A stretch of 64,000 bases of DNA from Vreelandella aquamarina (GTDB taxonomy: Bacteria > Pseudomonadota > Gammaproteobacteria > Pseudomonadales > Halomonadaceae), in the NCBI RefSeq assembly GCF_900110265.1, contig NZ_FODB01000006.1, positions 1 to 64,000 of the forward strand, read 5' to 3'. The notes beneath the pieces were generated by a model. It saw nothing but the letters and a program-made list of their open reading frames with translations, was not told where the DNA came from and did no database searches. How positions within the stretch are numbered: position 1 is the first letter of the stretch; the number at the start of each line of letters is the position of its first letter. This document shows, one piece after another, positions 1 to 64,000 of the stretch. The position numbers and the translations under genes are program-made.

Positions 1-1
1 C

Positions 2-106
2 ACGCTGAAGCTGCACGCCCGGCGCATCACCGTTCACCTCGGCGATGCGGCTGACAAATGGTGGCCTGCCTTGCTGAAGGGGCTACCGAAACTGACCGCG
101 CTAGGC
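2..106 (+). CDS. C-terminal end of an unidentified gene (partial)
   Basis: An open frame entering from the left edge reads 34 codons to a TGA at 104-106. It ends in a Trp-Trp/Leu-rich segment (DADKWWPALLKGLP) that I cannot place in a family. The reading frame is open to the edge, and base composition resembles the neighbouring genes, so a real 3' end is likely. Nothing recognisable lies in 107-362 beyond AT-rich sequence around 220-245. Confidence 0.4.
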
Positions 107-362
107 TGACTCGTCGGCGATACCACCACCGATCCCTGCGCCAAGCAGCCCCACTTCGGCTGACGGTGACGGCTGCACGGATGAGGGCAATTCATTCCTG
201 TAGGCTATAAGAAGAACTAAAATTTGCGCTTTTTTGCATATAACAGCGGGGTCTCATGCTGCCAACGCGGTGCCGGTGGGCTGGTGTTGGCAGCGAGGGC
301 TGACAATCCACTCAGCCAGCGCCCTCATGAATAAGGCGGGCTGAGCACTGTCGTGACAGGCG

Positions 363-1121
363 CTAAGCAATGTGCAGCGCCACATCGTGTTGGGTGAGCA
401 GCCGTTGAATCGCCTCGGGGGGCTTACGATCGGTAAACAGCGCATCCAGTTGGGAAATGTTACCTTGGCGCACCACTGGGTTTCGGTGGAATTTCGAGTA
501 GTCTGCGGCTAAATACACCCTTCGCGAATTGGCAATGATCGCCTGGGCAACGCGTACCTCTTGGTAGTCAAACTCCAGAAGCGAGCCATCCTCGTCGATG
601 CCACTGATCCCGATGATTCCATAATCCACTTTGAACTGATTGATGAAGTCGATGGTGGCTTCGCCGATGATCCCGCCATCACGGGAGCGCACTTGACCGC
701 CCGCGATGATCACCGTGAAGTCCTCTTTGTGTTGCAGAATCGCCGCCACATTGAGGTTGTTGGTAATGATCTCCAAGCCTTGGTGCTCCAGTAGCGCTTG
801 GGCGATCATTTCATTGCTGGTCCCGATATTGATGAACAGAGAGGCATGATGGGGTATATGCTGTGCCAAGCAGCGGGCAATGCGCTCTTTCTCTTCGAGG
901 TGCAACGTTTTGCGGGTGCTGTAAGCCGTATTGACCGTACTTGACTCGACCCCGACACCACCATGTACGCGGCGCACGCGACCTTCGTTGGCCAGAGTGT
1001 TCAAGTCTCGACGAATGGTTTGTGGCGTGACCGCGAAGTGTTCGGTGAGCTGTTCGATACTCATATAGCCGTGCTGGCGAACCAGTTCGACGATGGCATC
1101 CTGGCGATACTGTTGATTCAT
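363..1121 (-). CDS. glpR: DeoR/GlpR-family transcriptional regulator
   Basis: 252 residues from the chosen start. The N-terminus has the DeoR helix-turn-helix ([19 protein letters not shown], then [24 protein letters not shown]), and the rest is the sugar-phosphate sensor domain with the family pattern [28 protein letters not shown] and the C-terminal YLAADYSKF. Length and motifs agree with GlpR, the repressor of glycerol-3-phosphate catabolism in gammaproteobacteria. The start [10 protein letters not shown] matches the usual GlpR N-terminus; an in-frame codon 17 residues upstream gives an atypical extension. No glp genes are visible nearby, though a glycerophosphodiesterase lies at 9.4 kb, so the effector is inferred. 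A fructose or other sugar-phosphate DeoR paralogue is the alternative. Confidence 0.8.
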
Positions 1122-1238
1122 AAGCCCGGCCTGTTCGATATTTATTGGTCTATGTGCGTAATAGATTAGCAAAATTTTCGGAATCTAATAGCGCGAACAT
1201 TCGAACAGGCCAGGTGCTGCCGTTACCCTAGGGCTATG

Positions 1239-3077
1239 TCAGAGCGGCCACACCCATAAAATCGCCGGAATGGCTGCGGCCATCACCACAAGCGAAAGCG
1301 GCAGCCCCAGTTTCCAGTAATCTCCAAACCGGTAGCCCCCAGGGCCCAGCACCAGGGTATTCGATTGGTGTCCAATCGGGGTTAAAAACGCACAGGAGGC
1401 GCTGACGGCTACCACCATCAAAAACGGGTCCAGCGAGGCATCGAAGCCGTTGGCGAGGCTCGCCGCAATGGGTGCCATAAGGAGAGCTGCGGCCGCATTG
1501 TTGACTACGTTAGAGAGCAGCATAGAGAGCAGAAATAGCCCTACCAAGGAAACGACAATCGGCCACTCTACGCCAAACCGCAGCAGCGCATCGGCAATGA
1601 TATCAGCACCGCCGCTGGTCTCCAGCGCTTCACCCACCGGCAACATGGCGGCAAGCAGCACAATCACCGGGCCATCAATGGCCTGGTAGCCATCCCGCAA
1701 GGGCAGCACGCCAATCAGCAGCGACACCAGCGCCGCCGTGCTCATCGCAACAGCCGCGGGCAAAAGATCAAACAGCATCGCGACAATCGCTAGCGCGAAA
1801 ATACCCACCGAAATAGCCAGCTTACGCGGCTGGCCTAAATGTAGCTCGCGGTTGGCCAGCGGCAAACAACCCAGCGTCGATAAACTATCGGCGATTTCGT
1901 TTTCGCTGCCCTGCAATAGCAGCACGTCGCCGGTTTGAAAACGAATGTCGCGCAGGCGCTGCTTCAGGCGGCCACCATCACGGGCCACGGCCACTAAGTG
2001 CAAGCCAAACTGATGGTTAAGGCGCAGCTGTCGCACGCTGCGATTAATCATCATCGAATCATTGCGAACAACAGCTTCAATGAGCTGTAGGCCTTCGGTA
2101 TCGACCGGCTGACGTTCATCGCTCTTCTCCGCGTCCTCGCGCTGCTCCTGCCCGTCCTCTGGCTCTTCAGGTTCGGCAATGGCGCTAAGACCCACTTTGT
2201 CCTCCAGCAGCTTCAGCTCATCGGGGCCGGCTTCCAGCAGCAGGATGTCACCCTCACGAAGCACGCCGTGAAACTGGTAGCCCGCCCGGCGATTATCTTC
2301 ACGCACCACCGCTAAGACAGGGATGGTCTCATCCAGCTCATCGCGCAATTGTTGAAGGGTGAGCCCATTAGCTTTGGAGTCTTCAGTAACATTTAGCTCT
2401 ACTAGATAGTTGGCGGTATCGAACATATCGTCTGCCGCCGCCTGCCCACTGCGTTTGGGGGTCAAGCGCCAGCCTACCAGCACAATAAAAGCCAAGCCCA
2501 CCAGAGCCACCACAACGCCGACTGGCGAGAAGCTAAACATGCCGAAGTTTTCGCCGGTAATATTGCCCCGGTAGGCAGAAATAATAATATTGGGCGGCGT
2601 ACCAATCAGCGTGGTCAGCCCTCCCAGCAGAGAGCCAAATGCCAGCGGCATTAGCAGCAGTGAAGGAGACGTATTGTGTTCACGGGCAAGACGTATCGCG
2701 ACTGGCAACAGCAGCGCCAGCGCCCCTACGTTATTCATCACCCCAGACAGCACGACCACGGTACCCACGAGCACGAGCAGTTGTAGCATTAGGCGCTCGC
2801 CCACTTTGAGCACCTGATTGGCGATGACATCCACCACCCCAGAGCGCTCAAAGCCACGGCTTAACACCAGCACCGCCGCCACGGTAATCACCGCCGGATG
2901 GCCAAAGCCTGCAAAGGCGTCATCCGCAGGCACCAGCCCGAGCATTACAGAGCCTAGCAGGGCCGCCAAAGCAACCAAGTCATAACGAAACCGGCCCCAA
3001 ATAAAGGCCACTAGCGTGAGCCCCAGCACGATAAACACCAGCGTACTGGGGGTCAGTCCTAAACTTTCCAGAGTCAT
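1239..3077 (-). CDS. SLC13/DASS-family permease with two TrkA-C domains
   Basis: 612-residue inner-membrane transporter. Hydrophobic segments flank a central soluble region of about 200 residues containing two TrkA-C (RCK_C) modules, e.g. LQQLRDELDETIPVLAVVRED and MMINRSVRQLRLNHQFGLHLVAV. The family hairpin motif LTTLIGTPPNII is present, and a second copy of the inverted repeat carries FLTPIGHQSNTLVLGPGGY. This is the architecture of bacterial SLC13-like sulfate, dicarboxylate or other anion permeases. ATG at 3077 was chosen because AGGGAG lies about 9 bases upstream, while the GTG 14 codons further up has no ribosome binding site. Between TrkA-C modules there is an acidic Glu/Asp-rich linker. 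Substrate cannot be told from sequence. Confidence 0.85.
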   Translation of the reverse strand: MTLESLGLTPSTLVFIVLGLTLVAFIWGRFRYDLVALAALLGSVMLGLVPADDAFAGFGHPAVITVAAVLVLSRGFERSGVVDVIANQVLKVGERLMLQLLVLVGTVVVLSGVMNNVGALALLLPVAIRLAREHNTSPSLLLMPLAFGSLLGGLTTLIGTPPNIIISAYRGNITGENFGMFSFSPVGVVVALVGLAFIVLVGWRLTPKRSGQAAADDMFDTANYLVELNVTEDSKANGLTLQQLRDELDETIPVLAVVREDNRRAGYQFHGVLREGDILLLEAGPDELKLLEDKVGLSAIAEPEEPEDGQEQREDAEKSDERQPVDTEGLQLIEAVVRNDSMMINRSVRQLRLNHQFGLHLVAVARDGGRLKQRLRDIRFQTGDVLLLQGSENEIADSLSTLGCLPLANRELHLGQPRKLAISVGIFALAIVAMLFDLLPAAVAMSTAALVSLLIGVLPLRDGYQAIDGPVIVLLAAMLPVGEALETSGGADIIADALLRFGVEWPIVVSLVGLFLLSMLLSNVVNNAAAALLMAPIAASLANGFDASLDPFLMVVAVSASCAFLTPIGHQSNTLVLGPGGYRFGDYWKLGLPLSLVVMAAAIPAILWVWPL

Positions 3078-3205
3078 TGCGAGCCATCTCCCTATGTTGT
3101 CGCTCCTCTTCCCTGACACGGAAAGTGTGGAGTGTTCAGCATCACATTAGGCGATGACTATACAGCCGTACACGCACTGAAAAATAGGAAAAAATAGTGC
3201 GCTGG

Positions 3206-4009
3206 TTAGCGTTTCATACGTGCCAGTAACCGCTCGACGGCTTCTAGATGTTCTGGCTCGTTGTGGCACATGCCTTGGAACACGGCGCACACATCCAGAA
3301 ACGGCTTTAGCTCCATATCCGGGGCCATTTTCAAGAGCCGCTTGGTGAGGCGTGTCGCTTTCGGCGGCTGGGCCGCAATGCGCTTGGCATGGGCCAGAGC
3401 GGCCTCCATTAGCTGCTCCGGCTCCACGACTTCTAAGACTACACCGTAGGCAAGCGCTTCATCAGCGCTGATCACCCGGCCTGAGAGGGTTAGCTCAAAG
3501 GCACGCTGGTAACCAATTTGGCGCTGCATAAACCACGCCCCGCCATCACCGGGAATAATCCCCAGATTGAGAAACGTCTCCCCAAAGCTCGCCTTGCGAG
3601 AGGCAATACGCATATCCGCCATATTGGCCAAATCGAAACCGGCACCGATGGCCGCACCATTGACGGCGGCGATGATGGGTACTTCAACTTGATGAAGCGC
3701 CAGCGGCATTCGCTGAATGCCCGTGCGGTAGCGCTCAGCGACTTCAGCTACGTCCCCCGCAAAATCGCCGCCGCGCTCGGCCATGTCTTTTACATTGCCA
3801 CCCGCGCAAAAAGCGCTGCCTGCACCGGTGATCACCAGCACCGAGACGTCCTGGCTATGGTTCACCCATACAGCGGTGGCGACGATATCATCCACCAGCG
3901 CCGTGCCGGTAAGCGCATTACGCACATCGTGGCGGTTAAGCGTGAGCGTTGCCACACGGTTTTCCAGCGTTAGGGTAGCGTCGGTTAATTCAGGTAGCGT
4001 TCGGCTCAT
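3206..4009 (-). CDS. Enoyl-CoA hydratase/isomerase (crotonase) family
   Basis: 267 residues, the usual crotonase length. The oxyanion-hole segments are visible: AFCAGGNVKDM near residue 70 and AAVNGAAIGAGFDLA near 115, with the catalytic region FGETFLNLGIIPGDGGAWF. The chain is complete, ending in a basic C-terminus. Its start codon overlaps the stop of the upstream acyl-CoA synthetase gene in the order ATGA, which indicates translational coupling within one operon. It probably hydrates or isomerises a 2-enoyl-CoA intermediate in breakdown of an organic acid; the substrate is not deducible. Confidence 0.85.
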   Translation of the reverse strand: MSRTLPELTDATLTLENRVATLTLNRHDVRNALTGTALVDDIVATAVWVNHSQDVSVLVITGAGSAFCAGGNVKDMAERGGDFAGDVAEVAERYRTGIQRMPLALHQVEVPIIAAVNGAAIGAGFDLANMADMRIASRKASFGETFLNLGIIPGDGGAWFMQRQIGYQRAFELTLSGRVISADEALAYGVVLEVVEPEQLMEAALAHAKRIAAQPPKATRLTKRLLKMAPDMELKPFLDVCAVFQGMCHNEPEHLEAVERLLARMKR

Positions 4010-6186
4010 GATTGGCGCTCCACAATAATTCGTGCATCGACGATGGCATAGTTAACGGCAGAATGGCCTTTCGGATAGGCAATCACCGGGTTCAAGTCTA
4101 GTTCGCAAATATCTGGGTAAGCCTCTACGAGCTGAGACACCTGCATCAGCAGCGACACTAACGCCTCCTTATCGACCCCTGCAGCCCCCCGCACCCCTGC
4201 CAGCACTTTCTGCGCTTTAATTTGATCGACCATGGAGCGTGCGTCGCGCAGGGTCAGCGGCAGCGAGCGGAAGGCCACGTCTTCGAGCACCTCCACAAAA
4301 ATGCCGCCCAAGCCAAACATCAGCACCGGGCCGAAAATCGGGTCGCGCATCATGCCGATAATCACCTCAACGCCCTTCTCCGCCATTGGCGTGACCAGCA
4401 CGCCCTCTATCTGGGCGTTCGGGTCGTAAGCCTGGGCGTTTGAGTGAATGGCCTGAAAGGCATCGCGCAGTGCGGCGTCACCCACCAGGTTAAGCTTGAC
4501 CCCGCCCGAGTCGGATTTATGCAGGATATCTTTCGAGACCACCTTCATCGCCAGCGGCTTGCCCTGCGTGCACTGGGCGATCTCGGCGAGTTCGTCCTCA
4601 CGACGCACCAACCACTCCTCGGGCACTGCGATGCCGTGCTCCGCCAGCAGTGATTTCGCTTCAAATTCCAGTAAGTCGCGTCCTTCTGCCCTGGCTGCGG
4701 CAAACATGGCCCTGCCTGTTTCCGTTGGCGCGGCGGGCGCTATCGTCTCCTGCGCCTGTTGGATGGCCAGATACTCTCCTCGCTCACCTAGGGCAGCAAG
4801 CACGCGCACCGCATGCTCAATCGAGGAATACACCGGCAAACCGGCTTCGTGTAAACGACGCAACGCAGGCGGTTTGATGGGTGCGTAGAGGCTGTAAATC
4901 ACCAGCGGCTTCTCGGAGGCTTGAGCAAGCTCTACCATGCGCTCCGCGCCACGCATCTCGTCGCCCATCAGCGACTCCGCAAAGCGCAGGCTATACCCGC
5001 CGAACATGCCGACCAGAAAGACGCTATCGACGCCTTCATCCGCCATCACCAGCTCAATGCAGCTTGCCAGCAGCGAGGGGTTCGCATCCGAGGAGCCCGC
5101 CACGTCCACCGGGTTAAGGGTAGATGCCTGAGGCAGTAACACCTCGCGCAGTGCAGAGCGGGTAGCGTCAGAAAGCTCGGCCAGCGTCAGGCCCGCTTCA
5201 GATAACCGGTCGGCGGCAATGGTGGCTTGGCCGCCGCCGTCAGAAATCACAGCGACGCGCTTACCGGGGGCTTTTTGCAGCCGCCCCAAGCCTTCCGCCA
5301 CGGGCAGGATTTCATCGGAGTACTGCACCACGCTAACGCCTGCCTGGCGCAGCAGGTCTACAGTCATTTGATAACTACCGGCCAACGCACCGGTATGGGA
5401 GCTGGCAGCCTTTTGGCCCTGCTCGGTGGCACCGGATTTATACACCACCACCGGCTTCATGGCGGTCACGTCACGGGCCACTTTCAGAAACTGCTGCCCA
5501 TCACGGAAGCCTTCCACGTAGAGCGTCGCCACACGGGTATGCTCGTCTTCCCCTAGGTAGCGCAGGTAATCGTTAAAGCCGATATCACTCTGGTTGCCCG
5601 GGCCAACGTAGGTGCTGAACCCCACTTGCCCGTTATGCTGGGCTTCCAGCGCAAGAGAGAGCAGCATATTGCCGGACTGCGACACAATGCCGATATCACC
5701 CGGCTTGACGTTATCCAGCGCCAGCAAGTTAATTTGGTGGTGCAGGTTAAACATGCCAGAAGTGTTTGGGCCGATGATACGCACTCCGTGGGCACGGGCG
5801 ATCTCCATCATCTGTGCCTCCAGCGCTGCCCCCTCTTCGCCGGTTTCGCCAAACCCGCTGGCCAGAATGACCGCCCCTTTCACCCCCCGGCGGCCACACT
5901 CGGCAATCAGCGCAGGCACGCTGGCGGCAGGCGTGCATAGCAGCGCAAGCTCAGGGCGGCCCGGCATCTCGGTGAGTGAAGGCCACGCCTGCACGCCTAA
6001 AATGTGATCGGCTTTGGGATTGATGGGGTAAATATGTCCCTGGTAGCCGCCATTAATCAGTCCAACCATGGCTTTGTAGCCCCGTTTGGTGGGGTCTGCA
6101 GAAGCGCCTACTACGGCAATGCCAGAGGGCGCTAAGATATCATGCAGCGGGCTGCGGACTGGGAGATGGCCTTCGAGAGTATTCAT
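4006..6186 (-). CDS. Acyl-CoA synthetase, ADP/NDP-forming (acetate-CoA ligase family)
   Basis: 726 residues with the fused alpha-beta architecture of ADP-forming acyl-CoA synthetases. There is an N-terminal CoA-binding Rossmann domain (PSGIAVVGASADPTKRGYKA), succinyl-CoA-ligase-like domains with the conserved SSHTGALAGSY segment that holds the phospho-histidine, and a C-terminal ATP-grasp domain (AMKVVSKDILHKSDSGGV, then FGLGGIFVEVLEDVAFRSLPL). It converts an acid plus CoA and a nucleoside triphosphate to acyl-CoA, or the reverse. Start MNTLEGH at 6186 was preferred over an upstream codon that adds 15 atypical residues. It is the middle gene of an operon with two crotonases, so it probably activates the acid that they then process. 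Confidence 0.85.
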   Translation of the reverse strand: MNTLEGHLPVRSPLHDILAPSGIAVVGASADPTKRGYKAMVGLINGGYQGHIYPINPKADHILGVQAWPSLTEMPGRPELALLCTPAASVPALIAECGRRGVKGAVILASGFGETGEEGAALEAQMMEIARAHGVRIIGPNTSGMFNLHHQINLLALDNVKPGDIGIVSQSGNMLLSLALEAQHNGQVGFSTYVGPGNQSDIGFNDYLRYLGEDEHTRVATLYVEGFRDGQQFLKVARDVTAMKPVVVYKSGATEQGQKAASSHTGALAGSYQMTVDLLRQAGVSVVQYSDEILPVAEGLGRLQKAPGKRVAVISDGGGQATIAADRLSEAGLTLAELSDATRSALREVLLPQASTLNPVDVAGSSDANPSLLASCIELVMADEGVDSVFLVGMFGGYSLRFAESLMGDEMRGAERMVELAQASEKPLVIYSLYAPIKPPALRRLHEAGLPVYSSIEHAVRVLAALGERGEYLAIQQAQETIAPAAPTETGRAMFAAARAEGRDLLEFEAKSLLAEHGIAVPEEWLVRREDELAEIAQCTQGKPLAMKVVSKDILHKSDSGGVKLNLVGDAALRDAFQAIHSNAQAYDPNAQIEGVLVTPMAEKGVEVIIGMMRDPIFGPVLMFGLGGIFVEVLEDVAFRSLPLTLRDARSMVDQIKAQKVLAGVRGAAGVDKEALVSLLMQVSQLVEAYPDICELDLNPVIAYPKGHSAVNYAIVDARIIVERQS

Positions 6187-6252
6187 TGCGTGACCTGTTT
6201 GACAAAGAAGTGCATGACGGAGTGATACCAAGCTAATTCAAGAGGGCCGAGA

Positions 6253-7062
6253 TCATTGGCCCAAAAAATTTGGCGCTCGCCGCTCGGCAAAGGCATCGAC
6301 CCCCTCTTGCCAGTCCTCGGTGGTGGAGCAGGTAAACACCGCATCCAGCTCCTGCTGCAGCTGGCTCTCCATGCTGGTATGGGCGCTGCGATTGACCAGC
6401 GGCTTGAGCATCGCCATGGAGACCGGCGCCTGCTTGGCAAGCCGCTCGGCGAGTGTTTGCGCTTCGGCCATCAGCTGCGCTTGGGGGTAGCTGGCCAGCG
6501 CCAAGCCGATCCTGGCGGCTTCTGGCCCATGAAGTTTGTCGCCCAGATAGAGCAAGCGCCGGGCTTGGGTGAGCCCTACCAGTTGAGGCAGCAATTTTGA
6601 AACACCGCCGCCCACGCAAGTGCCAATACTGGTTTCTGGAAAACCAATCTGCGCCTCGTCAGCCATCACGATAAAATCGCAGGAGACCGCCATCTCCGCG
6701 CCTGCCCCCAGCGCATAGCCGTTCACGGCTGCTACCACCGGCTTACTGAGTTTGGTGATGGCTTCGCATACGTCGTTGCCCAGCTGCAAATACGCCCGGC
6801 GCTGAAACAGCGTGCGCTTAGCGCTGCCGTGGGCCTTCATATCGGCACCGACACAAAACGCGCGCCCCTCACCGGTCAGCACCACCGCCCTAACCTGAGG
6901 CGACTGCTGTGCTATTCGCAGCACATCCAGCAGCTCTTGGTAGAGCGCCTCAACAACGGCGTTGAGGCGCTGTGGGCGATTCAGTCGCACGGTCAATACT
7001 CGGGCATCCAGAGTGACCAGCAGCGTTTCATAATTGGGCAGCGCAGTAGCGTCAGCAGGCAT
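6253..7062 (-). CDS. Enoyl-CoA hydratase/isomerase (crotonase) family
   Basis: 269 residues, the first gene of the acyl-CoA operon. Crotonase hallmarks: AFCVGADMKAHG near residue 70, AAVNGYALGAGAEMAVSCDF and IGFPETSIGTCVGGGVSKLL. The FPET segment keeps the Glu-containing active-site region. It is only modestly similar to the other crotonase of the operon, suggesting two successive or alternative steps rather than a recent duplication. 66 bases separate it from the synthetase gene. The divergent RpiR gene and the shared upstream region suggest control by that regulator. Confidence 0.85.
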   Translation of the reverse strand: MPADATALPNYETLLVTLDARVLTVRLNRPQRLNAVVEALYQELLDVLRIAQQSPQVRAVVLTGEGRAFCVGADMKAHGSAKRTLFQRRAYLQLGNDVCEAITKLSKPVVAAVNGYALGAGAEMAVSCDFIVMADEAQIGFPETSIGTCVGGGVSKLLPQLVGLTQARRLLYLGDKLHGPEAARIGLALASYPQAQLMAEAQTLAERLAKQAPVSMAMLKPLVNRSAHTSMESQLQQELDAVFTCSTTEDWQEGVDAFAERRAPNFLGQ

Positions 7063-7105
7063 GGTGCTTTTTTTAACCTCATCGGATCAGTCGTCAAAAC
7101 TTAAC

Positions 7106-7141
7106 GAAACGTTTGTTTCTTTATTTTGAATAAAAAGAAAC
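7106..7141. promoter_or_regulatory. Candidate RpiR operator (overlapping inverted repeats)
   Basis: In the 186-bp divergent region between the acyl-CoA operon and the RpiR gene, GAAAC-GTTT-GTTTC at 7106-7119 is an inverted repeat. A longer overlapping one pairs GTTTCTTTATT (7115-7125) with AATAAAAAGAAAC (7129-7141), allowing two extra A residues. Position and symmetry fit an operator for the adjacent regulator; no published consensus was matched. Confidence 0.4.
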
Positions 7142-7248
7142 GTATGTATTTTTTGAACGATAGAGTAGTCGCCGGGACAACGTCAATACATCTGTAGCAA
7201 AAACATCTATCATTGGCACAAATGTTTTATTTTCATAGAGAGGGTGCC

Positions 7249-8142
7249 ATGCCAGACAACGCCACTCACGCCACCAGCCTGGACAGCATTCACCAGCAGC
7301 TAGCCGAGAGCTATGCAGCGCTTAGCCCACAGCTCAAGCGCGCCGCCAGCTACGTGCTGGAACATCCTACAGAGATGGCGTTTCAGTCGATCCGCAAAAC
7401 GGCTCAGGCAGCATCCGTCACTCCCTCCACCCTGGTCAGGCTAGCCAAGCGGCTTGGGTTCGAGAGCTACGAGCCGTTTCGGGAGGTGTTTCAATCGGCG
7501 GTACAGGCAGCGCCGGTGGAGCTATCCGGCCGCGCCAGCCAGTTGAATCAGCAGCACAGAAACCCAGAAGCGGCGCTGTTTGCGGAGGTAGGCGACGCTG
7601 CCTTCGATAATATTGGCAGGCTGTTTACGGCGGATAACCAAAAGCGCGTCAAAGAGGCCGCCGAGCGAATCTTGGCCGCGCGGCGAGTCGCCGTGGTCGG
7701 GTTTCGCGACACCTTCGCCTGCGCGTACCACTTTGCCTACGTGGGGCGCATTGCGATGCCGGAAGTGACGCTCATTCGCGGACAGGAGGGAGGCTTGCTC
7801 ACCGAGTTGGCCCCGTTCAACGAGCAGGATGTGGTAGTGGCGTTTGGCTTTGAACCCTACTGCGCCGAGACGGTGAAGGCGCTGGAGATTACTCGCGCCA
7901 ACGGCATGCAGGCAATTGTAATTACCGACACGCTGCGCTCGCCGCTGGTGCCGGGGGCCAGCGTAACGTTTACCGTTGCCAACGCTACGCCGCACTTTTT
8001 CCCGTCGATATTAGCGGCAATTACACTCAGCGAAGCGATTTTGGCGGAGTGCGTGGCATTCGGCCCCGACCAGCTGGTCGATAACGTGACCCGCTTTGAG
8101 AGCCGAATGCGTCAGTTGGGAGCGTATATAGAGATTGCCTAA
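7249..8142 (+). CDS. MurR/RpiR-family transcriptional regulator
   Basis: 297 residues: an N-terminal HTH_6 domain (SPQLKRAASYVLEHPTEMAF, then TAQAASVTPSTLVRLAKRLG) followed by a SIS sugar-isomerase-like sensor domain (AARRVAVVGFRDTFACAYHF through DVVVAFGFEPYCAETVKAL). SIS domains usually bind phosphosugars, although RpiR members next to non-sugar operons occur. ATG at 7249 has a strong GAGAGGG ribosome binding site; the TTG at 7213 does not. It is divergent from the crotonase/acyl-CoA synthetase operon and is its probable regulator. Confidence 0.85.
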   Translation: MPDNATHATSLDSIHQQLAESYAALSPQLKRAASYVLEHPTEMAFQSIRKTAQAASVTPSTLVRLAKRLGFESYEPFREVFQSAVQAAPVELSGRASQLNQQHRNPEAALFAEVGDAAFDNIGRLFTADNQKRVKEAAERILAARRVAVVGFRDTFACAYHFAYVGRIAMPEVTLIRGQEGGLLTELAPFNEQDVVVAFGFEPYCAETVKALEITRANGMQAIVITDTLRSPLVPGASVTFTVANATPHFFPSILAAITLSEAILAECVAFGPDQLVDNVTRFESRMRQLGAYIEIA

Positions 8143-8178
8143 ACAGTCGCTTAGTAATGTCATCAGACCGGAACAACC

Positions 8179-8247
8179 CTAGGCGGGGGCGCTGTGAATC
8201 CTTCCATGGACGCTACTTTCGCCATCCATGGCGAAAGACCCCCGCTA
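8179..8247. repeat. Nested palindromic repeat, REP-like
   Basis: Between the convergent RpiR and qor genes. A 10-bp stem CTTTCGCCAT/ATGGCGAAAG (8216-8225 with 8228-8237) sits inside a larger pairing of GCGGGGG (about 8183) with CCCCCGC (about 8239). The form resembles dispersed extragenic palindromes and could also end transcription from both sides. The word CCATCCATGG at its tip is itself palindromic. Confidence 0.45.
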
Positions 8248-8279
8248 CGGGATGATTCCGATCATCTCTAGTACCATTA

Positions 8280-9257
8280 TCACGGCAATAAAATAGTAGA
8301 ACCGGTGGTTTTACGGCTCTGTAGTGCATCCTGAGCCTTACCGGCGTCTTGCAGCGGGTAGCGGTTGGCCACGTCGATTTTGATTTTGCCGCTCTCAATC
8401 ATGGCGAAAAACTCGTCGCACATCATCTCTAGGCGCTCACGGGTGTCGGCGTAGCCGTTCAGGCTTGGGCGAGTCACAAACAGCGCGCCTTTTTGGTTCA
8501 AAATACCGATATTCACGCCATCCACAGGGCCAGAAGAGTTGCCGAAACTCACCATCAGCGAACGAGGCTTCAAGCAGTCCAGCGACATTTCCCAGGTGTC
8601 TTTACCCACCGAGTCATACACTACGTCACACATCTCGCCGTTGGTCAGCTCGCGCACCCGCTCTACCACGTTCTCTTCGGTGTAGTTGATGGTCGCCCAT
8701 GCACCGTTGGCCATGGCTAGGTCAGCTTTTTCCTGAGAGCTCACCGTACCAATCAGCTTCACGCCCAGCGCTTTAGCCCACTGGCAGGCAATAGAGCCAA
8801 CGCCCCCGGCCGCCGCGTGGAACAGAATGGTCTCACCGCCTTTAAGCTCATAGGTTTGACGCAGCAGATACTGCACCGTTAAGCCTTTCAGCAGGCTAGC
8901 GGCAGCGGTTTCAAAATCGATAAAATCCGGGAGCTTGACGACTTTGGACGCAGGCAGCGTGTGCAGTTCGGCGTATGCGCCCAGCGGGCCTTGGGCGTAA
9001 GCCACCCGGTCACCCACTTTGAGATGCGTGACGCCCTCACCGACCGCATCCACAATGCCCGCGCCTTCGGTGCCTAGCCCTGTTGGCATGGCGGGCGCAG
9101 GGTAAAGTCCCGTACGGAAGTAGATATCGATAAAGTTCAGCCCCACCGCTTTGTTAGCGATGCGCACTTCACCGGCAGCGGGGGCGGCAGGTTCGACATC
9201 GACCCACTCCAATACCTCTGACCCACCGGTGTTAGCAAGCTGGATACGCTTAGACAT
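8280..9257 (-). CDS. qor: NADPH:quinone oxidoreductase, zeta-crystallin type
   Basis: 325 residues, medium-chain dehydrogenase/reductase family without structural zinc ligands. Motifs: PGLxxxG-type region GEVRIANKAVGLNFIDIYFR, TGLGTEGAGIVDAVGEGVTH, and the NADPH-binding AAAGGVGSIACQWAKALGVK. It matches bacterial Qor in length and ends. It reduces quinones or alpha,beta-unsaturated carbonyls with NADPH in the cytoplasm. Start at 9257 has AGGAG eight bases upstream; the GTG three codons up is too close to that site. Confidence 0.9.
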   Translation of the reverse strand: MSKRIQLANTGGSEVLEWVDVEPAAPAAGEVRIANKAVGLNFIDIYFRTGLYPAPAMPTGLGTEGAGIVDAVGEGVTHLKVGDRVAYAQGPLGAYAELHTLPASKVVKLPDFIDFETAAASLLKGLTVQYLLRQTYELKGGETILFHAAAGGVGSIACQWAKALGVKLIGTVSSQEKADLAMANGAWATINYTEENVVERVRELTNGEMCDVVYDSVGKDTWEMSLDCLKPRSLMVSFGNSSGPVDGVNIGILNQKGALFVTRPSLNGYADTRERLEMMCDEFFAMIESGKIKIDVANRYPLQDAGKAQDALQSRKTTGSTILLP

Positions 9258-9434
9258 CAATGACACTCCTGTTGTTAATTATTGGACATACCCTGCGCGC
9301 TATCCAACCGCGTTGGGCGTCATTAATCAAGCTATTAGCTCACTAGGCCGACACGTCGTCGTCATGCACCCATGCTAAACTTGGCAACATTGTGCTTCAT
9401 GACGCTCAATTGGCGACCACGACACGGAGTGGCT

Positions 9435-10211
9435 ATGACCCATCCCGCAATTTCTGTCCCCACGCTCATCGCCCACCGCGGCTACTCCGCTGCCGCGCCC
9501 GAAAACACCCTGGCAGCCGTACGCGCCGCCCACCAAGCAGGCGCAACCTGGGTGGAATTGGATGTACAGCTGCTGAAGGATGATACACCGGTCATCTGGC
9601 ACGATGGCGACGTTCGCCGCTGCTCAGATGGCCGTGGTGAGCTCGCCAACCTGACATGGCAGCAGGCTCAGCAGTTAGATGTGGGCAGTTGGTTTGGTGA
9701 TCGCTTTGCGGGGGAAAAAATGGCCAGCCTTGAGGCTATGCTCGCCCTACTCAACGAGCTGGAGATGGGCGTTAACTTAGAAATCAAGGTCAACAAAGGG
9801 CGTGACCCCATCCGTTTGGTGGACGTGGTCTTGCCTGCTGTTCTAGCCGCCCTCCCCCCTGAGCGGCTAGTGATCTCGTCCTTCGACCCCGTCGCCTTAG
9901 CCCACTGCCGCCAACATGCCCCTAAAGAGGCCCTGGCGTTAGGGGCGCTGTTTGGCAGTGTGCCCAAAAACTGGCGCGAACAGTGCGAAGCGGTCGAGGC
10001 GTTTAGTATTCACCCTCATTGGCCGCGGCTCAAACAGACCCAGGCCGCCGCCATGTGCCGCGACGGTTACCAAATTCTTTGCTACACCGCCAACGATCCC
10101 AGCGCGTTTGATAGCCGCTGGGCCTGGGGCATTGCCAGCGCCATTACCGATGAACCTGCTGCCTTTAAACGCTACCTAGACAACCGCCAGCGCGCAGGCC
10201 AGCCCGCTTAA
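9435..10211 (+). CDS. ugpQ: Glycerophosphodiester phosphodiesterase
   Basis: 258 residues. GDPD-family catalytic signature is complete: [25 protein letters not shown] and [18 protein letters not shown] supply the His-Arg, Glu-x-Asp and His of the active site; MGVNLEIK is the following metal-binding Glu. No signal peptide is seen from ATG 9435 (GGAG 7 bases upstream), so it resembles the cytoplasmic UgpQ rather than periplasmic GlpQ. It releases glycerol-3-phosphate and an alcohol from deacylated phospholipids. An upstream in-frame codon would add 21 residues with poor support. Confidence 0.88.
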
Positions 10212-10297
10212 CCTGTTTAACCTGTTTACATTCAGGCAATGAGACTGGGGCCACATCACTAGGGCAACGTCACTGGGACAACGTAATAAGGAGAACG

Positions 10298-11158
10298 ATG
10301 AACTATCTTGGTGCGCACGTTAGCGCGGCGGGCGGCGCGGATCAGGCCGTCCTTCGTGCTGTTGATATCGGTGCAACGGCGTTTGCGCTGTTCACCAAAA
10401 ACCAGCGTCAGTGGAAGGGGAAACCGCTAACGGACGAGGCCATTGCGGCCTTCAAGCAGGCCTGCAAAACCCACGGCTTTGGCCCTGAACAGATTCTGCC
10501 CCACGACAGCTATCTGATTAACCTGGGTCACCCAGAAGCTGAAGGGCTGGCCAAGTCCCGCGCGGCGTTTTTGGATGAGATGCAGCGCTGCGAGCAGCTA
10601 GGGTTGACGCTGCTCAACTTTCACCCCGGCAGCCATTTGAACAAGATCAGCGAAGCCGACTGCCTGTCGCGCATTGCCGAATCCATCAACCTGGCTCTGG
10701 ATGCCACCCAGGGCGTGACCGCGGTCATCGAAAACACCGCGGGCCAAGGCACCAACCTCGGCTGGCGTTTTGAGCACTTGGCCGAGATTATCGATCAGGT
10801 GGAGGATAAATCCCGGGTGGGCGTGTGTATCGATACCTGCCACGCTTTCGCTGCCGGGTACGATCTCCGCACCCGCGACGCGACACAGGCCACCCTGGAT
10901 GAGCTTGGCAAGGTCGTAGGTTTTGAGTACTTGCGCGGCATGCACTTGAACGATGCCAAAAGCGCCTTTGCCAGCCGCGTTGACCGCCACCACAGCCTGG
11001 GTAAGGGCAATATTGGGCTAGATGCCTTTAGCACCATTATGCAAGACGAGCGCATCCACGGCATTCCGATGATTTTAGAGACCATCGAACCCGAGATCTG
11101 GGCCGACGAGCTCAACTGGCTACGCGCTCAAGTGCCAGAGGCCGCGCCGGGCAAGTAG
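10298..11158 (+). CDS. nfo: Endonuclease IV (AP endonuclease)
   Basis: 286 residues, the normal length. All the three-zinc site segments are present: [72 protein letters not shown] and a final [10 protein letters not shown]. It cuts 5' of abasic sites in base excision repair. AAGGAG precedes the ATG. Its last 31 bases overlap the end of the convergent XRE-cupin gene. Confidence 0.95.
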
Positions 11159-11715
11159 TGAATCACGTCGTGAAAGCGTAATCGCGTCGCGGTGTTATTG
11201 CGCATAGCGTGGGGCCGGTCAGCAAAAAAGCGCAGCCCCTCGCCTGCCCGAAGCGTTTGCCAGCGCTCGTCAATGCGTAGCTCCATCTCTCCTTCCACCA
11301 CCACGATGTGCTCCACCACCCCGCTAGCGTGCGCCGACGATTCACTGAGCGCCCCCGGTGCGAGCTCGATCATGAACATCTCGAAGCCCAGCAGCGGGTC
11401 GTAAGGAAACAGCAGCCGCGCCTGCATACCGACGCTGTCGTCGCCCCATACCGACTCCCAGCCATCCCGGTGCAGTTCCCCTAATGCGGGCTTGTCGCTA
11501 TCGAACAGCGTCGAAAACGACACCCGAAAGCCGCTGGCAATCTTCCAGAGCGTCGAGACCGTCGGACTGGACTCGCCCCGTTCGATCTGGCCGAGCATGG
11601 CTTTGCTCACCCCGGTTTCACCAGCAGCACGATCCAGGCTCCAGCCACGCTCTTTGCGCAGTTGCCGCACCGTCCCCGCAATATGTTGCGCAATGGTGTG
11701 TGGCTCACTGGCCAT
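11128..11715 (-). CDS. XRE-family regulator with cupin domain (YdcN-like)
   Basis: 195 residues: N-terminal helix-turn-helix ([40 protein letters not shown]) plus a C-terminal cupin_2 barrel ([32 protein letters not shown]). ATG at 11715 has AGGAG seven bases upstream. The divergent neighbour is a remnant of a BenE/YdcO transporter; in E. coli ydcN and ydcO are neighbours in the same relation. The shared region contains two near-identical palindromes, likely its operators. The regulator looks intact although its presumed target is broken. Confidence 0.85.
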
Positions 11716-11768
11716 GGGCTTCTCCTGACTACCGCTTTGGATATGTGACACAGTCTGCCGCCCCTATT

Positions 11769-11784
11769 GTGCGTTATAACGCAC
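11769..11784. promoter_or_regulatory. Palindromic operator, site 1 (XRE-cupin regulator)
   Basis: GTGCGTTATAACGCAC is a perfect 16-bp palindrome in the region between the XRE-cupin gene and the BenE remnant. It contains TATAAC, so it may overlap a -10 element. A sister copy lies 34 bp further on, centre to centre. Confidence 0.7.
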
Positions 11785-11802
11785 AGTGGTAACGTGAAAG
11801 GC

Positions 11803-11818
11803 GTGCGCTATAACGCAC
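11803..11818. promoter_or_regulatory. Palindromic operator, site 2 (XRE-cupin regulator)
   Basis: GTGCGCTATAACGCAC differs from site 1 by one base and breaks the perfect symmetry only there. The 34-bp centre spacing (a little over three helical turns) would suit cooperative binding of two dimers controlling both divergent genes. Confidence 0.7.
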
Positions 11819-11850
11819 ATTTTGCCATCACAGCTTGGGAGAGGCCACCC

Positions 11851-12129
11851 ATGGAAGCGCCATCCACCTGCCACGACTCCGCTGCGCCCAGTCTTTGGCG
11901 CGATATTAGTTTGTCGACGATCATTGCGGGGGCAGGTATTGCGCTGTTGGGTACGCTAAGCGGCGGTTTAGCAGGCGCATTTGAAAAAAGCGAACAGCGC
12001 GATGCGGCCATCGTGACGTTTTTGCTGACCGGTTCGGGCATTACGCTGCTTGGAATAGGAGGAGCCTTTTGGGGCTTGGTGGCTGGCTTAGCGGTATTGA
12101 AAATCACCACAGCGAAAGCAGCATCCTAA
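11851..12129 (+). pseudogene. Internally deleted BenE/YdcO benzoate-type transporter
   Basis: 92 codons from an ATG with GGGAGAGG upstream. The first part (LWRDISLSTIIAGAGIALLG) looks like the N-terminal first membrane segment of BenE/YdcO transporters. It is followed directly by a BenE-like C-terminus (GGLAGAF, AAIVTFLLTGSGITLLGIGG, AFWGLVAG). About 300 residues of a normal protein of roughly 390 are missing, yet the frame is kept. With two or three membrane segments it cannot be a functional symporter. Gene order with the YdcN-like regulator supports the identification. The alternative, a genuine small membrane protein, is less likely because both ends match the same family. Confidence 0.65.
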
Positions 12130-12149
12130 AAAGCGGTGCGGCAATACAT

Positions 12150-12185
12150 AAACGCCCCTGGCCGGTTAACCTGCCAGGGGCGTTT
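12150..12185 (+). terminator. Rho-independent terminator-like hairpin
   Basis: A perfect 13-bp stem, AAACGCCCCTGGC (12150-12162) and its complement GCCAGGGGCGTTT (12173-12185), with a 10-base loop. It lies 20 bases after the BenE remnant and before the convergent lipoprotein gene, so it may act in both directions. Confidence 0.75.
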
Positions 12186-12217
12186 AAGACGTCCGTTCAG
12201 ATAAAGATGCCAGCCCT

Positions 12218-12652
12218 CTACATCGTGGCCAGCCGCTCTTCATCCAGCACGCCGGACATCCGCACCATGGCCAGCGCTTCATCCAGGCTGTCCATCTCTT
12301 CAATCACCAGCAGCTCGTTTTCTAAGCTAACCGGTTGGCCGGCCTTATCTGACAGTAGCTTCTCTAATGAGGCTACATCCATAGCGTCGTCTAAGTGGTG
12401 AATATCTACCGATGCGCTACTCGCGCTGGGAAGATAGATAGTGCCATTAGAGAAATCCACGGCGTAGGCAATCACCCCTGGAACGATGAAAAACAGCAGA
12501 CCCACACCATTGGCAATCGCCACCACCGGGTCTACATCACCGCTCAACTGCCCCTTACGCTCAGGGTAAAACATGGTACCGCAACCGCTCAATGCCACAA
12601 TGGAGACACCTACAACGGCCCCCGTTAACCAACGGCGAACTGCTTGCTGCAT
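12218..12652 (-). CDS. Putative lipoprotein of unknown function
   Basis: 144 residues. The N-terminus is a lipoprotein signal: basic start, hydrophobic core, and lipobox ALSGC with the acylated Cys near residue 24. A short hydrophobic stretch follows (VGLLFFIVPGVIAYAVDF), ending in TIYLP. This pattern recalls small YceK/YidQ-type lipoproteins. The C-terminal 70 residues are acidic and Leu-rich with no recognised motif. The product is probably envelope-anchored. It stands alone between proS and the terminator hairpin. Confidence 0.65.
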   Translation of the reverse strand: MQQAVRRWLTGAVVGVSIVALSGCGTMFYPERKGQLSGDVDPVVAIANGVGLLFFIVPGVIAYAVDFSNGTIYLPSASSASVDIHHLDDAMDVASLEKLLSDKAGQPVSLENELLVIEEMDSLDEALAMVRMSGVLDEERLATM

Positions 12653-12904
12653 GGAGGTTCCCTCGAAATCTTAACGTACCGATAGCCGATGCTGTCGTGT
12701 TTGTTGTGTTCAAATCAGCGACTATCGAATCAAATGCCGCTTGATTCTAGCATACTTCAAGAACAGCACACGTTTGGCTGCTGACGTAGGATTTTGCCGC
12801 CTTACCCGCTTAGCCGTACAATGCCGGATTCAACGCTAAATTAAGCGCTACGTTCGACACAACGATCCAGCATCACCGCTACCAACCAAGGAATGCTCAC
12901 GCCC

Positions 12905-14635
12905 ATGCGCGCCAGCCAATTATTGATTGCGACATTAAAAGAAACCCCGGCCGATGCTGAAGTCATCAGCCACCAGTTAATGCTGCGCGCCGGGATGATC
13001 CGCCGTCTCACCTCGGGCCTGTACACTTGGCTGCCCCTGGGGCTACGCACTCTGCGCAAAGTGGAAGCCATCGTGCGTGAAGAGATGAACCGGGCCGGCG
13101 CACAAGAAGTATTGATGCCTGCCGTTCAGCCCGCCGATCTATGGCAGGAGTCTGGCCGCTGGGAGCAGTACGGCCCGGAATTGCTGCGTTTGAAAGATCG
13201 CCACGAGCGCGATTACTGCGTAGGCCCCACTCATGAAGAAGTCATCACTGACCTGGTGCGCAAAGAGATCGCCAGCTACAAGCAGCTGCCGGTGAACTTC
13301 TACCAGATTCAAACCAAATTCCGTGATGAGATTCGCCCGCGCTTTGGCGTGATGCGCTCGCGTGAGTTCATCATGAAAGATGCCTACTCCTTCCACCTGG
13401 ACGAAGCCTCGCTCAAAGAGACTTACCAAGGCATGTACGACGCCTATTCGCGTATTTTCACACGCCTGGGCCTCGACTTCCGCCCAGTGATTGCTGACAA
13501 CGGCTCTATTGGCGGCACGGGCTCTCACGAATTCCACGTGCTGGCCGACTCCGGCGAAGACGATATCGTGTTCTCCAACGCATCTGATTACGCTGCTAAC
13601 ATCGAAAAAGCCGAAGCGCTGCCCGCACCGCTGGGCAGCAACGTCGAGCGCGCCGCCCCTAGCGAAGAGATGCGTTTGGTTGATACACCGGATGCCAAAA
13701 CCATCGCCACGCTGGTAGAGCAGTTCAAGCTGCCCATTGAGAAAACCGTCAAAACGCTGATGGTTCACGCGGCGGAAGGTGGTCTCATTGCACTGCTGGT
13801 TCGCGGCGACCACGAACTCAACGAAGTCAAAGCGGAAAACCTGCCTCAGGTAAAAGCCCCGCTGACCATGGCCAGCGAAGAAGAAATTCGTGCCGCCGTG
13901 GGTGCAGGCCCTGGCTCGTTGGGTCCGGTCGGTTTAGAAATGCCGATTATCATTGACCGCAGCGTTGCCTTAATGAGCGACTTCGGCGCGGGTGCCAACG
14001 TCGATGGCAAGCACTACTTCGGCATCAACTGGGAGCGCGACGCCCCCCTGCCCCAGGTCGCCGACCTGCGCAGCGTGGTAGAGGGCGACCCCTCGCCGGA
14101 TGGTCAAGGCACCCTGCTGATCAAACGCGGTATCGAAGTGGGTCATGTGTTCCAGCTGGGCCAGAAGTACTCCCAGGCCATGAATGCCAGCGTACTGGGC
14201 GACAACGGCAAGACCAGCCACCCGTTCATGGGCTGCTACGGCATTGGCGTGACCCGTGTGGTTGCCGCTGCCATCGAGCAGAACCACGACGATGCAGGCA
14301 TCATCTGGCCCAACGCCATCGCGCCTTTCCAGGTGGCGCTGGTGCCCATGAACGCCCACAAGTCTCAGCGGGTGCGTGAAGAGTCTGAGCGCCTCTACCA
14401 GGCACTCACGGCGGCAGGTCTGGACGTGCTGCTGGATGACCGCGACACTCGTCCCGGCGTCAAGTTCGCCGACCTGGAACTGATGGGCGTGCCGCACCGC
14501 CTGGTGATCGGCGACCGTGGCCTGGACAACGGCGAGCTGGAGTACAAGGGCCGCCGCGACAGCGACGCCACCATGGTGCCCGCCGACACGATCGTCGAGT
14601 TCCTGCGTGAAAAAGCGGGCCTGGCGCAGGGCTGA
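12905..14635 (+). CDS. proS: Prolyl-tRNA synthetase
   Basis: 576 residues, the bacterial-type ProS with the inserted editing domain. Class II motifs are visible: motif 1 region [20 protein letters not shown], motif 2 [20 protein letters not shown] and motif 3 [20 protein letters not shown], followed by the C-terminal anticodon-binding domain. The editing insert spans roughly residues 225-390. The start MRASQ agrees with the usual bacterial N-terminus; the ATG at 12893 is four codons upstream and sits on top of the AAGGA. It charges tRNA-Pro. Confidence 0.95.
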
Positions 14636-14645
14636 TCGCCCCCTC

Positions 14646-14911
14646 ATGCGGTACGGCCTGGTGCGAGCCCTGATCCTGGGGCTCGCAGTGGGGGCCAGAT
14701 CATGCCCTTCTGAGTCACCGAGCTGGGCCTGCCCATGGACGACCTGACCGAACCCAACCGCAATCTGCGCTACGGCAGCACCATTCTGGCCCACTATCTT
14801 GCCGTCGAGCGGGGTGACTTCACCCGCGCTCTGGCTCGCTACAACGGCAGCCTTGGGCAAACCTGGTACCCCGAGCGGGTATTGAAGGCCTGGCGCGACC
14901 ATTGGCGTTAG
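14646..14911 (+). pseudogene. Broken lytic transglycosylase (SLT domain) gene
   Basis: Ten bases after proS an ATG opens a signal-peptide-like segment (MRYGLVRALILGLAVGA). It runs out of frame into the C-terminus of an SLT-type transglycosylase: GLPMDDLTEPNRNLRYGSTI, then ARYNGSLGQTWYPERVLKAW, to a TAG at 14909. In the C-terminal frame the sequence reads QIMPF-stop-VTELG, where family members have MPFW, so TGG has become TGA at 14711. The middle of the gene, including the catalytic Glu region, is gone. The deletion, frame change and nonsense codon together make it non-functional. An intact relative would cleave peptidoglycan in the periplasm. Confidence 0.75.
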
Positions 14912-14915
14912 CCGG

Positions 14916-16145
14916 TCACTCAGTCACCCTGTCAACCTCTGCTTCAACACTGTGCAGCAAGCCCGCCTTAGCCAGATTGGCCAGCAACTGTGCCACGTCA
15001 CGCGTTACCTGCGGCAGCGACGCCCCTTCGAAGAACGCCACGAGCGTCTCACTCAATTCCTGCAGGTTCATCGGCTCATGCTGCAATAGAGCCCATACTG
15101 CGCGGCTGGTCGCGTTCATTCGATGAATATCACCCCCGTTCTGACCAATCACGAACAGCTCATCGCCCAGCGACCACTCGAAGGCTGCCGGGCTGGTGTG
15201 CCAGTAGCGGGCGTCATCCAAGGGCAGCGCAGGCACCTCCGCCCGTTCAGCACTTGCCACCGATTGCCCCTGCTGCCGATCTGCTGAGAACGGCTGACCC
15301 TCCCAGCGCTGTGCCAGCCACAGGGCTGCCTCATAAGCATCCGAGTATCGCAGCAGAAAGCACGGTAGCCGCTGCAGTAGCGGCAGGAAGCGATCCATCA
15401 GCGCCTGATCCGACTCGTGCTCGGCAAAGTTCTGTTGCAACAACTGCCATAGGCCATCGCCGGGCTGCAGGCGTGTCAGTTGGGGGGCCGTCAACGTGGG
15501 GTCTCGGTCGATCAGCAGCACGGCCCCCAGCGGGGAGCGGTCGCCATGGGCTGCCAGTTGGGAACTCGACAAGTTCAGATAACCGTAACGGTCGTCGAAA
15601 GGACCAAGATGGCAGGCCACGAAGTGCTGAAAATCTACCGACAAGGCCTCCGGGACCGGTAACCGCAAACGCGGTGCCACGCCAAGCGCGATGCCTTCAC
15701 CTTCAGGATTGAGCGCCAGCACATCATCCCCGAATACACGGCAGCCTGCGGCAGCAAATGCCGAGGTCAAGGTGCTTTTTCCAGCACGGTGGGCATCAGG
15801 AAAAATCACCAGCTGCCCGTTGAGCTCCACCGAGCCACAGTGCAAGCCCACCAGCTCAGGGTGGCGATGCAGGAACGCCCCGGCCAAATCGGCGACGACG
15901 CTACAGGCAGTGCCAACATCGGTGTCCAACAAGGCACCCTGGGGCAGCGCGGGCGCTTCCTGCCAGTAGCCGTCGGGGTGCTGCCAAACGCAGATGTCCG
16001 GGGCTTCCGGCAACACCGGGCAGCGTTCGATGGGCCAGCCTGGCATGGCCTGCTGCAACACGGGCAACAGCTCCTCCGCCTCTACCAGGCGCAGGCAGGG
16101 GCCCAGACTGGGCAGGCTGATATCGTGAGTGGTGTGGGTTGTCAT
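14916..16145 (-). CDS. HprK-like kinase fused to a PqqD-type domain
   Basis: 409 residues. The middle has the layout of HPr-kinase-related P-loop proteins: LHCGSVELNGQLVIF, a Walker A-like PDAHRAGKST (116-125) and Walker B-like GDDVLAL (139-145). Residues about 319-400 look like PqqD: GDELFVIGQNGGDIHRMN, ATSRAVWALL, then a winged-helix-like tail ending LLANLAKAGLL. Separate HprK-related kinases and PqqD-like chaperones are known as partners in uncharacterised peptide-modification-type loci; here they appear as one chain. The Walker A has His-Arg where Gly-x-Gly is usual, but GKST is kept. The gene follows a Tat-exported small protein by 6 bp, so both are probably co-transcribed. A true HPr kinase is unlikely given divergence and the PqqD tail. 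Confidence 0.7.
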   Translation of the reverse strand: MTTHTTHDISLPSLGPCLRLVEAEELLPVLQQAMPGWPIERCPVLPEAPDICVWQHPDGYWQEAPALPQGALLDTDVGTACSVVADLAGAFLHRHPELVGLHCGSVELNGQLVIFPDAHRAGKSTLTSAFAAAGCRVFGDDVLALNPEGEGIALGVAPRLRLPVPEALSVDFQHFVACHLGPFDDRYGYLNLSSSQLAAHGDRSPLGAVLLIDRDPTLTAPQLTRLQPGDGLWQLLQQNFAEHESDQALMDRFLPLLQRLPCFLLRYSDAYEAALWLAQRWEGQPFSADRQQGQSVASAERAEVPALPLDDARYWHTSPAAFEWSLGDELFVIGQNGGDIHRMNATSRAVWALLQHEPMNLQELSETLVAFFEGASLPQVTRDVAQLLANLAKAGLLHSVEAEVDRVTE

Positions 16146-16151
16146 CGGCCG

Positions 16152-16496
16152 TTACCACCTTGGCAGTACGCGGCTCAAGCGAATTTCGATGACACCATCG
16201 CGCTCCCAGCGGGATCGATGCGGACGCGAATAGCCAGCCCGGCGACGATCATGAGGGCGGTAGTATCGCTCATCACGACGACGGGCATGATGCTTATGCC
16301 GAGGACGTGAGTAGCTGGGACGTGAGTAGCTGGGACGTGAACGGCTGTGCCGTGAGCGACGGCCGCGCGCTTCCGCCTGCCCCATCGACAGGAACGTGGG
16401 AGCAACGTAGAGCGCTGCGGCACCCAGCCCAAGGCTGGCCAGCACCTGGCGGCGCGAGCGGCGCTTTTGCAATACCTCTTCAGTTTCATGGGGCAT
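16152..16496 (-). CDS. Small Tat-exported Arg/Tyr/His-rich protein
   Basis: 114 residues from an ATG with AGGAGG seven bases upstream. A twin-arginine signal is clear: SRRQVL at 14-19, a hydrophobic core LASLGLGAAALYVAPTFLSM and likely cleavage after AEA near 43. The mature part of about 70 residues is extremely basic, with the tandem motif YSRPSYSRPSYSRP and many Arg, His and Tyr; Cys is absent. It ends in a less biased tail, DGVIEIRLSRVLPRW. No family is recognised. It lies 6 bp upstream of the HprK-PqqD fusion gene. Being the partner of a PqqD-domain protein, it could be the peptide acted on or a carrier; this is inference. Confidence 0.7.
   Translation of the reverse strand: MPHETEEVLQKRRSRRQVLASLGLGAAALYVAPTFLSMGQAEARGRRSRHSRSRPSYSRPSYSRPRHKHHARRRDERYYRPHDRRRAGYSRPHRSRWERDGVIEIRLSRVLPRW
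16304..16347 (+). repeat. 15-bp in-frame tandem repeat
   Basis: GACGTGAGTAGCTGG occurs at 16304-16318 and 16319-16333, then a degenerate third unit starts GACGTGAACGGCTG. On the coding (minus) strand it gives repeated Y-S-R-P-S. Slippage here would change the number of motif units without disturbing the frame. Confidence 0.8.
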
Positions 16497-16719
16497 GGTG
16501 ATCCTCCTGATCAAGGTGATTGAGCAAATTAACGAACACCGTTTCGTAAATCACTCTAGCCAAGCTCTGTGACCGACACCAGACGCCTTCAATGACTTCC
16601 CTATTGTTTACTCTTTTTTACCTCTCAGGGTTTTATCGTTAGAGCAAAAACATGACTTTTCAATAGTTACATGTCGGGTCCCGCATGATTAGCCACTTCG
16701 ATTGCCCTTATTTAGGTAA

Positions 16720-17327
16720 GTGACAGCACATAAGTTTTTGCGCATAATGGGCGACTTGTTTCCCCCAGCAACACGCAAGGCCTGATGTCAGCGCTTCAGG
16801 CCTGGGAAGATCAGGGTATCGCAGAGCTTTACTATTTTGATGAATCTGGGTTTTCCCAGTCATCTGCCTTGCCCTATGCGTGGAGTCCTGTCGGGAAACC
16901 ACTGGAGATGACCGCCTACTCGCGCAGTCGCCGGCTCAACGTACTGGGCTTCCTGAATCGGCAAGGCAAACTGGTCTATCAGTCCACCACCGAGTCGGTG
17001 ACGACGGAGACGGTCATCGCTGCCTTCGACCACTTCATTGCCCAGAAAGCGCCGGATACCTTCGTGATCGTGGTGTTGGACAATGCCAGCATACATCGTT
17101 CGGAGTCCTTCCAACGCAAGCGCCTGGAGTGGCTGGGCCAGCGGGTCCACGTGGTCTACCTGTCGACTTACTCGCCCGAGTTGAACCTGATCGAAATCCT
17201 CTGGCGCCAGGTCAAGTATGCCTGGCTGCCGCTGACCGCCTATGAAAGCTTCGCGACGTTGCGTAGTGAGGTAGAACGGATCCTGTCAGGTTACGGAACG
17301 GAATACGCAATTTCTTTTGCTTAGGTG
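16720..17327 (+). mobile_element. IS630-family remnant, copy A (N-terminal part deleted)
   Basis: The left end (AAGTGACAGCACATAAG and following) and right end (TTTCTTTTGCTTAGGT) match those of the second copy at about 23535-24290. The element jumps at about 16766 from its left end straight to the sequence before codon MSALQAW, losing the transposase N-terminus of about 480 bp. A short TTCC-type match is seen at the junction in the other copy. Exact tips are uncertain. It marks the left side of the accessory island. Confidence 0.75.
16785..17324 (+). pseudogene. IS630 transposase, DDE domain only
   Basis: 179 codons containing the complete IS630-type catalytic domain: first Asp in YYFDESGFS, second in VVLDNASIH, and the Glu in LNLIEILWRQ. 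The N-terminal helix-turn-helix half, still visible in the other copy, is missing, so it cannot recognise the element ends on its own. In the intact element this segment would be read in the -1 frame relative to the first half. Confidence 0.8.
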
Positions 17328-17354
17328 ACGTGCTTGCCGAGTATGCTTACTAAA

Positions 17355-17382
17355 GCATGATTTCTCGGTAGAGAAATCATGC
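17355..17382. repeat. Perfect 12-bp inverted repeat
   Basis: GCATGATTTCTC (17355-17366), a 4-base GGTA loop and the exact complement GAGAAATCATGC (17371-17382). It lies about 30 bp outside the IS630 right end. No U-tract follows on either strand, so a terminator is not favoured; a mobile-element target palindrome or old element end is possible. Confidence 0.6.
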
Positions 17383-17458
17383 ACTTAAAAACCGTGTGGC
17401 GACGATCAATGCCCCGCGAAGCTGGCAACATTTGGCGAACTAAGCTACTCGGCCCGCG

Positions 17459-17584
17459 CTAACTCCCGTGCAAGGAACGAAGCGGTTCGGCTGCAGCACG
17501 ATCGGAATAAGCCGGCATGCCGTACACGGTGGCGGTCGGGGTGGGTTGTACGGTCGTCGTATTGATATTGGACGGCTCTTTCAT
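17459..17584 (-). pseudogene. Short ORF, possible truncated 5' end of an alcohol dehydrogenase
   Basis: 41 codons with GAGGG five bases before the ATG, 94 bases after the SDR gene on the same strand. The product (MKEPSNINTTT, then VYGMPAYSDRAAAEPLRSL) resembles in style the first residues of YahK-type zinc alcohol dehydrogenases, but is too short to be sure. It ends at a TAG some 130 bp before the IS630 remnant. It may be another gene cut down in this island, or a meaningless short frame. The rest of 17328-17678 shows only the inverted repeat at 17355. Confidence 0.3.
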
Positions 17585-17678
17585 AACGCCCTCATTTACA
17601 GCGAATCAGTTACGTTGCTCACCGCTTTTCACTCCAGATAAGCGGGGCCTGACGCCGAAGAGACAGGCCCTCAACTCA

Positions 17679-18422
17679 TTAGAACTCCTGCACGGTTGGG
17701 CGCAGAACGATCTCGTTAATATCCACGTCAGCAGGCTGCTCAATTGCGAAGGCGATAGCTCGAGCGACCGATTCGGCGGGAATTGCATGCTTGTAGAAGT
17801 CCACCACGAAATCGCGGCTCTGTTGGTGGGTGCTGCCGAATTTCAGTTCGGAGTCCACGGCGCCCGGTTCGATAGTCGTGGTGCGGATGCTGCCACCGAC
17901 TTCGTGACGCAGTCCTTCGGAGATAGCCCGCACAGCAAACTTGGTGCCGCTGTACACGGTGCCACCTGGGCTGAACACCTTCAGGCCTGCAACCGATGCG
18001 ATGTTGATGAAGTGACCACTGTTTTGTTTCTGGAAGACTGGCAATGCAGCCGCGACTCCGTACAGCAGACCCTTGATGTTGATATCGATCATGCGATCCC
18101 ACTCGTCAGTGCGAGTATCGCTGAGCGGTGCAATCGCCATCAGTCCGGCATTGTTGATCAGTACATCAATGCGACCGTAGGTGTCCACGGCACCTTGAAT
18201 GAGTGTTTTGACCTCTTCCTGAGAGGTGACATCGGTCTGATACGCGATTGCCTGACCACCTGCATTGGTCAGCTCAGCCACCAATGCGTCGAGTTTATCT
18301 TTGCGGCGTGCAGCCAGCACTACGCGAGCGCCAAGCGCAGCAAGGTGGCGTGCAGTAGCCTCACCCAGGCCGCTACTGGCACCGGTGATAACGACAACTT
18401 TTCCAGAAATGTTATTGCTCAT
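17679..18422 (-). CDS. Short-chain dehydrogenase/reductase (SDR)
   Basis: 247 residues, classical SDR. NAD(P)-binding TGASSGLG near residue 14, NNAG motif in VLINNAGLM, catalytic Ser in IASVAGL and the YSGTK active site are all present. The Arg pair (AARRKDK) after beta-2 suggests NADPH preference. The ATG at 18422 has a GAGG upstream; the alternative 12 codons earlier does not. It is divergent from a LysR gene and probably regulated by it. The substrate is unknown; many close-looking enzymes reduce small aldehydes or ketones. Confidence 0.88.
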
Positions 18423-18497
18423 GCTGAGAACCTCATCGGTGGTTTTATACTTCGCCATGGTTGGTTAACCTGGCAGTGCGCAAACTTTAGACCCATA

Positions 18498-18509
18498 ATT
18501 GATCTCAAT
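18498..18509. promoter_or_regulatory. Candidate LysR operator
   Basis: ATTGA-TC-TCAAT is an inverted repeat lying midway between the divergent SDR and LysR genes, consistent with the T-N11-A type of site bound by LysR proteins. The stretch is AT-rich relative to its surroundings. No consensus for this regulator is known to me. Confidence 0.4.
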
Positions 18510-18566
18510 AAATGGAAATGATTGGATTATGCTATTCCTGAAAATGGAATAAATGGGAGGGGCAAC

Positions 18567-19481
18567 ATGCTTAACCGCATGGAGATGGTTAGGATTTTTT
18601 GCACAGCAGCAGAGGCAGGTAGCTTCCGCGAAGCGGCAACTCGATTAGGCATCTCCCCACAAGGGGTGACTCGAGCCATTCAAGCCCTGGAAACTGAGCT
18701 TGGCGAATCACTGTTCCACCGCAATACCCGCCAGGTGAGCATCACTGCTTTCGGTCAGAATTACGCCAAAGATGCCAGGTCAGCTCTGGATCATTTCGAT
18801 ACGCTATTCCGGTCGCACAGGACGGAGCCTGAGCTGTCAGGTAGGGTGGGGATTACGGCTCCACATGCTATTGGCAGGCGCTTCCTAATACCGTTTCTTC
18901 AGCCCCTGGCCGCTGCACATCCTGACCTGCAATTCGATCTCCGCTTGGAAGATCAGATGACTGATGCTGTTGAGGCGCATATCGATATTGGTATCAGGGT
19001 GGGGGTTATTCGCGACCGGCGCTACATTGCACGTGCCTTAGCTCCCGTGCAGTTTTACGTTGTCGCGTCCCCGTCTCTCCTAGGCCAAAAGACACCACCT
19101 GAATCTTTGGATGCCTTAGCTAAGCTGCCACTTTCAGTCCTGATCGACCGGAAAAATGGCCGCCCTTGGCCTTGGCTATTTGCCGACGGGCAAACGTTCA
19201 CGCCCAGGCAGCCAGCGCTTATCTGTGATGATCCAGATACGGAATTGGAAGCCACCCTGGCAGGCATGTGTTTTGGCCAAATTCCTGCCTATCTGGCTGA
19301 GCCTCATCTGCGGTCAGGAAAGCTGGTTGCCGTTTTGGCTGATCTCGCTCCAGCACCATGGGATCTGTTCATATACCGCCCGCAGCAGGGTCCTGTATCG
19401 AAGCGGGTGCGATTGGTGTACGACCACCTTAAGCAGGCTTTCTCAAACCCCAAGCTATTTCCCCAGGGCCTGGGGAAATAG
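18567..19481 (+). CDS. LysR-family transcriptional regulator
   Basis: 304 residues: N-terminal winged helix (MEMVRIFCTAAEAGSFREAA, then ISPQGVTRAIQALETELGES) and a periplasmic-binding-like effector domain. GGGAGGGG before ATG 18567 is a strong ribosome binding site, so the 15-codon upstream extension is rejected. It belongs to the CrgA/AaeR-like group by general look. Divergent from the SDR gene; probably an activator or repressor of it and perhaps of the flavoenzyme genes downstream. Confidence 0.88.
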   Translation: MLNRMEMVRIFCTAAEAGSFREAATRLGISPQGVTRAIQALETELGESLFHRNTRQVSITAFGQNYAKDARSALDHFDTLFRSHRTEPELSGRVGITAPHAIGRRFLIPFLQPLAAAHPDLQFDLRLEDQMTDAVEAHIDIGIRVGVIRDRRYIARALAPVQFYVVASPSLLGQKTPPESLDALAKLPLSVLIDRKNGRPWPWLFADGQTFTPRQPALICDDPDTELEATLAGMCFGQIPAYLAEPHLRSGKLVAVLADLAPAPWDLFIYRPQQGPVSKRVRLVYDHLKQAFSNPKLFPQGLGK

Positions 19482-19594
19482 CCAGAGACTCATAGACAAC
19501 CCTGGCGCGAAGCACGGCGCGTTCCCAGCTGATCCAGAAGTGAGCTGCAAGGGCGTGGAAATATGCATACGTGCCGGAAAATGATAGCGACATA

Positions 19595-19623
19595 TTGACA
19601 TATTTATATATTGCAAATAATAT
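19595..19623 (+). promoter_or_regulatory. Near-consensus sigma-70 promoter
   Basis: TTGACA (19595-19600), a 17-bp spacer and TAATAT (19618-19623), in an AT-rich patch. It lies about 40 bp before the AGGAGG and ATG of the aldehyde dehydrogenase remnant and should drive that remnant and the flavoenzyme genes after it. Confidence 0.7.
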
Positions 19624-19663
19624 TAACTAATAACCCGTGCGAGAAACCTCAGGAGGTACCCCC

Positions 19664-19891
19664 ATGAAAGATTCCAGCGATACCTACCATGAGATCTCTG
19701 CCCATGCCCCCTTTGGTGGCGATAAAAAATCTGGCCTAGGACGGGAAACTCACAAGTCAATGCTGGAAGCCTACAGGCAGAAGAAGAACATCGACGTCAG
19801 CCTCAACGAAGCACCGCTAGGCTCTTCAGACCTCGTTGATCCATGTTTTTCGACTTATGGAATCGAATATTTTAGATATGCAGGTAAATGA
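19664..19891 (+). pseudogene. Aldehyde dehydrogenase remnant (C-terminal piece with own start)
   Basis: 75 codons with AGGAGG before the ATG. After six residues (MKDSSD) it reads YHEISAHAPFGGDKKSGLGR and ETHKSMLEAYRQKKNIDVSL, which is the extreme C-terminus of AldB/ExaC-like NAD aldehyde dehydrogenases. The usual Tyr of PFGGYK is Asp here. About 430 residues, including the catalytic Cys and Glu, are missing. The frame continues past the normal end (SSDLVDPCFSTYG). Its stop is 1 base from the ATG of the Old Yellow Enzyme gene, so it may serve as a translated leader even though it is not an enzyme. Confidence 0.75.
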
Positions 19892-19892
19892 A

Positions 19893-21017
19893 ATGACACA
19901 CTCAGAACTTTTTAAAACCACTCAGCTGGGCCCATACACCCTCAAGAACCGTATCGTTCTGCCGCCACTGACGCGTTCGCGTAGCTCCCAACCCGGCAAT
20001 ATTGCGAACGACCTGATGGCCACCTATTACCGTCAGCGCAGCGGTGCTGGCTTCATGGTGACCGAGGGCACACAGATTGAACCCCGAGGACAGGGTTATG
20101 CCTGGACACCCGGCATTCATAGCCCGGAACAGATACAAGGCTGGCGTAAGGTCACCGACGCTGTTCACGCCGAAGGAGGGGTGATCTTTGCTCAACTTTG
20201 GCATGTGGGCCGCGTGTCGCACACATCGCTGCAACCCGGTGGCGAAGCGCCCGTCGCGCCATCAGCCATCCGCGCGGACAACGTCAAGGTGTTCATCGAA
20301 ACTGGCCCCGGCACGGGTACACTGGCCGACCCATCGACCCCACGAGCCCTGTCCACCGAGGAGGTAAAGGAACTGGTTGAGCTCTACGCCCAGGCAGCCC
20401 GAAATGCTCTGGAAGCAGGTTTTGACGGGGTGGAGCTTCACTGCGCGAACGGGTACCTGGTAAACCAGTTCATTTCGGCCCATACCAACCAGCGTGATGA
20501 TGAATATGGCGGTTCGCTGCAGAATCGTCTTCGTTTCCTGCGCGAAATCACACTCGCCGTTGCTGGTGTGGTCGGCAAGGAGCGCGTTGGCGTTCGCTTC
20601 GCTCCGCTGTTCGCGACCACAGACGAAGACCGCGTCTACCTTGGCCTGGTCGAAGAAGATCCTCACCAAACCTACATCGAGGCAGTGAAGATCCTCGAGG
20701 AAGTGGGCATTGCCTACCTGTCGCTCGCCGAAGCTGATTGGGACAACGCACCCGAGCTGCCTGAGACGTTCCGGGAAGCTGTTCGTAAGACTTTCAGCGG
20801 CAAGATTATCTGTGCCGGCAAGTACACTGCTGAACGAGCAAATCGCGTGATAAAAGCTGGCTGGGCCGACCTGATCGCTTTTGGTCGCCCCTTCATTGCG
20901 AACCCCGACCTGCCCGCGCGTATCGCCAACAACTGGCCGCTTAACCCACTTGATCCAAGCAGCATGTACGGCGGTACCGATAAGGGCTACACCGACTACC
21001 CGACTTACAAAGCCTAA
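19893..21017 (+). CDS. Old Yellow Enzyme-family alkene reductase (NemA-like)
   Basis: 374 residues, FMN-dependent TIM barrel. Family signatures: LKNRIVLPPLTRSRSSQPGN, WHVGRVSH, VELHCANGYLVNQFISAHTN with the H-x-x-N pair that binds the substrate carbonyl, RDDEYGGSLQNR and the C-terminal ADLIAFGRPFIANPDLP. It reduces activated C=C bonds such as in enones or maleimides, or nitrate esters, with NAD(P)H. It follows the aldehyde dehydrogenase remnant by one base, so translation is probably coupled, and precedes a luciferase-like gene in one operon. Confidence 0.92.
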   Translation: MTHSELFKTTQLGPYTLKNRIVLPPLTRSRSSQPGNIANDLMATYYRQRSGAGFMVTEGTQIEPRGQGYAWTPGIHSPEQIQGWRKVTDAVHAEGGVIFAQLWHVGRVSHTSLQPGGEAPVAPSAIRADNVKVFIETGPGTGTLADPSTPRALSTEEVKELVELYAQAARNALEAGFDGVELHCANGYLVNQFISAHTNQRDDEYGGSLQNRLRFLREITLAVAGVVGKERVGVRFAPLFATTDEDRVYLGLVEEDPHQTYIEAVKILEEVGIAYLSLAEADWDNAPELPETFREAVRKTFSGKIICAGKYTAERANRVIKAGWADLIAFGRPFIANPDLPARIANNWPLNPLDPSSMYGGTDKGYTDYPTYKA

Positions 21018-21082
21018 GCGCTCAGAGCCACGCCCCATAACTCAGGGCGTGGCACAGCGTTTGCTGACCGAGGAAGTTAAGC

Positions 21083-22066
21083 ATGTACCAACCGAGTACG
21101 ATTCCCTACCAAGAGCATAGGGGATTCAAACAGACCTTCAGACAGGGTCATCTAAGCCTTGGGCTGTTCTTTCCCCTGGAGGCTTTCCAGGGTGACACAC
21201 CGCGCATGCTAGATCAGGTCGCGCTGGCCAAACGTGCAGAGGCACTGGGTTTTTCGGCGCTCTGGTTTCGCGATGTGCCGCTCAGGGACCCAAGCTTCGG
21301 CGATGTCGGCCAGGTTTTCGACCCTTGGGTGTATCTGGGCTACATCGCAGCCCATACAACAAAAATCGCACTAGGCACCGCCTCCATCGCCCTTACCTTG
21401 CGTAATCCCTTGCACACGGCAAAGGCCGCAGCGAGCATTGATCAGTTGAGCGGAGGTCGTTTGCTCCTGGGAGTAGCCTCTGGCGATCGTCCCGTGGAGT
21501 TTCCCGCATTCAGCGTTGATCCAGAAAAGCGTGGCGAGACCTTTCAAGAAAACCTCAATGTGATACGCCAAGCCCATCGAACACACTTCGAGCCCATTCG
21601 CTGGAGTCACGGCGAGTTACTGGGGGCCGATCTCGTTCCCAAACCTACGACTCGGGAAATACCGCTATTCGTAACCGGACACAGCCGCCAGCCGCTCGAT
21701 TGGATCGCGCGTGAAAGCCATGGATGGATCAACTATCCACGTCCGCCACAAATGCAGCGACTGGTCGTGGAAGATTGGCGACAGGAAACGGCTAAACAGT
21801 GTGGCACTATCTACAAGCCGTTCTTGCAATCGCTGTATATCGACCTGGACGAACACCCATCCACGCCGCCCTCGCCTATCCATCTAGGATTCCGACTGGG
21901 ACGTAACCATCTTCTGGCCTTGCTGGATACACTTCAGGAAATCGGTGTAGATCACGTCATCCTGAACCTCAAGTATGGTAAACGCCCCGCAGCAGAGGTT
22001 ATCGAGGAACTTGGCAAACATATCGTCCCGCAATTCGGCGCACAGGTGTCCGATAGTCCTACCTGA
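21083..22066 (+). CDS. LLM-class flavin-dependent oxidoreductase (BA3436-like)
   Basis: 327 residues, luciferase-like monooxygenase fold. The sequence HLSLGLFFPLEAFQGDTPRM, ALGFSALWFRDVPLRDPSFG, DQLSGGRLLLGVASGDRP and PLFVTGHSRQPLDWIAR fits the subgroup annotated as luciferase-type oxidoreductase of the BA3436 family. It likely uses reduced flavin from another enzyme. GAGGAAG precedes the ATG. 65 bases after the Old Yellow Enzyme gene and presumably in the same operon. Substrate unknown. Confidence 0.85.
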   Translation: MYQPSTIPYQEHRGFKQTFRQGHLSLGLFFPLEAFQGDTPRMLDQVALAKRAEALGFSALWFRDVPLRDPSFGDVGQVFDPWVYLGYIAAHTTKIALGTASIALTLRNPLHTAKAAASIDQLSGGRLLLGVASGDRPVEFPAFSVDPEKRGETFQENLNVIRQAHRTHFEPIRWSHGELLGADLVPKPTTREIPLFVTGHSRQPLDWIARESHGWINYPRPPQMQRLVVEDWRQETAKQCGTIYKPFLQSLYIDLDEHPSTPPSPIHLGFRLGRNHLLALLDTLQEIGVDHVILNLKYGKRPAAEVIEELGKHIVPQFGAQVSDSPT

Positions 22067-22200
22067 CAGGACAATAGGATTCCAGTCCAAGCCTGCCCAT
22101 CACTGCGAAGGGCAGGCGCGGAGATCATGGTGAAGCCTTCCAATTTGCTGCGTGAAGCAGGAAGATATCCAGATATCGGAAGAGTAGGTATAAAAAATTC

Positions 22201-22506
22201 ATGACTATTGACGTCAACGAAGCCCTGAAAGCATTGGCGAACCCGACGCGCCTTGCCATCCTCAATTGGCTCAAGGATCCCAGGACAGTCTTTCCCGAGC
22301 AGGAAGTCGACCCAGAAACGGTAGGCGTGTGCGTCAGTATCATCCAGGAGCGCACGGGCCTCTCGCAGTCAACGACATCGCTTTATCTCGCAGCTCTACA
22401 GCGCGCGCAATTGGTGACATCGCAGCGGATCGGCCCTTGGACCTACTACAAACGCCACGATGAGAATATCGATGCCTTCTTAAAGGCGCTGCAAGAAAGA
22501 ATCTAG
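22201..22506 (+). CDS. ArsR-family helix-turn-helix regulator
   Basis: 101 residues. LKALANPTRLAILNWLKDP and ERTGLSQSTTSLYLAALQRA form the ArsR winged helix; ligand-binding Cys pairs of metal sensors are absent (only one Cys, in VGVCVS). Its stop codon TAG lies inside the 4-base duplication CTAG made by insertion of the IS1380-like element, so the final residues may not be the original ones. Located at the end of the redox operon; it may respond to a redox or organic signal. Confidence 0.8.
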   Translation: MTIDVNEALKALANPTRLAILNWLKDPRTVFPEQEVDPETVGVCVSIIQERTGLSQSTTSLYLAALQRAQLVTSQRIGPWTYYKRHDENIDAFLKALQERI

Positions 22507-23402
22507 CCTGGATTTCTCATAGCACCTCAGCCAGTACCGCACTCAGGCTCTAACACCGCTAAACACCTATTGGCTCGACTTACATCGGCTACTTTTTAAC
22601 CACTTTTCGTCGTTCAGACACACCTCCCCCTTCCCCCCATTGCGTCGGGCCGGGGGCGCCCGAGCAGTCAGTTCGGCACCAACCGCCTGACGAGATCGGA
22701 TAGCGCCGTTTTATAGGGGTAGCTGTCACTCATGAGTACGCGGATTCGACGCGTATTGCGGATGATGACCGCGCCTACTTTGATGAGCTTGAGCCTAAGG
22801 TTGCTCGGACTCATGCCCGTGAAGGGCGTGTGCTTCAGGTAAGTCCGTAACCGCTCGAACAGTGTATAAGCGAAGCCCGACAAGATCAGCCGCCACTGAT
22901 TGGCCCACCAGTGTGTGCTGGAGGTACGGTCAGCGAACAGGCTCAGTTGTTGATCCTTGATACGGAAAGCGGAACGTCTCCGCTACTTTCCCTCCCACCT
23001 GCCACTGAGTCTTGCGTACCAGCATCATGGGCACACCCACTTCCTTGAGCAGCCGGCTGTTCTTGGCAATTCCCACGATGTAGTCGACGTGATGCCGATC
23101 GCACCAGTTCAGCATCCGGGGACGACAAAAGTGGCTATCACCGCGTAACACGATGCGGGTATCGGGCCAGTATTGGCGGATAAAGCGTACCAGTAAGGCG
23201 AGGATCGCCCAGCTATGGCGGCTGTCGCTGCGGTCACTGGTGCGCAGATAGTCGGCTTCAATTTGGCGGTGTGAGAGTGGCGAGAAGGTCAGCTTTTCAG
23301 GTACCATTTTGGAAGCGGCTGTTGGTGCTTGATGGATTGGTTAGGTTCTTGAAATCATAGCACTTTCAGCCGCTTTCTTTTATACCCTGTGAAAAATCCA
23401 GG
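22507..23402 (-). mobile_element. IS1380-family element, internally deleted
   Basis: Terminal inverted repeats CCTGGATTTCTCATAGC (from 22507) and, reversed, CCTGGATTTTTCACAGG (ending 23402) are bounded by direct repeats CTAG at 22503-22506 and 23403-23406. The element is about 900 bp, roughly half of a normal IS1380. The first 160 bp (22507-22667) are non-coding. It interrupts a zeta-toxin-like gene region on its right. Confidence 0.8.
22668..23307 (-). pseudogene. IS1380 transposase, two internal deletions
   Basis: Read from 23307 downward. The start (MVPEKLTFSPLSHRQIEAD) is the family N-terminus but passes directly into YLRTSDRSDSRHSWAIL, a region normally over 100 residues later. It continues through RIVLRGDSHFCRPRMLNWC. 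Around 22960 (TTTCCGTAT) the frame shifts and resumes near the C-terminus (DQQLSLFADRTSSTHWWANQ, then GFAYTLFERLRTYLKHTPF). One catalytic Asp region survives; the protein cannot be active. Confidence 0.75.
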
Positions 23403-23404
23403 CT

Positions 23405-23536
23405 AGAGATGCCGGCTTCAAGAATTATCTTTACTACATTGCCACCGACGATCCTGACATTAACGTACAACGCGTTCTGAACCGAGTTAGCATAGGTGGC
23501 CACCCTGTACCCGAAGAAAAGATTCGTCAACGCTAA
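23405..23536 (+). pseudogene. Fragment of a zeta-toxin-like P-loop ATPase gene
   Basis: 43 codons between the IS1380 target duplication and the IS630 left end. The reading DAGFKNYLYYIATDDPDINV then QRVLNRVSIGGHPVPEEKIR matches the style of COG4185 zeta-toxin-like ATPases (GY..YLYYVATEDPEIN...RV..GGHPVPE.KI). The 5' part with the P-loop is gone on the IS1380 side and the 3' part ends at TAA formed at the IS630 junction. It is a relic of an older resident gene. Confidence 0.6.
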
Positions 23537-23600
23537 GTGACAGCACATAAGTTTTTGCGCATAATGGGCGGCTTGTTTCCCCCTGCGCCAGGACGTACGC

Positions 23601-24029
23601 ATGAGGCACCGCTTTGTTACTCCTCTCACGACGGCTGAGCAGGAGGCCCTGATGGACACTTACCGATACGCCGAAAAGCCTGCGCTGCGTCGGCGTGCTC
23701 ATGGCATCCTGCTCAGTCACAAAGGGCATACGATCGGGCAGATCTGCGAGATCCTGGTCGTCACCCGTAACACGGTGGCAAGCTGGTTCAAGGCCTGGGA
23801 GGCTAAAGGCCTGCAAGGTCTCCATGACAGGGCGCGTAGCGGGCGACCGCCAATTTTCGATGACCAGGAGCATGGGCGCTTGCAGGAGCTGGTCCAAGAG
23901 CATCCTCATCAGATCAAGACCGTTCGGGCTCGGCTGCTTGAGGAAACCGGCAAGACCTCCAGTACGGCGACCCTCAGGCGGACGTTAAAAAAATCGGCCA
24001 TAGCTTCAAGCGCGTCCGGCGCTCACTGA
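23601..24029 (+). pseudogene. IS630 transposase N-terminal half (helix-turn-helix)
   Basis: 142 codons with two helix-turn-helix segments: RHRFVTPLTTAEQEALMDTY, IGQICEILVVTRNTVASWFK and LLEETGKTSSTATLRRTLK. It terminates after a run of seven A residues. Reading -1 from the run continues as IGHSFKRVRRSLTGRR into the DDE segment, so this is the first half of a frameshifted transposase. The downstream catalytic part (24074-24289) is gutted. Confidence 0.8.
23985..23996 (+). promoter_or_regulatory. Candidate -1 frameshift slippery run (A7)
   Basis: TTA-AAA-AAA-TCG in frame 0, with A at 23987-23993. A -1 slip gives AAA-AAA-ATC-GGC and joins the two halves of the transposase exactly (27 codons to the ATG of the DDE segment). 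Ribosomal or transcriptional slippage is plausible; a fixed indel is the alternative. Confidence 0.5.
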
Positions 24030-24305
24030 CGGGGCGACGTGACGAGACGGATTTCCGCAACACGCAAGGCCTGATGTCAGCGCTTCAGGCCTGGGAAGAT
24101 CAGGGTATCGCAGAGCTTTACTATTTTGATGAATCTGGGTTTTCCCAGTCATCTGCCTTGCCCTATGCGTGGAGTCCTGTCGGGAAACCGCTGGAGATGA
24201 CCGCCTATGAAAGCTTCGCGACGTTGCGTAGTGAGGCAGAACGGATCCTGTCAGGTTACGGAACGGAATGCGCAATTTCTTTTGCTTAGGTACTTAGGCA
24301 CCGAG

Positions 24306-24749
24306 TTGAAAAGCACTTCGCGCAGCCTGCTAATGACCAGTGCGTTCATCGGTGCGCTGTTGCTAACCGGCTGTGCCCAGCATCACCAACACGCCACGCT
24401 GTATGAGCGTATCGGCGGCCAGCCCACCATTGAAGCCGTGGTCGAAAACCTGCTTTACCGCATTGCCGATGACGAAGAGATCGTCAGCTACTTTGCCAAT
24501 AACAATATTGACCTGTTTGCGGCATCGCTGGCCTCTCAGCTGTGTGATGTAAGCGACGGCCCCTGCCAGTACAAAGGCCCACCCATGGACCGCGCCCACC
24601 AAACCATGGGCATTACCGATGCGCATTTTAATCGAGTAGTGGAGTACCTGGACGCGGCCATGGTAGAGGAAGGGGTGCCGCTGGCGGCCCGCAACGATAT
24701 GCTCGGCCGCCTGGCTCCCATGTACAAAGATGTTATGCGCTTGCAGTAA
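24306..24749 (+). CDS. Truncated hemoglobin, lipoprotein form
   Basis: 147 residues from a TTG start. N-terminal signal KSTSRSLLMTSAFIGALLLTGC with lipobox LLTGC, then a group 1 truncated-hemoglobin fold: TLYERIGGQPTIEAVVENLL, YFANNNIDLF, and the proximal His in MDRAHQTMGI. A Cys pair (CDVSDGPC) may form a disulfide. It probably binds heme at the periplasmic face and handles O2 or NO. The IS630 remnant ends about 15 bp upstream, so native promoter and perhaps start have been replaced. An ATG nine codons later would shorten the signal; the frame also runs back into the IS. Confidence 0.78.
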   Translation: MKSTSRSLLMTSAFIGALLLTGCAQHHQHATLYERIGGQPTIEAVVENLLYRIADDEEIVSYFANNNIDLFAASLASQLCDVSDGPCQYKGPPMDRAHQTMGITDAHFNRVVEYLDAAMVEEGVPLAARNDMLGRLAPMYKDVMRLQ

Positions 24750-25819
24750 CCTGCCAGCCATCACGCCCTGCTGTTTTCACCTGATAGAGCGCTTTGTCGG
24801 CCGCCTCATAGGCCATCGCAAACGAGTTTGCATCGGCTACAAAGCGCGCTCCCCCAATACTTAAGGTGACATCTTTGTTATCGGGATGGGCAGGGTGCGA
24901 GAACTGCGCCGCCTCAAGCTCTACTTGTAACGCCTCACAATACTGGGTCAGCGCTTGATCAGTGGGACACGGCAGCAACGCGGCAAACTCATCGCCCCCA
25001 AGGCGATATAGCGTGGCCTCGGCACCGAGCGCATCTCCTAGTAAATTCGCCAGCAGGCGCAGCAGGCGATCCCCCTCAGGGTGGCCCAAGGCATCGTTAT
25101 ACTGCTTAAAGAAATCGATATCGACCAGAATCAGCCCTATGGAGCGGCCTGAGTAAGCGGCGACATCCTGATGGAGCGCACTGCGGTTACCGATACCGGT
25201 GAGTGCGCCGCAATTGGCGCTCGTGCATCGCCCAAAAGAGCAAGCCTAAGACAAAAATCAGCAGACTGGAGTAGATCAATACCTGATTATGACGGCGCGT
25301 GCTGGAGGAGAAATCATTGATAGCCATACCACGGCGATCCAACTGATCCATCTCAATACGAGTTAAGCACTCCACTGGAATAAACAGCGCATGGGCCGCA
25401 TCGAAAGGATCGATCTGTTGGGCGTCAATGAGCTCAGCCAACTCATCTATCAACGCTAGGCTGGATGCAGTGCAGGCGTAATACTGGCGGTAGATATGCA
25501 CATCAAACAGGCCATAGGCCAGATCCAATGAAAGGCGCGCTTCGCCTAGCTCAACGGGCGACGAGGCCATCAACAGCTTTTCCTGGGCGCGCTGCACGTA
25601 ACCACGCGCACGAGTCGCCAACTGTTGGCCAGTTAAGCTGCCCGTCTGGCTGAAATAAGCCTGTATTTCTGGGTAAACCCAGCGCGCCTCGTACACAATC
25701 AGTACCATCAGCCCAACAAAGCTCATCAGGCTTAGTGTCAACCATGTGACGTAACGCCGCCCTCCACGCCGTAAGCGTGACGAGACCGGCGATTTATTAG
25801 GCGGCGTGGCACTCACCAT
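24733..25819 (-). pseudogene. GGDEF protein (diguanylate cyclase type), frameshifted
   Basis: The 5' part (25819-25187) encodes a membrane segment (TWLTLSLMSFVGLMVLIVYE), a periplasmic region of about 130 residues and a second membrane helix (VLIYSSLLIFVLGLLFWAMH). It then stops at QLRRTHRYR. In another frame the GGDEF domain follows at once: ALTGIGNRSALHQD, LILVDIDFFKQYNDALGHPE, RLGGDEFAALL and VTLSIGGARF. The usual linker of about 5 residues before TD-ALTGIGNR is absent, so a small deletion that changed the frame is likely. Intact, it would make c-di-GMP. Its ATG overlaps the stop of the upstream gene. Confidence 0.75.
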
Positions 25820-26320
25820 TGCGCCTCAATACTGCGAATCATCCAGACCCAATCGTTGAAATCACGCAGGTTAGCCACATCGCGGCCCGAATATTCGCGC
25901 TCAACTAACCGAATAGGCCCCCGTGTGCGTAGCGTCAGCGGCTCGCCATCTTCAGACGTCACCAAGTACCAGGTTGGGTCATCCCAGCCCCAGGCTCACT
26001 TCGTAGTCATCCCAGGTCGTAAAGTGCAATGCTGGCGGTATCTCACCAAAGTGTTCGATTAAAAAATCACGAAACGCAACGCCGCGCATTTCAACGTCGC
26101 GGCCCTGATAAGGGTCGAACACTGTAAACGTGACATCCGATTGGTGGAGTAGCTCGCCGAGCGCGATCTTTTGCGTTGACTCACCATTAATCAGGGTTAA
26201 TGTCTGAGCATTTGCCGAGACAGGTGCCCCTCCAACAGTGGTAAAGACGAGTACTAATCCTGCTTTTATTAGCGCCCCACAGCGCCAATGCATCGGCAAG
26301 CGTGAAAAGACAGCATTCAT
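25813..26320 (-). pseudogene. Secreted molybdopterin-oxidoreductase-like domain protein, frameshifted
   Basis: From ATG 26320: signal peptide (LIKAGLVLVFTTVGGAPVSA, cut near ANA), then TFTVFDPYQGRDVEMRGVAF and LHFTTWDDYEVSL. A run of four G (CCCC on the plus strand near 25985) carries a one-base shift. The other frame continues GWDDPTWYLVTSEDGEPLTL and RDVANLRDFNDWVWMIRSIE to a TGA at 25813. The content recalls the periplasmic oxidoreductase-like partners often coded before GGDEF or histidine kinase genes. Start and stop coupling (ATGGTGA) joins it to the GGDEF gene. A sequencing error in the homopolymer cannot be excluded. Confidence 0.65.
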
Positions 26321-26439
26321 AGCAGTGAGCTTCCTAATGTGGTTGAGTACTTTAGGCTTAAATCAGGCACTTTACCAAAGCATAACTGCCAATGCGCTTC
26401 AACGGTTATTAATACAACTTAAAAAAAAGACGCAAAAAA

Positions 26440-26458
26440 GCCGGCCCCTTGGGCCGGC
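26440..26458 (-). terminator. Rho-independent terminator
   Basis: GCCGGCCC-CTT-GGGCCGGC stem followed on the minus strand by CTTTTTTGCG and another T8 run. It ends the small membrane-protein gene at 26520-26645. Confidence 0.85.
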
Positions 26459-26519
26459 AACAGGAAGCTTACACATTAACGTAAGCCCCCTCCCCTGACG
26501 ACTGACACAGCCTGCTGAA

Positions 26520-26645
26520 TTAAGGCTTCTTACGTTCATCCTTACGCAAATGGTCACGTACCACAAAGCCTACCCAACCAACCATAAAGGTGATCATTAG
26601 CGCGACAGTAACTAGGCCGAAAATTACCGCATCATCCCAGTACAT
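26520..26645 (-). CDS. 41-residue single-span membrane protein
   Basis: MYWDDAVIFG opens a single hydrophobic helix (LVTVALMITFMVGWVGFVV), followed by a basic cytoplasmic tail (RDHLRKDERKKP). GGGAGGGA lies six bases before the ATG and a strong terminator lies about 60 bp after the stop, so this is a real transcription unit. I do not recognise the family. Small proteins like this often associate with membrane complexes. Confidence 0.7.
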   Translation of the reverse strand: MYWDDAVIFGLVTVALMITFMVGWVGFVVRDHLRKDERKKP

Positions 26646-26803
26646 GGTGCTTCCCTCCCGCCGTGATGTATGGGGCCATCGTACTGCGTTCAGAGAAGGG
26701 GAAACTGACCTGGGTCAAGCTTTTAAAATGGTGGCCGCAAGGGTAAACGGGAACTTGATACAGGTCAGTTTTTAACGCGCTTCACCCGATAAAAACAGCT
26801 TTT

Positions 26804-27322
26804 TTAGAGCACCTTACGGTCTTCCACTTTGCTGTGCTCGGTGCCCGGTGGCAGCGGATGGCCTTTAGCAAGCTCTGCACGGGTGGCATCGCGAACGTCT
26901 AGAATCTTCACCTGATAGCGCAGCGTATGGCCCGCCAAGGGGTGGTTGGTATCCACCGTCACGGTATCGCCGTCGATGTTCAGCACGGTGACGATCTGCG
27001 GGCCAGCCTCGCCTTCGGTTTGAAAACGGCTGCCTGGCTCAATCTCTGCACCGCCAAACGACGCGCGACTCACCTCTTGCACCAACTCTTCGTTACGCAG
27101 GCCGTAAGCATCAGCGGGAGCCAGCGTGACGCTTAGTTCATCACCTACGGCTTTGCCGGTTAAATCTCGCTCCAAGCCCGGCAAAATATTATCGTGGCCG
27201 TGAAGATACTCCAGGGGTTTCTGACGTGCGTTGGAGTCATCCAACACGCGGGTGCTGCCATCGCTGAGCACATCGCTAAGCACGTAGTGCAGAGTCACTA
27301 CCTGATGGGCGGTAATCGACAT
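26804..27322 (-). CDS. slyD: FKBP-type peptidyl-prolyl isomerase, SlyD-like
   Basis: 172 residues. FKBP fold with the insert-in-flap arrangement of SlyD: VVTLHYVLSDV, PLEYLHGHDNILPGLERDLT, GDELSVTLAPADAYGLRNEE, VDTNHPLAGHTLRYQVKIL. The C-terminal tail has few His/Cys residues, so it lacks the metal-binding tail of E. coli SlyD. GGAG precedes the ATG. It acts as a cytoplasmic prolyl isomerase and chaperone. Confidence 0.88.
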   Translation of the reverse strand: MSITAHQVVTLHYVLSDVLSDGSTRVLDDSNARQKPLEYLHGHDNILPGLERDLTGKAVGDELSVTLAPADAYGLRNEELVQEVSRASFGGAEIEPGSRFQTEGEAGPQIVTVLNIDGDTVTVDTNHPLAGHTLRYQVKILDVRDATRAELAKGHPLPPGTEHSKVEDRKVL

Positions 27323-27453
27323 GGAAAACTCCTCTCCGGTAAGCTGTCGGCTTTGTCATGGAACGCCAACCATGAACCCTATCCATAGTCTAACATCGAC
27401 GGGTTTTTGAGCGGCCCACGTCACCGATGTTTCTTTTTGGAGTACTCCCTTAC

Positions 27454-28824
27454 ATGCCCACCCCGACTCCTCAGCGCAGTTGGCTGGCGGCGCTTGGTAT
27501 TTACTGCAAAGCGCCTGTCATCACCATGCTGTTTTTAGGCTTTTCCGCTGGCCTGCCCTTTCTACTGGTGTTTTCGACGCTCTCCGCATGGCTACGTAGC
27601 GACGGGGTCGAAGTAGCTGCCATCGGTTTTTTTGCCTGGATCGGCATGCTCTACTCCATCAAATTCTTCTGGGCACCGGTGGTAGACCGGCTTGCGCTGC
27701 CGCTGTTAACGCGTACCTTTGGCCAGCGCAGAGGCTGGATGCTGCTAGCCCAGGGCATGATTGCCGCCGGTCTCATTGGCCTCGCGGGAGTAGACCCTAT
27801 CGACAACCTAGGCTGGGTCGCCGCCTTTGCGCTATTGGTGGCGTTTGGCTCCGCCACGCAAGATATCGCCATTGATGCTTACCGTATTGAATCCGCCGAT
27901 GATGATGTTCAAGCAGCCATGGCCTCCACGTACATTATTGGCTATCGCGGAGGGCTACTGGCGGCAGGGGCCGGTGCGCTTTATGTGGCATCGGCGGTAT
28001 CGTGGAACGCGGCTTACCTGACCATGGCCGCTCTGGTGGGCATTGGCGTGCTCACCGTACTGATTCGCCCAGAACCCAAGCGCGCCTCATTAACCGTGCA
28101 ATTAATCCATGAACCCAAAGTGCGCGCCTTTATTCGCGCCAGCCGTGGAAAGCCCAAAACGCTGCGCCGCTTGGGCGCTTGGGTGATTGGCGCGATTGTT
28201 TGCCCGTTTACCGACTTCTTCCGCCGCTATGGGGTGAAGGCAATGGGCATTTTGGTGTTTATTGCCGTATTCCGTATCAGCGACCTGGCCATGGCATCGA
28301 TGGCCAACCCGCTCTATATCGACCTGGGCTTTTCACTGGCAACTATTGCCAACGTCACCAATATTTTCGGGATTGCCATGAGCATTGCAGGAGGCATTCT
28401 AGGCGGGCTGCTGGTGGCCCGTTACGGCATTGGCCCACTGCTGATTTTCGGCGCGGGGCTAGTGATGGTCACCAACCTGCTGTTTGCGGTGCTTGCGCTA
28501 ATCGGCAATCAGGTGCCGATGCTGGTAGTCACGATCATTGGCGATAACCTAGCCAACGGCCTGGCCAGTGCGGTGTTTATCGCGTTTCTTTCAAGCTTGA
28601 CCTCGCGGGCATATACCGCCACGCAGTACGCGCTGTTTTCGTCGCTGATGACGCTACCGGGGAAATTCCTGAGCGGGTTTGGCGGGATCGTGGTGAGCGC
28701 TCAGGGTTATGCCACTTTCTTTGTGGTAGCCACAGTGCTCGGCTTACCCGCCATTCTGCTGGCCATTTGGATAAGCCGAGATAAACAGCTAGTGCCTACC
28801 CCAGTTACCGAGGCAGGCAGCTAA
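27454..28824 (+). CDS. ampG: AmpG-family muropeptide permease (MFS)
   Basis: 456 residues, about 12 hydrophobic segments. The first helices have the AmpG look: MLFLGFSAGLPFLLVFSTLS, AWLRSDGVEVAAIGFFAWIG and KFFWAPVVDRLALP. It also has GSATQDIAIDAYRIE. AmpG imports anhydro-muropeptides for cell-wall recycling and beta-lactamase induction. Start ATG 27454 has a distant GGAG; an ATG nine codons upstream is also possible. A cell-wall role agrees with other wall genes in the window but no operon is formed. Confidence 0.85.
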   Translation: MPTPTPQRSWLAALGIYCKAPVITMLFLGFSAGLPFLLVFSTLSAWLRSDGVEVAAIGFFAWIGMLYSIKFFWAPVVDRLALPLLTRTFGQRRGWMLLAQGMIAAGLIGLAGVDPIDNLGWVAAFALLVAFGSATQDIAIDAYRIESADDDVQAAMASTYIIGYRGGLLAAGAGALYVASAVSWNAAYLTMAALVGIGVLTVLIRPEPKRASLTVQLIHEPKVRAFIRASRGKPKTLRRLGAWVIGAIVCPFTDFFRRYGVKAMGILVFIAVFRISDLAMASMANPLYIDLGFSLATIANVTNIFGIAMSIAGGILGGLLVARYGIGPLLIFGAGLVMVTNLLFAVLALIGNQVPMLVVTIIGDNLANGLASAVFIAFLSSLTSRAYTATQYALFSSLMTLPGKFLSGFGGIVVSAQGYATFFVVATVLGLPAILLAIWISRDKQLVPTPVTEAGS

Positions 28825-28842
28825 AAACCGTCAGCGAATAGC

Positions 28843-30663
28843 TCAGCGGTGGCTGGCTAACCAATCCAGCGCCCCTGGCGTGGTGCGCCACTGGTCGCGC
28901 ATCAGCGTACGGTACTGCCACGCTTCCGCTCGGGAGCCAGGGTCAACCTGCCCATCAGGATGAGGCATGGAGGGCCTTGGGTTCTCCGCGCAAATCAGTT
29001 CTAGCGCGTGGCGGTTGTGGGCAACCACCTCCGCCAATGCCGCTTCGGCGGCCTCCTGCTGCCCTAACCGGTAAAGCGCCAGCGTGCGCCCCATCAGCAA
29101 CCCTAACACCAGCGAGCCGTCATCTTTTTGCGGCTCTTCAGTCAGCGCCAGCGCCTCTTCGTTGCGGTCATCGCGCAGCAGTTGATCAAGCACCAGCTCT
29201 TTCAAGCCCAGGCTATCTTCTTGGTCAATCGCCAGCAGCTCTTCGGCTAGCTCCCGGGAGTGTTGGCGAGCGCCACGCTCCATGCCGACAACCAGCGCCA
29301 AGCCGGTGCGCAGCAGCATGACATTATCGGCATCGTCCCAACACAGGCTGCCGTCGCCTGCGGCGCGGGCCTGTTCCAGCCAGCGTGAAAGGCGCAGCGC
29401 CAACGGTTCCAGCAGGCTGGGTGCCATCCACGGTAGGCTGCCGAAGCGGCTGGTCAGCGCCAGCGTTAGGTCTTGCACCACTTGCGGCGCATCCAGCCAC
29501 TCCGGGTGGGCGCACAGCGCCGACATCCAATCAATCGCATTGACCCAGGGGTCGTCACGGAAGCCCAGCGCCACCTCTTCATCTACCATGACCTGGAACT
29601 GCTCGTGCCACGCGGCAAACAGCGTCTCTTCACGGGCGGTAGTGGTGTAGTGCAGGCGGCCAGTCTCAGCATCCTGCTCAATGGAAAGCTTGGGAGCAAC
29701 GGGCAGCGCCGCTAGCAGCGCCTGAAGCGAGACCAGCGGCGTCGCCATATCTTCTTCAGCACTCAAGAGCTGGTCGGCCAGCGTTGCGCCGGGGTTATCT
29801 GCCAGAGCGGCCAGGAATTCGAGCTGATCTTCATCCAGATCTCCTTGGCGCACCAACCGGCGATACCAGAAATTAGCGCGCTCTTTGGCCTCTTTCTCAT
29901 GGCCTTCATGGAGTAGCAGCATGGCTTCAATGTAGGCCAGCGTTGGCGAATCGGGCAGCGCCTGCTGAGCTTTGACAAACGCCGCGCGGGCGCTATCTAA
30001 ATCATCGTTATCCAGGTGCATCAAGCACAGCCTCTCAAGGGCCACGCCGCGTAAAAACAGCGGCCCGCGCTCCATCACGTCGTCCAACAGGTCGGCACGC
30101 TTGCGGGTAAAGCCGCGCTCTTGATAGATATCCAGCAGAATTTCAAAAGCTGGCTCAGCCTGCTCTGGCAGGCGCGACCAGTCGCTACCATCAAACAGCG
30201 ACTCAAGAATCTGCATGGAACGGCCGGTTTGACCACTCTCTGCGGCAATCAGACCAGCTTCTAACAGCGCTTGAGGTGGTGCCTGCTGGCTATCTAACGC
30301 CGCCTTCAGCGTGGCCCCCTTCCATTCGCGCAGCGAGAGCATCCACATCATCTGTTCAGGGATGTCGGTCGGGAAATTAACGCGGTAGCAACACTGCTTA
30401 TATTTACGTCCGGAATCGCACCAGCACGGCTCGTTGCGGCCAGGTGTTGCCAAGGGCTCGCTAGCAAAATCCAGCCGCTCTAGCGGAGTTTGCGACCATA
30501 AAATGGGCGCTAGCGCCTGTGCGGTGGCCACATCGCCGTTAAACGCCTGCGCGCCTTTGTCACGTACCCACGTCATAAAATCGGGGTAGTGTTCCTGCTG
30601 CCTGATTGCCGAGAGTGCCCCAGAGGCAAATCCCAGCAGTTGATCGACCCATACCGCCAGCAT
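28843..30663 (-). CDS. SEC-C motif protein with tetratricopeptide-like repeats
   Basis: 606 residues. A SEC-C zinc motif GRNEPCWCDSGRKYKQCC is at about 75-92. The rest is alpha-helical with TPR-like pairs, for example SGQTGRSMQILESLF, DLDSARAAFVKAQQALPDSP and GQQEAAEAALAEVVAHNRHA. Function unknown; a scaffold or protein-interaction role is plausible. GGAGA precedes ATG 30663, while the open frame reaching further upstream to 30930 has no good start. Confidence 0.75.
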   Translation of the reverse strand: MLAVWVDQLLGFASGALSAIRQQEHYPDFMTWVRDKGAQAFNGDVATAQALAPILWSQTPLERLDFASEPLATPGRNEPCWCDSGRKYKQCCYRVNFPTDIPEQMMWMLSLREWKGATLKAALDSQQAPPQALLEAGLIAAESGQTGRSMQILESLFDGSDWSRLPEQAEPAFEILLDIYQERGFTRKRADLLDDVMERGPLFLRGVALERLCLMHLDNDDLDSARAAFVKAQQALPDSPTLAYIEAMLLLHEGHEKEAKERANFWYRRLVRQGDLDEDQLEFLAALADNPGATLADQLLSAEEDMATPLVSLQALLAALPVAPKLSIEQDAETGRLHYTTTAREETLFAAWHEQFQVMVDEEVALGFRDDPWVNAIDWMSALCAHPEWLDAPQVVQDLTLALTSRFGSLPWMAPSLLEPLALRLSRWLEQARAAGDGSLCWDDADNVMLLRTGLALVVGMERGARQHSRELAEELLAIDQEDSLGLKELVLDQLLRDDRNEEALALTEEPQKDDGSLVLGLLMGRTLALYRLGQQEAAEAALAEVVAHNRHALELICAENPRPSMPHPDGQVDPGSRAEAWQYRTLMRDQWRTTPGALDWLASHR

Positions 30664-30776
30664 TGCCGTCTCCACTGTCTTCAAGACTATAAAATCTGTA
30701 AAACCGATTAAAAAGCGCAATAGTCTAGCATGGCTGGCGGGGCTACCGCAGCGGTCATCGCTTGGCAGGGCCTTGG

Positions 30777-32024
30777 CTAAGCAGTACGCGCCCAGCCCAG
30801 CAGCGGCTGAGTTCGGTCGTGCATATCTAAACGGGCCTTTAAGCGTACCAAGTTCCAGTAGTGGCCGTTGAGCGCCCGAGAGAGCAGCAGCGTATCTGCC
30901 GGGGGCTGAAGACGATCCATGGCGGCCCACACTTTGGGGGTGAGCTCCCGCAGGCGGCGATGAACGCGCACGTCGCTGAAATCCTGCTCACCGGGGGCGA
31001 ACAGCGGGGTAATACACTCAGCGGATTCGCGATACAGCGCCAGCGGAGCGCCTTGGCCCAGGCGGCCGCCCATCTTCATCAGCGCGTCATCCATGGCCAT
31101 GGGGTCTTGGGAAAGCGTGGCATCCAATAGCTGCATCATGGCCTTTAGACGCGCCTCGGGAACGGGAATCACTGCGCCCAAGTCGTAAATCACTAAACGA
31201 CCCTGATCGTCGCAGGCAAAGTTGCCTGCGTGGGGGTCAGCGTGCAGCTCACGGTAGGTAAATAGCTCCTCGGTAATCCAGTCTGCCAGTGCAACAGCCA
31301 CTTTTTGACGGGTAGCGTCATCCGCACTCTCTAAATCCCGCAGCGGAGTGCCGTCTACAAAGCGCATGGCCAATACGTGTTGGCCGGAGAGCTCAAACAG
31401 CGGCTCGGGGATCACCAGCGCTGGGTTATCTTGGTAGCGCTCCCGGTAACGGGCCAGCGCCTGGGCCTCCGCGTGGTAGTCCAGCTCGTCACGCAGCCCG
31501 GCTGCCAGCTCCTCAAACAGCGCATCTAGCCGTGCCTGCGGGACCTTGAACCAGCGGCCAAGACCCATAATGCGCCTCACTTGTTTAAGGTCGCTCTCTA
31601 AAATCTCAGCAAGCCCTGGATACTGCACTTTAAGCACTATGGTTTCCCCTTCGTGGGTCACCGCTTTGTGCACCTGACCCATCGAAGCGCTGGCAAAGGG
31701 GCGCTCTTCAATCTCGCGGAAATGCGTTTGGATGTCACCGTACTGCAGCACTAGCGCCTCGCAAATTTTCGGCCAGGGCATCGGTTCAGCCTGGCGTTGC
31801 AGGCGGGCCAGCTCGTTGGCCAGTTCCGGCGGCAGCAGGTCATCCCACTGGGACATCATTTGAGCCAGCTTCATGGCCGGGCCTTTTAATTCAGAAAGCC
31901 CTTCAAACAGCGCCTCACCCAGCGCCCCCCAATCCGCTTGGCCGCCTAACCGCGTTTTCAGCAGGGCACCACCCGTACGCGCACCCAGCCCAAATAAACG
32001 TCGTGTTCTACCGCGCTCGCGCAT
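30777..32024 (-). CDS. ABC1/UbiB-family atypical kinase
   Basis: 415 residues. ABC1 hallmarks: LKGPAMKLAQMMSQWDDLLP (KxGQ-type motif, here KLAQ), FASASMGQVHKAV, ETIVLKVQYPG with the ATP-binding Lys, and HADPHAGNFACDDQGRLVIY DLGA catalytic loop. The class supports ubiquinone biosynthesis or lipid metabolism. No C-terminal membrane pair as in UbiB itself is seen, so it is an AarF paralogue rather than ubiB. It is transcribed with the SEC-C gene on the same strand, with a 113-bp gap. Confidence 0.82.
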   Translation of the reverse strand: MRERGRTRRLFGLGARTGGALLKTRLGGQADWGALGEALFEGLSELKGPAMKLAQMMSQWDDLLPPELANELARLQRQAEPMPWPKICEALVLQYGDIQTHFREIEERPFASASMGQVHKAVTHEGETIVLKVQYPGLAEILESDLKQVRRIMGLGRWFKVPQARLDALFEELAAGLRDELDYHAEAQALARYRERYQDNPALVIPEPLFELSGQHVLAMRFVDGTPLRDLESADDATRQKVAVALADWITEELFTYRELHADPHAGNFACDDQGRLVIYDLGAVIPVPEARLKAMMQLLDATLSQDPMAMDDALMKMGGRLGQGAPLALYRESAECITPLFAPGEQDFSDVRVHRRLRELTPKVWAAMDRLQPPADTLLLSRALNGHYWNLVRLKARLDMHDRTQPLLGWARTA

Positions 32025-32211
32025 AAAAACCGCCTCCCAGTGCTTTGCGACAGCTTACTCAATCCGATAACTTTATACAAAAACTATACAAACAAATGAC
32101 ACACGACACCTTTTAAGTACCTGTATAAATTTTCACGCCTCGACGTTCAACCCACTGAGCGGCTTCTGCTACCATGACACTCTTTCAAAGACCGCTACCA
32201 GGGCCTACCGT

Positions 32212-34179
32212 ATGCGCTTGATTATCGCCGAGAAACCCAGCCTCGCCCGTGCCATTGCCGACGCCCTGCCCGGTGGCGGCAAGCGCCAGGAAGGCGCGAT
32301 TGTGTGCGGCGATACCACGGTGACTTGGTGCCTAGGCCACCTGCTGGAGCAAGCTCCACCGGAAGCCTACAACCCCGCCGATAAACAGTGGCGGCTCGAC
32401 CGGCTGCCCATCGTGCCCGGCACGTGGCAGCTCGCGCCGCGCTCCAAAGCCCGTGGCCAGTTAGCAGTGATTCGTAAACTGATCAAGCAGGCTACCAGCG
32501 TTGTGCACGCTGGCGACCCAGACCGCGAAGGCCAGCTGCTGGTGCAAGAGGTGATCGAGCATTTGAAGTACCGCGGCCCGGTGCAGCGGCTATTGATTAG
32601 CGACCTCAACCGCCCAGCGGTCAGCCGCGCGCTGGCCAGCCTGCGACCGAATACTGAGTTTCAGCCGCTGTTTCAGGCCGCCCAGGCGCGCTCACGGGCT
32701 GACTGGCTGTATGGCATTAATCTCACCCGCGCCTGGACGCTCACCGGCCGCCAAGCTGGGCACGATGGCGTCCTCTCGGTAGGCCGTGTACAAACCCCGG
32801 TACTTGGGCTGATTGTGCGGCGGGATAACAGCATTCGTGATTTCAAACCCCATCCGTTCTACCCGCTTTGGGTAGATTTACAGGTGGCGCAAGGCCAGCT
32901 GCGTGCCTGGTGGGCTCCTAAAGCGCATCAACCTTTGGATGAGCAAGGGCGACTGATTGACCGCACGCCCGCCGATGCCCTGGCCGCTCAGCTACCCGGC
33001 GCACGCGGCACGCTCACCACATTAGACCAACAGGAGAAGCGCCAAGCGCCACCGCTGCCCTACTCGCTTTCTGCCTTGCAGGTAGATGCCGCCCGCCGCT
33101 TTGGGCTTTCCGCGCAGATGGTGCTGGATATTTGCCAGCGGCTTTACGAGCAGCACAAACTGATCACCTACCCCCGCTCAGACTGCCGCTACCTTCCGGA
33201 AGAGCACCTAGCGCTTGCCCAGCGCAGCCTCTCCGGTGCTTGCCAGAATGACGACACGTTACGAGGTTGGCTCAACGGGGCCGACTTTACCCTACGCTCG
33301 AAAGCCTGGAACGATAAGCAGGTGGGCGCGCACCACGCCTTAGCACCGACCGGCAAGCCCGCCGATGTCAGCCAGCTTTCCGCCACCGAAGGCCATGTGT
33401 TTCGGCTAATCGTGCGCAACGTCATGGCGCAGTTCTACCGCCCGCTGCGCACTTTTGAAGTGAAAGCCGAGTTCACCCTGCTGAATGAAGCCTTTCGCGC
33501 TCGCGGCCAAAGCATTCTCGACCCCGGCTGGAAGCCACTGTTCACCACCCGCGAAGACACCCCGCCGCTGCCACCGCTCACCCAAGGCGAAGCCTGCCAA
33601 GCACTCGCCGCAGGCGTGGAAGAAAAAGAGACCCGGCCATCAGAACCATTCACCGATGCCAGCTTAATCAAAGCAATGATGAATATTGGCCGCTACGTAG
33701 ACGACCCAAACGTGCGCCGCACTCTGCGCGACACCGACGGCCTGGGCACCGAAGCCACCCGCGCAGGCATTATCGAAACCCTGGTGCAGCGCGGCTACCT
33801 AGTGCGCCAGCAAAAAGCCCTACGCGCCACCAAACTCGGCTGCGCGCTAATCGCCGCCCTGCCCAGCGCCGTCAGTACACCGGAACGTACTGCCCTCTGG
33901 GAGCAACGCCTGCGAGCGATCTCTGAACAACAAGACGACCCCAACGCCTTCCAGCAGGCGCTGCTGGAAGACTTACGCGCCCTACTAAGCCAAAGCGGCG
34001 CGGCCAGACTACGCCATAGCTTACAAACCGCCCAAGGCGAAGTTGGAGGTCCCGCCAAACGCAGCGGAGCCACTAAGAAAAGCTACACACGGCGTAAAAG
34101 TACCGGCAGTAAGAAAACTACGGGGAGTCGAAGTAGTGCAGCGGGTAAGCGGAGTACGGGAAAGAGGCGCAGCAGCTAG
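32212..34179 (+). CDS. topB: DNA topoisomerase III
   Basis: 655 residues. Toprim domain starts MRLIIAEKPSLARAIADALP and carries VHAGDPDREGQLLVQEV; the active-site Tyr lies in HKLITYPRSDCRYLPEEH. Length matches TopB. The last 35 residues are a Lys/Ser/Thr-rich basic tail (SYTRRKSTGSKKTTG) suited to DNA binding. It decatenates DNA and resolves recombination intermediates. No operon partner. Confidence 0.93.
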   Translation: MRLIIAEKPSLARAIADALPGGGKRQEGAIVCGDTTVTWCLGHLLEQAPPEAYNPADKQWRLDRLPIVPGTWQLAPRSKARGQLAVIRKLIKQATSVVHAGDPDREGQLLVQEVIEHLKYRGPVQRLLISDLNRPAVSRALASLRPNTEFQPLFQAAQARSRADWLYGINLTRAWTLTGRQAGHDGVLSVGRVQTPVLGLIVRRDNSIRDFKPHPFYPLWVDLQVAQGQLRAWWAPKAHQPLDEQGRLIDRTPADALAAQLPGARGTLTTLDQQEKRQAPPLPYSLSALQVDAARRFGLSAQMVLDICQRLYEQHKLITYPRSDCRYLPEEHLALAQRSLSGACQNDDTLRGWLNGADFTLRSKAWNDKQVGAHHALAPTGKPADVSQLSATEGHVFRLIVRNVMAQFYRPLRTFEVKAEFTLLNEAFRARGQSILDPGWKPLFTTREDTPPLPPLTQGEACQALAAGVEEKETRPSEPFTDASLIKAMMNIGRYVDDPNVRRTLRDTDGLGTEATRAGIIETLVQRGYLVRQQKALRATKLGCALIAALPSAVSTPERTALWEQRLRAISEQQDDPNAFQQALLEDLRALLSQSGAARLRHSLQTAQGEVGGPAKRSGATKKSYTRRKSTGSKKTTGSRSSAAGKRSTGKRRSS

Positions 34180-34565
34180 GCACTTGTTGTTAAATAAATA
34201 GCCAAGCCAATTTATTTAAATCAATCAAGGTAACGGTATAAAAGCATCCTAACACGCAACAACATAGCCATCCCTGTCTGATGTAACCCCCAAACTCGTT
34301 GCGGTGCTTCGCGGGTGCCTCACTTCGTTCGTTACACCGCGCTACGGGACCGGTGGCTTTGTCTATGTTTGGTTGGCTTTATCATCGCGCGCTGAAGTGC
34401 CCTCCCATCCCCCTCATATCTCACGTCCCCCTTTTTCCCACACCTTCCACCTCTCACCTATGGCAACCCCACACCTCTGTTATCTTCGTCTCCCATCACC
34501 TCTTGCGACTAGCCTTCTCACGCAAACCCGATTAGCCTGCTAACTCAACCAGTAAAGGGACTGAG
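34180..34565. other. Non-coding gap, pyrimidine-rich plus strand
   Basis: A 386-base stretch between topB and a membrane-protein gene. 34393-34530 is strongly C/T-rich on the plus strand, with no good coding frame and no hairpin followed by U-tract. A short imperfect GC-rich palindrome region (34296-34360) may be an extragenic repeat. I see no RNA gene. Confidence 0.5.
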
Positions 34566-35879
34566 ATGCGAGAGACAACGACGCGGCAGCACTTGGCGGG
34601 AGTTTTGATTCTGCTCGGGCTGTTGGCACAGATTATTGGTTTTACCGGCGCGGTGCCGACCGCGCAGGCGGTGAGCTATCTGCTGTGGGCGGCGGTGGCG
34701 CTGCTGTGGCGGGATATTCCCAAGCGTTCGCGCCTTCAGGCGGGGGTGTTGATTGCCCTGGGTGTGGTGATGCTGGTGGTGGCGCAAACCGTGTATGGCG
34801 CGGCGGTGAACTGGCCTGCCATGCTGCAGGGGAACGTGTTCGTGGCTTCCATGCTGGTAGGCGTGAGCTTTATCTCGCTGATTGGCACCCAGGGCAACAA
34901 GCGTGCGCCGGGTAAGCGGGTAACGGGGGCGGACGGCGTGCTGCGCACCTGGCTGGGCGTGCATTTTCTCGGCACGATTTTGAATCTTTCCACGGTGTTT
35001 ATGGTGGGCGACCGCTTGGCTCGCCGTGCGCCGTTAACCACGCCGCAGCTATTGGCACTGAACCGTGGGCTAAGCAGCGCCGCGCTCTGGTCGCCCTTCT
35101 TTGCCTCTATGGCGCTGGTGATCGCGCTGGTGCCTTCGGTGCAGTATGCCCAGATTGCCGTGGTGGGTTTTCCTATCGCCATGCTCTCAGGACTATTAAC
35201 CACGCTAGAACTGCGGCGACGGTTTGATTTAACCGAGGTGGATGGCTTTTCGCTTTCGCCCCGCAGCCTGCTCATGCCTGCAGGCATGGCGGCGCTGGTG
35301 ATGCTGTTGCACTTTTGGATCACGCCGTCGCTTACTATCGTCAGCATTATTACCTTTTTGCTGCCTGGGGTGGCGCTGCTGAGCAACCTGCGAGAAGGCC
35401 CGCGTTTTACCCTGCGGCGCCTGCGTCAGCATACCGTTACTCGCCTGCCCGCCATGCGCGGGGAAATTTCACTGTTTTTAGCGGCAGGCTTATTAACGCT
35501 GGGGCTTTCAACGCTGGTAACAGCGGCGGCAGGCGATGAGTGGACGCTGTTTGCCCGCTTTGGTACATGGCAGGCCATGGTGAGTTTTGCGGCTATTACG
35601 CTTAGTGCGCTGGTGGGGCTGCACCCGATTATTGGGGTGTCGGTGTTGGCGTCGGTGCTTAATCTGAGCGGCGCTGAACAGACCCTGTTTGCCTTTGTGG
35701 CGCTTAGCGCCTGGGCGGTGGGCACCAGTGTGGGGCCGCTTTCGGGTATTAACCTGTCGTTGCAGGGGCGTTACGGGGTGAGCGGTTATCAGATGATGAA
35801 AAATAATCTACCTTATGCGGCGATGATGAGCCTGCTCTCGCTAGGCGCGATCGCAGGCTTGAGCGTTTGGCTAGGTTAG
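34566..35879 (+). CDS. Multi-spanning inner-membrane protein, possible permease
   Basis: 437 residues with about 11-12 hydrophobic segments. A middle loop (KRAPGKRVTGADGVLRTWLG) and a conserved-looking FLGTILNLSTVFMVGDRLAR, then LPYAAMMSLLSLGAIAGL at the end. The repeated arrangement of helices with Asn/Asp-Ser/Thr pairs resembles ArsB/NhaD/DASS-type ion-transporter folds, but I cannot name the family. AAGGGA lies before the ATG. Substrate unknown. Confidence 0.7.
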   Translation: MRETTTRQHLAGVLILLGLLAQIIGFTGAVPTAQAVSYLLWAAVALLWRDIPKRSRLQAGVLIALGVVMLVVAQTVYGAAVNWPAMLQGNVFVASMLVGVSFISLIGTQGNKRAPGKRVTGADGVLRTWLGVHFLGTILNLSTVFMVGDRLARRAPLTTPQLLALNRGLSSAALWSPFFASMALVIALVPSVQYAQIAVVGFPIAMLSGLLTTLELRRRFDLTEVDGFSLSPRSLLMPAGMAALVMLLHFWITPSLTIVSIITFLLPGVALLSNLREGPRFTLRRLRQHTVTRLPAMRGEISLFLAAGLLTLGLSTLVTAAAGDEWTLFARFGTWQAMVSFAAITLSALVGLHPIIGVSVLASVLNLSGAEQTLFAFVALSAWAVGTSVGPLSGINLSLQGRYGVSGYQMMKNNLPYAAMMSLLSLGAIAGLSVWLG

Positions 35880-35883
35880 ATAC

Positions 35884-36402
35884 TTAGGTTTCGACGATTT
35901 TGCTCGGAAAGCGGTAGAAGTAGCGGTGGCCGCACTGGTGGCAGGGTTCTATCCGCGCGACATCGTTAAACATGACCTGAGCATCGCAGTGAGTGCAGGC
36001 CATTAAGCCCGGGGCGGCGATTTCACCTTCGCAGTAGTCGGCGCGGGCGGCTTCTAGGTCATCCTCGAAACGTTCGCGGTCTACCACGCTACGGTCGGCA
36101 ATGGAAAGCAGCGATTCCGCGACCCGGCGGGAAAGCTGGTCGATGTCGATTCCTAGCCAGCTGGCAACCTGCTTGCCGGTATCCGCCATGTAGTAGCGCA
36201 TGTCTTTCAGGTCGCGCTCTACCCAGGCACGCAGCAGCGCTAGCTCGTCTTTGGTGTACTCCTCAAGCTCAGCTTCAAAGGCAACGGCGTCGTCTAAGTC
36301 CTTTTGTAGGTTGTCCCAGGTGAGCTCGTTGGCGCCATCCTGCATACGCTCCAATAGGCGCTCGTAGCCTTCGCGAAGGCGGTGATCGTTATGTTTTTCC
36401 AT
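35884..36402 (-). CDS. YbeL-like zinc-ribbon protein (DUF1451)
   Basis: 172 residues: alpha-helical acidic N-terminus (YERLLERMQDGANELTWDNL) and a C-terminal zinc ribbon with two CxxC pairs (CTHCDAQ, CHQCGH). ATG at 36402 has AGGAGAGG; an upstream extension of 13 residues is unlikely. Divergent from leuS exactly as ybeL is near leuS in enterobacteria. Role unknown. Confidence 0.82.
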   Translation of the reverse strand: MEKHNDHRLREGYERLLERMQDGANELTWDNLQKDLDDAVAFEAELEEYTKDELALLRAWVERDLKDMRYYMADTGKQVASWLGIDIDQLSRRVAESLLSIADRSVVDRERFEDDLEAARADYCEGEIAAPGLMACTHCDAQVMFNDVARIEPCHQCGHRYFYRFPSKIVET

Positions 36403-36530
36403 GGGTCCTCTCCTTTTGTTGCCACAGGTGCTGCCTATCATCGGTTAGCCGTTCAAGGATACACCGGCATAGGATACAATCGGCGCTACTTATCTGACAG
36501 TCGTCATCTACTATTCACTTTGCGCCCTGA

Positions 36531-39639
<3,109 letters not shown>

Positions 39640-39643
<4 letters not shown>

Positions 39644-40707
39644 AGGTATTTGCCGATCAATTGCCCGCCGCTCTGGCCAGGAAGCTGCCGAAAGCAGTGA
39701 TCGTGGCGGGTGACGAGCCGCTACAGCATCGTGACGCCTGCGATGCCGTGCGCGCCGCCGCCCGCCAAGCGGGCATCGAAGAGCGCGAAGTGCTGGATGT
39801 GGAGCCCAACTTTGCCTGGGGGCGGCTCTTGGAAACCGCGAGCAACCTCTCGCTGTTTGCCACCAACAAACTGTTGGAGCTGCGTTTGGGCAATCAAAAG
39901 CTGGGGCAGGAAGGCAGCAAGGCGCTTGCTCAATATGCGGAAATGATGGATGGCAGCGACGACCTGCTATTGGTTAGCATGGGCAAAGTCGATGCCAAGC
40001 AGCAGAAAAGCGCTTGGTTCAAAGCCTTAGATAAACAGGGAATTTTTGTTCCCGTATGGCCGGTAGATGCCTCACGGCTTGGCTATTGGCTACGGGATAG
40101 GGCCTCGCATCACGGCCTGCAGATCGACCTGGAAGCCGCGCGACTGCTGGGTGAGCGCACCGAGGGTAATCTGCTGGCGGCGGATCAGGAACTACAGAAG
40201 CTGGCGTTGATCTACCCGGCTAATACCCGGCTCAACGTCGAGCACATTGCCCAAGGTGTGGAAGACAGCACCCGCTTTGACGTCTTCAATCTGGCGGATG
40301 CGTGCTTGAAGGGCGAACCCAGCCGTGCCTCGCGGATTGTGAACGGCCTAAAAAGCGAAGGCGTGGAAGCACCGATTGTGCTGTGGGCGCTCACCCGTGA
40401 GCTGCGCACTCTGCTGTCGTTGCATCAGCATTTGGACCAAGGCCAAAGCTTCGAGCATGCCTGCAAATCCCAAAAGCCGATGATTTTTGATAAACGTCGC
40501 CCGTCCTATCAAAAAGCCATTAGCCGCCTTTCCATGAAGCGTTTACACAAACTGCTACTAATGGCCCAGCGCCTGGATTTAGCGGTGAAAGGGGCATCTG
40601 CCGTGCCTCTATGGCCGGGGCTGCACGACCTCGCCATGACCATGGCAGGGGCAAAAGGCCTCCTGGCGGAAACGCCCTGGACCTATCGCATTAGTGCAAA
40701 TAATTAG
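39640..40707 (+). CDS. holA: DNA polymerase III, delta subunit
   Basis: 355 residues, beginning at GTG that overlaps the lptE stop. It has the HolA pattern: FADQLPAALARKLPKAVIVA GDEP, LLLVSMGKVDAKQQKSAWFK and the C-terminal domain WALTRELRTLLSLHQ and FDKRRPSYQKAISRLS. Delta opens the beta clamp in the clamp loader. Length is close to E. coli HolA (343). Confidence 0.93.
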
Positions 40708-40797
40708 CACTTTGCATTTTCGTCTTAAAACACTCGCTGTTTGTTTCTATACTAATCACTCAGGCTACTCATAGCTTGCTCCCCGATAAGTCTAAGG

Positions 40798-41205
40798 ATG
40801 AAGACAATGAAAACAGTGCGTGCTTACCTCTCGACCCTTTTGATTGCTGCGTTAGTGTTTGCCAGCCTGCCCGTTGTGGCGGCCCCTACCGCCCCGCAAG
40901 GTATGGATCTGGTATCAACGCAGTCTGTTTTAGCAGGCGACCGTGCCGGTGCGGACCGCGAGCGTATCAATGAAATCCTCGCCCGTGCCGATGTGCAAGA
41001 TCAACTGCTCAAACAGGGCGTCAATCCCGCCGATGTCGAGGCGCGTGTGGCGGCCCTGAGCGATGCCGAAGCCCAGCAAATGGCGCAGCAGCTTGAGCAG
41101 TTGCCCGCCGGTGCTGGCGTGATTGGTGTGCTGTTCGCGGTATTTGTGATTCTGCTGGTAACGGACATTCTCGGTTTAACCGATGTTTACCCGTTCACAC
41201 GTTAA
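40798..41205 (+). CDS. PA2779-family protein
   Basis: 135 residues. Signal peptide (TLLIAALVFASLPVVAAP), soluble helical middle (INEILARADVQDQLLKQGVN, ADVEARVAALSDAEAQQMAQ) and a C-terminal membrane segment (GVIGVLFAVFVILLVTDILG) that ends LTDVYPF. This matches the family named for Pseudomonas PA2779, found with a PA2778 peptidase. Function unknown. The stop lies 10 bp before the peptidase start, so the two are co-translated. Confidence 0.82.
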   Translation: MKTMKTVRAYLSTLLIAALVFASLPVVAAPTAPQGMDLVSTQSVLAGDRAGADRERINEILARADVQDQLLKQGVNPADVEARVAALSDAEAQQMAQQLEQLPAGAGVIGVLFAVFVILLVTDILGLTDVYPFTR

Positions 41206-41215
41206 TTCATCCGCG

Positions 41216-42154
41216 ATGATGAACCGTTATGTTAACGCCCGCACTGCGGGCGTTTTACTGTTGAGCCTGCTACTTCTACTGCTAACCGGCTGCGCACGCA
41301 GCCCGGTACTGCTTGAAAGCACCAAAGCAAGCCTGACGCCGCAAACCGAGCTTACCGAGGTGCCGTTTTTCGCCCAAACGGAATACCAGTGCGGCCCAGC
41401 TACCTTAGCTATGGTGCTTAATCACGAAGGCGTAGAGGCTAGCTTAGACGAGCTGATTCCTCAGGTATTCTTGCCTGGGCGTGATGGCAGCGTGCAGCCG
41501 GAAATGCTGGCCACGGTACGCCGCTACGAACGGCTGGCAATTCCCATCCGAGGTACCATGGATGCTCTGCTCACGCACCTGGAAGCAGGTAACCCGGTGG
41601 TCGTGATGCAGAACCTCGCCCTGCCCGCCTTTCCCATGTGGCACTATGCGGTGGCCATTGGCTTTGATTTGCCGAACGAAACGCTTGTTCTGCGCAGCGG
41701 TGAAATCGAGCGGCACACCCTATCGTTTAGCCGTTTTGATGCTACGTGGGCACGTACTGAGCGCTGGGGGTTTGTGGTCAGCGAGCCGGGCACGCTGCCC
41801 GAAGGTGTCACGGCACGCAATGCGTTAGAGGCCATTAGTGCCTTTGAAGAGCAGCACGGCCCCGACACAACGCTGAGTAGCTGGCAGGCATTCAGTGAGC
41901 GCTTCCCGCAAAATCCTACTGGGCAGTTTGCGCTAGGCAATGCCCTGTATGCCGATGGCCAGCCCGAAGCCGCCCTGGCCGCCTTCGAGACAGCCACGAG
42001 CCTCGACCCGGAGATGGGTGCTGCGTGGCTCAATCTGGCCATTATACAATTCCAGCAAGCGCGCCTTGCAGACGCCAGAGCATCGCTTACCCAAGCCGCT
42101 TCCCTAGAAGGCGAATGGCAGCCCCGGGCTAGACAGCTTTTGGAAACGCTATAG
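41216..42154 (+). CDS. PA2778-family cysteine peptidase, lipoprotein
   Basis: 312 residues from ATG 41216. Lipobox LLTGC, then a C39-like papain fold: catalytic Cys in TEYQCGPATLAMVLNHEG, His in FPMWHYAVAIGF. The C-terminal 110 residues are TPR-like (PTGQFALGNALYADGQPEAA, LDPEMGAAWLNLAIIQFQQA). It probably cuts or transfers a peptide at the periplasmic face. The start is uncertain: 41183 would overlap the upstream gene and no clear ribosome binding site is seen before 41216. Confidence 0.82.
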   Translation: MMNRYVNARTAGVLLLSLLLLLLTGCARSPVLLESTKASLTPQTELTEVPFFAQTEYQCGPATLAMVLNHEGVEASLDELIPQVFLPGRDGSVQPEMLATVRRYERLAIPIRGTMDALLTHLEAGNPVVVMQNLALPAFPMWHYAVAIGFDLPNETLVLRSGEIERHTLSFSRFDATWARTERWGFVVSEPGTLPEGVTARNALEAISAFEEQHGPDTTLSSWQAFSERFPQNPTGQFALGNALYADGQPEAALAAFETATSLDPEMGAAWLNLAIIQFQQARLADARASLTQAASLEGEWQPRARQLLETL

Positions 42155-42171
42155 CGTCGCCCTGAAGAGCC

Positions 42172-42293
42172 GTGAGAGGAAGCTTCAACTCGCGACGGTG
42201 CTGAAATGCCCCCGTGGGAGGGAGCTTCAGCTCGCGACGGTGGCTTGGCCGGGGCGCCTGACGGCGCCATTCGCCCGCTAAAGCGGCCTCCCA
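42172..42293. repeat. REP-like repeat cluster (two direct units and one inverted)
   Basis: GTGGGAGGGAGCTTCAGCTC with trailing GCGACGGTG at 42214-42242 is closely matched by the unit at 42172-42200 (GTGAGAGGAAGCTTCAACTC...). A related inverted unit is at about 42268-42293. This is the usual form of extragenic palindromic repeats between two convergent genes. The first two read on the plus strand. Confidence 0.75.
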
Positions 42294-42345
42294 CCGAAGC
42301 TGATCTGGCAGGGCCAACCTCTGCAGGAAGGCCCGCCCTGACCGC

Positions 42346-43737
42346 TTAGAACACCCGGTTCAGACCGTTTTGTGCCGCCACTCGATAGGCTTCTGCCATG
42401 GTGGGGTAATTGAAGGTGGTGTTGACGAAGTACTTGAGCGTGTTGGCCTTGCCCTCCTGCTGCATGATGGCCATGCCGATGTGCAGGATCTCCGACGCCT
42501 GGTCGCCAAAGCAATGGATACCGAGAATCTCCAGGGTGTCCTGGTGGAACAGGATCTTCAGCATACCGACCGTATCGCCGGTGATCTGGGCACGGGCGGT
42601 ATCCTTGAAAAACGCCTTGCCGACTTCGTAAGGCACTTTCGCTTCGGTCAGCTCGCGCTCATTGGGGCCAAAGGAGCTGATTTCAGGAATGGTATAGATA
42701 CCGGTCGGCACATCGCTGACAAAGCGGTACTCTTTTTCCAGCAGCTCGTTACAGGAGTTTAGGCCCTGATCGTAGGCGGCACTGGCCAGGCTTGGCCAAC
42801 CTATGACGTCGCCCGCCGCATAAATATGCGGAATCGAGGTGCGGTAGTGCTCATCCACGCTGAGCTGGCCCCGGCCATTCGCTTCCAGGCCGATGTTCTC
42901 CAGCCCCAAGCTGTCGGTGTTACCAGTACGGCCGTTGGCCCATAGGAATGCATCGGCACGGATTTTCTTACCGGATTTCAGGCGTACCACTACGCCTGCT
43001 TCATCACCCTCGACACTCTCGTACTCTTCGTTATGACGAATCAGCACGCCGTGCTTGCGTAGGTGATAAGAGAGCGCATCGCTGATCTCATCGTCCAAGA
43101 ACGACAACAGGCTATCCCGGTTGTTGATCAGGTCTACCTTCACGCCAAGCCCCGAGAAGATAGAAGCGTACTCACAACCGATAACGCCCGCGCCGAAAAT
43201 TACCAGCGTACGCGGCGTGTGAGACAGGCTCAGGATGGTATCGGAACAGTAGATGCGCGGATGACGGAAGTTGATATCCGCCGGGCGATAAGGGCGTGAG
43301 CCGGTGGCGATGACGATTTTCTTGGCCACTAACTCTTCCATCCCCTCTTGGCGGTCGCGAACGACGACAGTATGTTCGTCTTTGAAACGCGCGACGCCGT
43401 GAAAGAGGTCGATTCGATTACGCGCGTAGAATGTCGTACGCATTTCGACTTGTTTGTCGATGGTACCGCGGGAGCGTTCCATCACTTTTGGGAAGGAGAA
43501 CCAGCGGGGCTCACCGATATCGCGGAACATTCGGTTGGTATTGAACGCCATGATCTGCTTGACCTGATGGCGCAGCGCTTTGGAAGGAATAGTGCCCCAG
43601 TGGGTGCAGTTACCGCCTACCTGGGCCTGCTTCTCAATTATCGCCACCCGCATACCGTGCTTAGCAGCATTAATAGCAGCGCTTTCCCCAGCGGGGCCGG
43701 TACCGATCACCACGACATCGTAATTGTGAACCGCCAT
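42346..43737 (-). CDS. sthA: Soluble pyridine nucleotide transhydrogenase
   Basis: 463 residues, flavoprotein disulfide-reductase family. FAD site [17 protein letters not shown], then [17 protein letters not shown], where the second redox Cys of lipoamide dehydrogenases is replaced, as in SthA. NAD site [20 protein letters not shown] and the C-terminal dimer domain [16 protein letters not shown]. It transfers reducing equivalents between NADPH and NAD. It lies just downstream of the nqr genes, on the same strand. Confidence 0.95.
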
Positions 43738-43846
43738 ACGGTTTGGATCTCCTTGTTCCCTGACATCATCAATTCATTAGCGCATACGTAAACGCCCGCG
43801 GTTAAGCGAGCGTTTGATGTTATTTAACGCGTAGTAGCATCAGCGG

Positions 43847-44101
43847 TTAGCGGCGCGTTGCATCGTAACCTAAGTCGGCGCCACGGCTTTCATCACTACG
43901 GCGCCGTACGCTACCGCGTTTGCGGTTCTCTTCTTCGCATACTTCGTCTTTACCACCGCAGATATCGCAGCCATCCTTCATGCCGATTTGATTAAGCCCA
44001 CCGCAGGAGCCTGCAATGGGTTTACGCCCCATCAGCACGCCAACGGCCATCGCGCCCATAATCAGCGCCATAAACCCGAATACCAGTAGCCAAATTGCCA
44101 T
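43847..44101 (-). CDS. nqrM: Na+-NQR maturation factor NqrM
   Basis: 84 residues. N-terminal membrane helix (LLVFGFMALIMGAMAVGVLM) and Cys33, Cys45, Cys48 and Cys55, in the SCGGLNQ/CDICGG pattern of NqrM (DUF539), thought to deliver iron to the NQR complex. AGGAGG precedes the ATG. It lies downstream of nqrF, after the nqrF terminator, with a 222-bp gap. The C-terminus is longer and Arg-rich. Confidence 0.9.
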   Translation of the reverse strand: MAIWLLVFGFMALIMGAMAVGVLMGRKPIAGSCGGLNQIGMKDGCDICGGKDEVCEEENRKRGSVRRRSDESRGADLGYDATRR

Positions 44102-44270
44102 GTTGTCCTCCTAGCATTACGTTAGGTACCTCACCTGCCGACAATACTTGTGCCGATAAGTGCCTTAAAAATCTACCTCCCATTGTACCTCAGCCACCGC
44201 AAAATGATCAGGCATTGGGTGTTTTTCAGCACGGATATTCGCATCTGCCAACAAAACGGTAAACAAAAAC

Positions 44271-44302
44271 AAACGGGGCTAGCCCAAAGGCTAGCCCCGT
44301 TT
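44271..44302 (-). terminator. Rho-independent terminator of the nqr operon
   Basis: AAACGGGGCTAGCC-CAAA-GGCTAGCCCCGTTT, a perfect 14-bp stem, followed on the minus strand by GTTTTTGTTT. It is 22 bp after nqrF. Confidence 0.88.
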
Positions 44303-44323
44303 CTAACGTTCGCTGATGCGATA

Positions 44324-45556
44324 TTAGCCGCCGAAGTCATCCAGCAGGATGTTTTCCGGCTCAACGCCCATATCAAGCAGCAGCTTGATAACAGAGGCGT
44401 TCATCATGGGCGGCCCACACATATAGTACTCACAATCTTCAGGCGCCGGATGGTCCTTCAGGTAGTTTTCATACAATACATTGTGGATGAAGCCCGTCGG
44501 GCCTTCCCAGTTATCTTCCGGCTGCGGATCGGAGAGTGCCAAGTGCCACTCAAAGTTCGGGAACTCTTCCGCCAGCTGGTCGTACTCTTCGTTGTAGAAG
44601 GTCTCACGCCAGGAGCGCGCGCCGTACCAGAACGAAATCTTACGCGTCGATTTCAGACGCTTAAGCTGGTCAAAGATATGGCTACGCATCGGGGCCATAC
44701 CGGCACCACCACCGATGAAGACCATTTCAGCGTCGGTGTCTTTGGCGAAGAACTCACCAAACGGCCCCATCACCGTTACCTTGTCACCCGGCTTCAGGTT
44801 GAAGACGTAGGTGGACATCAGGCCCGGCGGATGACTGCTGCCAGGAGGCGGAGTTGCGATACGAATGTTGAACTTGAGGAGGCCTTTCTCTTCCGGGTAG
44901 TTCGCCATGGAGTAGGCGCGGATGACTTCCTCGTTGTTCTTGTGGGAAATGTCGAATAGACCAAACTTTTCCCAGTCGCCACGGTACTCTTCTTCGATAT
45001 CGAAGTCAGAGAACTTGATGTCGTAAGGCGGCGCTACCAGCTGTACATAACCACCGGCGCGGAAGGCAACTTCTTCACCTTCAGGCAGCTTCAAGTTCAG
45101 CTCTTTGATGAAGGTCGCCACGTTCGGGTTGGCGGTTACTTCGGTTTCCCACTTCTTAACGCCGAAGACTTCTTCCGGCACTTCTATTTTCATATCCTGC
45201 TTCACAGGAACCTGACAAGAGAGGCGCCAGCCTTCTTTCTTCTCACGCATGGTGAAGTGCGACTCTTCCGTCGGCAGAATAGAACCGCCGCCCTCTTCTA
45301 CTCGGCACTTACATTGGGCGCAGGAACCACCGCCACCACAGGCAGAAGAAAGGAAAATACCGTTGGCCGCCAGGGTGTTCAAAAGCTTGCCGCCGGCCTG
45401 GGTCTTCAGGGTGTGCTCAGGGTCGCCGTTGACTTCAATGGTCACGTCCCCGCTACTCACTAGCTTGCTGCGCGCTGCCAGAATGATCGCCGTTAAGCTA
45501 ATAACGATGACCGTGAACATGACAACACCGAGCAAGATGACAGATGTATCAACCAT
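44324..45556 (-). CDS. nqrF: Na+-NQR subunit F
   Basis: 410 residues: one N-terminal membrane helix ([20 protein letters not shown]), a [2Fe-2S] ferredoxin domain ([20 protein letters not shown] plus a later Cys) and a ferredoxin-reductase-like FAD/NADH domain ([46 protein letters not shown]). This is the NADH entry point of the complex. Last gene of the nqr operon. Confidence 0.96.
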
Positions 45557-45624
45557 GTCGGTTTCCTATTGCTGAAGGTTTTCTGTACCTCGGCAGCCTA
45601 GGCTGCCGAGAAAACCGGCTCCGA

Positions 45625-46242
45625 TTAAAGCTGAATGCCAGAGAAGGACATAAAGCCCAGTGACATTAAGCCAACGGTGATAAACGTGATGCCAAGGCCC
45701 TGCAGACCGCCCGGCACGTCGCTGTACTTCAGCTTTTCACGAATACCCGCCAGAGCAGCGATTGCTAGCGCCCAACCGGTACCAGCGCCGAAGCCATATA
45801 CCACGGCCTCACCGAAGTTATAGCTACGCTCTACCATGAACAGTACGCCACCCAGGATGGCGCAGTTTACGGTGATCAGCGGTAGGAAAACGCCCAGCGC
45901 GTTGTAAAGCGACGGTACGTACTTATCAAGGAACATCTCCATGATCTGTACCAGTGCCGCGATAACACCGATGTAAGAGAGCAGACCCAGGAATGACAGG
46001 TCGATGTTTTCAGCACCGCTAATGCCGGTCCAGGTCAGCGCGCCTTCCTGCAGCAGGTACGTGAATACCAGGTTATTGACCGGCACAGTGATCGTCAGTA
46101 CGACGATAACCGCAATACCGAGACCGATGGCAGAAGACACCTTCTTGGATACCGCGAGGAACGTACACATGCCCAGGAAGAAGGCAAGTGCCATGTTCTC
46201 GACGAATACCGAAGCGACGAAAAGGCTTAGATAGTGTTCCAT
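45625..46242 (-). CDS. nqrE: Na+-NQR subunit E
   Basis: 205 residues, six membrane segments. Start [20 protein letters not shown] is typical; the Cys residues ([10 protein letters not shown] and VNCAILGG) that help bind the intramembrane iron are kept. Separated from nqrD by 1 base. Confidence 0.95.
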
Positions 46243-46243
46243 G

Positions 46244-46912
<669 letters not shown>

Positions 46913-46914
46913 GA

Positions 46915-47736
46915 TCAGGCCCCCTCAACGTCGTCGAAGTCAGTCTCGGTGTCTTCGGCGTCTGATGGCTCGGTACCGCTGCGGAATTTAGCCAGGTAAG
47001 GAGCAAAGCCCTCTTCGCTGAGCCAGAACTGCAGCATGTTGGTCACGCCGTTACTGGTCAGCGTGGCACCGGAAAGCGCATCGACTTCGTACTCGTTACT
47101 CGCGCCGCCTTTGGTCAGGTGGATTTCAGGAGAGAGGTCGCCCTCTTCGCTGTAAATCTTTTTACCTTCCCACTGGGCTTGCCAGCGCGGGTTGTTTACC
47201 TCAGCACCTAGACCCGGTGTTTCTGCGTGGTCGTAGTAGGTGATACTGACGATGGTATTGCCGTCACCCTCTACCGACAGGAATCCCATCATACGGCCCC
47301 ACAGGCCCTGCCCACGAATAGGCAGAACGATCTGGTCAGGATTCTCAGGATCGCCTACTAGGTACACAGTCGCGAATTTTTCTACGCGCGAGAATCCCGC
47401 GATGTCACGTTCGCCAGACAGCGTACGGCCAGTGGCCGGATCGCGTGCAGCTTCAAAACCGTCATAGGTGTCGGGGTCGAACTGGTCGGAGTACTCTCCG
47501 GTTTCCAGTTCAACAACACGGGCGGTGATCTGGGTGCTGAACGCCTCTTCCACATCCATACCCGGCTCGTAAAGACGTGCCACGTTGAGGATGTTGGTTT
47601 TACGGTCCAGCTCCTGATTGAGCTGCTGCGCTGGGCGCAGTGCTACGGCCGCCGTCGAAACGATGACCGAGCACACGATGCACAGCGAGAACGCTACGAT
47701 CAGGACTTTCTTGATGGAGTTGTTACCTTGTGCCAT
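46915..47736 (-). CDS. nqrC: Na+-NQR subunit C
   Basis: 273 residues, a little longer than V. cholerae NqrC because of an acidic tail ([17 protein letters not shown]). N-terminal helix, FMN-binding domain, and the covalent FMN-threonine motif [13 protein letters not shown]. It overlaps nqrB by one base. Confidence 0.95.
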
Positions 47737-48962
47737 TAGGCAGTCTCCTCGGCCGGTGTACCAGTGCGCTTGAGACGGCGCTTCACATTGGCCTGGACGA
47801 AGAAGTGGTCAATCAGCGGCGCAAACAGGTTGGCGAACAGGATGGCCAGCATGATGCCTTCCGGGAACGCCGGGTTTACCACGCGGATTAGAACGGTCAT
47901 CACACCGATCAGCGCGCCAAATACCAAACGGCCTTGGTTAGTCATGGAAGCGGACACAGGGTCAGTCGCCATAAACACCATACCGAAGGCAAACCCACCA
48001 ATGACGAGGTGCCAGTACCACGGCATCGCGAACATGGGGTTGGTTTCAGAACCGATCAGGTTGAACAGCGTGCTGGTAATCACCATACCCAGGAATACAC
48101 CCAGCATGATGCGCCAGTTGGCAATCTTGGTCCACAGCAGTACGGCAGCACCGATCAGGATGGCCAGCGTCGATACTTCGCCAACAGAGCCAGGGATAAA
48201 GCCTAGGAAGGCATCCCACCAGCTATAGGTGTTGGTCAGCGCAGTCATACCGTCTTGGAACGCCATAGAAAGCGCAGTAGCACCGGTGTAGCCGTCGGCT
48301 GCTACCCATACTGCGTCACCAGAAATTTGTGCCGGATAAGCAAAGTAGAGGAACGCGCGGCCCGTCAGCGCAGGGTTCAGGAAGTTCTTACCCGTGCCGC
48401 CGAAGATCTCCTTACCGATCACGACACCGAAGGTAATGCCGAGTGCAACCTGCCATAGTGGAATAGTGGCTGGCAGAATCAGCGCAAACAGCACGGAAGT
48501 CACGAAGAAACCTTCGTTGACTTCGTGACCACGCTTAATGGCGAACAGCACTTCCCAGAAACCACCCACGACGAACGTCACGAGGTAAATGGGCAGGAAG
48601 TATGTCGCGCCAAGAACGAAGTTAGCCCACAGGCTGCTGGGATCATGACCGCCCGCGAGGGTCATCATGATGGCATCGCGCCAGCCGTTCATGGAGGCAT
48701 AACCCGCTTCGATGGCAGTGTTCGCCTGCCAGCCTGCGTTCCACATACCGAAGAACATGGCCGGGAAGGTACACATCCATACCGTGATCATGATGCGTTT
48801 CAGGTCGACGCCATCACGCACGTGAGCGGTGGTTTTTGCAACGCTGGGGGGCGAGTAGAAAATCGTATCTACCGCTTCATAGAGCGGATAGAACTTTTCG
48901 TACTTACCACCTTTGTGGAAGTGCGGCTCGAGATTATCGAGTGTTTGTCGAATACCCATCAT
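47736..48962 (-). CDS. nqrB: Na+-NQR subunit B
   Basis: 408 residues with about ten membrane helices. N-terminus [20 protein letters not shown] is diagnostic. The FMN attachment motif reads TGATALSM instead of SGAT; the Thr is kept. It carries the main sodium path. Its start overlaps the stop of nqrA. Confidence 0.95.
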
Positions 48963-50311
48963 CAGGCCTCTTTCTCGATCATGGTGAGATTGTCACGCAG
49001 GATGGGGCCGTACTCATATTTGCCGGGGCAAACGTAGGTACACAGCGCCAGATCCTCTTCGTCCAGCTCAAGACACCCGAGCTGCATGGCAACCTCAATG
49101 TCGCCCACAATCAGCGAACGCAGCAGTTGCGTTGGCATGATATCCAACGGCATGACGCGCTCGTAGTTACCCACCGGCACCATGGCACGCTCGGAGCCAT
49201 TTGTAGAAGTAGTCGGCGCGTAGTTACTCAGGCCTTTAAATTTGGAAAGATAAATGCCCATAACGGAGTGGCGATTCGCACCCAGAGATAACCATCCCAT
49301 AAAGGTGCGCTTATTGCCCTCTTCCAGCAAACTGATTTGGTTGTGGAAGCGACCCAGATAAGTCAGTTTGCCTTCAGCGGCAGCGCCAGAGAAAACCGAG
49401 CCGGAAATCACGCGGGTGTCATCGGGTTTGATGACTTCACCTGCTAAGAGTTCTTGAGTGCTGGCACCCACACGGGTACGCAGAATGCGCGGTTTTTCTG
49501 CACGCGGGCCACCTACCGCTACGATGCGGCTTATGTCCAGCTTACCTTCTACAAACAGCTTGCCGAAGGCAATCACGTCCTGATAACCGATGTGCCACAC
49601 TTTCTTATGCAGCGCCACGGGCGAGAGGTAGTGAATGTGTGTGCCTACCAAACCAGCCGGATGCGGCCCAGCAAAGCTTTCGGTTTTTACACCGCTGACA
49701 TCACCACCCGGAATTGAGGCGTTTGCACCCGTGCACAGAAAAACGTTGCCCTCGGTCAGGCGGGTTAGCACCTTGAGGCCGTCTTCAAATGCTTGGGCAT
49801 TTTCATTGATGATAAAGGCAGGGTCAGCGCTTAGCGGATGAGTATCTACAGCGGTGACAAAGATATCAGCAGGAACGCTATCGATGGCTGGTGTGCGTGA
49901 GAAAGGACGGGTGCGCAGGGCAGTCCAAAGTCCTGACTCAACAAGCTGATCGACAACGGCTTGACGATCAAGCTGTCCTAAAGCACCACGATCATGAGAA
50001 GCAAATGTAATCGCTTCTTCATTTTCATCGACTTTAATAACCACAGACAGCAGACGACGTTTTTCGCCACGGTTAATTGCGACTACTTCACCACCGGCAG
50101 GCGCGGTAAAACGCACGCCATCAATTTTCTTGTCGGTGAAGAGAAGCTGGCCTAACTTGACCTTGTCCCCTTCCTGAACTTCCATTGTTGGTTTCATACC
50201 AACATAGTCAGTGCCCAGGATTGCCACGTGACGCACAGGCTGCGCATCTTCAATACGCTGCTCGGGCGCTCCCGTGATGGGGAGATCCAGGCCTTTTTTG
50301 ACTTCGATCAT
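48962..50311 (-). CDS. nqrA: Na+-NQR subunit A
   Basis: 449 residues. Start [20 protein letters not shown] and segments such as [20 protein letters not shown] (barrel-sandwich motif) are typical of NqrA, the quinone-side cytoplasmic subunit. First gene of the nqrABCDEF operon; the 307-base upstream gap (50312-50618) must contain its promoter, but I cannot point to a clear one. Confidence 0.95.
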
Positions 50312-50543
50312 AGTCTCGCCCAGTTGATGGATCGGATATACGAAGGTAAGGGGTTCGAATGCTTATTTTCTGCCCAGTGAATTCTTATTTTCTGTTCAGA
50401 TTGTTACCAGTCAGGCCCAAGCAAGCTTGAACCACCCCGAAAAATCTATCGCATTATAAAGATAAGCGCGGCCAATGACCACATCCCTGATGGCCTCCAA
50501 AAGTGCTATATGCATTTGTAGTGCATTTGTTTCTGGTACAAAA

Positions 50544-50565
50544 AACGCCACCCGAAGGTGGCGTT
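50544..50565 (-). terminator. Rho-independent terminator of gap
   Basis: AACGCCACC-CGAA-GGTGGCGTT with a T-run (TTTTTTGTACC region) on the minus strand, about 55 bp after the gap stop. Nothing else apart from the nqr promoter region is evident in 50312-50618. Confidence 0.85.
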
Positions 50566-50618
50566 GATTCAACGTTTTAAGTAATGCCCTAATTTAGCGC
50601 ACTACGGACCTGCACTCA

Positions 50619-52094
50619 TTAACTCGCCTGACGTGGCAGCTTCAAAAACTGCACATTCGACATATGCTGAAGAATACGAATGACCTGGCAGCTATAACCA
50701 AACTCATTGTCGTACCAGACGTAGACCACTGCATGATTGCCGTTAGCAATGGTCGCTTTGGCATCAACAATGCCCGCGTGGCGATTACCAACGAAGTCAG
50801 AAGAAACCACTTCTGCAGAGTCAACGAAATCGATTTGCTTTTGGTAAGCAGAATCAATCGACATACGGCGCAGGTAGTCGTTCAGCGCGTCTGCATCGGT
50901 ACCTTTATCCAGCGTCAGATTCAAAATCGCCATAGATACGTTCGGGGTCGGTACGCGAATGGCGTTACCAGTCAGCTTGCCTTCTAACTCCGGCAGCGCC
51001 TTAGCAACCGCTTTAGCTGCGCCTGTTTCGGTCAGCACCATGTTAAGCGCCGCACTACGGCCACGACGATCACCTTTATGATAGTTATCAATCAGGTTCT
51101 GGTCGTTGGTATAGGAGTGAACGGTCTCAACGTGCCCTGTCGCCACACCGTACTCATCGTTGAGTACTTTCAACACCGGCACAATGGCGTTCGTCGTACA
51201 GGAAGCCGCCGACACGATGCGGTCATTATCGCCAATCGTTTCGTGATTAATGCCGAATACGATATTTTTGATGTCACCTTTACCCGGCGCCGTCAGCAGC
51301 GCTTTTGCTGCACCTTTACACTCAAGGTGCTGGCCTAGACCCGCTTCATCACGCCAAATACCGGTGTTATCAACAATCACCGCGTTGTGAATATCGTAGG
51401 TGGTGTAATCAATTTCGCTGGGGGAGTCGGCGTAGATGACCTGCACCACGTTGCCGTTAATGGTCAGCGTACGCGCGTCAGCATCCACGGCGATGGTGCC
51501 ATCAAACGGGCCATGAACCGAGTCGCGGCGCAGCAGACTGGCACGCTTCTCCAGGTCTTTCGCCACATCACCACGGCCGCGCACCACAATGGCACGCAAA
51601 CGCAGTAGGTTTCCGCCGCCAGCCTTCTCGACCATCACGCGCGCCAGCAGGCGACCAATACGGCCAAAACCATACAGCACGACGTCTTGAGGCTCGCCTT
51701 TGTTGCCGCCCGGCTGAAAGCCGTCGATGATCTCGCCTAGCTCATGGCGCAAAAACGCATCAAGGTCGCCACCGCCCTGGCGCTTAAAGCTCACTGCTAG
51801 CTTACCCACATCGACGTGAGCAGGCCCCAGATTCATCTCACTCATCGCTTTTACGATGGGGTACGTGTCTTCTACCGACAGCTCTGTGCCTTCAATTTTG
51901 CGCACAAAACGGTGATCTTTAAGGATACGAATGACCGACCGCTTGATCAGAGAGCGTCCGAACATCGTGGCCACAACGTTGTTCTGGCGATAGAGCTGCC
52001 CCACTAGTGGGATCATTTGCTCCGCCAGAGCTTCGTTGTTTTGCCATTCCTGAAAAACGTTTTCGAGCGCTTGCTGACTCACGTGCGGCCTCAT
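50619..52094 (-). CDS. gap: Glyceraldehyde-3-phosphate dehydrogenase, long form
   Basis: 491 residues, about 150 longer than classic GapA because of an N-terminal extension (LENVFQEWQNNEALAEQMIP and following). This is the long GAPDH of pseudomonads and relatives. NAD domain starts VVLYGFGRIGRLLARVMVEK; the catalytic Cys is in SAASCTTNAIVPVL. C-terminal VYVWYDNEFGYSCQVIRILQ. It probably works in glycolysis or gluconeogenesis. Divergent from mfd. Confidence 0.92.
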   Translation of the reverse strand: MRPHVSQQALENVFQEWQNNEALAEQMIPLVGQLYRQNNVVATMFGRSLIKRSVIRILKDHRFVRKIEGTELSVEDTYPIVKAMSEMNLGPAHVDVGKLAVSFKRQGGGDLDAFLRHELGEIIDGFQPGGNKGEPQDVVLYGFGRIGRLLARVMVEKAGGGNLLRLRAIVVRGRGDVAKDLEKRASLLRRDSVHGPFDGTIAVDADARTLTINGNVVQVIYADSPSEIDYTTYDIHNAVIVDNTGIWRDEAGLGQHLECKGAAKALLTAPGKGDIKNIVFGINHETIGDNDRIVSAASCTTNAIVPVLKVLNDEYGVATGHVETVHSYTNDQNLIDNYHKGDRRGRSAALNMVLTETGAAKAVAKALPELEGKLTGNAIRVPTPNVSMAILNLTLDKGTDADALNDYLRRMSIDSAYQKQIDFVDSAEVVSSDFVGNRHAGIVDAKATIANGNHAVVYVWYDNEFGYSCQVIRILQHMSNVQFLKLPRQAS

Positions 52095-52324
52095 TGAGTT
52101 ATGAACGGGGATGTCCCGAGCATTATCCGGAGCTTATTAAGGTGCCGCAATGGATGGATAGTCGCACAACATGTAGGGGTATTACAGAAACAGGGTATTG
52201 ACTACAAACGCCAATGATGCAGCGACCAAGCGATCTTAACACCCCATGGCGCCAAAGCCTCTGCGCGAAAGGGCGGATCGTGTATGATCTTGGTTCCGTT
52301 TCTGTGCAAAACGATACCTTTACT

Positions 52325-55300
52325 ATGCCTTCTTTCTCTCTGCTCGAACCGCCTCAGCCGCAAGGGATTCGCGATACGCTCTATTTGCAAGCGCCGCCGG
52401 GCAGTGCGACTGCCCTGGCGCTAGCTCAGGTAGCGTCAAGCGCACCGTTACTGGTGATCACTCCCAACACCGCCAGCGCCCAGAGGCTGGAACAAGATCT
52501 CGCTTTTTATAGCAGCGTGCCGGTTCTCCCCTTCCCCGATTGGGAAACCTTGCCCTACGACAGCTTCTCGCCCCACCAAGATATTATTTCTGCTCGGCTG
52601 AGAACGCTGCGCCTGCTACAGGATGGCGTGCGCGGTATCGTGCTTGTGCCAGTCAATACCCTCATGCAGCGGCTGCCGCCTGTCTCGTACATCGCTGGCC
52701 GCGTGATGACGCTAAAGGCGGGGGCCACGCTGAATCGCGAAACCTTCCGCGAATCGCTCTCCCGGGCAGGCTATCGTGCGGTAGAGACCGTTTATGAGCC
52801 GGGCGAATACGCCATGCGCGGCGCGATTATCGACCTATTTGCCATGGGCATGGATGAGCCGATTCGTATTGATCTATTTGATGATGAGATCGACACACTG
52901 CGCCACTTCGACCCCGGCAGCCAGCGCTCTACCGACAAAGTGGATGTCATCGAACTGCTGCCTGCCCATGAATACTCGCTAAGCCGCAGCGCGATTGCCT
53001 GCTTTCGTGAGCAGTTTGAGACCCTGTTTGATGTCGACCCGCGCCAGTGCCCGCTCTATAACGATGCGCTGAAAGCGATTCCCTCTCCTGGGCTAGAGCA
53101 GTATTTACCGCTCTTTTTCGAGGAAACCGCCTCACTGTTTGAGCATCTCACCGAAGACACTCGCATCGCCTTGCTCCCAGACGTTTTCCACGCGGCTGAG
53201 CAGCACTGGCAGTCGATTGAATCACGCTATGAGAATTTAGGTGTTGACCCTACACGGCCGCTACTACCGCCTCACCGGGCGTTCTTCCCGGTTAACGAAG
53301 TGTTTTCAGCCATTAAAGCGCGGCCTCGCCTTGAGTTCACTGAGGACGACAGCCAATGCCATGCGCTTGCTCCTCTGGCCCAAGCACTCCCTTCTCTGGC
53401 CATCAATGCGCGTGCCAAACAGCCGCTGAGCGAGCTGGCGAGCTTCTTAGATAACCATCCCAAGACCCGCATGCTGTTTGTTGCCGAGTCTCGCGGGCGG
53501 CGAGAAGCACTGGAGGAAGTCCTCTCCCCGCTGAAACTATCGCTGCCCCATAGCGATAGTTTCCAGGCTTTTTTAGCAGGCAGCGAGCACATCGCTATAA
53601 CGGAAAGCTTGGTGGGTAGCGGCCTATGGCTCACCGAGCCCGATGTCGCGGTAATTAGCGAAACCGAGCTGTTTGGCGACGTCGTGCGGCAAAGCCGTCG
53701 GCGGGAAAAAGCCACCGACGATAACGAACTAGCGGTCCGTCACCTTTCCGAGTTGCGCGAAGGAGCACCGGTGGTTCACCAAGCCCACGGCGTAGGCCGC
53801 TACCTGGGCCTGGAGACTCTGGAAGCGGGCGGCCAGGCCAACGAGTTTCTCGCCCTCTCCTATGCAGACGGTGCCAAGCTGTATGTGCCGGTGGATAGCC
53901 TGCACCTTATTTCACGCTATAGCGGCGCCGATGACGAACTCGCTCCGCTGCATAAGCTGGGCTCCGACCAGTGGGAGAAAGCCCGCCGCAAAGCCGCTGA
54001 AAAAATTCGCGACACCGCCGCAGAGCTATTGGATATTTACGCCCGCCGTGAAGCCCAGCAAGGCACAGTGTACGACCCGCCCGGCGATGAGTATGTGCGT
54101 TTTGCGGCCAGCTTCCCGTTTGAGGAAACACCGGATCAGAAGGCGGCTATCGAAGCAGTGATCAGCGACATGGTCTCTCCTCAGCCAATGGATCGCGTGG
54201 TGTGCGGCGATGTGGGCTTTGGTAAAACCGAGGTGGCCATGCGCGCCGCCTTCCTCGCCGTACAGTCCGGCAGACAGGTCGTAGTGCTAGTGCCGACAAC
54301 GCTGCTAGCACGCCAGCACTTCGAGAACTTCCGCGACCGCTTTGCCGACACTGCCGTCAATATCAGCCTAATCTCGCGCTTTACCGGTGGCAAAGAGATG
54401 ACGCAAACCCTGGAAGGCATCAAAAGCGGCCAAACCGGTATCGTTATTGGCACCCATAAGCTGCTCTCGAAAAGCGTCGAGCTGCCCAAAATGGGACTGC
54501 TGATTATCGATGAAGAGCACCGCTTCGGCGTCGCCCAAAAAGAGAAGTTGAAAACCCTACGCGCGGAAATCGACATTCTCACACTCACCGCCACGCCCAT
54601 TCCGCGTACGCTCAATATGGCCATGAGTGGCATCCGTGACCTTTCTATCATCGCCACTCCGCCCGCAAGGCGCTTATCGGTAAAAACTTTTATACAGCAG
54701 CGCGATAACAGCATTATTAAGGAAGCGCTACTGCGGGAGATCCTGCGCGGCGGTCAGGTCTACTTCCTGCACAACGAAGTTAAAACCATTGAGAATGCTG
54801 CTGAACAGATCCGCGAGCTAGTGCCGGAAGCCCGCGTTGCTGTGGCCCACGGCCAGCTTCCAGAGCGCAGCCTTGAGCGGGTGATGTCTGATTTCTACCA
54901 CCGACGCTTTAACGTGCTGGTGTGCTCCACCATTATAGAAACCGGCATTGACGTACCTAGCGCCAACACCATTTTGATTGAGCGTGCGGATAAGTTCGGC
55001 CTAGCACAGCTACACCAGCTGCGCGGCCGCGTAGGGCGCAGCCACCATCAGGCCTATGCTTACCTACTAACCCCGCCACCCAAAGCCATGACGCGAGATG
55101 CCGTAAAACGCCTTGAGGCGATTAGCGCCTCCGACGACCTGGGGGCAGGCTTTACATTGGCCAGCCACGATATGGAAATTCGCGGTGCGGGTGAGCTTTT
55201 GGGCGACGAGCAAAGCGGCCAAATGGAAACCATTGGCTACACCCTTTATATGGAAATGCTGGACCGGGCGGTGAAAGCAATCCGCGCAGGCAAAACCCCT

Positions 55301-55774
55301 AACATCGACGCGCCCTTCAACACAGGCGTCGAAATAAGCCTGAATCTGCCTGCCCTCATTCCCGATGATTACATTCACGATGTACAGCAGCGCCTAGTCA
55401 TGTATAAACGCATCGCTAATACGCAATCAGATACCGAGCTTAAAGAGTTGCAGGTAGAGTTGATCGACCGTTTTGGTCTACTGCCACAGCCGTTGAAGAA
55501 CCTGATTCGGCAGACGAAGCTGCGCCACCGGGCAGAACAGCTCGGTGTTGCGCGCATAGAAGCAGGTGAACAGCGCGGCCGCGTGATTTTTAACACCACT
55601 ACCCAGGTAGACCCGCTGACCCTGGTCACGCTGATTCAAAAATCTCCCCAGCACTACCGCTTAGATGGTTCCGATACTTTACGTTTTGAATTTCCAATGG
55701 AAACGGTCGAACAGCGTTTCGAAAAGATTGAAGCACTGCTAACGACCCTTAATCAAAAAGTAGCGGCGGCGTGA
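52325..55774 (+). CDS. mfd: Transcription-repair coupling factor
   Basis: 1149 residues, close to E. coli Mfd (1148). N-terminal UvrB-like module (DWETLPYDSFSPHQDIISAR, GAIIDLFAMGMDEPIRIDLF), RNAP-interaction domain (VVHQAHGVGRYLGLETLE), then the RecG-like translocase with Walker A GDVGFGKTEVAMRAA, DEEH box LLIIDEEHRFGV, and motif VI-like QLRGRVGRSHHQAYAYLL. ATG 52325 gives the usual N-terminus; the frame is open 37 codons further up without support. It removes stalled RNA polymerase and recruits UvrA. Confidence 0.95.
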   Translation: MPSFSLLEPPQPQGIRDTLYLQAPPGSATALALAQVASSAPLLVITPNTASAQRLEQDLAFYSSVPVLPFPDWETLPYDSFSPHQDIISARLRTLRLLQDGVRGIVLVPVNTLMQRLPPVSYIAGRVMTLKAGATLNRETFRESLSRAGYRAVETVYEPGEYAMRGAIIDLFAMGMDEPIRIDLFDDEIDTLRHFDPGSQRSTDKVDVIELLPAHEYSLSRSAIACFREQFETLFDVDPRQCPLYNDALKAIPSPGLEQYLPLFFEETASLFEHLTEDTRIALLPDVFHAAEQHWQSIESRYENLGVDPTRPLLPPHRAFFPVNEVFSAIKARPRLEFTEDDSQCHALAPLAQALPSLAINARAKQPLSELASFLDNHPKTRMLFVAESRGRREALEEVLSPLKLSLPHSDSFQAFLAGSEHIAITESLVGSGLWLTEPDVAVISETELFGDVVRQSRRREKATDDNELAVRHLSELREGAPVVHQAHGVGRYLGLETLEAGGQANEFLALSYADGAKLYVPVDSLHLISRYSGADDELAPLHKLGSDQWEKARRKAAEKIRDTAAELLDIYARREAQQGTVYDPPGDEYVRFAASFPFEETPDQKAAIEAVISDMVSPQPMDRVVCGDVGFGKTEVAMRAAFLAVQSGRQVVVLVPTTLLARQHFENFRDRFADTAVNISLISRFTGGKEMTQTLEGIKSGQTGIVIGTHKLLSKSVELPKMGLLIIDEEHRFGVAQKEKLKTLRAEIDILTLTATPIPRTLNMAMSGIRDLSIIATPPARRLSVKTFIQQRDNSIIKEALLREILRGGQVYFLHNEVKTIENAAEQIRELVPEARVAVAHGQLPERSLERVMSDFYHRRFNVLVCSTIIETGIDVPSANTILIERADKFGLAQLHQLRGRVGRSHHQAYAYLLTPPPKAMTRDAVKRLEAISASDDLGAGFTLASHDMEIRGAGELLGDEQSGQMETIGYTLYMEMLDRAVKAIRAGKTPNIDAPFNTGVEISLNLPALIPDDYIHDVQQRLVMYKRIANTQSDTELKELQVELIDRFGLLPQPLKNLIRQTKLRHRAEQLGVARIEAGEQRGRVIFNTTTQVDPLTLVTLIQKSPQHYRLDGSDTLRFEFPMETVEQRFEKIEALLTTLNQKVAAA

Positions 55775-55872
55775 ACCTTGGGGCAAACTTGTCATTAAGC
55801 AGCACATATCGGTAACGCATCGCTGCCCATTACCATGCGTACCAGCAGTGCATACATTGATTAGGATCGACC

Positions 55873-57006
55873 ATGAACATTCGTAAGAACATTACCCGTT
55901 GGGGACCTACCAGCCTGGCAGTTCTGCTGGCAGCGAGCCTTGTGGGCCCCGTTTATGCACAGCCGTCGGCCGAGCAGGCCGAAAGCACTGCGGCGATTAC
56001 TGACGACGCCACTGCTAGTGCAGAGCAAGTTGCTGAGGCGCAGGAACTACCGCGCGGCCACTTCCGACTACCCGAGCACGGCGATATTATTGGTGAGTAC
56101 TACACCGTTACGGTGGAGGACCCCGAAGAGACGCTTATCGACATCGCTCGTCGCCATAATATTGGCTACGAAGAGATTCGCATGGCGAACCCAGACGTTA
56201 GCTTATGGGTACCGGGTAAAGGCACCGAGGTAGTGATCCCTGCGCGGTACATTCTGCCGCCTGCGCCACGCGAGGGCGTGGTGGTCAATCTCTCCGAGCT
56301 GCGCCTTTACTACTACCCTGCCGACAACCCCGGCATTGTGGAAACCTACCCTGTCAGCGTTGGCCGCGAGGAGTTTGCGACTCCGGTAGGCATCACGCGG
56401 ACCACGGTCAAAGTCAAAGACCCTGCCTGGGCACCGCCCGCCTCGATGCGTCGTGAAGCGGCTGCAAGAGGCGAGCCTGCACCCGCTATCGTTCCACCAG
56501 GGCCTGACAACCCGCTTGGCCGTCATGCCATCTTGCTGGCTATGCCGAGCTACTTGATCCATGGGACCAATCGCCCTGATGGCGTGGGTATGCGTGTCAG
56601 CCGTGGCTGTATTCGCATGTACCCGGAAGATATCGAGTCGCTGTATGAACGCCTACCAAGCGGCACTAAGGTAAACCTGATGGATGCGCCTTTTAAAGCA
56701 GGCTGGGCGGCAGACGGCACACTGTTTGTGCAATCCCACCCTCAGCTGGAAGAGAACGTAGGCAACTTTGAGCCGCTTCTTAATGCCATTGAGCGGGTCA
56801 GCGAACTGGCAGAAGATCAAGCAGAAGTGGATTACGAGCAAGTCAAACGCGCGGTGGAAGCACCAGACGGCCGCTTTGTGGCGCTATATGGCCCGCAAGC
56901 ACCCGCCCCTGAGCAGGAACCCGAGCCGCAGCCCACTCAGCAGCTAGAGGGAATTTTGGAAGGTGTCGAGCTTTCCACGACCGTTCGAGTTGAAGGCGAC
57001 GCTTAA
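55873..57006 (+). CDS. L,D-transpeptidase with LysM domain
   Basis: 377 residues. Signal peptide ending VYA, a LysM-like domain (YYTVTVEDPEETLIDIARRH, YEEIRMANPDVSLWVPGKG) and a YkuD catalytic domain with HGTNRPDGVGMRVSRGCIRM, which includes the catalytic His and Cys. The tail after YkuD is Gln/Pro/Glu-rich. ErfK/YbiS/YcfS-type enzymes make 3-3 crosslinks or attach Lpp to peptidoglycan; a Lpp-like lipoprotein gene is the next gene. GGA precedes the ATG. Confidence 0.9.
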   Translation: MNIRKNITRWGPTSLAVLLAASLVGPVYAQPSAEQAESTAAITDDATASAEQVAEAQELPRGHFRLPEHGDIIGEYYTVTVEDPEETLIDIARRHNIGYEEIRMANPDVSLWVPGKGTEVVIPARYILPPAPREGVVVNLSELRLYYYPADNPGIVETYPVSVGREEFATPVGITRTTVKVKDPAWAPPASMRREAAARGEPAPAIVPPGPDNPLGRHAILLAMPSYLIHGTNRPDGVGMRVSRGCIRMYPEDIESLYERLPSGTKVNLMDAPFKAGWAADGTLFVQSHPQLEENVGNFEPLLNAIERVSELAEDQAEVDYEQVKRAVEAPDGRFVALYGPQAPAPEQEPEPQPTQQLEGILEGVELSTTVRVEGDA

Positions 57007-57027
57007 CGCGCAAAGCGCTAGCCAACA

Positions 57028-57053
57028 AAAAACCCCGCCGAGGCGGGGTTTTT
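57028..57053. terminator. Bidirectional rho-independent terminator
   Basis: AAAAACCCCGC-CGAG-GCGGGGTTTTT between the convergent L,D-transpeptidase and Lpp-like genes. A and T runs on both sides let it work on either strand. Confidence 0.9.
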
Positions 57054-57105
57054 CACATCTACAGCGACCACCGAACATGCATCATGCTCGGTGGCCCAAG
57101 CAGAA

Positions 57106-57369
57106 TTACTTCTGCATGGAACGCTGGAACATGCGGTTCATTTCTTCACGGTTCTGCTCAGACATCTGCAGAGCAGCTTGCGCGTCGCGCTGAGCTTGGT
57201 TTGCAGTGTTCAGAGCTTGTGAAGCCATGCTGCGTGCTTCTGCGGCATCAGCCTGTGCAGATTCAGCAGTCATGCGAACTTCTTCCAGAGCGCTGGTAGA
57301 AGCACAGCCAGCCAGGATTGCCAGAGAAGCGGCAGCGGCAGTCATCTTCAGAGCAGTCTTCAGAGTCAT
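57106..57369 (-). CDS. Lpp/OprI-like alanine-zipper lipoprotein
   Basis: 87 residues. Lipoprotein signal with LAGC (Cys about 22) and a coiled-coil of alanine-rich heptads (SAQADAAEARSMASQALNTA, then NQAQRDAQAALQM). It ends MQRSMQK-type with a terminal Lys that could be joined to peptidoglycan by the neighbouring L,D-transpeptidase. AAGGAG seven bases upstream of the ATG. Family identity is by pattern. Confidence 0.88.
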   Translation of the reverse strand: MTLKTALKMTAAAASLAILAGCASTSALEEVRMTAESAQADAAEARSMASQALNTANQAQRDAQAALQMSEQNREEMNRMFQRSMQK

Positions 57370-57593
57370 AATGTTCTCCTTGAGTCTTCCTTGGGTACTA
57401 CGTTAAGGGTATGACAAAAAATAAAGCTAAAGCGTTAGCTTAAATTTGTCTACCTGCGGTGCAGGTTCTTTACAGCGACTTGTACCAGGGTTACGTACCA
57501 AGGCACGCAAGTCAAACGCTGTTTTATAATAGACCACAGCGGTTGTCTATAGCCACATATTTAAAACCTAGAACTTCCTTCAACAACACAAGC

Positions 57594-58223
57594 CTAGCGG
57601 ATCACCACGCGTGTGCCAACATCTACTAATTCGGCCACACGTACGATCTGTTCATTGGTGACTGCCACACACCCTTGGGTCCAGTGGAAGCTACCATGGA
57701 TCTCTGGATCACCGCCGCCAACTCCGTGAATCCCAATAGCGCCACCCAACGCAGTATTCTGCGGGGGAGAGCCATAACGCCGGTAGTGGTCAAAATAGGC
57801 TTCGTAATCCGCTTGGGAGTAGATACCTTTTTCAAGCGCCATACGTGCGTGAGGTGGCGTAGGATAATCGATACCAATAAAGATATGCCACTGGCTTTCG
57901 AAATTAAATCGATTAACTCTGAATTCGCCCAGCGGTGTAACGTTATCGCCGCGAATTCGCTGGGTTTTTGCGCCACCGCGCCCCAATGAAATAGGCGCAA
58001 AGCGCTCTACCAGCGCATTCCCGCGAAAAATGGTCAGCGTTGCCTCTTTATCGTCAATTAGCACCCACAACTCACTACTGTGGCGTGGCACAGCAGCGCG
58101 AGAAAGCAGCGTCTCAACCAAATCGGTTGACTCATAATCATTCACAGCGCTTGTAGCAGTTGCGCTAGCCACTGCTGGCCAGCCCAGTGCCAACGCCAAA
58201 AATCGGCGACGGTTCACAGACAT
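57594..58223 (-). CDS. L,D-transpeptidase, YkuD family
   Basis: 209 residues. N-terminal NRRRFLALALGW is a Tat-type signal; cleavage probably after SATA. YkuD motifs: GIHGVGGGDPEIHGSFHWTQ then GCVAVTNEQI with the catalytic Cys. It acts on peptidoglycan in the periplasm. Alone in its unit, with no clear promoter recognised in 58224-58379. Confidence 0.88.
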   Translation of the reverse strand: MSVNRRRFLALALGWPAVASATATSAVNDYESTDLVETLLSRAAVPRHSSELWVLIDDKEATLTIFRGNALVERFAPISLGRGGAKTQRIRGDNVTPLGEFRVNRFNFESQWHIFIGIDYPTPPHARMALEKGIYSQADYEAYFDHYRRYGSPPQNTALGGAIGIHGVGGGDPEIHGSFHWTQGCVAVTNEQIVRVAELVDVGTRVVIR

Positions 58224-58379
58224 TATTTTGCTCTCAAATACAGGCCAGTGTGGCTAGGCCGAGGACACATTAGTGGCGGCTGTTATACCTTATTCACACA
58301 GCTATTGTCAGCGTTTCGACCATCAAATTAGCGTTCAGAATAACGAGCAGCACTGAAACAAACTTTAATTCAACGTTCA

Positions 58380-58844
58380 CTAAATATCGTCAAACTCCTG
58401 CATGCTCGCGACTAGTTTGCGAGCTTCTGCATTATGACCTTCTGCCAATGCGCTAAAAAACGTCTCCTCGGGCTCAATTTTGGCCCGAGAAGCGCGATGT
58501 TCATAAAGGCTTTGCAACTTACGATGGGACTCTACCGCTGTTTTGGTTAGCTCATCAATCGAACCTGCCACGCTCTGCTTTGCCAGAGCATCAAGCTCAG
58601 GGGGCTGGGGGAAGTCGCTTGAATCGTCAAACCATATTTCTAACACTTCACGATGATCCGAGCCATCGTGCAACAGCGCCTCAAGCCCTGTTTTCATCTT
58701 TAGCTCGCTATCGGCTAGGTAGGTGAGCACCATGGCTAGGCGCTCATGCTCGGCTTGTTCTGCGCCAGCGCTGTATTGGCGCGCCATGCGGCCATGATAA
58801 CCCGCTGCCCACTCAATGAGATCTTTGACTTGATTATAGCGCAT
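58380..58844 (-). CDS. Uncharacterised helical protein, possibly ferritin-like
   Basis: 154 residues from an ATG with AGGAGG. All-helical appearance with Glu/His spacing like ferritin-like proteins (EWAAGYHGRMARQYSAGAEQ, AEHERLAMVLTYLADSELKM), but a full diiron set is not certain. I do not recognise the family; no signal peptide. Confidence 0.7.
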   Translation of the reverse strand: MRYNQVKDLIEWAAGYHGRMARQYSAGAEQAEHERLAMVLTYLADSELKMKTGLEALLHDGSDHREVLEIWFDDSSDFPQPPELDALAKQSVAGSIDELTKTAVESHRKLQSLYEHRASRAKIEPEETFFSALAEGHNAEARKLVASMQEFDDI

Positions 58845-58969
58845 CCGTGCCTCCTGTATCGCTGTTTCCATACAACGTGGTGACGAATAGGCACATTTCA
58901 ACCTATCAGAGTAAGCAACCAGACGCTATTGGCAACCTCTCCCTCTATCACCACCGCACTGCCGCTGGA

Positions 58970-59431
58970 CTACCACTCTTGGCTTGTCTCCCGTAGCGAG
59001 GCAATATCACGCTTAGCCGCTTGGAGGTTCTCTAACAGTTGCTCGGCTAACGTCAACTGGCTACCTACCGCAATCATAGAAGGATTTTGCACAGCGCGAC
59101 GCGCAGCACCATCATCACTGTGCAGCTTCTCTAGCTGCCCCACCAGCCAGTAAAGCCAGCTTTCCGGCTGCTGCATGGCATCGCGTAGACGCTGCAGCTC
59201 TGCCACATCGGGGCCGTCACTGGCGAGCAGCGCGCGCCAGTCATGGCTCGTCAACCGTGCGTGCTCGGTTACCTCTTTGAGCAGCGAGCCCAGTGCTAGC
59301 TCGAACAGCGCCAGCGCGCTCTCTTCGATGGCCATCCGTCGGGCAGGGCTGTGCTCATCATCGCCAACCGGCAGGCCGACCAGCAGCTCGGCCTGATACA
59401 GCAGTTGATTGGTACGCGAACGCGGGCTCAC
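58970..59431 (-). CDS. DUF6586-like protein
   Basis: 153 residues, helical, with [20 protein letters not shown] near the middle and [15 protein letters not shown] later. It matches the small family found after topA in Pseudomonas-type bacteria. It overlaps the topA stop (ATGA), so it is translated with topA. Role unknown. Confidence 0.75.
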
Positions 59432-62055
59432 TTGCGCTTATCCTCCACATGCCATTTGCCGCCTTCAAAGGTCGCCTTCCAGCCGGTCGCTTTGCCCTCT
59501 TCGTCTGTCATCACGTACTGCTCTTTGTTTTTACGCGAGAAGCGGATCTGCGCGGGGCGGCCATCGGGGTCTTCGCTTGGCGCATCAAGAATAAAGTGAT
59601 ACTTCTCTGGCAGCTCGTCAGCGTGAGCTTTCAGCTCTTTAACCAGCGGCGGGCGGGTTTCACGATTTTTAGGGAACTTACTAGCAGCCAGGAACAAGCC
59701 ACTAGCGCCATCCCGTAACACGTAATGATCTTCCACCTTTTGGCAGGCAAGTTCGGGCATGGGAATCGGGTCCATCTTCGGCGGCGCGACGTCACCACTG
59801 CGCAGCAGCTTGCGGGTGTTTTTACACTCGCTGTTGGTGCAGCCAAAGTATTTGCCAAATCGGCCAGATTTTAGCTGCATCTCGGAGCCGCACTTATCGC
59901 ACTCAATGACCGGGCCATCGTAGCCTTTAATCTTGAACTTGCCGCTCTCTACTTCGTAACCGTCACAGTCTGGGCTGTTGCCACAAATATGAAGCTTACG
60001 AGTTTCGTCAATCAGGTAGTTATCCATCGCCGTGCCGCATTTCGGGCAACGACGCTTGGCACGTAGGGCATTGGTTTCCGCTTCTTCGCCCGCGTCTTCC
60101 GCCACGGCCTCTTCACCAGGAATCAGGTCAATGGTGGTTTTGCAGCGTTCTTTAGGCGGCAAGTTGTAGCCGCTGCAGCCCAAAAATACACCGGTAGAGG
60201 CGGTTCGAATCTGCATTTTTCGGCCACAGCTGGGGCAGTCGATATCAGTCGGCACCGGCTGGTTCGGACGCATGCCCTCCTCGCTTTCAGCCTTCATCAG
60301 CTCCATGCGGAACTCATCGTAGAAGGCATCAAGCAGCTCCCGCCAATTGCGCTCGCCTTCAGCCACTTCATCAAGGCTGTCCTCCATGCGGGCAGTGAAG
60401 GAGTAGTCCATTAAGTCAGGGAAGGACTCTTTCAACCGCTCGGTGACGATATCGCCCAATTTTTCGGCATAAAAACGGCGGTTCTCCAGCTTCACGTAGC
60501 CACGATCTTGGATAGTCGAAATAATCGATGCGTAGGTGGAGGGGCGGCCAATGCCCTGCTTCTCTAGTTCTTTGACCAAGCTGGCTTCGGTGTAGCGCGC
60601 GGGCGGCTTGGTAAAATGCTGCTGAGGGTCGAGTTTTTCTAGCTGCATTGCCGTGCCCGTCGGCAGGTCAGGCAGGCTTTGATCTTCGTTTTTGCCCGTA
60701 GGCTTCATTACCCGGGTGTAACCATCAAATTTCAGCACGCGGCCTTTGGCACGCAGGTCGTAGCCATCTACTTCCACACTGAGCGTGCTGGAGAGGTATT
60801 CGGCTGGGGTCATCTGACACGCCACAAATTGCCGCCAAATAAGCTCGTAGAGGCGTTCGGCGTCACGCTCCATACCTGCCAAGTCAGTCGCTTTGCGCTC
60901 GACGCTAGAGGGCCGGATGGCTTCGTGCGCTTCTTGAGCACTCTCTTTGCTGCTGTATCGATTAGGCGACTCAGGCAAATAGCGCGCACCATACTCATCA
61001 CCAATAAACGAACGGACACTCTCCACCGCGTCTTTAGATAGGTTGGTGGAATCGGTACGCATATAGGTGATGTAGCCCGCTTCATAAAGCCGCTGGGCCA
61101 TGGTCATGGTCTTCTTCACCGAAAACCCTAATCGGCTGCTGGCTGCCTGCTGAAGCGTAGAGGTGATAAACGGCGCGGTCGGTTTAGAGCTGGTGGGTTT
61201 ATCTTCCCGCGAGGTAATCGAGAGCTTGGCTTTGCGCAGCTGCTCAATACGCGCCAGGGTATCCTTTTCAGAGGTGGGACGGAACGGCTTGCCATCCTGG
61301 CGAACAAGGGCAAAACGCACCAATTCTCCATCCGGAGAGAGGAGATCCGCATGAACGTCCCAAAACTCTTCGGGAATAAAAGCGCGAATCTCCCGCTCAC
61401 GTTCCACAATCAGACGCACCGCGACAGATTGTACGCGCCCGGCGGAAAGCCCGCGGGCAATCTTGGCCCACAATAGCGGCGAGAGCATAAAGCCCACTAC
61501 GCGGTCCAAGAAGCGGCGTGCCTGCTGGGCTTCAACCCGGGGGATGTTCAAGACACCGGGGGCTTTAAACGCATCCTGAATGGCGTTTTTAGTAATTTCG
61601 TTGAACACCACGCGCTTGTAGCGGCTATCGTCGCCACCGATGGTTTCGCGAAGGTGCCAAGCAATCGCCTCCCCTTCACGATCCAAATCCGTAGCGAGAT
61701 AAACAGCATCGGCCTTCTCAGCCAGTTTCTTTAACTCAGCAACTACTTTCTCTTTCCCCGGAAGCACTTCATAGCGCGCTTCCCAGCCGTTATCTGGGTC
61801 AATCCCCATGCGTCGAATGAGCTGGTCGTGAGCTTTGCGCTTTTTATACTCCGCCTTCTCTTCCGCCGACATCTTACGCGTTGCCGCGGCCTGGCGTGCA
61901 CGCTCCTTTGGGTCGGAGGCTGCCTTACCTGAGCCGCTGGTCGGCAGGTCACGGATATGACCTACGCTCGACTTTACGATGAAATCGTTGCCGAGATATT
62001 TATTAATCGTCTTCGCTTTCGCTGGCGATTCGACGATGACCAGTGACTTGCCCAT
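59428..62055 (-). CDS. topA: DNA topoisomerase I
   Basis: 875 residues from [20 protein letters not shown]. Toprim motif [17 protein letters not shown], active-site Tyr in [13 protein letters not shown], and C-terminal zinc ribbons ([44 protein letters not shown]). Length and parts agree with proteobacterial TopA. GGAG precedes ATG 62055; the 27-codon upstream extension is rejected. It relaxes negative supercoils. Confidence 0.95.
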
Positions 62056-62332
62056 AGTGCTCCACTTTTCTATTGCCCAGGCGCTATCGCCCATGCTCTG
62101 AATACGTTGCCGCCTCAATGTGTGCTTGGCGACCATGAGAAAAATGCGCCTACCCTACCCCAGCCCTTGATTAAGCGCTAGTAGCAACCGCCTCTTAGGG
62201 AGCTAAGCGAACACTAACAACAACGCATTAGCGGCGCGGTGCGTTTTACGATGCTTTTTTGCATCAGGGTAGCTAGACACTAGACTGCCGCTCGGCACTC
62301 GGCAACCCAAATCGCCGCCTATCAATGCAAAA

Positions 62333-62354
62333 GCCCCCGCTAAAAAGCGGGGGC
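62333..62354 (-). terminator. Rho-independent terminator
   Basis: GCCCCCGC-TAAAAA-GCGGGGGC, followed on the minus strand by TTTTGCATTGAT; 23 bp after the DUF3141 gene. The rest of 62137-62376 shows no gene. Confidence 0.85.
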
Positions 62355-62376
62355 GAAGGCGTCTTAGCAACTTTAT

Positions 62377-64000
62377 CTAACGCTTACGGGGCGAGCTTCT
62401 GCGCTGACCAGTCGGCCGGGTGGCTGGCTTTTTCTTTGGCGCCTCTACCGATGATTCCTGGGCCTTTTCAGCCGTTACCGTGTTACTCGCTTCGGCTGCT
62501 ATTTCCGCTGTAGCCGCAGTGGGGTCAGATGCGGGCGCTGTTTCAGGGGCTGGCGCCACCAAGGCAGCCGGACGCGCTTTATCAAACAACGCTTTTACTT
62601 GGTCAAACCGCTTAGCGGCATGTTCAGTTAACTCACCGCTAGCGGCAAAGACATGCTCTAAGTGGCTAATATAGTTATCTATCTCCTCACCGGTCTGCCC
62701 TTTTAATAGCTCCGGCAACGTATTAAGCGCCTGCTCACGATCAAGCTTCAAAATAAAGAACTGCTCACGCACTAGGCGCTTAAATTCGCTCAAGGAGGTG
62801 CTGGGTTCAAGCTCCGCCCGAGAGGCGCGTAGGCGCTTAAAGTTACGCTCATCGGTGGCCGGTGCGCCACCTAGCACATAGATCACTGAACGCATCACGG
62901 CTTCATGAGGGCCACCCTGAGCAATTTTATGACGCAGCTCATTTTGGCGGTTTTCAATAAAGCGGCGGTGCTCAGGCTCTGCGCCAGGACGGCGGCGATG
63001 TACATGGGCATCCCCGTACAAGCCAACAGCGGCCTGGAGCAGCGGTTGACCATAAATATCCATAAACAGGCGCTCGGTTGAGCTATCGCGCAGGTCACGC
63101 CATGCATTCAGGCTCACTACAATTTGATCAGATGCCATGAGCTCTAGCGCTTTAAATATGTTGTCCTGCTCCACCGGCTGACGATAGCGGCGCACGTAGT
63201 CGGCCATAACCGGTAGCGGCACCGTCAGCGGGTTACGGTCTGACATGAGCTTGTAGCCCAGGCGAATGGGGTGCATACGCCGTATCCAGCGCGCCGCCTC
63301 GGGTGTCATGATGGACTGTATCCACGGCTGCACGTAGAGACGATAAAACCCCAGGTTAATTTCAGAGATGCGGGCAACGGTGGCGAAGCGACGATCATCC
63401 TCCGGCTGATGCATCACGTCACGATCAAGCTCCTCGAAGTTGCGCGGCGCAAATTCCAGCAGATAGTCACGCTCAATCAGCTCGGCGTCTGTGTGTTCGT
63501 CGGCATGAGAAATCGTCGTTTCGTACAGCCCTGGCGGCATCACATCGATGTAGTCCATGTTGGCCGTAAATTCGGAGTGCTCTTTGCGGGAAACACTGCC
63601 AGATACGAAGATTCCCAGGTGCCCAGTGGTATCATGCAAGCAGTAAATAATCGTCTGCTCATTCGCAATGATATCCTCTTCGCCCGCGTACAGATCACGA
63701 ATCCACCCCAGGGCCTGAGGCGGTGGCGTAATATCGTCCCCCCGTGAGCAAAACACCACCACAGGCGAGCGTACATTACGCAGATCAATACGCCGTCCAT
63801 CGCGGGTAACCAGTTGCGCCGTAGAAAGGCGATTGCCGACAAATAAGTTATCGACAATGTACTGGATCTCATTACCGCCCAGCACCACATGACCACCCCA
63901 CCAGCGTTCAAACTCTAAATAGCGTTTGGACTCGGTATCAATATTGGCATACAGGTGGTACTGCTTTTTCCAGTAGGTATTAGCCGGGTTGAGGCGCTCA
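62377..64000 (-). CDS. DUF3141 protein, PHA-synthase-related (partial, 5' end outside)
   Basis: The reading frame is open to the right edge (541 codons visible before the stop). The first visible part, ANTYWKKQYHLYANIDTESK, RYLEFERWWGGHVVL and NEIQYIVDNLFVGNRLSTAQ, is like class III PHA synthase-related alpha/beta hydrolases, with VVFCSRGDDITPPPQALGWI and CLHDTTGHLGIFVSG giving the acid and His regions. The nucleophile is not in the window. The C-terminus ends in an Ala/Pro/Glu and basic tail (PAPETAPASDPTAA, then KKKPATRPTGQRRS). Often annotated DUF3141; role probably in polyester or lipid metabolism. Confidence 0.82.
   Translation of the reverse strand, partial: ERLNPANTYWKKQYHLYANIDTESKRYLEFERWWGGHVVLGGNEIQYIVDNLFVGNRLSTAQLVTRDGRRIDLRNVRSPVVVFCSRGDDITPPPQALGWIRDLYAGEEDIIANEQTIIYCLHDTTGHLGIFVSGSVSRKEHSEFTANMDYIDVMPPGLYETTISHADEHTDAELIERDYLLEFAPRNFEELDRDVMHQPEDDRRFATVARISEINLGFYRLYVQPWIQSIMTPEAARWIRRMHPIRLGYKLMSDRNPLTVPLPVMADYVRRYRQPVEQDNIFKALELMASDQIVVSLNAWRDLRDSSTERLFMDIYGQPLLQAAVGLYGDAHVHRRRPGAEPEHRRFIENRQNELRHKIAQGGPHEAVMRSVIYVLGGAPATDERNFKRLRASRAELEPSTSLSEFKRLVREQFFILKLDREQALNTLPELLKGQTGEEIDNYISHLEHVFAASGELTEHAAKRFDQVKALFDKARPAALVAPAPETAPASDPTAATAEIAAEASNTVTAEKAQESSVEAPKKKPATRPTGQRRSSPRKR

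Follow-up and report, generated by a model that had tools for sequence, protein, structure and literature searches.

Two adjacent genes on the minus strand of the window (the whole 64,000-nucleotide stretch of Vreelandella aquamarina DNA analyzed here) encode a small basic protein carrying a twin-arginine signal and an HprK-like kinase fused to a PqqD-type RRE domain, and we consider it somewhat probable (roughly 55%) that together they form an RRE-guided protein-phosphorylation unit in which the signal peptide serves as leader and modification is followed by Tat export. The computed evidence comprises the pairing of the two genes, the RRE fold, the kinase fold with its catalytic residues, and a leader motif together with its partner residues in the RRE. 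In the proposed mechanism the C-terminal RRE of the kinase would bind a YxxPx[LF] segment inside the twin-arginine signal peptide, and the HprK-type domain, using ATP, would phosphorylate serines of the SR-rich repeat body in the cytoplasm; the precursor would then pass to the Tat translocase for export in a phosphorylated, basic, and unstructured state. The signal peptide would have two roles, RRE leader and export signal, allowing export to wait for modification; a need for cytoplasmic modification ahead of export would also fit Tat rather than Sec. Outside the cell the product might, at a guess, act as a phosphate-tuned polycation on the envelope.

More tentatively, we propose a twin-arginine signal doubling as an RRE leader, in which one segment is read by the kinase-fused RRE and then by Tat, and with it a class of two-gene systems, complete in themselves, that would yield exported SR-repeat proteins phosphorylated at multiple sites, RiPP machinery having been turned into a pre-export kinase. 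If correct, this would join RiPP leader recognition to Tat export, represent a novel route to protein modification immediately ahead of export, and offer two genes with which phosphorylation of an exported bacterial protein, perhaps at multiple positions, can be tested directly; it would also supply a functional hypothesis for the fused kinase-PqqD proteins, a widespread family. A preliminary description of this DNA had suggested phosphorylation or some other modification of the small protein, or an activated intermediate provided by the kinase, before Tat export in folded form, an interpretation that the results below partly support.

Architecture of the Two-Gene Locus

Direct reading confirmed that genes of 114 and 409 residues lie 6 bp apart and that GKST occupies kinase residues 122–125, as the preliminary description had stated (Table 1). 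The precursor gene is directly upstream of the kinase gene, both on the minus strand (14916–16496), and the tail of its product ends in VIEIRLSRVLPRW. Counted from the first start, a 4-bp overlap is present in 5/12 precursor-kinase pairs read. A promoter and terminator scan returned no site on the coding strand.

Table 1. Features of the precursor-kinase locus (positions in the window)
Feature	Position	Strand	Basis or remark
Precursor/substrate gene, 114 aa + stop TAA	16152..16496	−	ORF reading, homologs, selection
Gap between precursor and kinase genes, 6 bp	16146..16151	−	read directly
Fused HprK-like kinase + RRE, 409 aa	14916..16145	−	ORF, Pfam, AlphaFold2, Foldseek
Leader, residues 1–43: SRRQVL, hydrophobic stretch, AEA	16368..16496	−	read directly, alignment
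YVAPTF, residues 30–35 = YxxPx[LVIAFY] motif	16392..16409	−	published RRE-binding motif (excerpts of PMC13381572, PMC10368454)
Basic low-complexity body, residues 44–93, YSRPS repeats	16218..16367	−	least constrained precursor part
Conserved C-terminal tail, residues 94–114	16155..16217	−	low dN
HprK/PEPCK-fold kinase domain, about residues 1–285	15291..16145	−	predicted fold
P-loop region DAHRAGKST, residues 117–125	15771..15797	−	Arg120 where BsfK has Gly166
Asp140-Asp141, HprK-family metal-binding pair	15723..15728	−	catalytic set from excerpts of PMC10368454
PqqD-type RRE domain, residues 314–400	14946..15206	−	Pfam, Foldseek, alignment

The window kinase is 98% identical to that of Vreelandella stevensii and 95% identical to that of V. 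hamiltonii. Comparison of the window with eight relatives gave dN < dS in the kinase, the leader, and the tail wherever dS was computable, dS being saturated in the farther comparisons. Within the precursor, dN was lowest for the tail in 6/8 comparisons and tied in one, and highest for the repeat body. A chance open reading frame is ruled out by dN < dS in both genes and by the presence of the pair in 64/64 fused-kinase genomes of the family.

The Kinase Domain

The kinase part of the window protein has no Pfam match at E ≤ 1, Hpr_kinase_C (PF07475) included, and the NCBIfam model HprK_rel_A (TIGR04352) matches it only weakly, over residues 93–148 (39.3 bits versus a cut-off of 200). Foldseek comparison of an AlphaFold2 model built from 24 family sequences (pLDDT 88.3, pTM 0.82) with the PDB returned ATP-dependent PEP carboxykinases, with E values down to 4.5e-6, as well as the HPr kinases 3tqf (TMt 0.56), 1ko7, and 1kkm. 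By computation, this part is predicted to have the PEPCK/HprK fold with catalytic His, Lys, Ser, and Asp-Asp residues. The lasso-peptide serine kinase BsfK has the conserved set H148-G163-G166-G168-K169-S170-D186-D187 (excerpts of PMC10368454), and H102, G122, K123, S/T124, D140, and D141 of the family are spaced as H148, G168, K169, S170, D186, and D187 of that enzyme.

The catalytic pattern (H, GK[ST], DD) fits 67/68 kinases; the kinase that fails it (L120, from G138) is matched as two segments within a single open frame, and three more (L172, L189, and L190) fit a looser pattern, having been missed by the stricter one. The first and second glycines of the P-loop, GxxGxGKS in the LPP and paeninodin-type kinases, are replaced: Arg120 stands at the BsfK G166 position in all 67 pattern-fitting kinases, and position 117, equivalent to BsfK G163, is Gly in 2/67 and is occupied in the other 65 by Glu, Asp, Ala, Gln, or Asn, unlike the arrangement in BsfK and the HPr-rel-A kinase. 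In excerpts of PMC10368454, the BsfK G166A variant retains almost unchanged activity, and G163A harms both solubility and activity; the loss of Gly at the G163 position counts against a simple carry-over of activity, which is not certain here.

The altered P-loop would suit a different ATP-dependent transfer (nucleotidylation, polyphosphorylation, or formation of an activated intermediate) onto the same small protein, again guided by the RRE. Such chemistry has relatives in LppK, which places two phosphates on one Ser, and in BsfA variants that become polyphosphorylated (for BsfA, excerpts of PMC10368454). Against this, the other catalytic residues of a kinase are retained at unaltered distances, and in BsfK G166A, at the position of Arg120, left activity almost unchanged; we regard another transfer as unlikely, the least so of the alternatives to phosphorylation.

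The RRE Domain and Its Match to the Leader

The C-terminal domain proved PqqD-like, as had been proposed. PF05402 (PqqD) matches residues 332–397 above its cut-off (E 7.7e-9, 36.2 bits versus 23.4), and this is the sole PF05402 match in the genome; the second PqqD model, TIGR04353, gives 20.6 bits versus a cut-off of 35. The domain folds like the lasso RRE TbiB1 in Foldseek (5v1u/5v1v; TMt 0.84, rmsd 1.7–2.3 Å), and the family profile, run against solved structures, retrieves TbiB1 (5.4e-9) and LppB (PDB 9x8z, 3.2e-6). The aligned LppB counterparts of N344 and D383 are N33 and D70. In LppB, Asp70 bonds to the leader Tyr and Asn33 holds a kink at the Pro of YxxP, D70A weakening and N33A nearly abolishing the complex (excerpts of PMC13381572). 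The contact predicted in the window unit is that of leader Y30 and P33 with RRE D383 and N344. When 12 RREs were aligned, all ten of the YxxP type, TbiB1 and LppB included, had the Asp, and Pro and Val took its position in two HprK-RRE systems without a leader YxxP (L028 and L176). At the N33-equivalent position the same ten have N, D, or S (D in two alignment rows); among 68 kinases it is N in 56, S in 8, and unread by the pattern in 4.

On the leader side, YxxPx[LMF] occurs in 72/72 precursors (64 of the family and 8 from 7 outside loci; the rows are related, with 55 distinct leader stretches), the final residue being L in 64, M in 5, and F in 3. The strict form [Y/W]xxPx[LVIAFY] fits 67/72, the window precursor among them, and the other five end in Met. 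The motif Tyr sits 14–18 residues after the twin arginine. In a control of generic Tat proteins, the motif was found in 2/30 loci of relatives, in two alike proteins, with about 5 of the 30 misread. Tat itself does not require a conserved Tyr and Pro, and because of this their conservation lets the segment be read as an RRE leader. As evidence against this reading, phosphorylation persists in BsfA when Tyr, Pro, and Leu of YxxPxL are changed to Ala (excerpts of PMC10368454). A single-chain AlphaFold2 probe, in which the stop between the two genes was read as Gln, placed the successive ten-residue segments of the leader at pLDDT 67, 88, 72, and 74 and gave it a strand at residues 35–38; this result is only suggestive.

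Precursor Body and Twin-Arginine Signal

Both the YSRPS repeats and a twin-arginine leader ending in AxA match the preliminary description, and R15, R16, A41, and A43 are invariant across 22 aligned precursors. The genome encodes TatC (PF00902, E 4.8e-69). By its motif the precursor is a putative Tat substrate. The curated model TIGR01409 (TAT_signal_seq) leaves the window precursor unmatched at E ≤ 1 and matches just 2/22 precursors at that threshold; the G602 precursor exceeds the model's cut-off (20.2 versus 16.7). For this reason we infer export and do not state it as a result. The formate_TAT model TIGR02811 matches 12/22 precursors at E ≤ 1 (best 5.1e-4).

Precursor lengths range from 95 to 173 aa across homologs. 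Composition was computed for 70/72 precursors, the pattern having dropped L046 and L047, which do carry the gene. The mature part is basic (pI 9.2–12, median 11.5) and contains 8–25% Ser (median 17), 5–34% Arg (median 24), and 0–4% Thr; Tyr is absent from the mature part of five precursors outside the class. There are 603 SR/RS steps, compared with 413 in shuffled sequences, and the count exceeds the shuffle mean in 55/70 precursors; a C-terminal Trp is present in 57/70. The repeat type varies among precursors (YSRPS, HSRHSHS, GSRGSR). With Tyr at zero in some precursors, Thr at 0–4%, and Ser at 8–25% throughout, Ser is the hydroxyl target that all share. A serine target would be in line with the specificity of the known kinases: LppK acts on Ser only and BsfK on Ser or Thr, neither acting on Tyr (excerpts of PMC10368454 for BsfK). 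In the YSRPS clade the repeat YSRPSY itself conforms to the consensus in its YxxPxY form, and the RRE could thus walk along the repeats. Export in folded form, as the preliminary description had it, is unsupported: the body is of low complexity, and residues 41–111 have pLDDT < 50 in the probe, the only model that contains it.

The position of the RRE motif inside the signal peptide also bears on a second alternative, in which the fused protein would act chiefly as a chaperone that proofreads the signal peptide: the RRE would hold the signal and ATP turnover would time its release, with no lasting modification. The Tat maturation chaperones of redox enzymes provide the model for such a function, and both the confinement of strong leader matches to kinase genomes and the degenerate P-loop would agree with it. 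Against it, the precursor has no Pfam match, hence no recognizable folded or redox domain to proofread, the kinase catalytic residues are kept, and the body is repetitive and serine-rich like a multi-site target. Proofreading accordingly seems a rather poor prospect, slightly more so than another transfer.

Distribution of the Gene Pair

The pair occurs in salt-loving bacteria and a few distant relatives. In a first sample, 13/37 genomes of the genus carried the kinase, the source genome counted, and the small gene was directly upstream in 13/13 of these (12 by pattern, L027 by reading). Across 275 genomes of the family, the kinase profile matches 80 at E ≤ 0.001, comprising 64 full-length fused kinases and 16 distant or partial matches. 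The leader profile matches 197/275 at E ≤ 0.01, of which 64 form a separate group at E ≤ 3.5e-15, followed only at 2.8e-7 by the best remaining match; the other 133 genomes have a leader match only, at 2.8e-7 or worse, and at least some of these are other Tat proteins. The 64 full-length fused-kinase genomes and the 64 strong-leader genomes are one identical set, at cut-offs (kinase E ≤ 3.2e-59, leader E ≤ 3.5e-15) that were fixed after the gaps in both lists had been seen.

The kinase scores at least 150 bits at 90 loci, a number that includes duplicates between collections, and the pattern found the small gene at 88 of them; in Roseovarius (L084) and Seohaeicola (L085) the pattern missed it and it was found by eye. 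The small gene is also carried by L171, L172, L188, L189, and L190, from another class of the same phylum, and outside the class 7/7 RAGK-type fused-kinase loci have the pair. With both genes in 64/64 family genomes and 7/7 outside loci, kinase homologs standing without the Tat gene, which the preliminary description had named as evidence against a unit, did not turn up; the precursor and kinase genes are a strict unit. A search of the family of G602 gave kinase matches in 7/12 genomes, four of which (G602, G684, G685, and G686) have a full-length kinase and the leader. In the other three (G311, G690, and G691), the kinase matches are broken by stops and there is no convincing leader, for which reasons they were left out of the family; two of these three loci have a GASGAGKS P-loop and not RAGK. 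In a midpoint-rooted tree, 15 Halomonadaceae kinases form one group (95/95) and seven from outside the class lie apart. The strict RR-leader pattern gave nothing convincing beside 33 distant HprK loci, a pattern that also missed the L084 precursors. At three of these 33 loci (L028, L176, and L177), inspection by eye shows RR-signal proteins that are of a different type and lack YxxP.

The suggestion that the system may be complete as two genes fits the neighborhood data. Several neighbor clusters are common to Halomonadaceae loci (59 loci, crude gene calls), and of the 22 largest only the kinase cluster reaches loci outside the class (6/7), the outside-class precursors being too unlike for the clustering cut used; no third gene among these clusters is common to the Halomonadaceae and outside-class loci.

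This pairing also speaks to the alternative that the kinase acts on another target, a free metabolite or other protein, with the small basic protein as an accessory or regulator. HprK-fold enzymes with different substrates are known, which lends the idea some plausibility, but the one-to-one pairing, the tight spacing, and a leader motif matched to the RRE all point back to the small protein as the substrate, and we hold another target to be more doubtful than either alternative above. Mere linkage, by which unrelated genes would lie side by side through descent as do several flanking gene clusters also conserved in Halomonadaceae, is already disfavored and most improbable, given that the pair persists at 7 outside-class loci without any other common cluster (among the 22 largest) and that family genomes have both genes or neither at the cut-offs used.

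Comparison with Known Systems

An RRE, an HprK-type kinase, and a YxxP leader in combination are of a kind already described, in LPP and in phosphorylated lasso peptides (excerpts of PMC13381572 and PMC10368454). The pair is less isolated than the preliminary description, which knew of no described system with it, had supposed. LPP (LppA/LppB/LppK) similarly has an RRE with Asn33/Asp70, a YxxP leader, and an HprK-type kinase acting on precursor Ser; it differs in its separate RRE, a leader cut by a SipW-like peptidase, and genes for an NTP transferase and an MsbA-like exporter (excerpts of PMC13381572). The window unit has instead an RRE-kinase fusion, a twin-arginine leader, and no third gene conserved across loci among the 22 largest clusters. 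An ordinary lasso or LPP cluster was rejected on this last count and because PF14907, to which we take the NTP transferases of the LPP and lasso kinase clusters to belong, has 0 matches in the source genome. Some kinase-bearing lasso clusters likewise have no N gene (excerpts of PMC10368454).

The phosphorylated lasso peptides of the paeninodin type (BsfK/BsfB1) share with the window unit the H/K/S/DD spacing and a YxxPxL leader, and in that system the PqqD-type B1 protein speeds phosphorylation (excerpts of PMC10368454). The window unit differs in the replacement of two P-loop glycines and in a substrate that is a basic repeat protein of 95–173 aa. Both the lasso and LPP clusters, as far as the excerpts of these sources describe them, have separate RREs accompanied by peptidase, NTP transferase, exporter, or cyclase genes. 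Among the literature matches listed, which include little of the subscription literature, there is no description of this kinase-RRE and twin-arginine precursor pair, and nowhere among them is RiPP leader recognition linked to Tat export.

HPr-rel-A (TIGR04352 kinase with TIGR04353 PqqD) is a sister arrangement, having likewise an HprK-related kinase, a PqqD-like protein, and, by eye, an RR-signal protein. At its locus in G037 (L028), the TIGR04352 kinase scores 359.8 bits and is accompanied by a PqqD-like ORF, an RR-signal protein, and a fourth ORF, presumably of NTP-transferase type. In contrast to the window unit, the PqqD protein of that locus is separate, the P-loop is GASGSGKST, the leader is without YxxP, and the RRE is without the Asp. 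Membership of the window protein in HPr-rel-A was rejected, both models missing their cut-offs (TIGR04352, 39.3 versus 200 bits; TIGR04353, 20.6 versus 35 bits). A His-Xaa-Ser system was likewise rejected: among nine proteins scanned, only the G602 precursor matched HxsA4, and weakly (23.7 versus 55 bits).

The DUF2063-associated RREs and their DUF2282 precursors resemble the window unit in that the RRE is paired with precursors bearing a general export signal (excerpts of PMC12710340). According to the same excerpts, those signals are of the Sec type and the leaders have no RRE motif, whereas in the window unit the motif lies inside the twin-arginine signal itself.

Divergence of the substrate gene and changes in its flanks

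Between the window and its near relative L061, synonymous divergence is 0.38-0.84 across the precursor parts (L061 251-592) and 0.087, far lower, for the kinase, a difference that points to the substrate gene having recombined locally. The window's lytic transglycosylase remnant comprises only residues 113-199 of a 199-residue relative; residues 38-199 are retained in the two nearest relatives (L060 and L061). By sequence comparison this shortening is a deletion adjoining proS. A short way upstream of the kinase/substrate pair lies a DDE_3 transposase ORF, probably an insertion-sequence piece.

Features of the substrate, its flanks and related loci
Feature	Locus	Position	Strand	Basis
Lytic transglycosylase remnant	Window	14648-14908	+	Comparison with 199-residue relative
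YSRPSY repeat unit of substrate body	Window	16218-16367	-	Matches YxxPxY form of RRE consensus
DDE_3 transposase ORF	Window	16785-17324	+	PF13358, E 4.1e-34
Subtilase	L085 (Seohaeicola)	3161-4534	+	PF00082, E 3.6e-25
Two tandem substrates	L084 (Roseovarius)	4037-4372; 4550-4891	+	Ahead of single kinase

Substrate repertoire and a probable parallel system

Because of their consensus match, the YSRPSY repeats of the window substrate could provide additional RRE docking sites; unlike them, the GSR or HSR repeats of other precursors do not match the YxxPxY form. The leaders of the Roseovarius tandem substrates are closely alike, one substrate being Gly/Ser-rich and the other Ser/Arg/Tyr-rich. In Seohaeicola, the subtilase gene lies a short way upstream of substrate and kinase, and its product, with an RR/YVAP leader resembling that of the substrate and a Gly/Ser-rich stretch, may be either another substrate or a protease acting in maturation. 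At the distant loci L176 and L177, inspection by eye revealed PqqD-kinase proteins whose domains stand in the opposite order, close to RR signals of a different type (GRFAA[VF]TPPA); these proteins probably represent a parallel system with a separate leader code.
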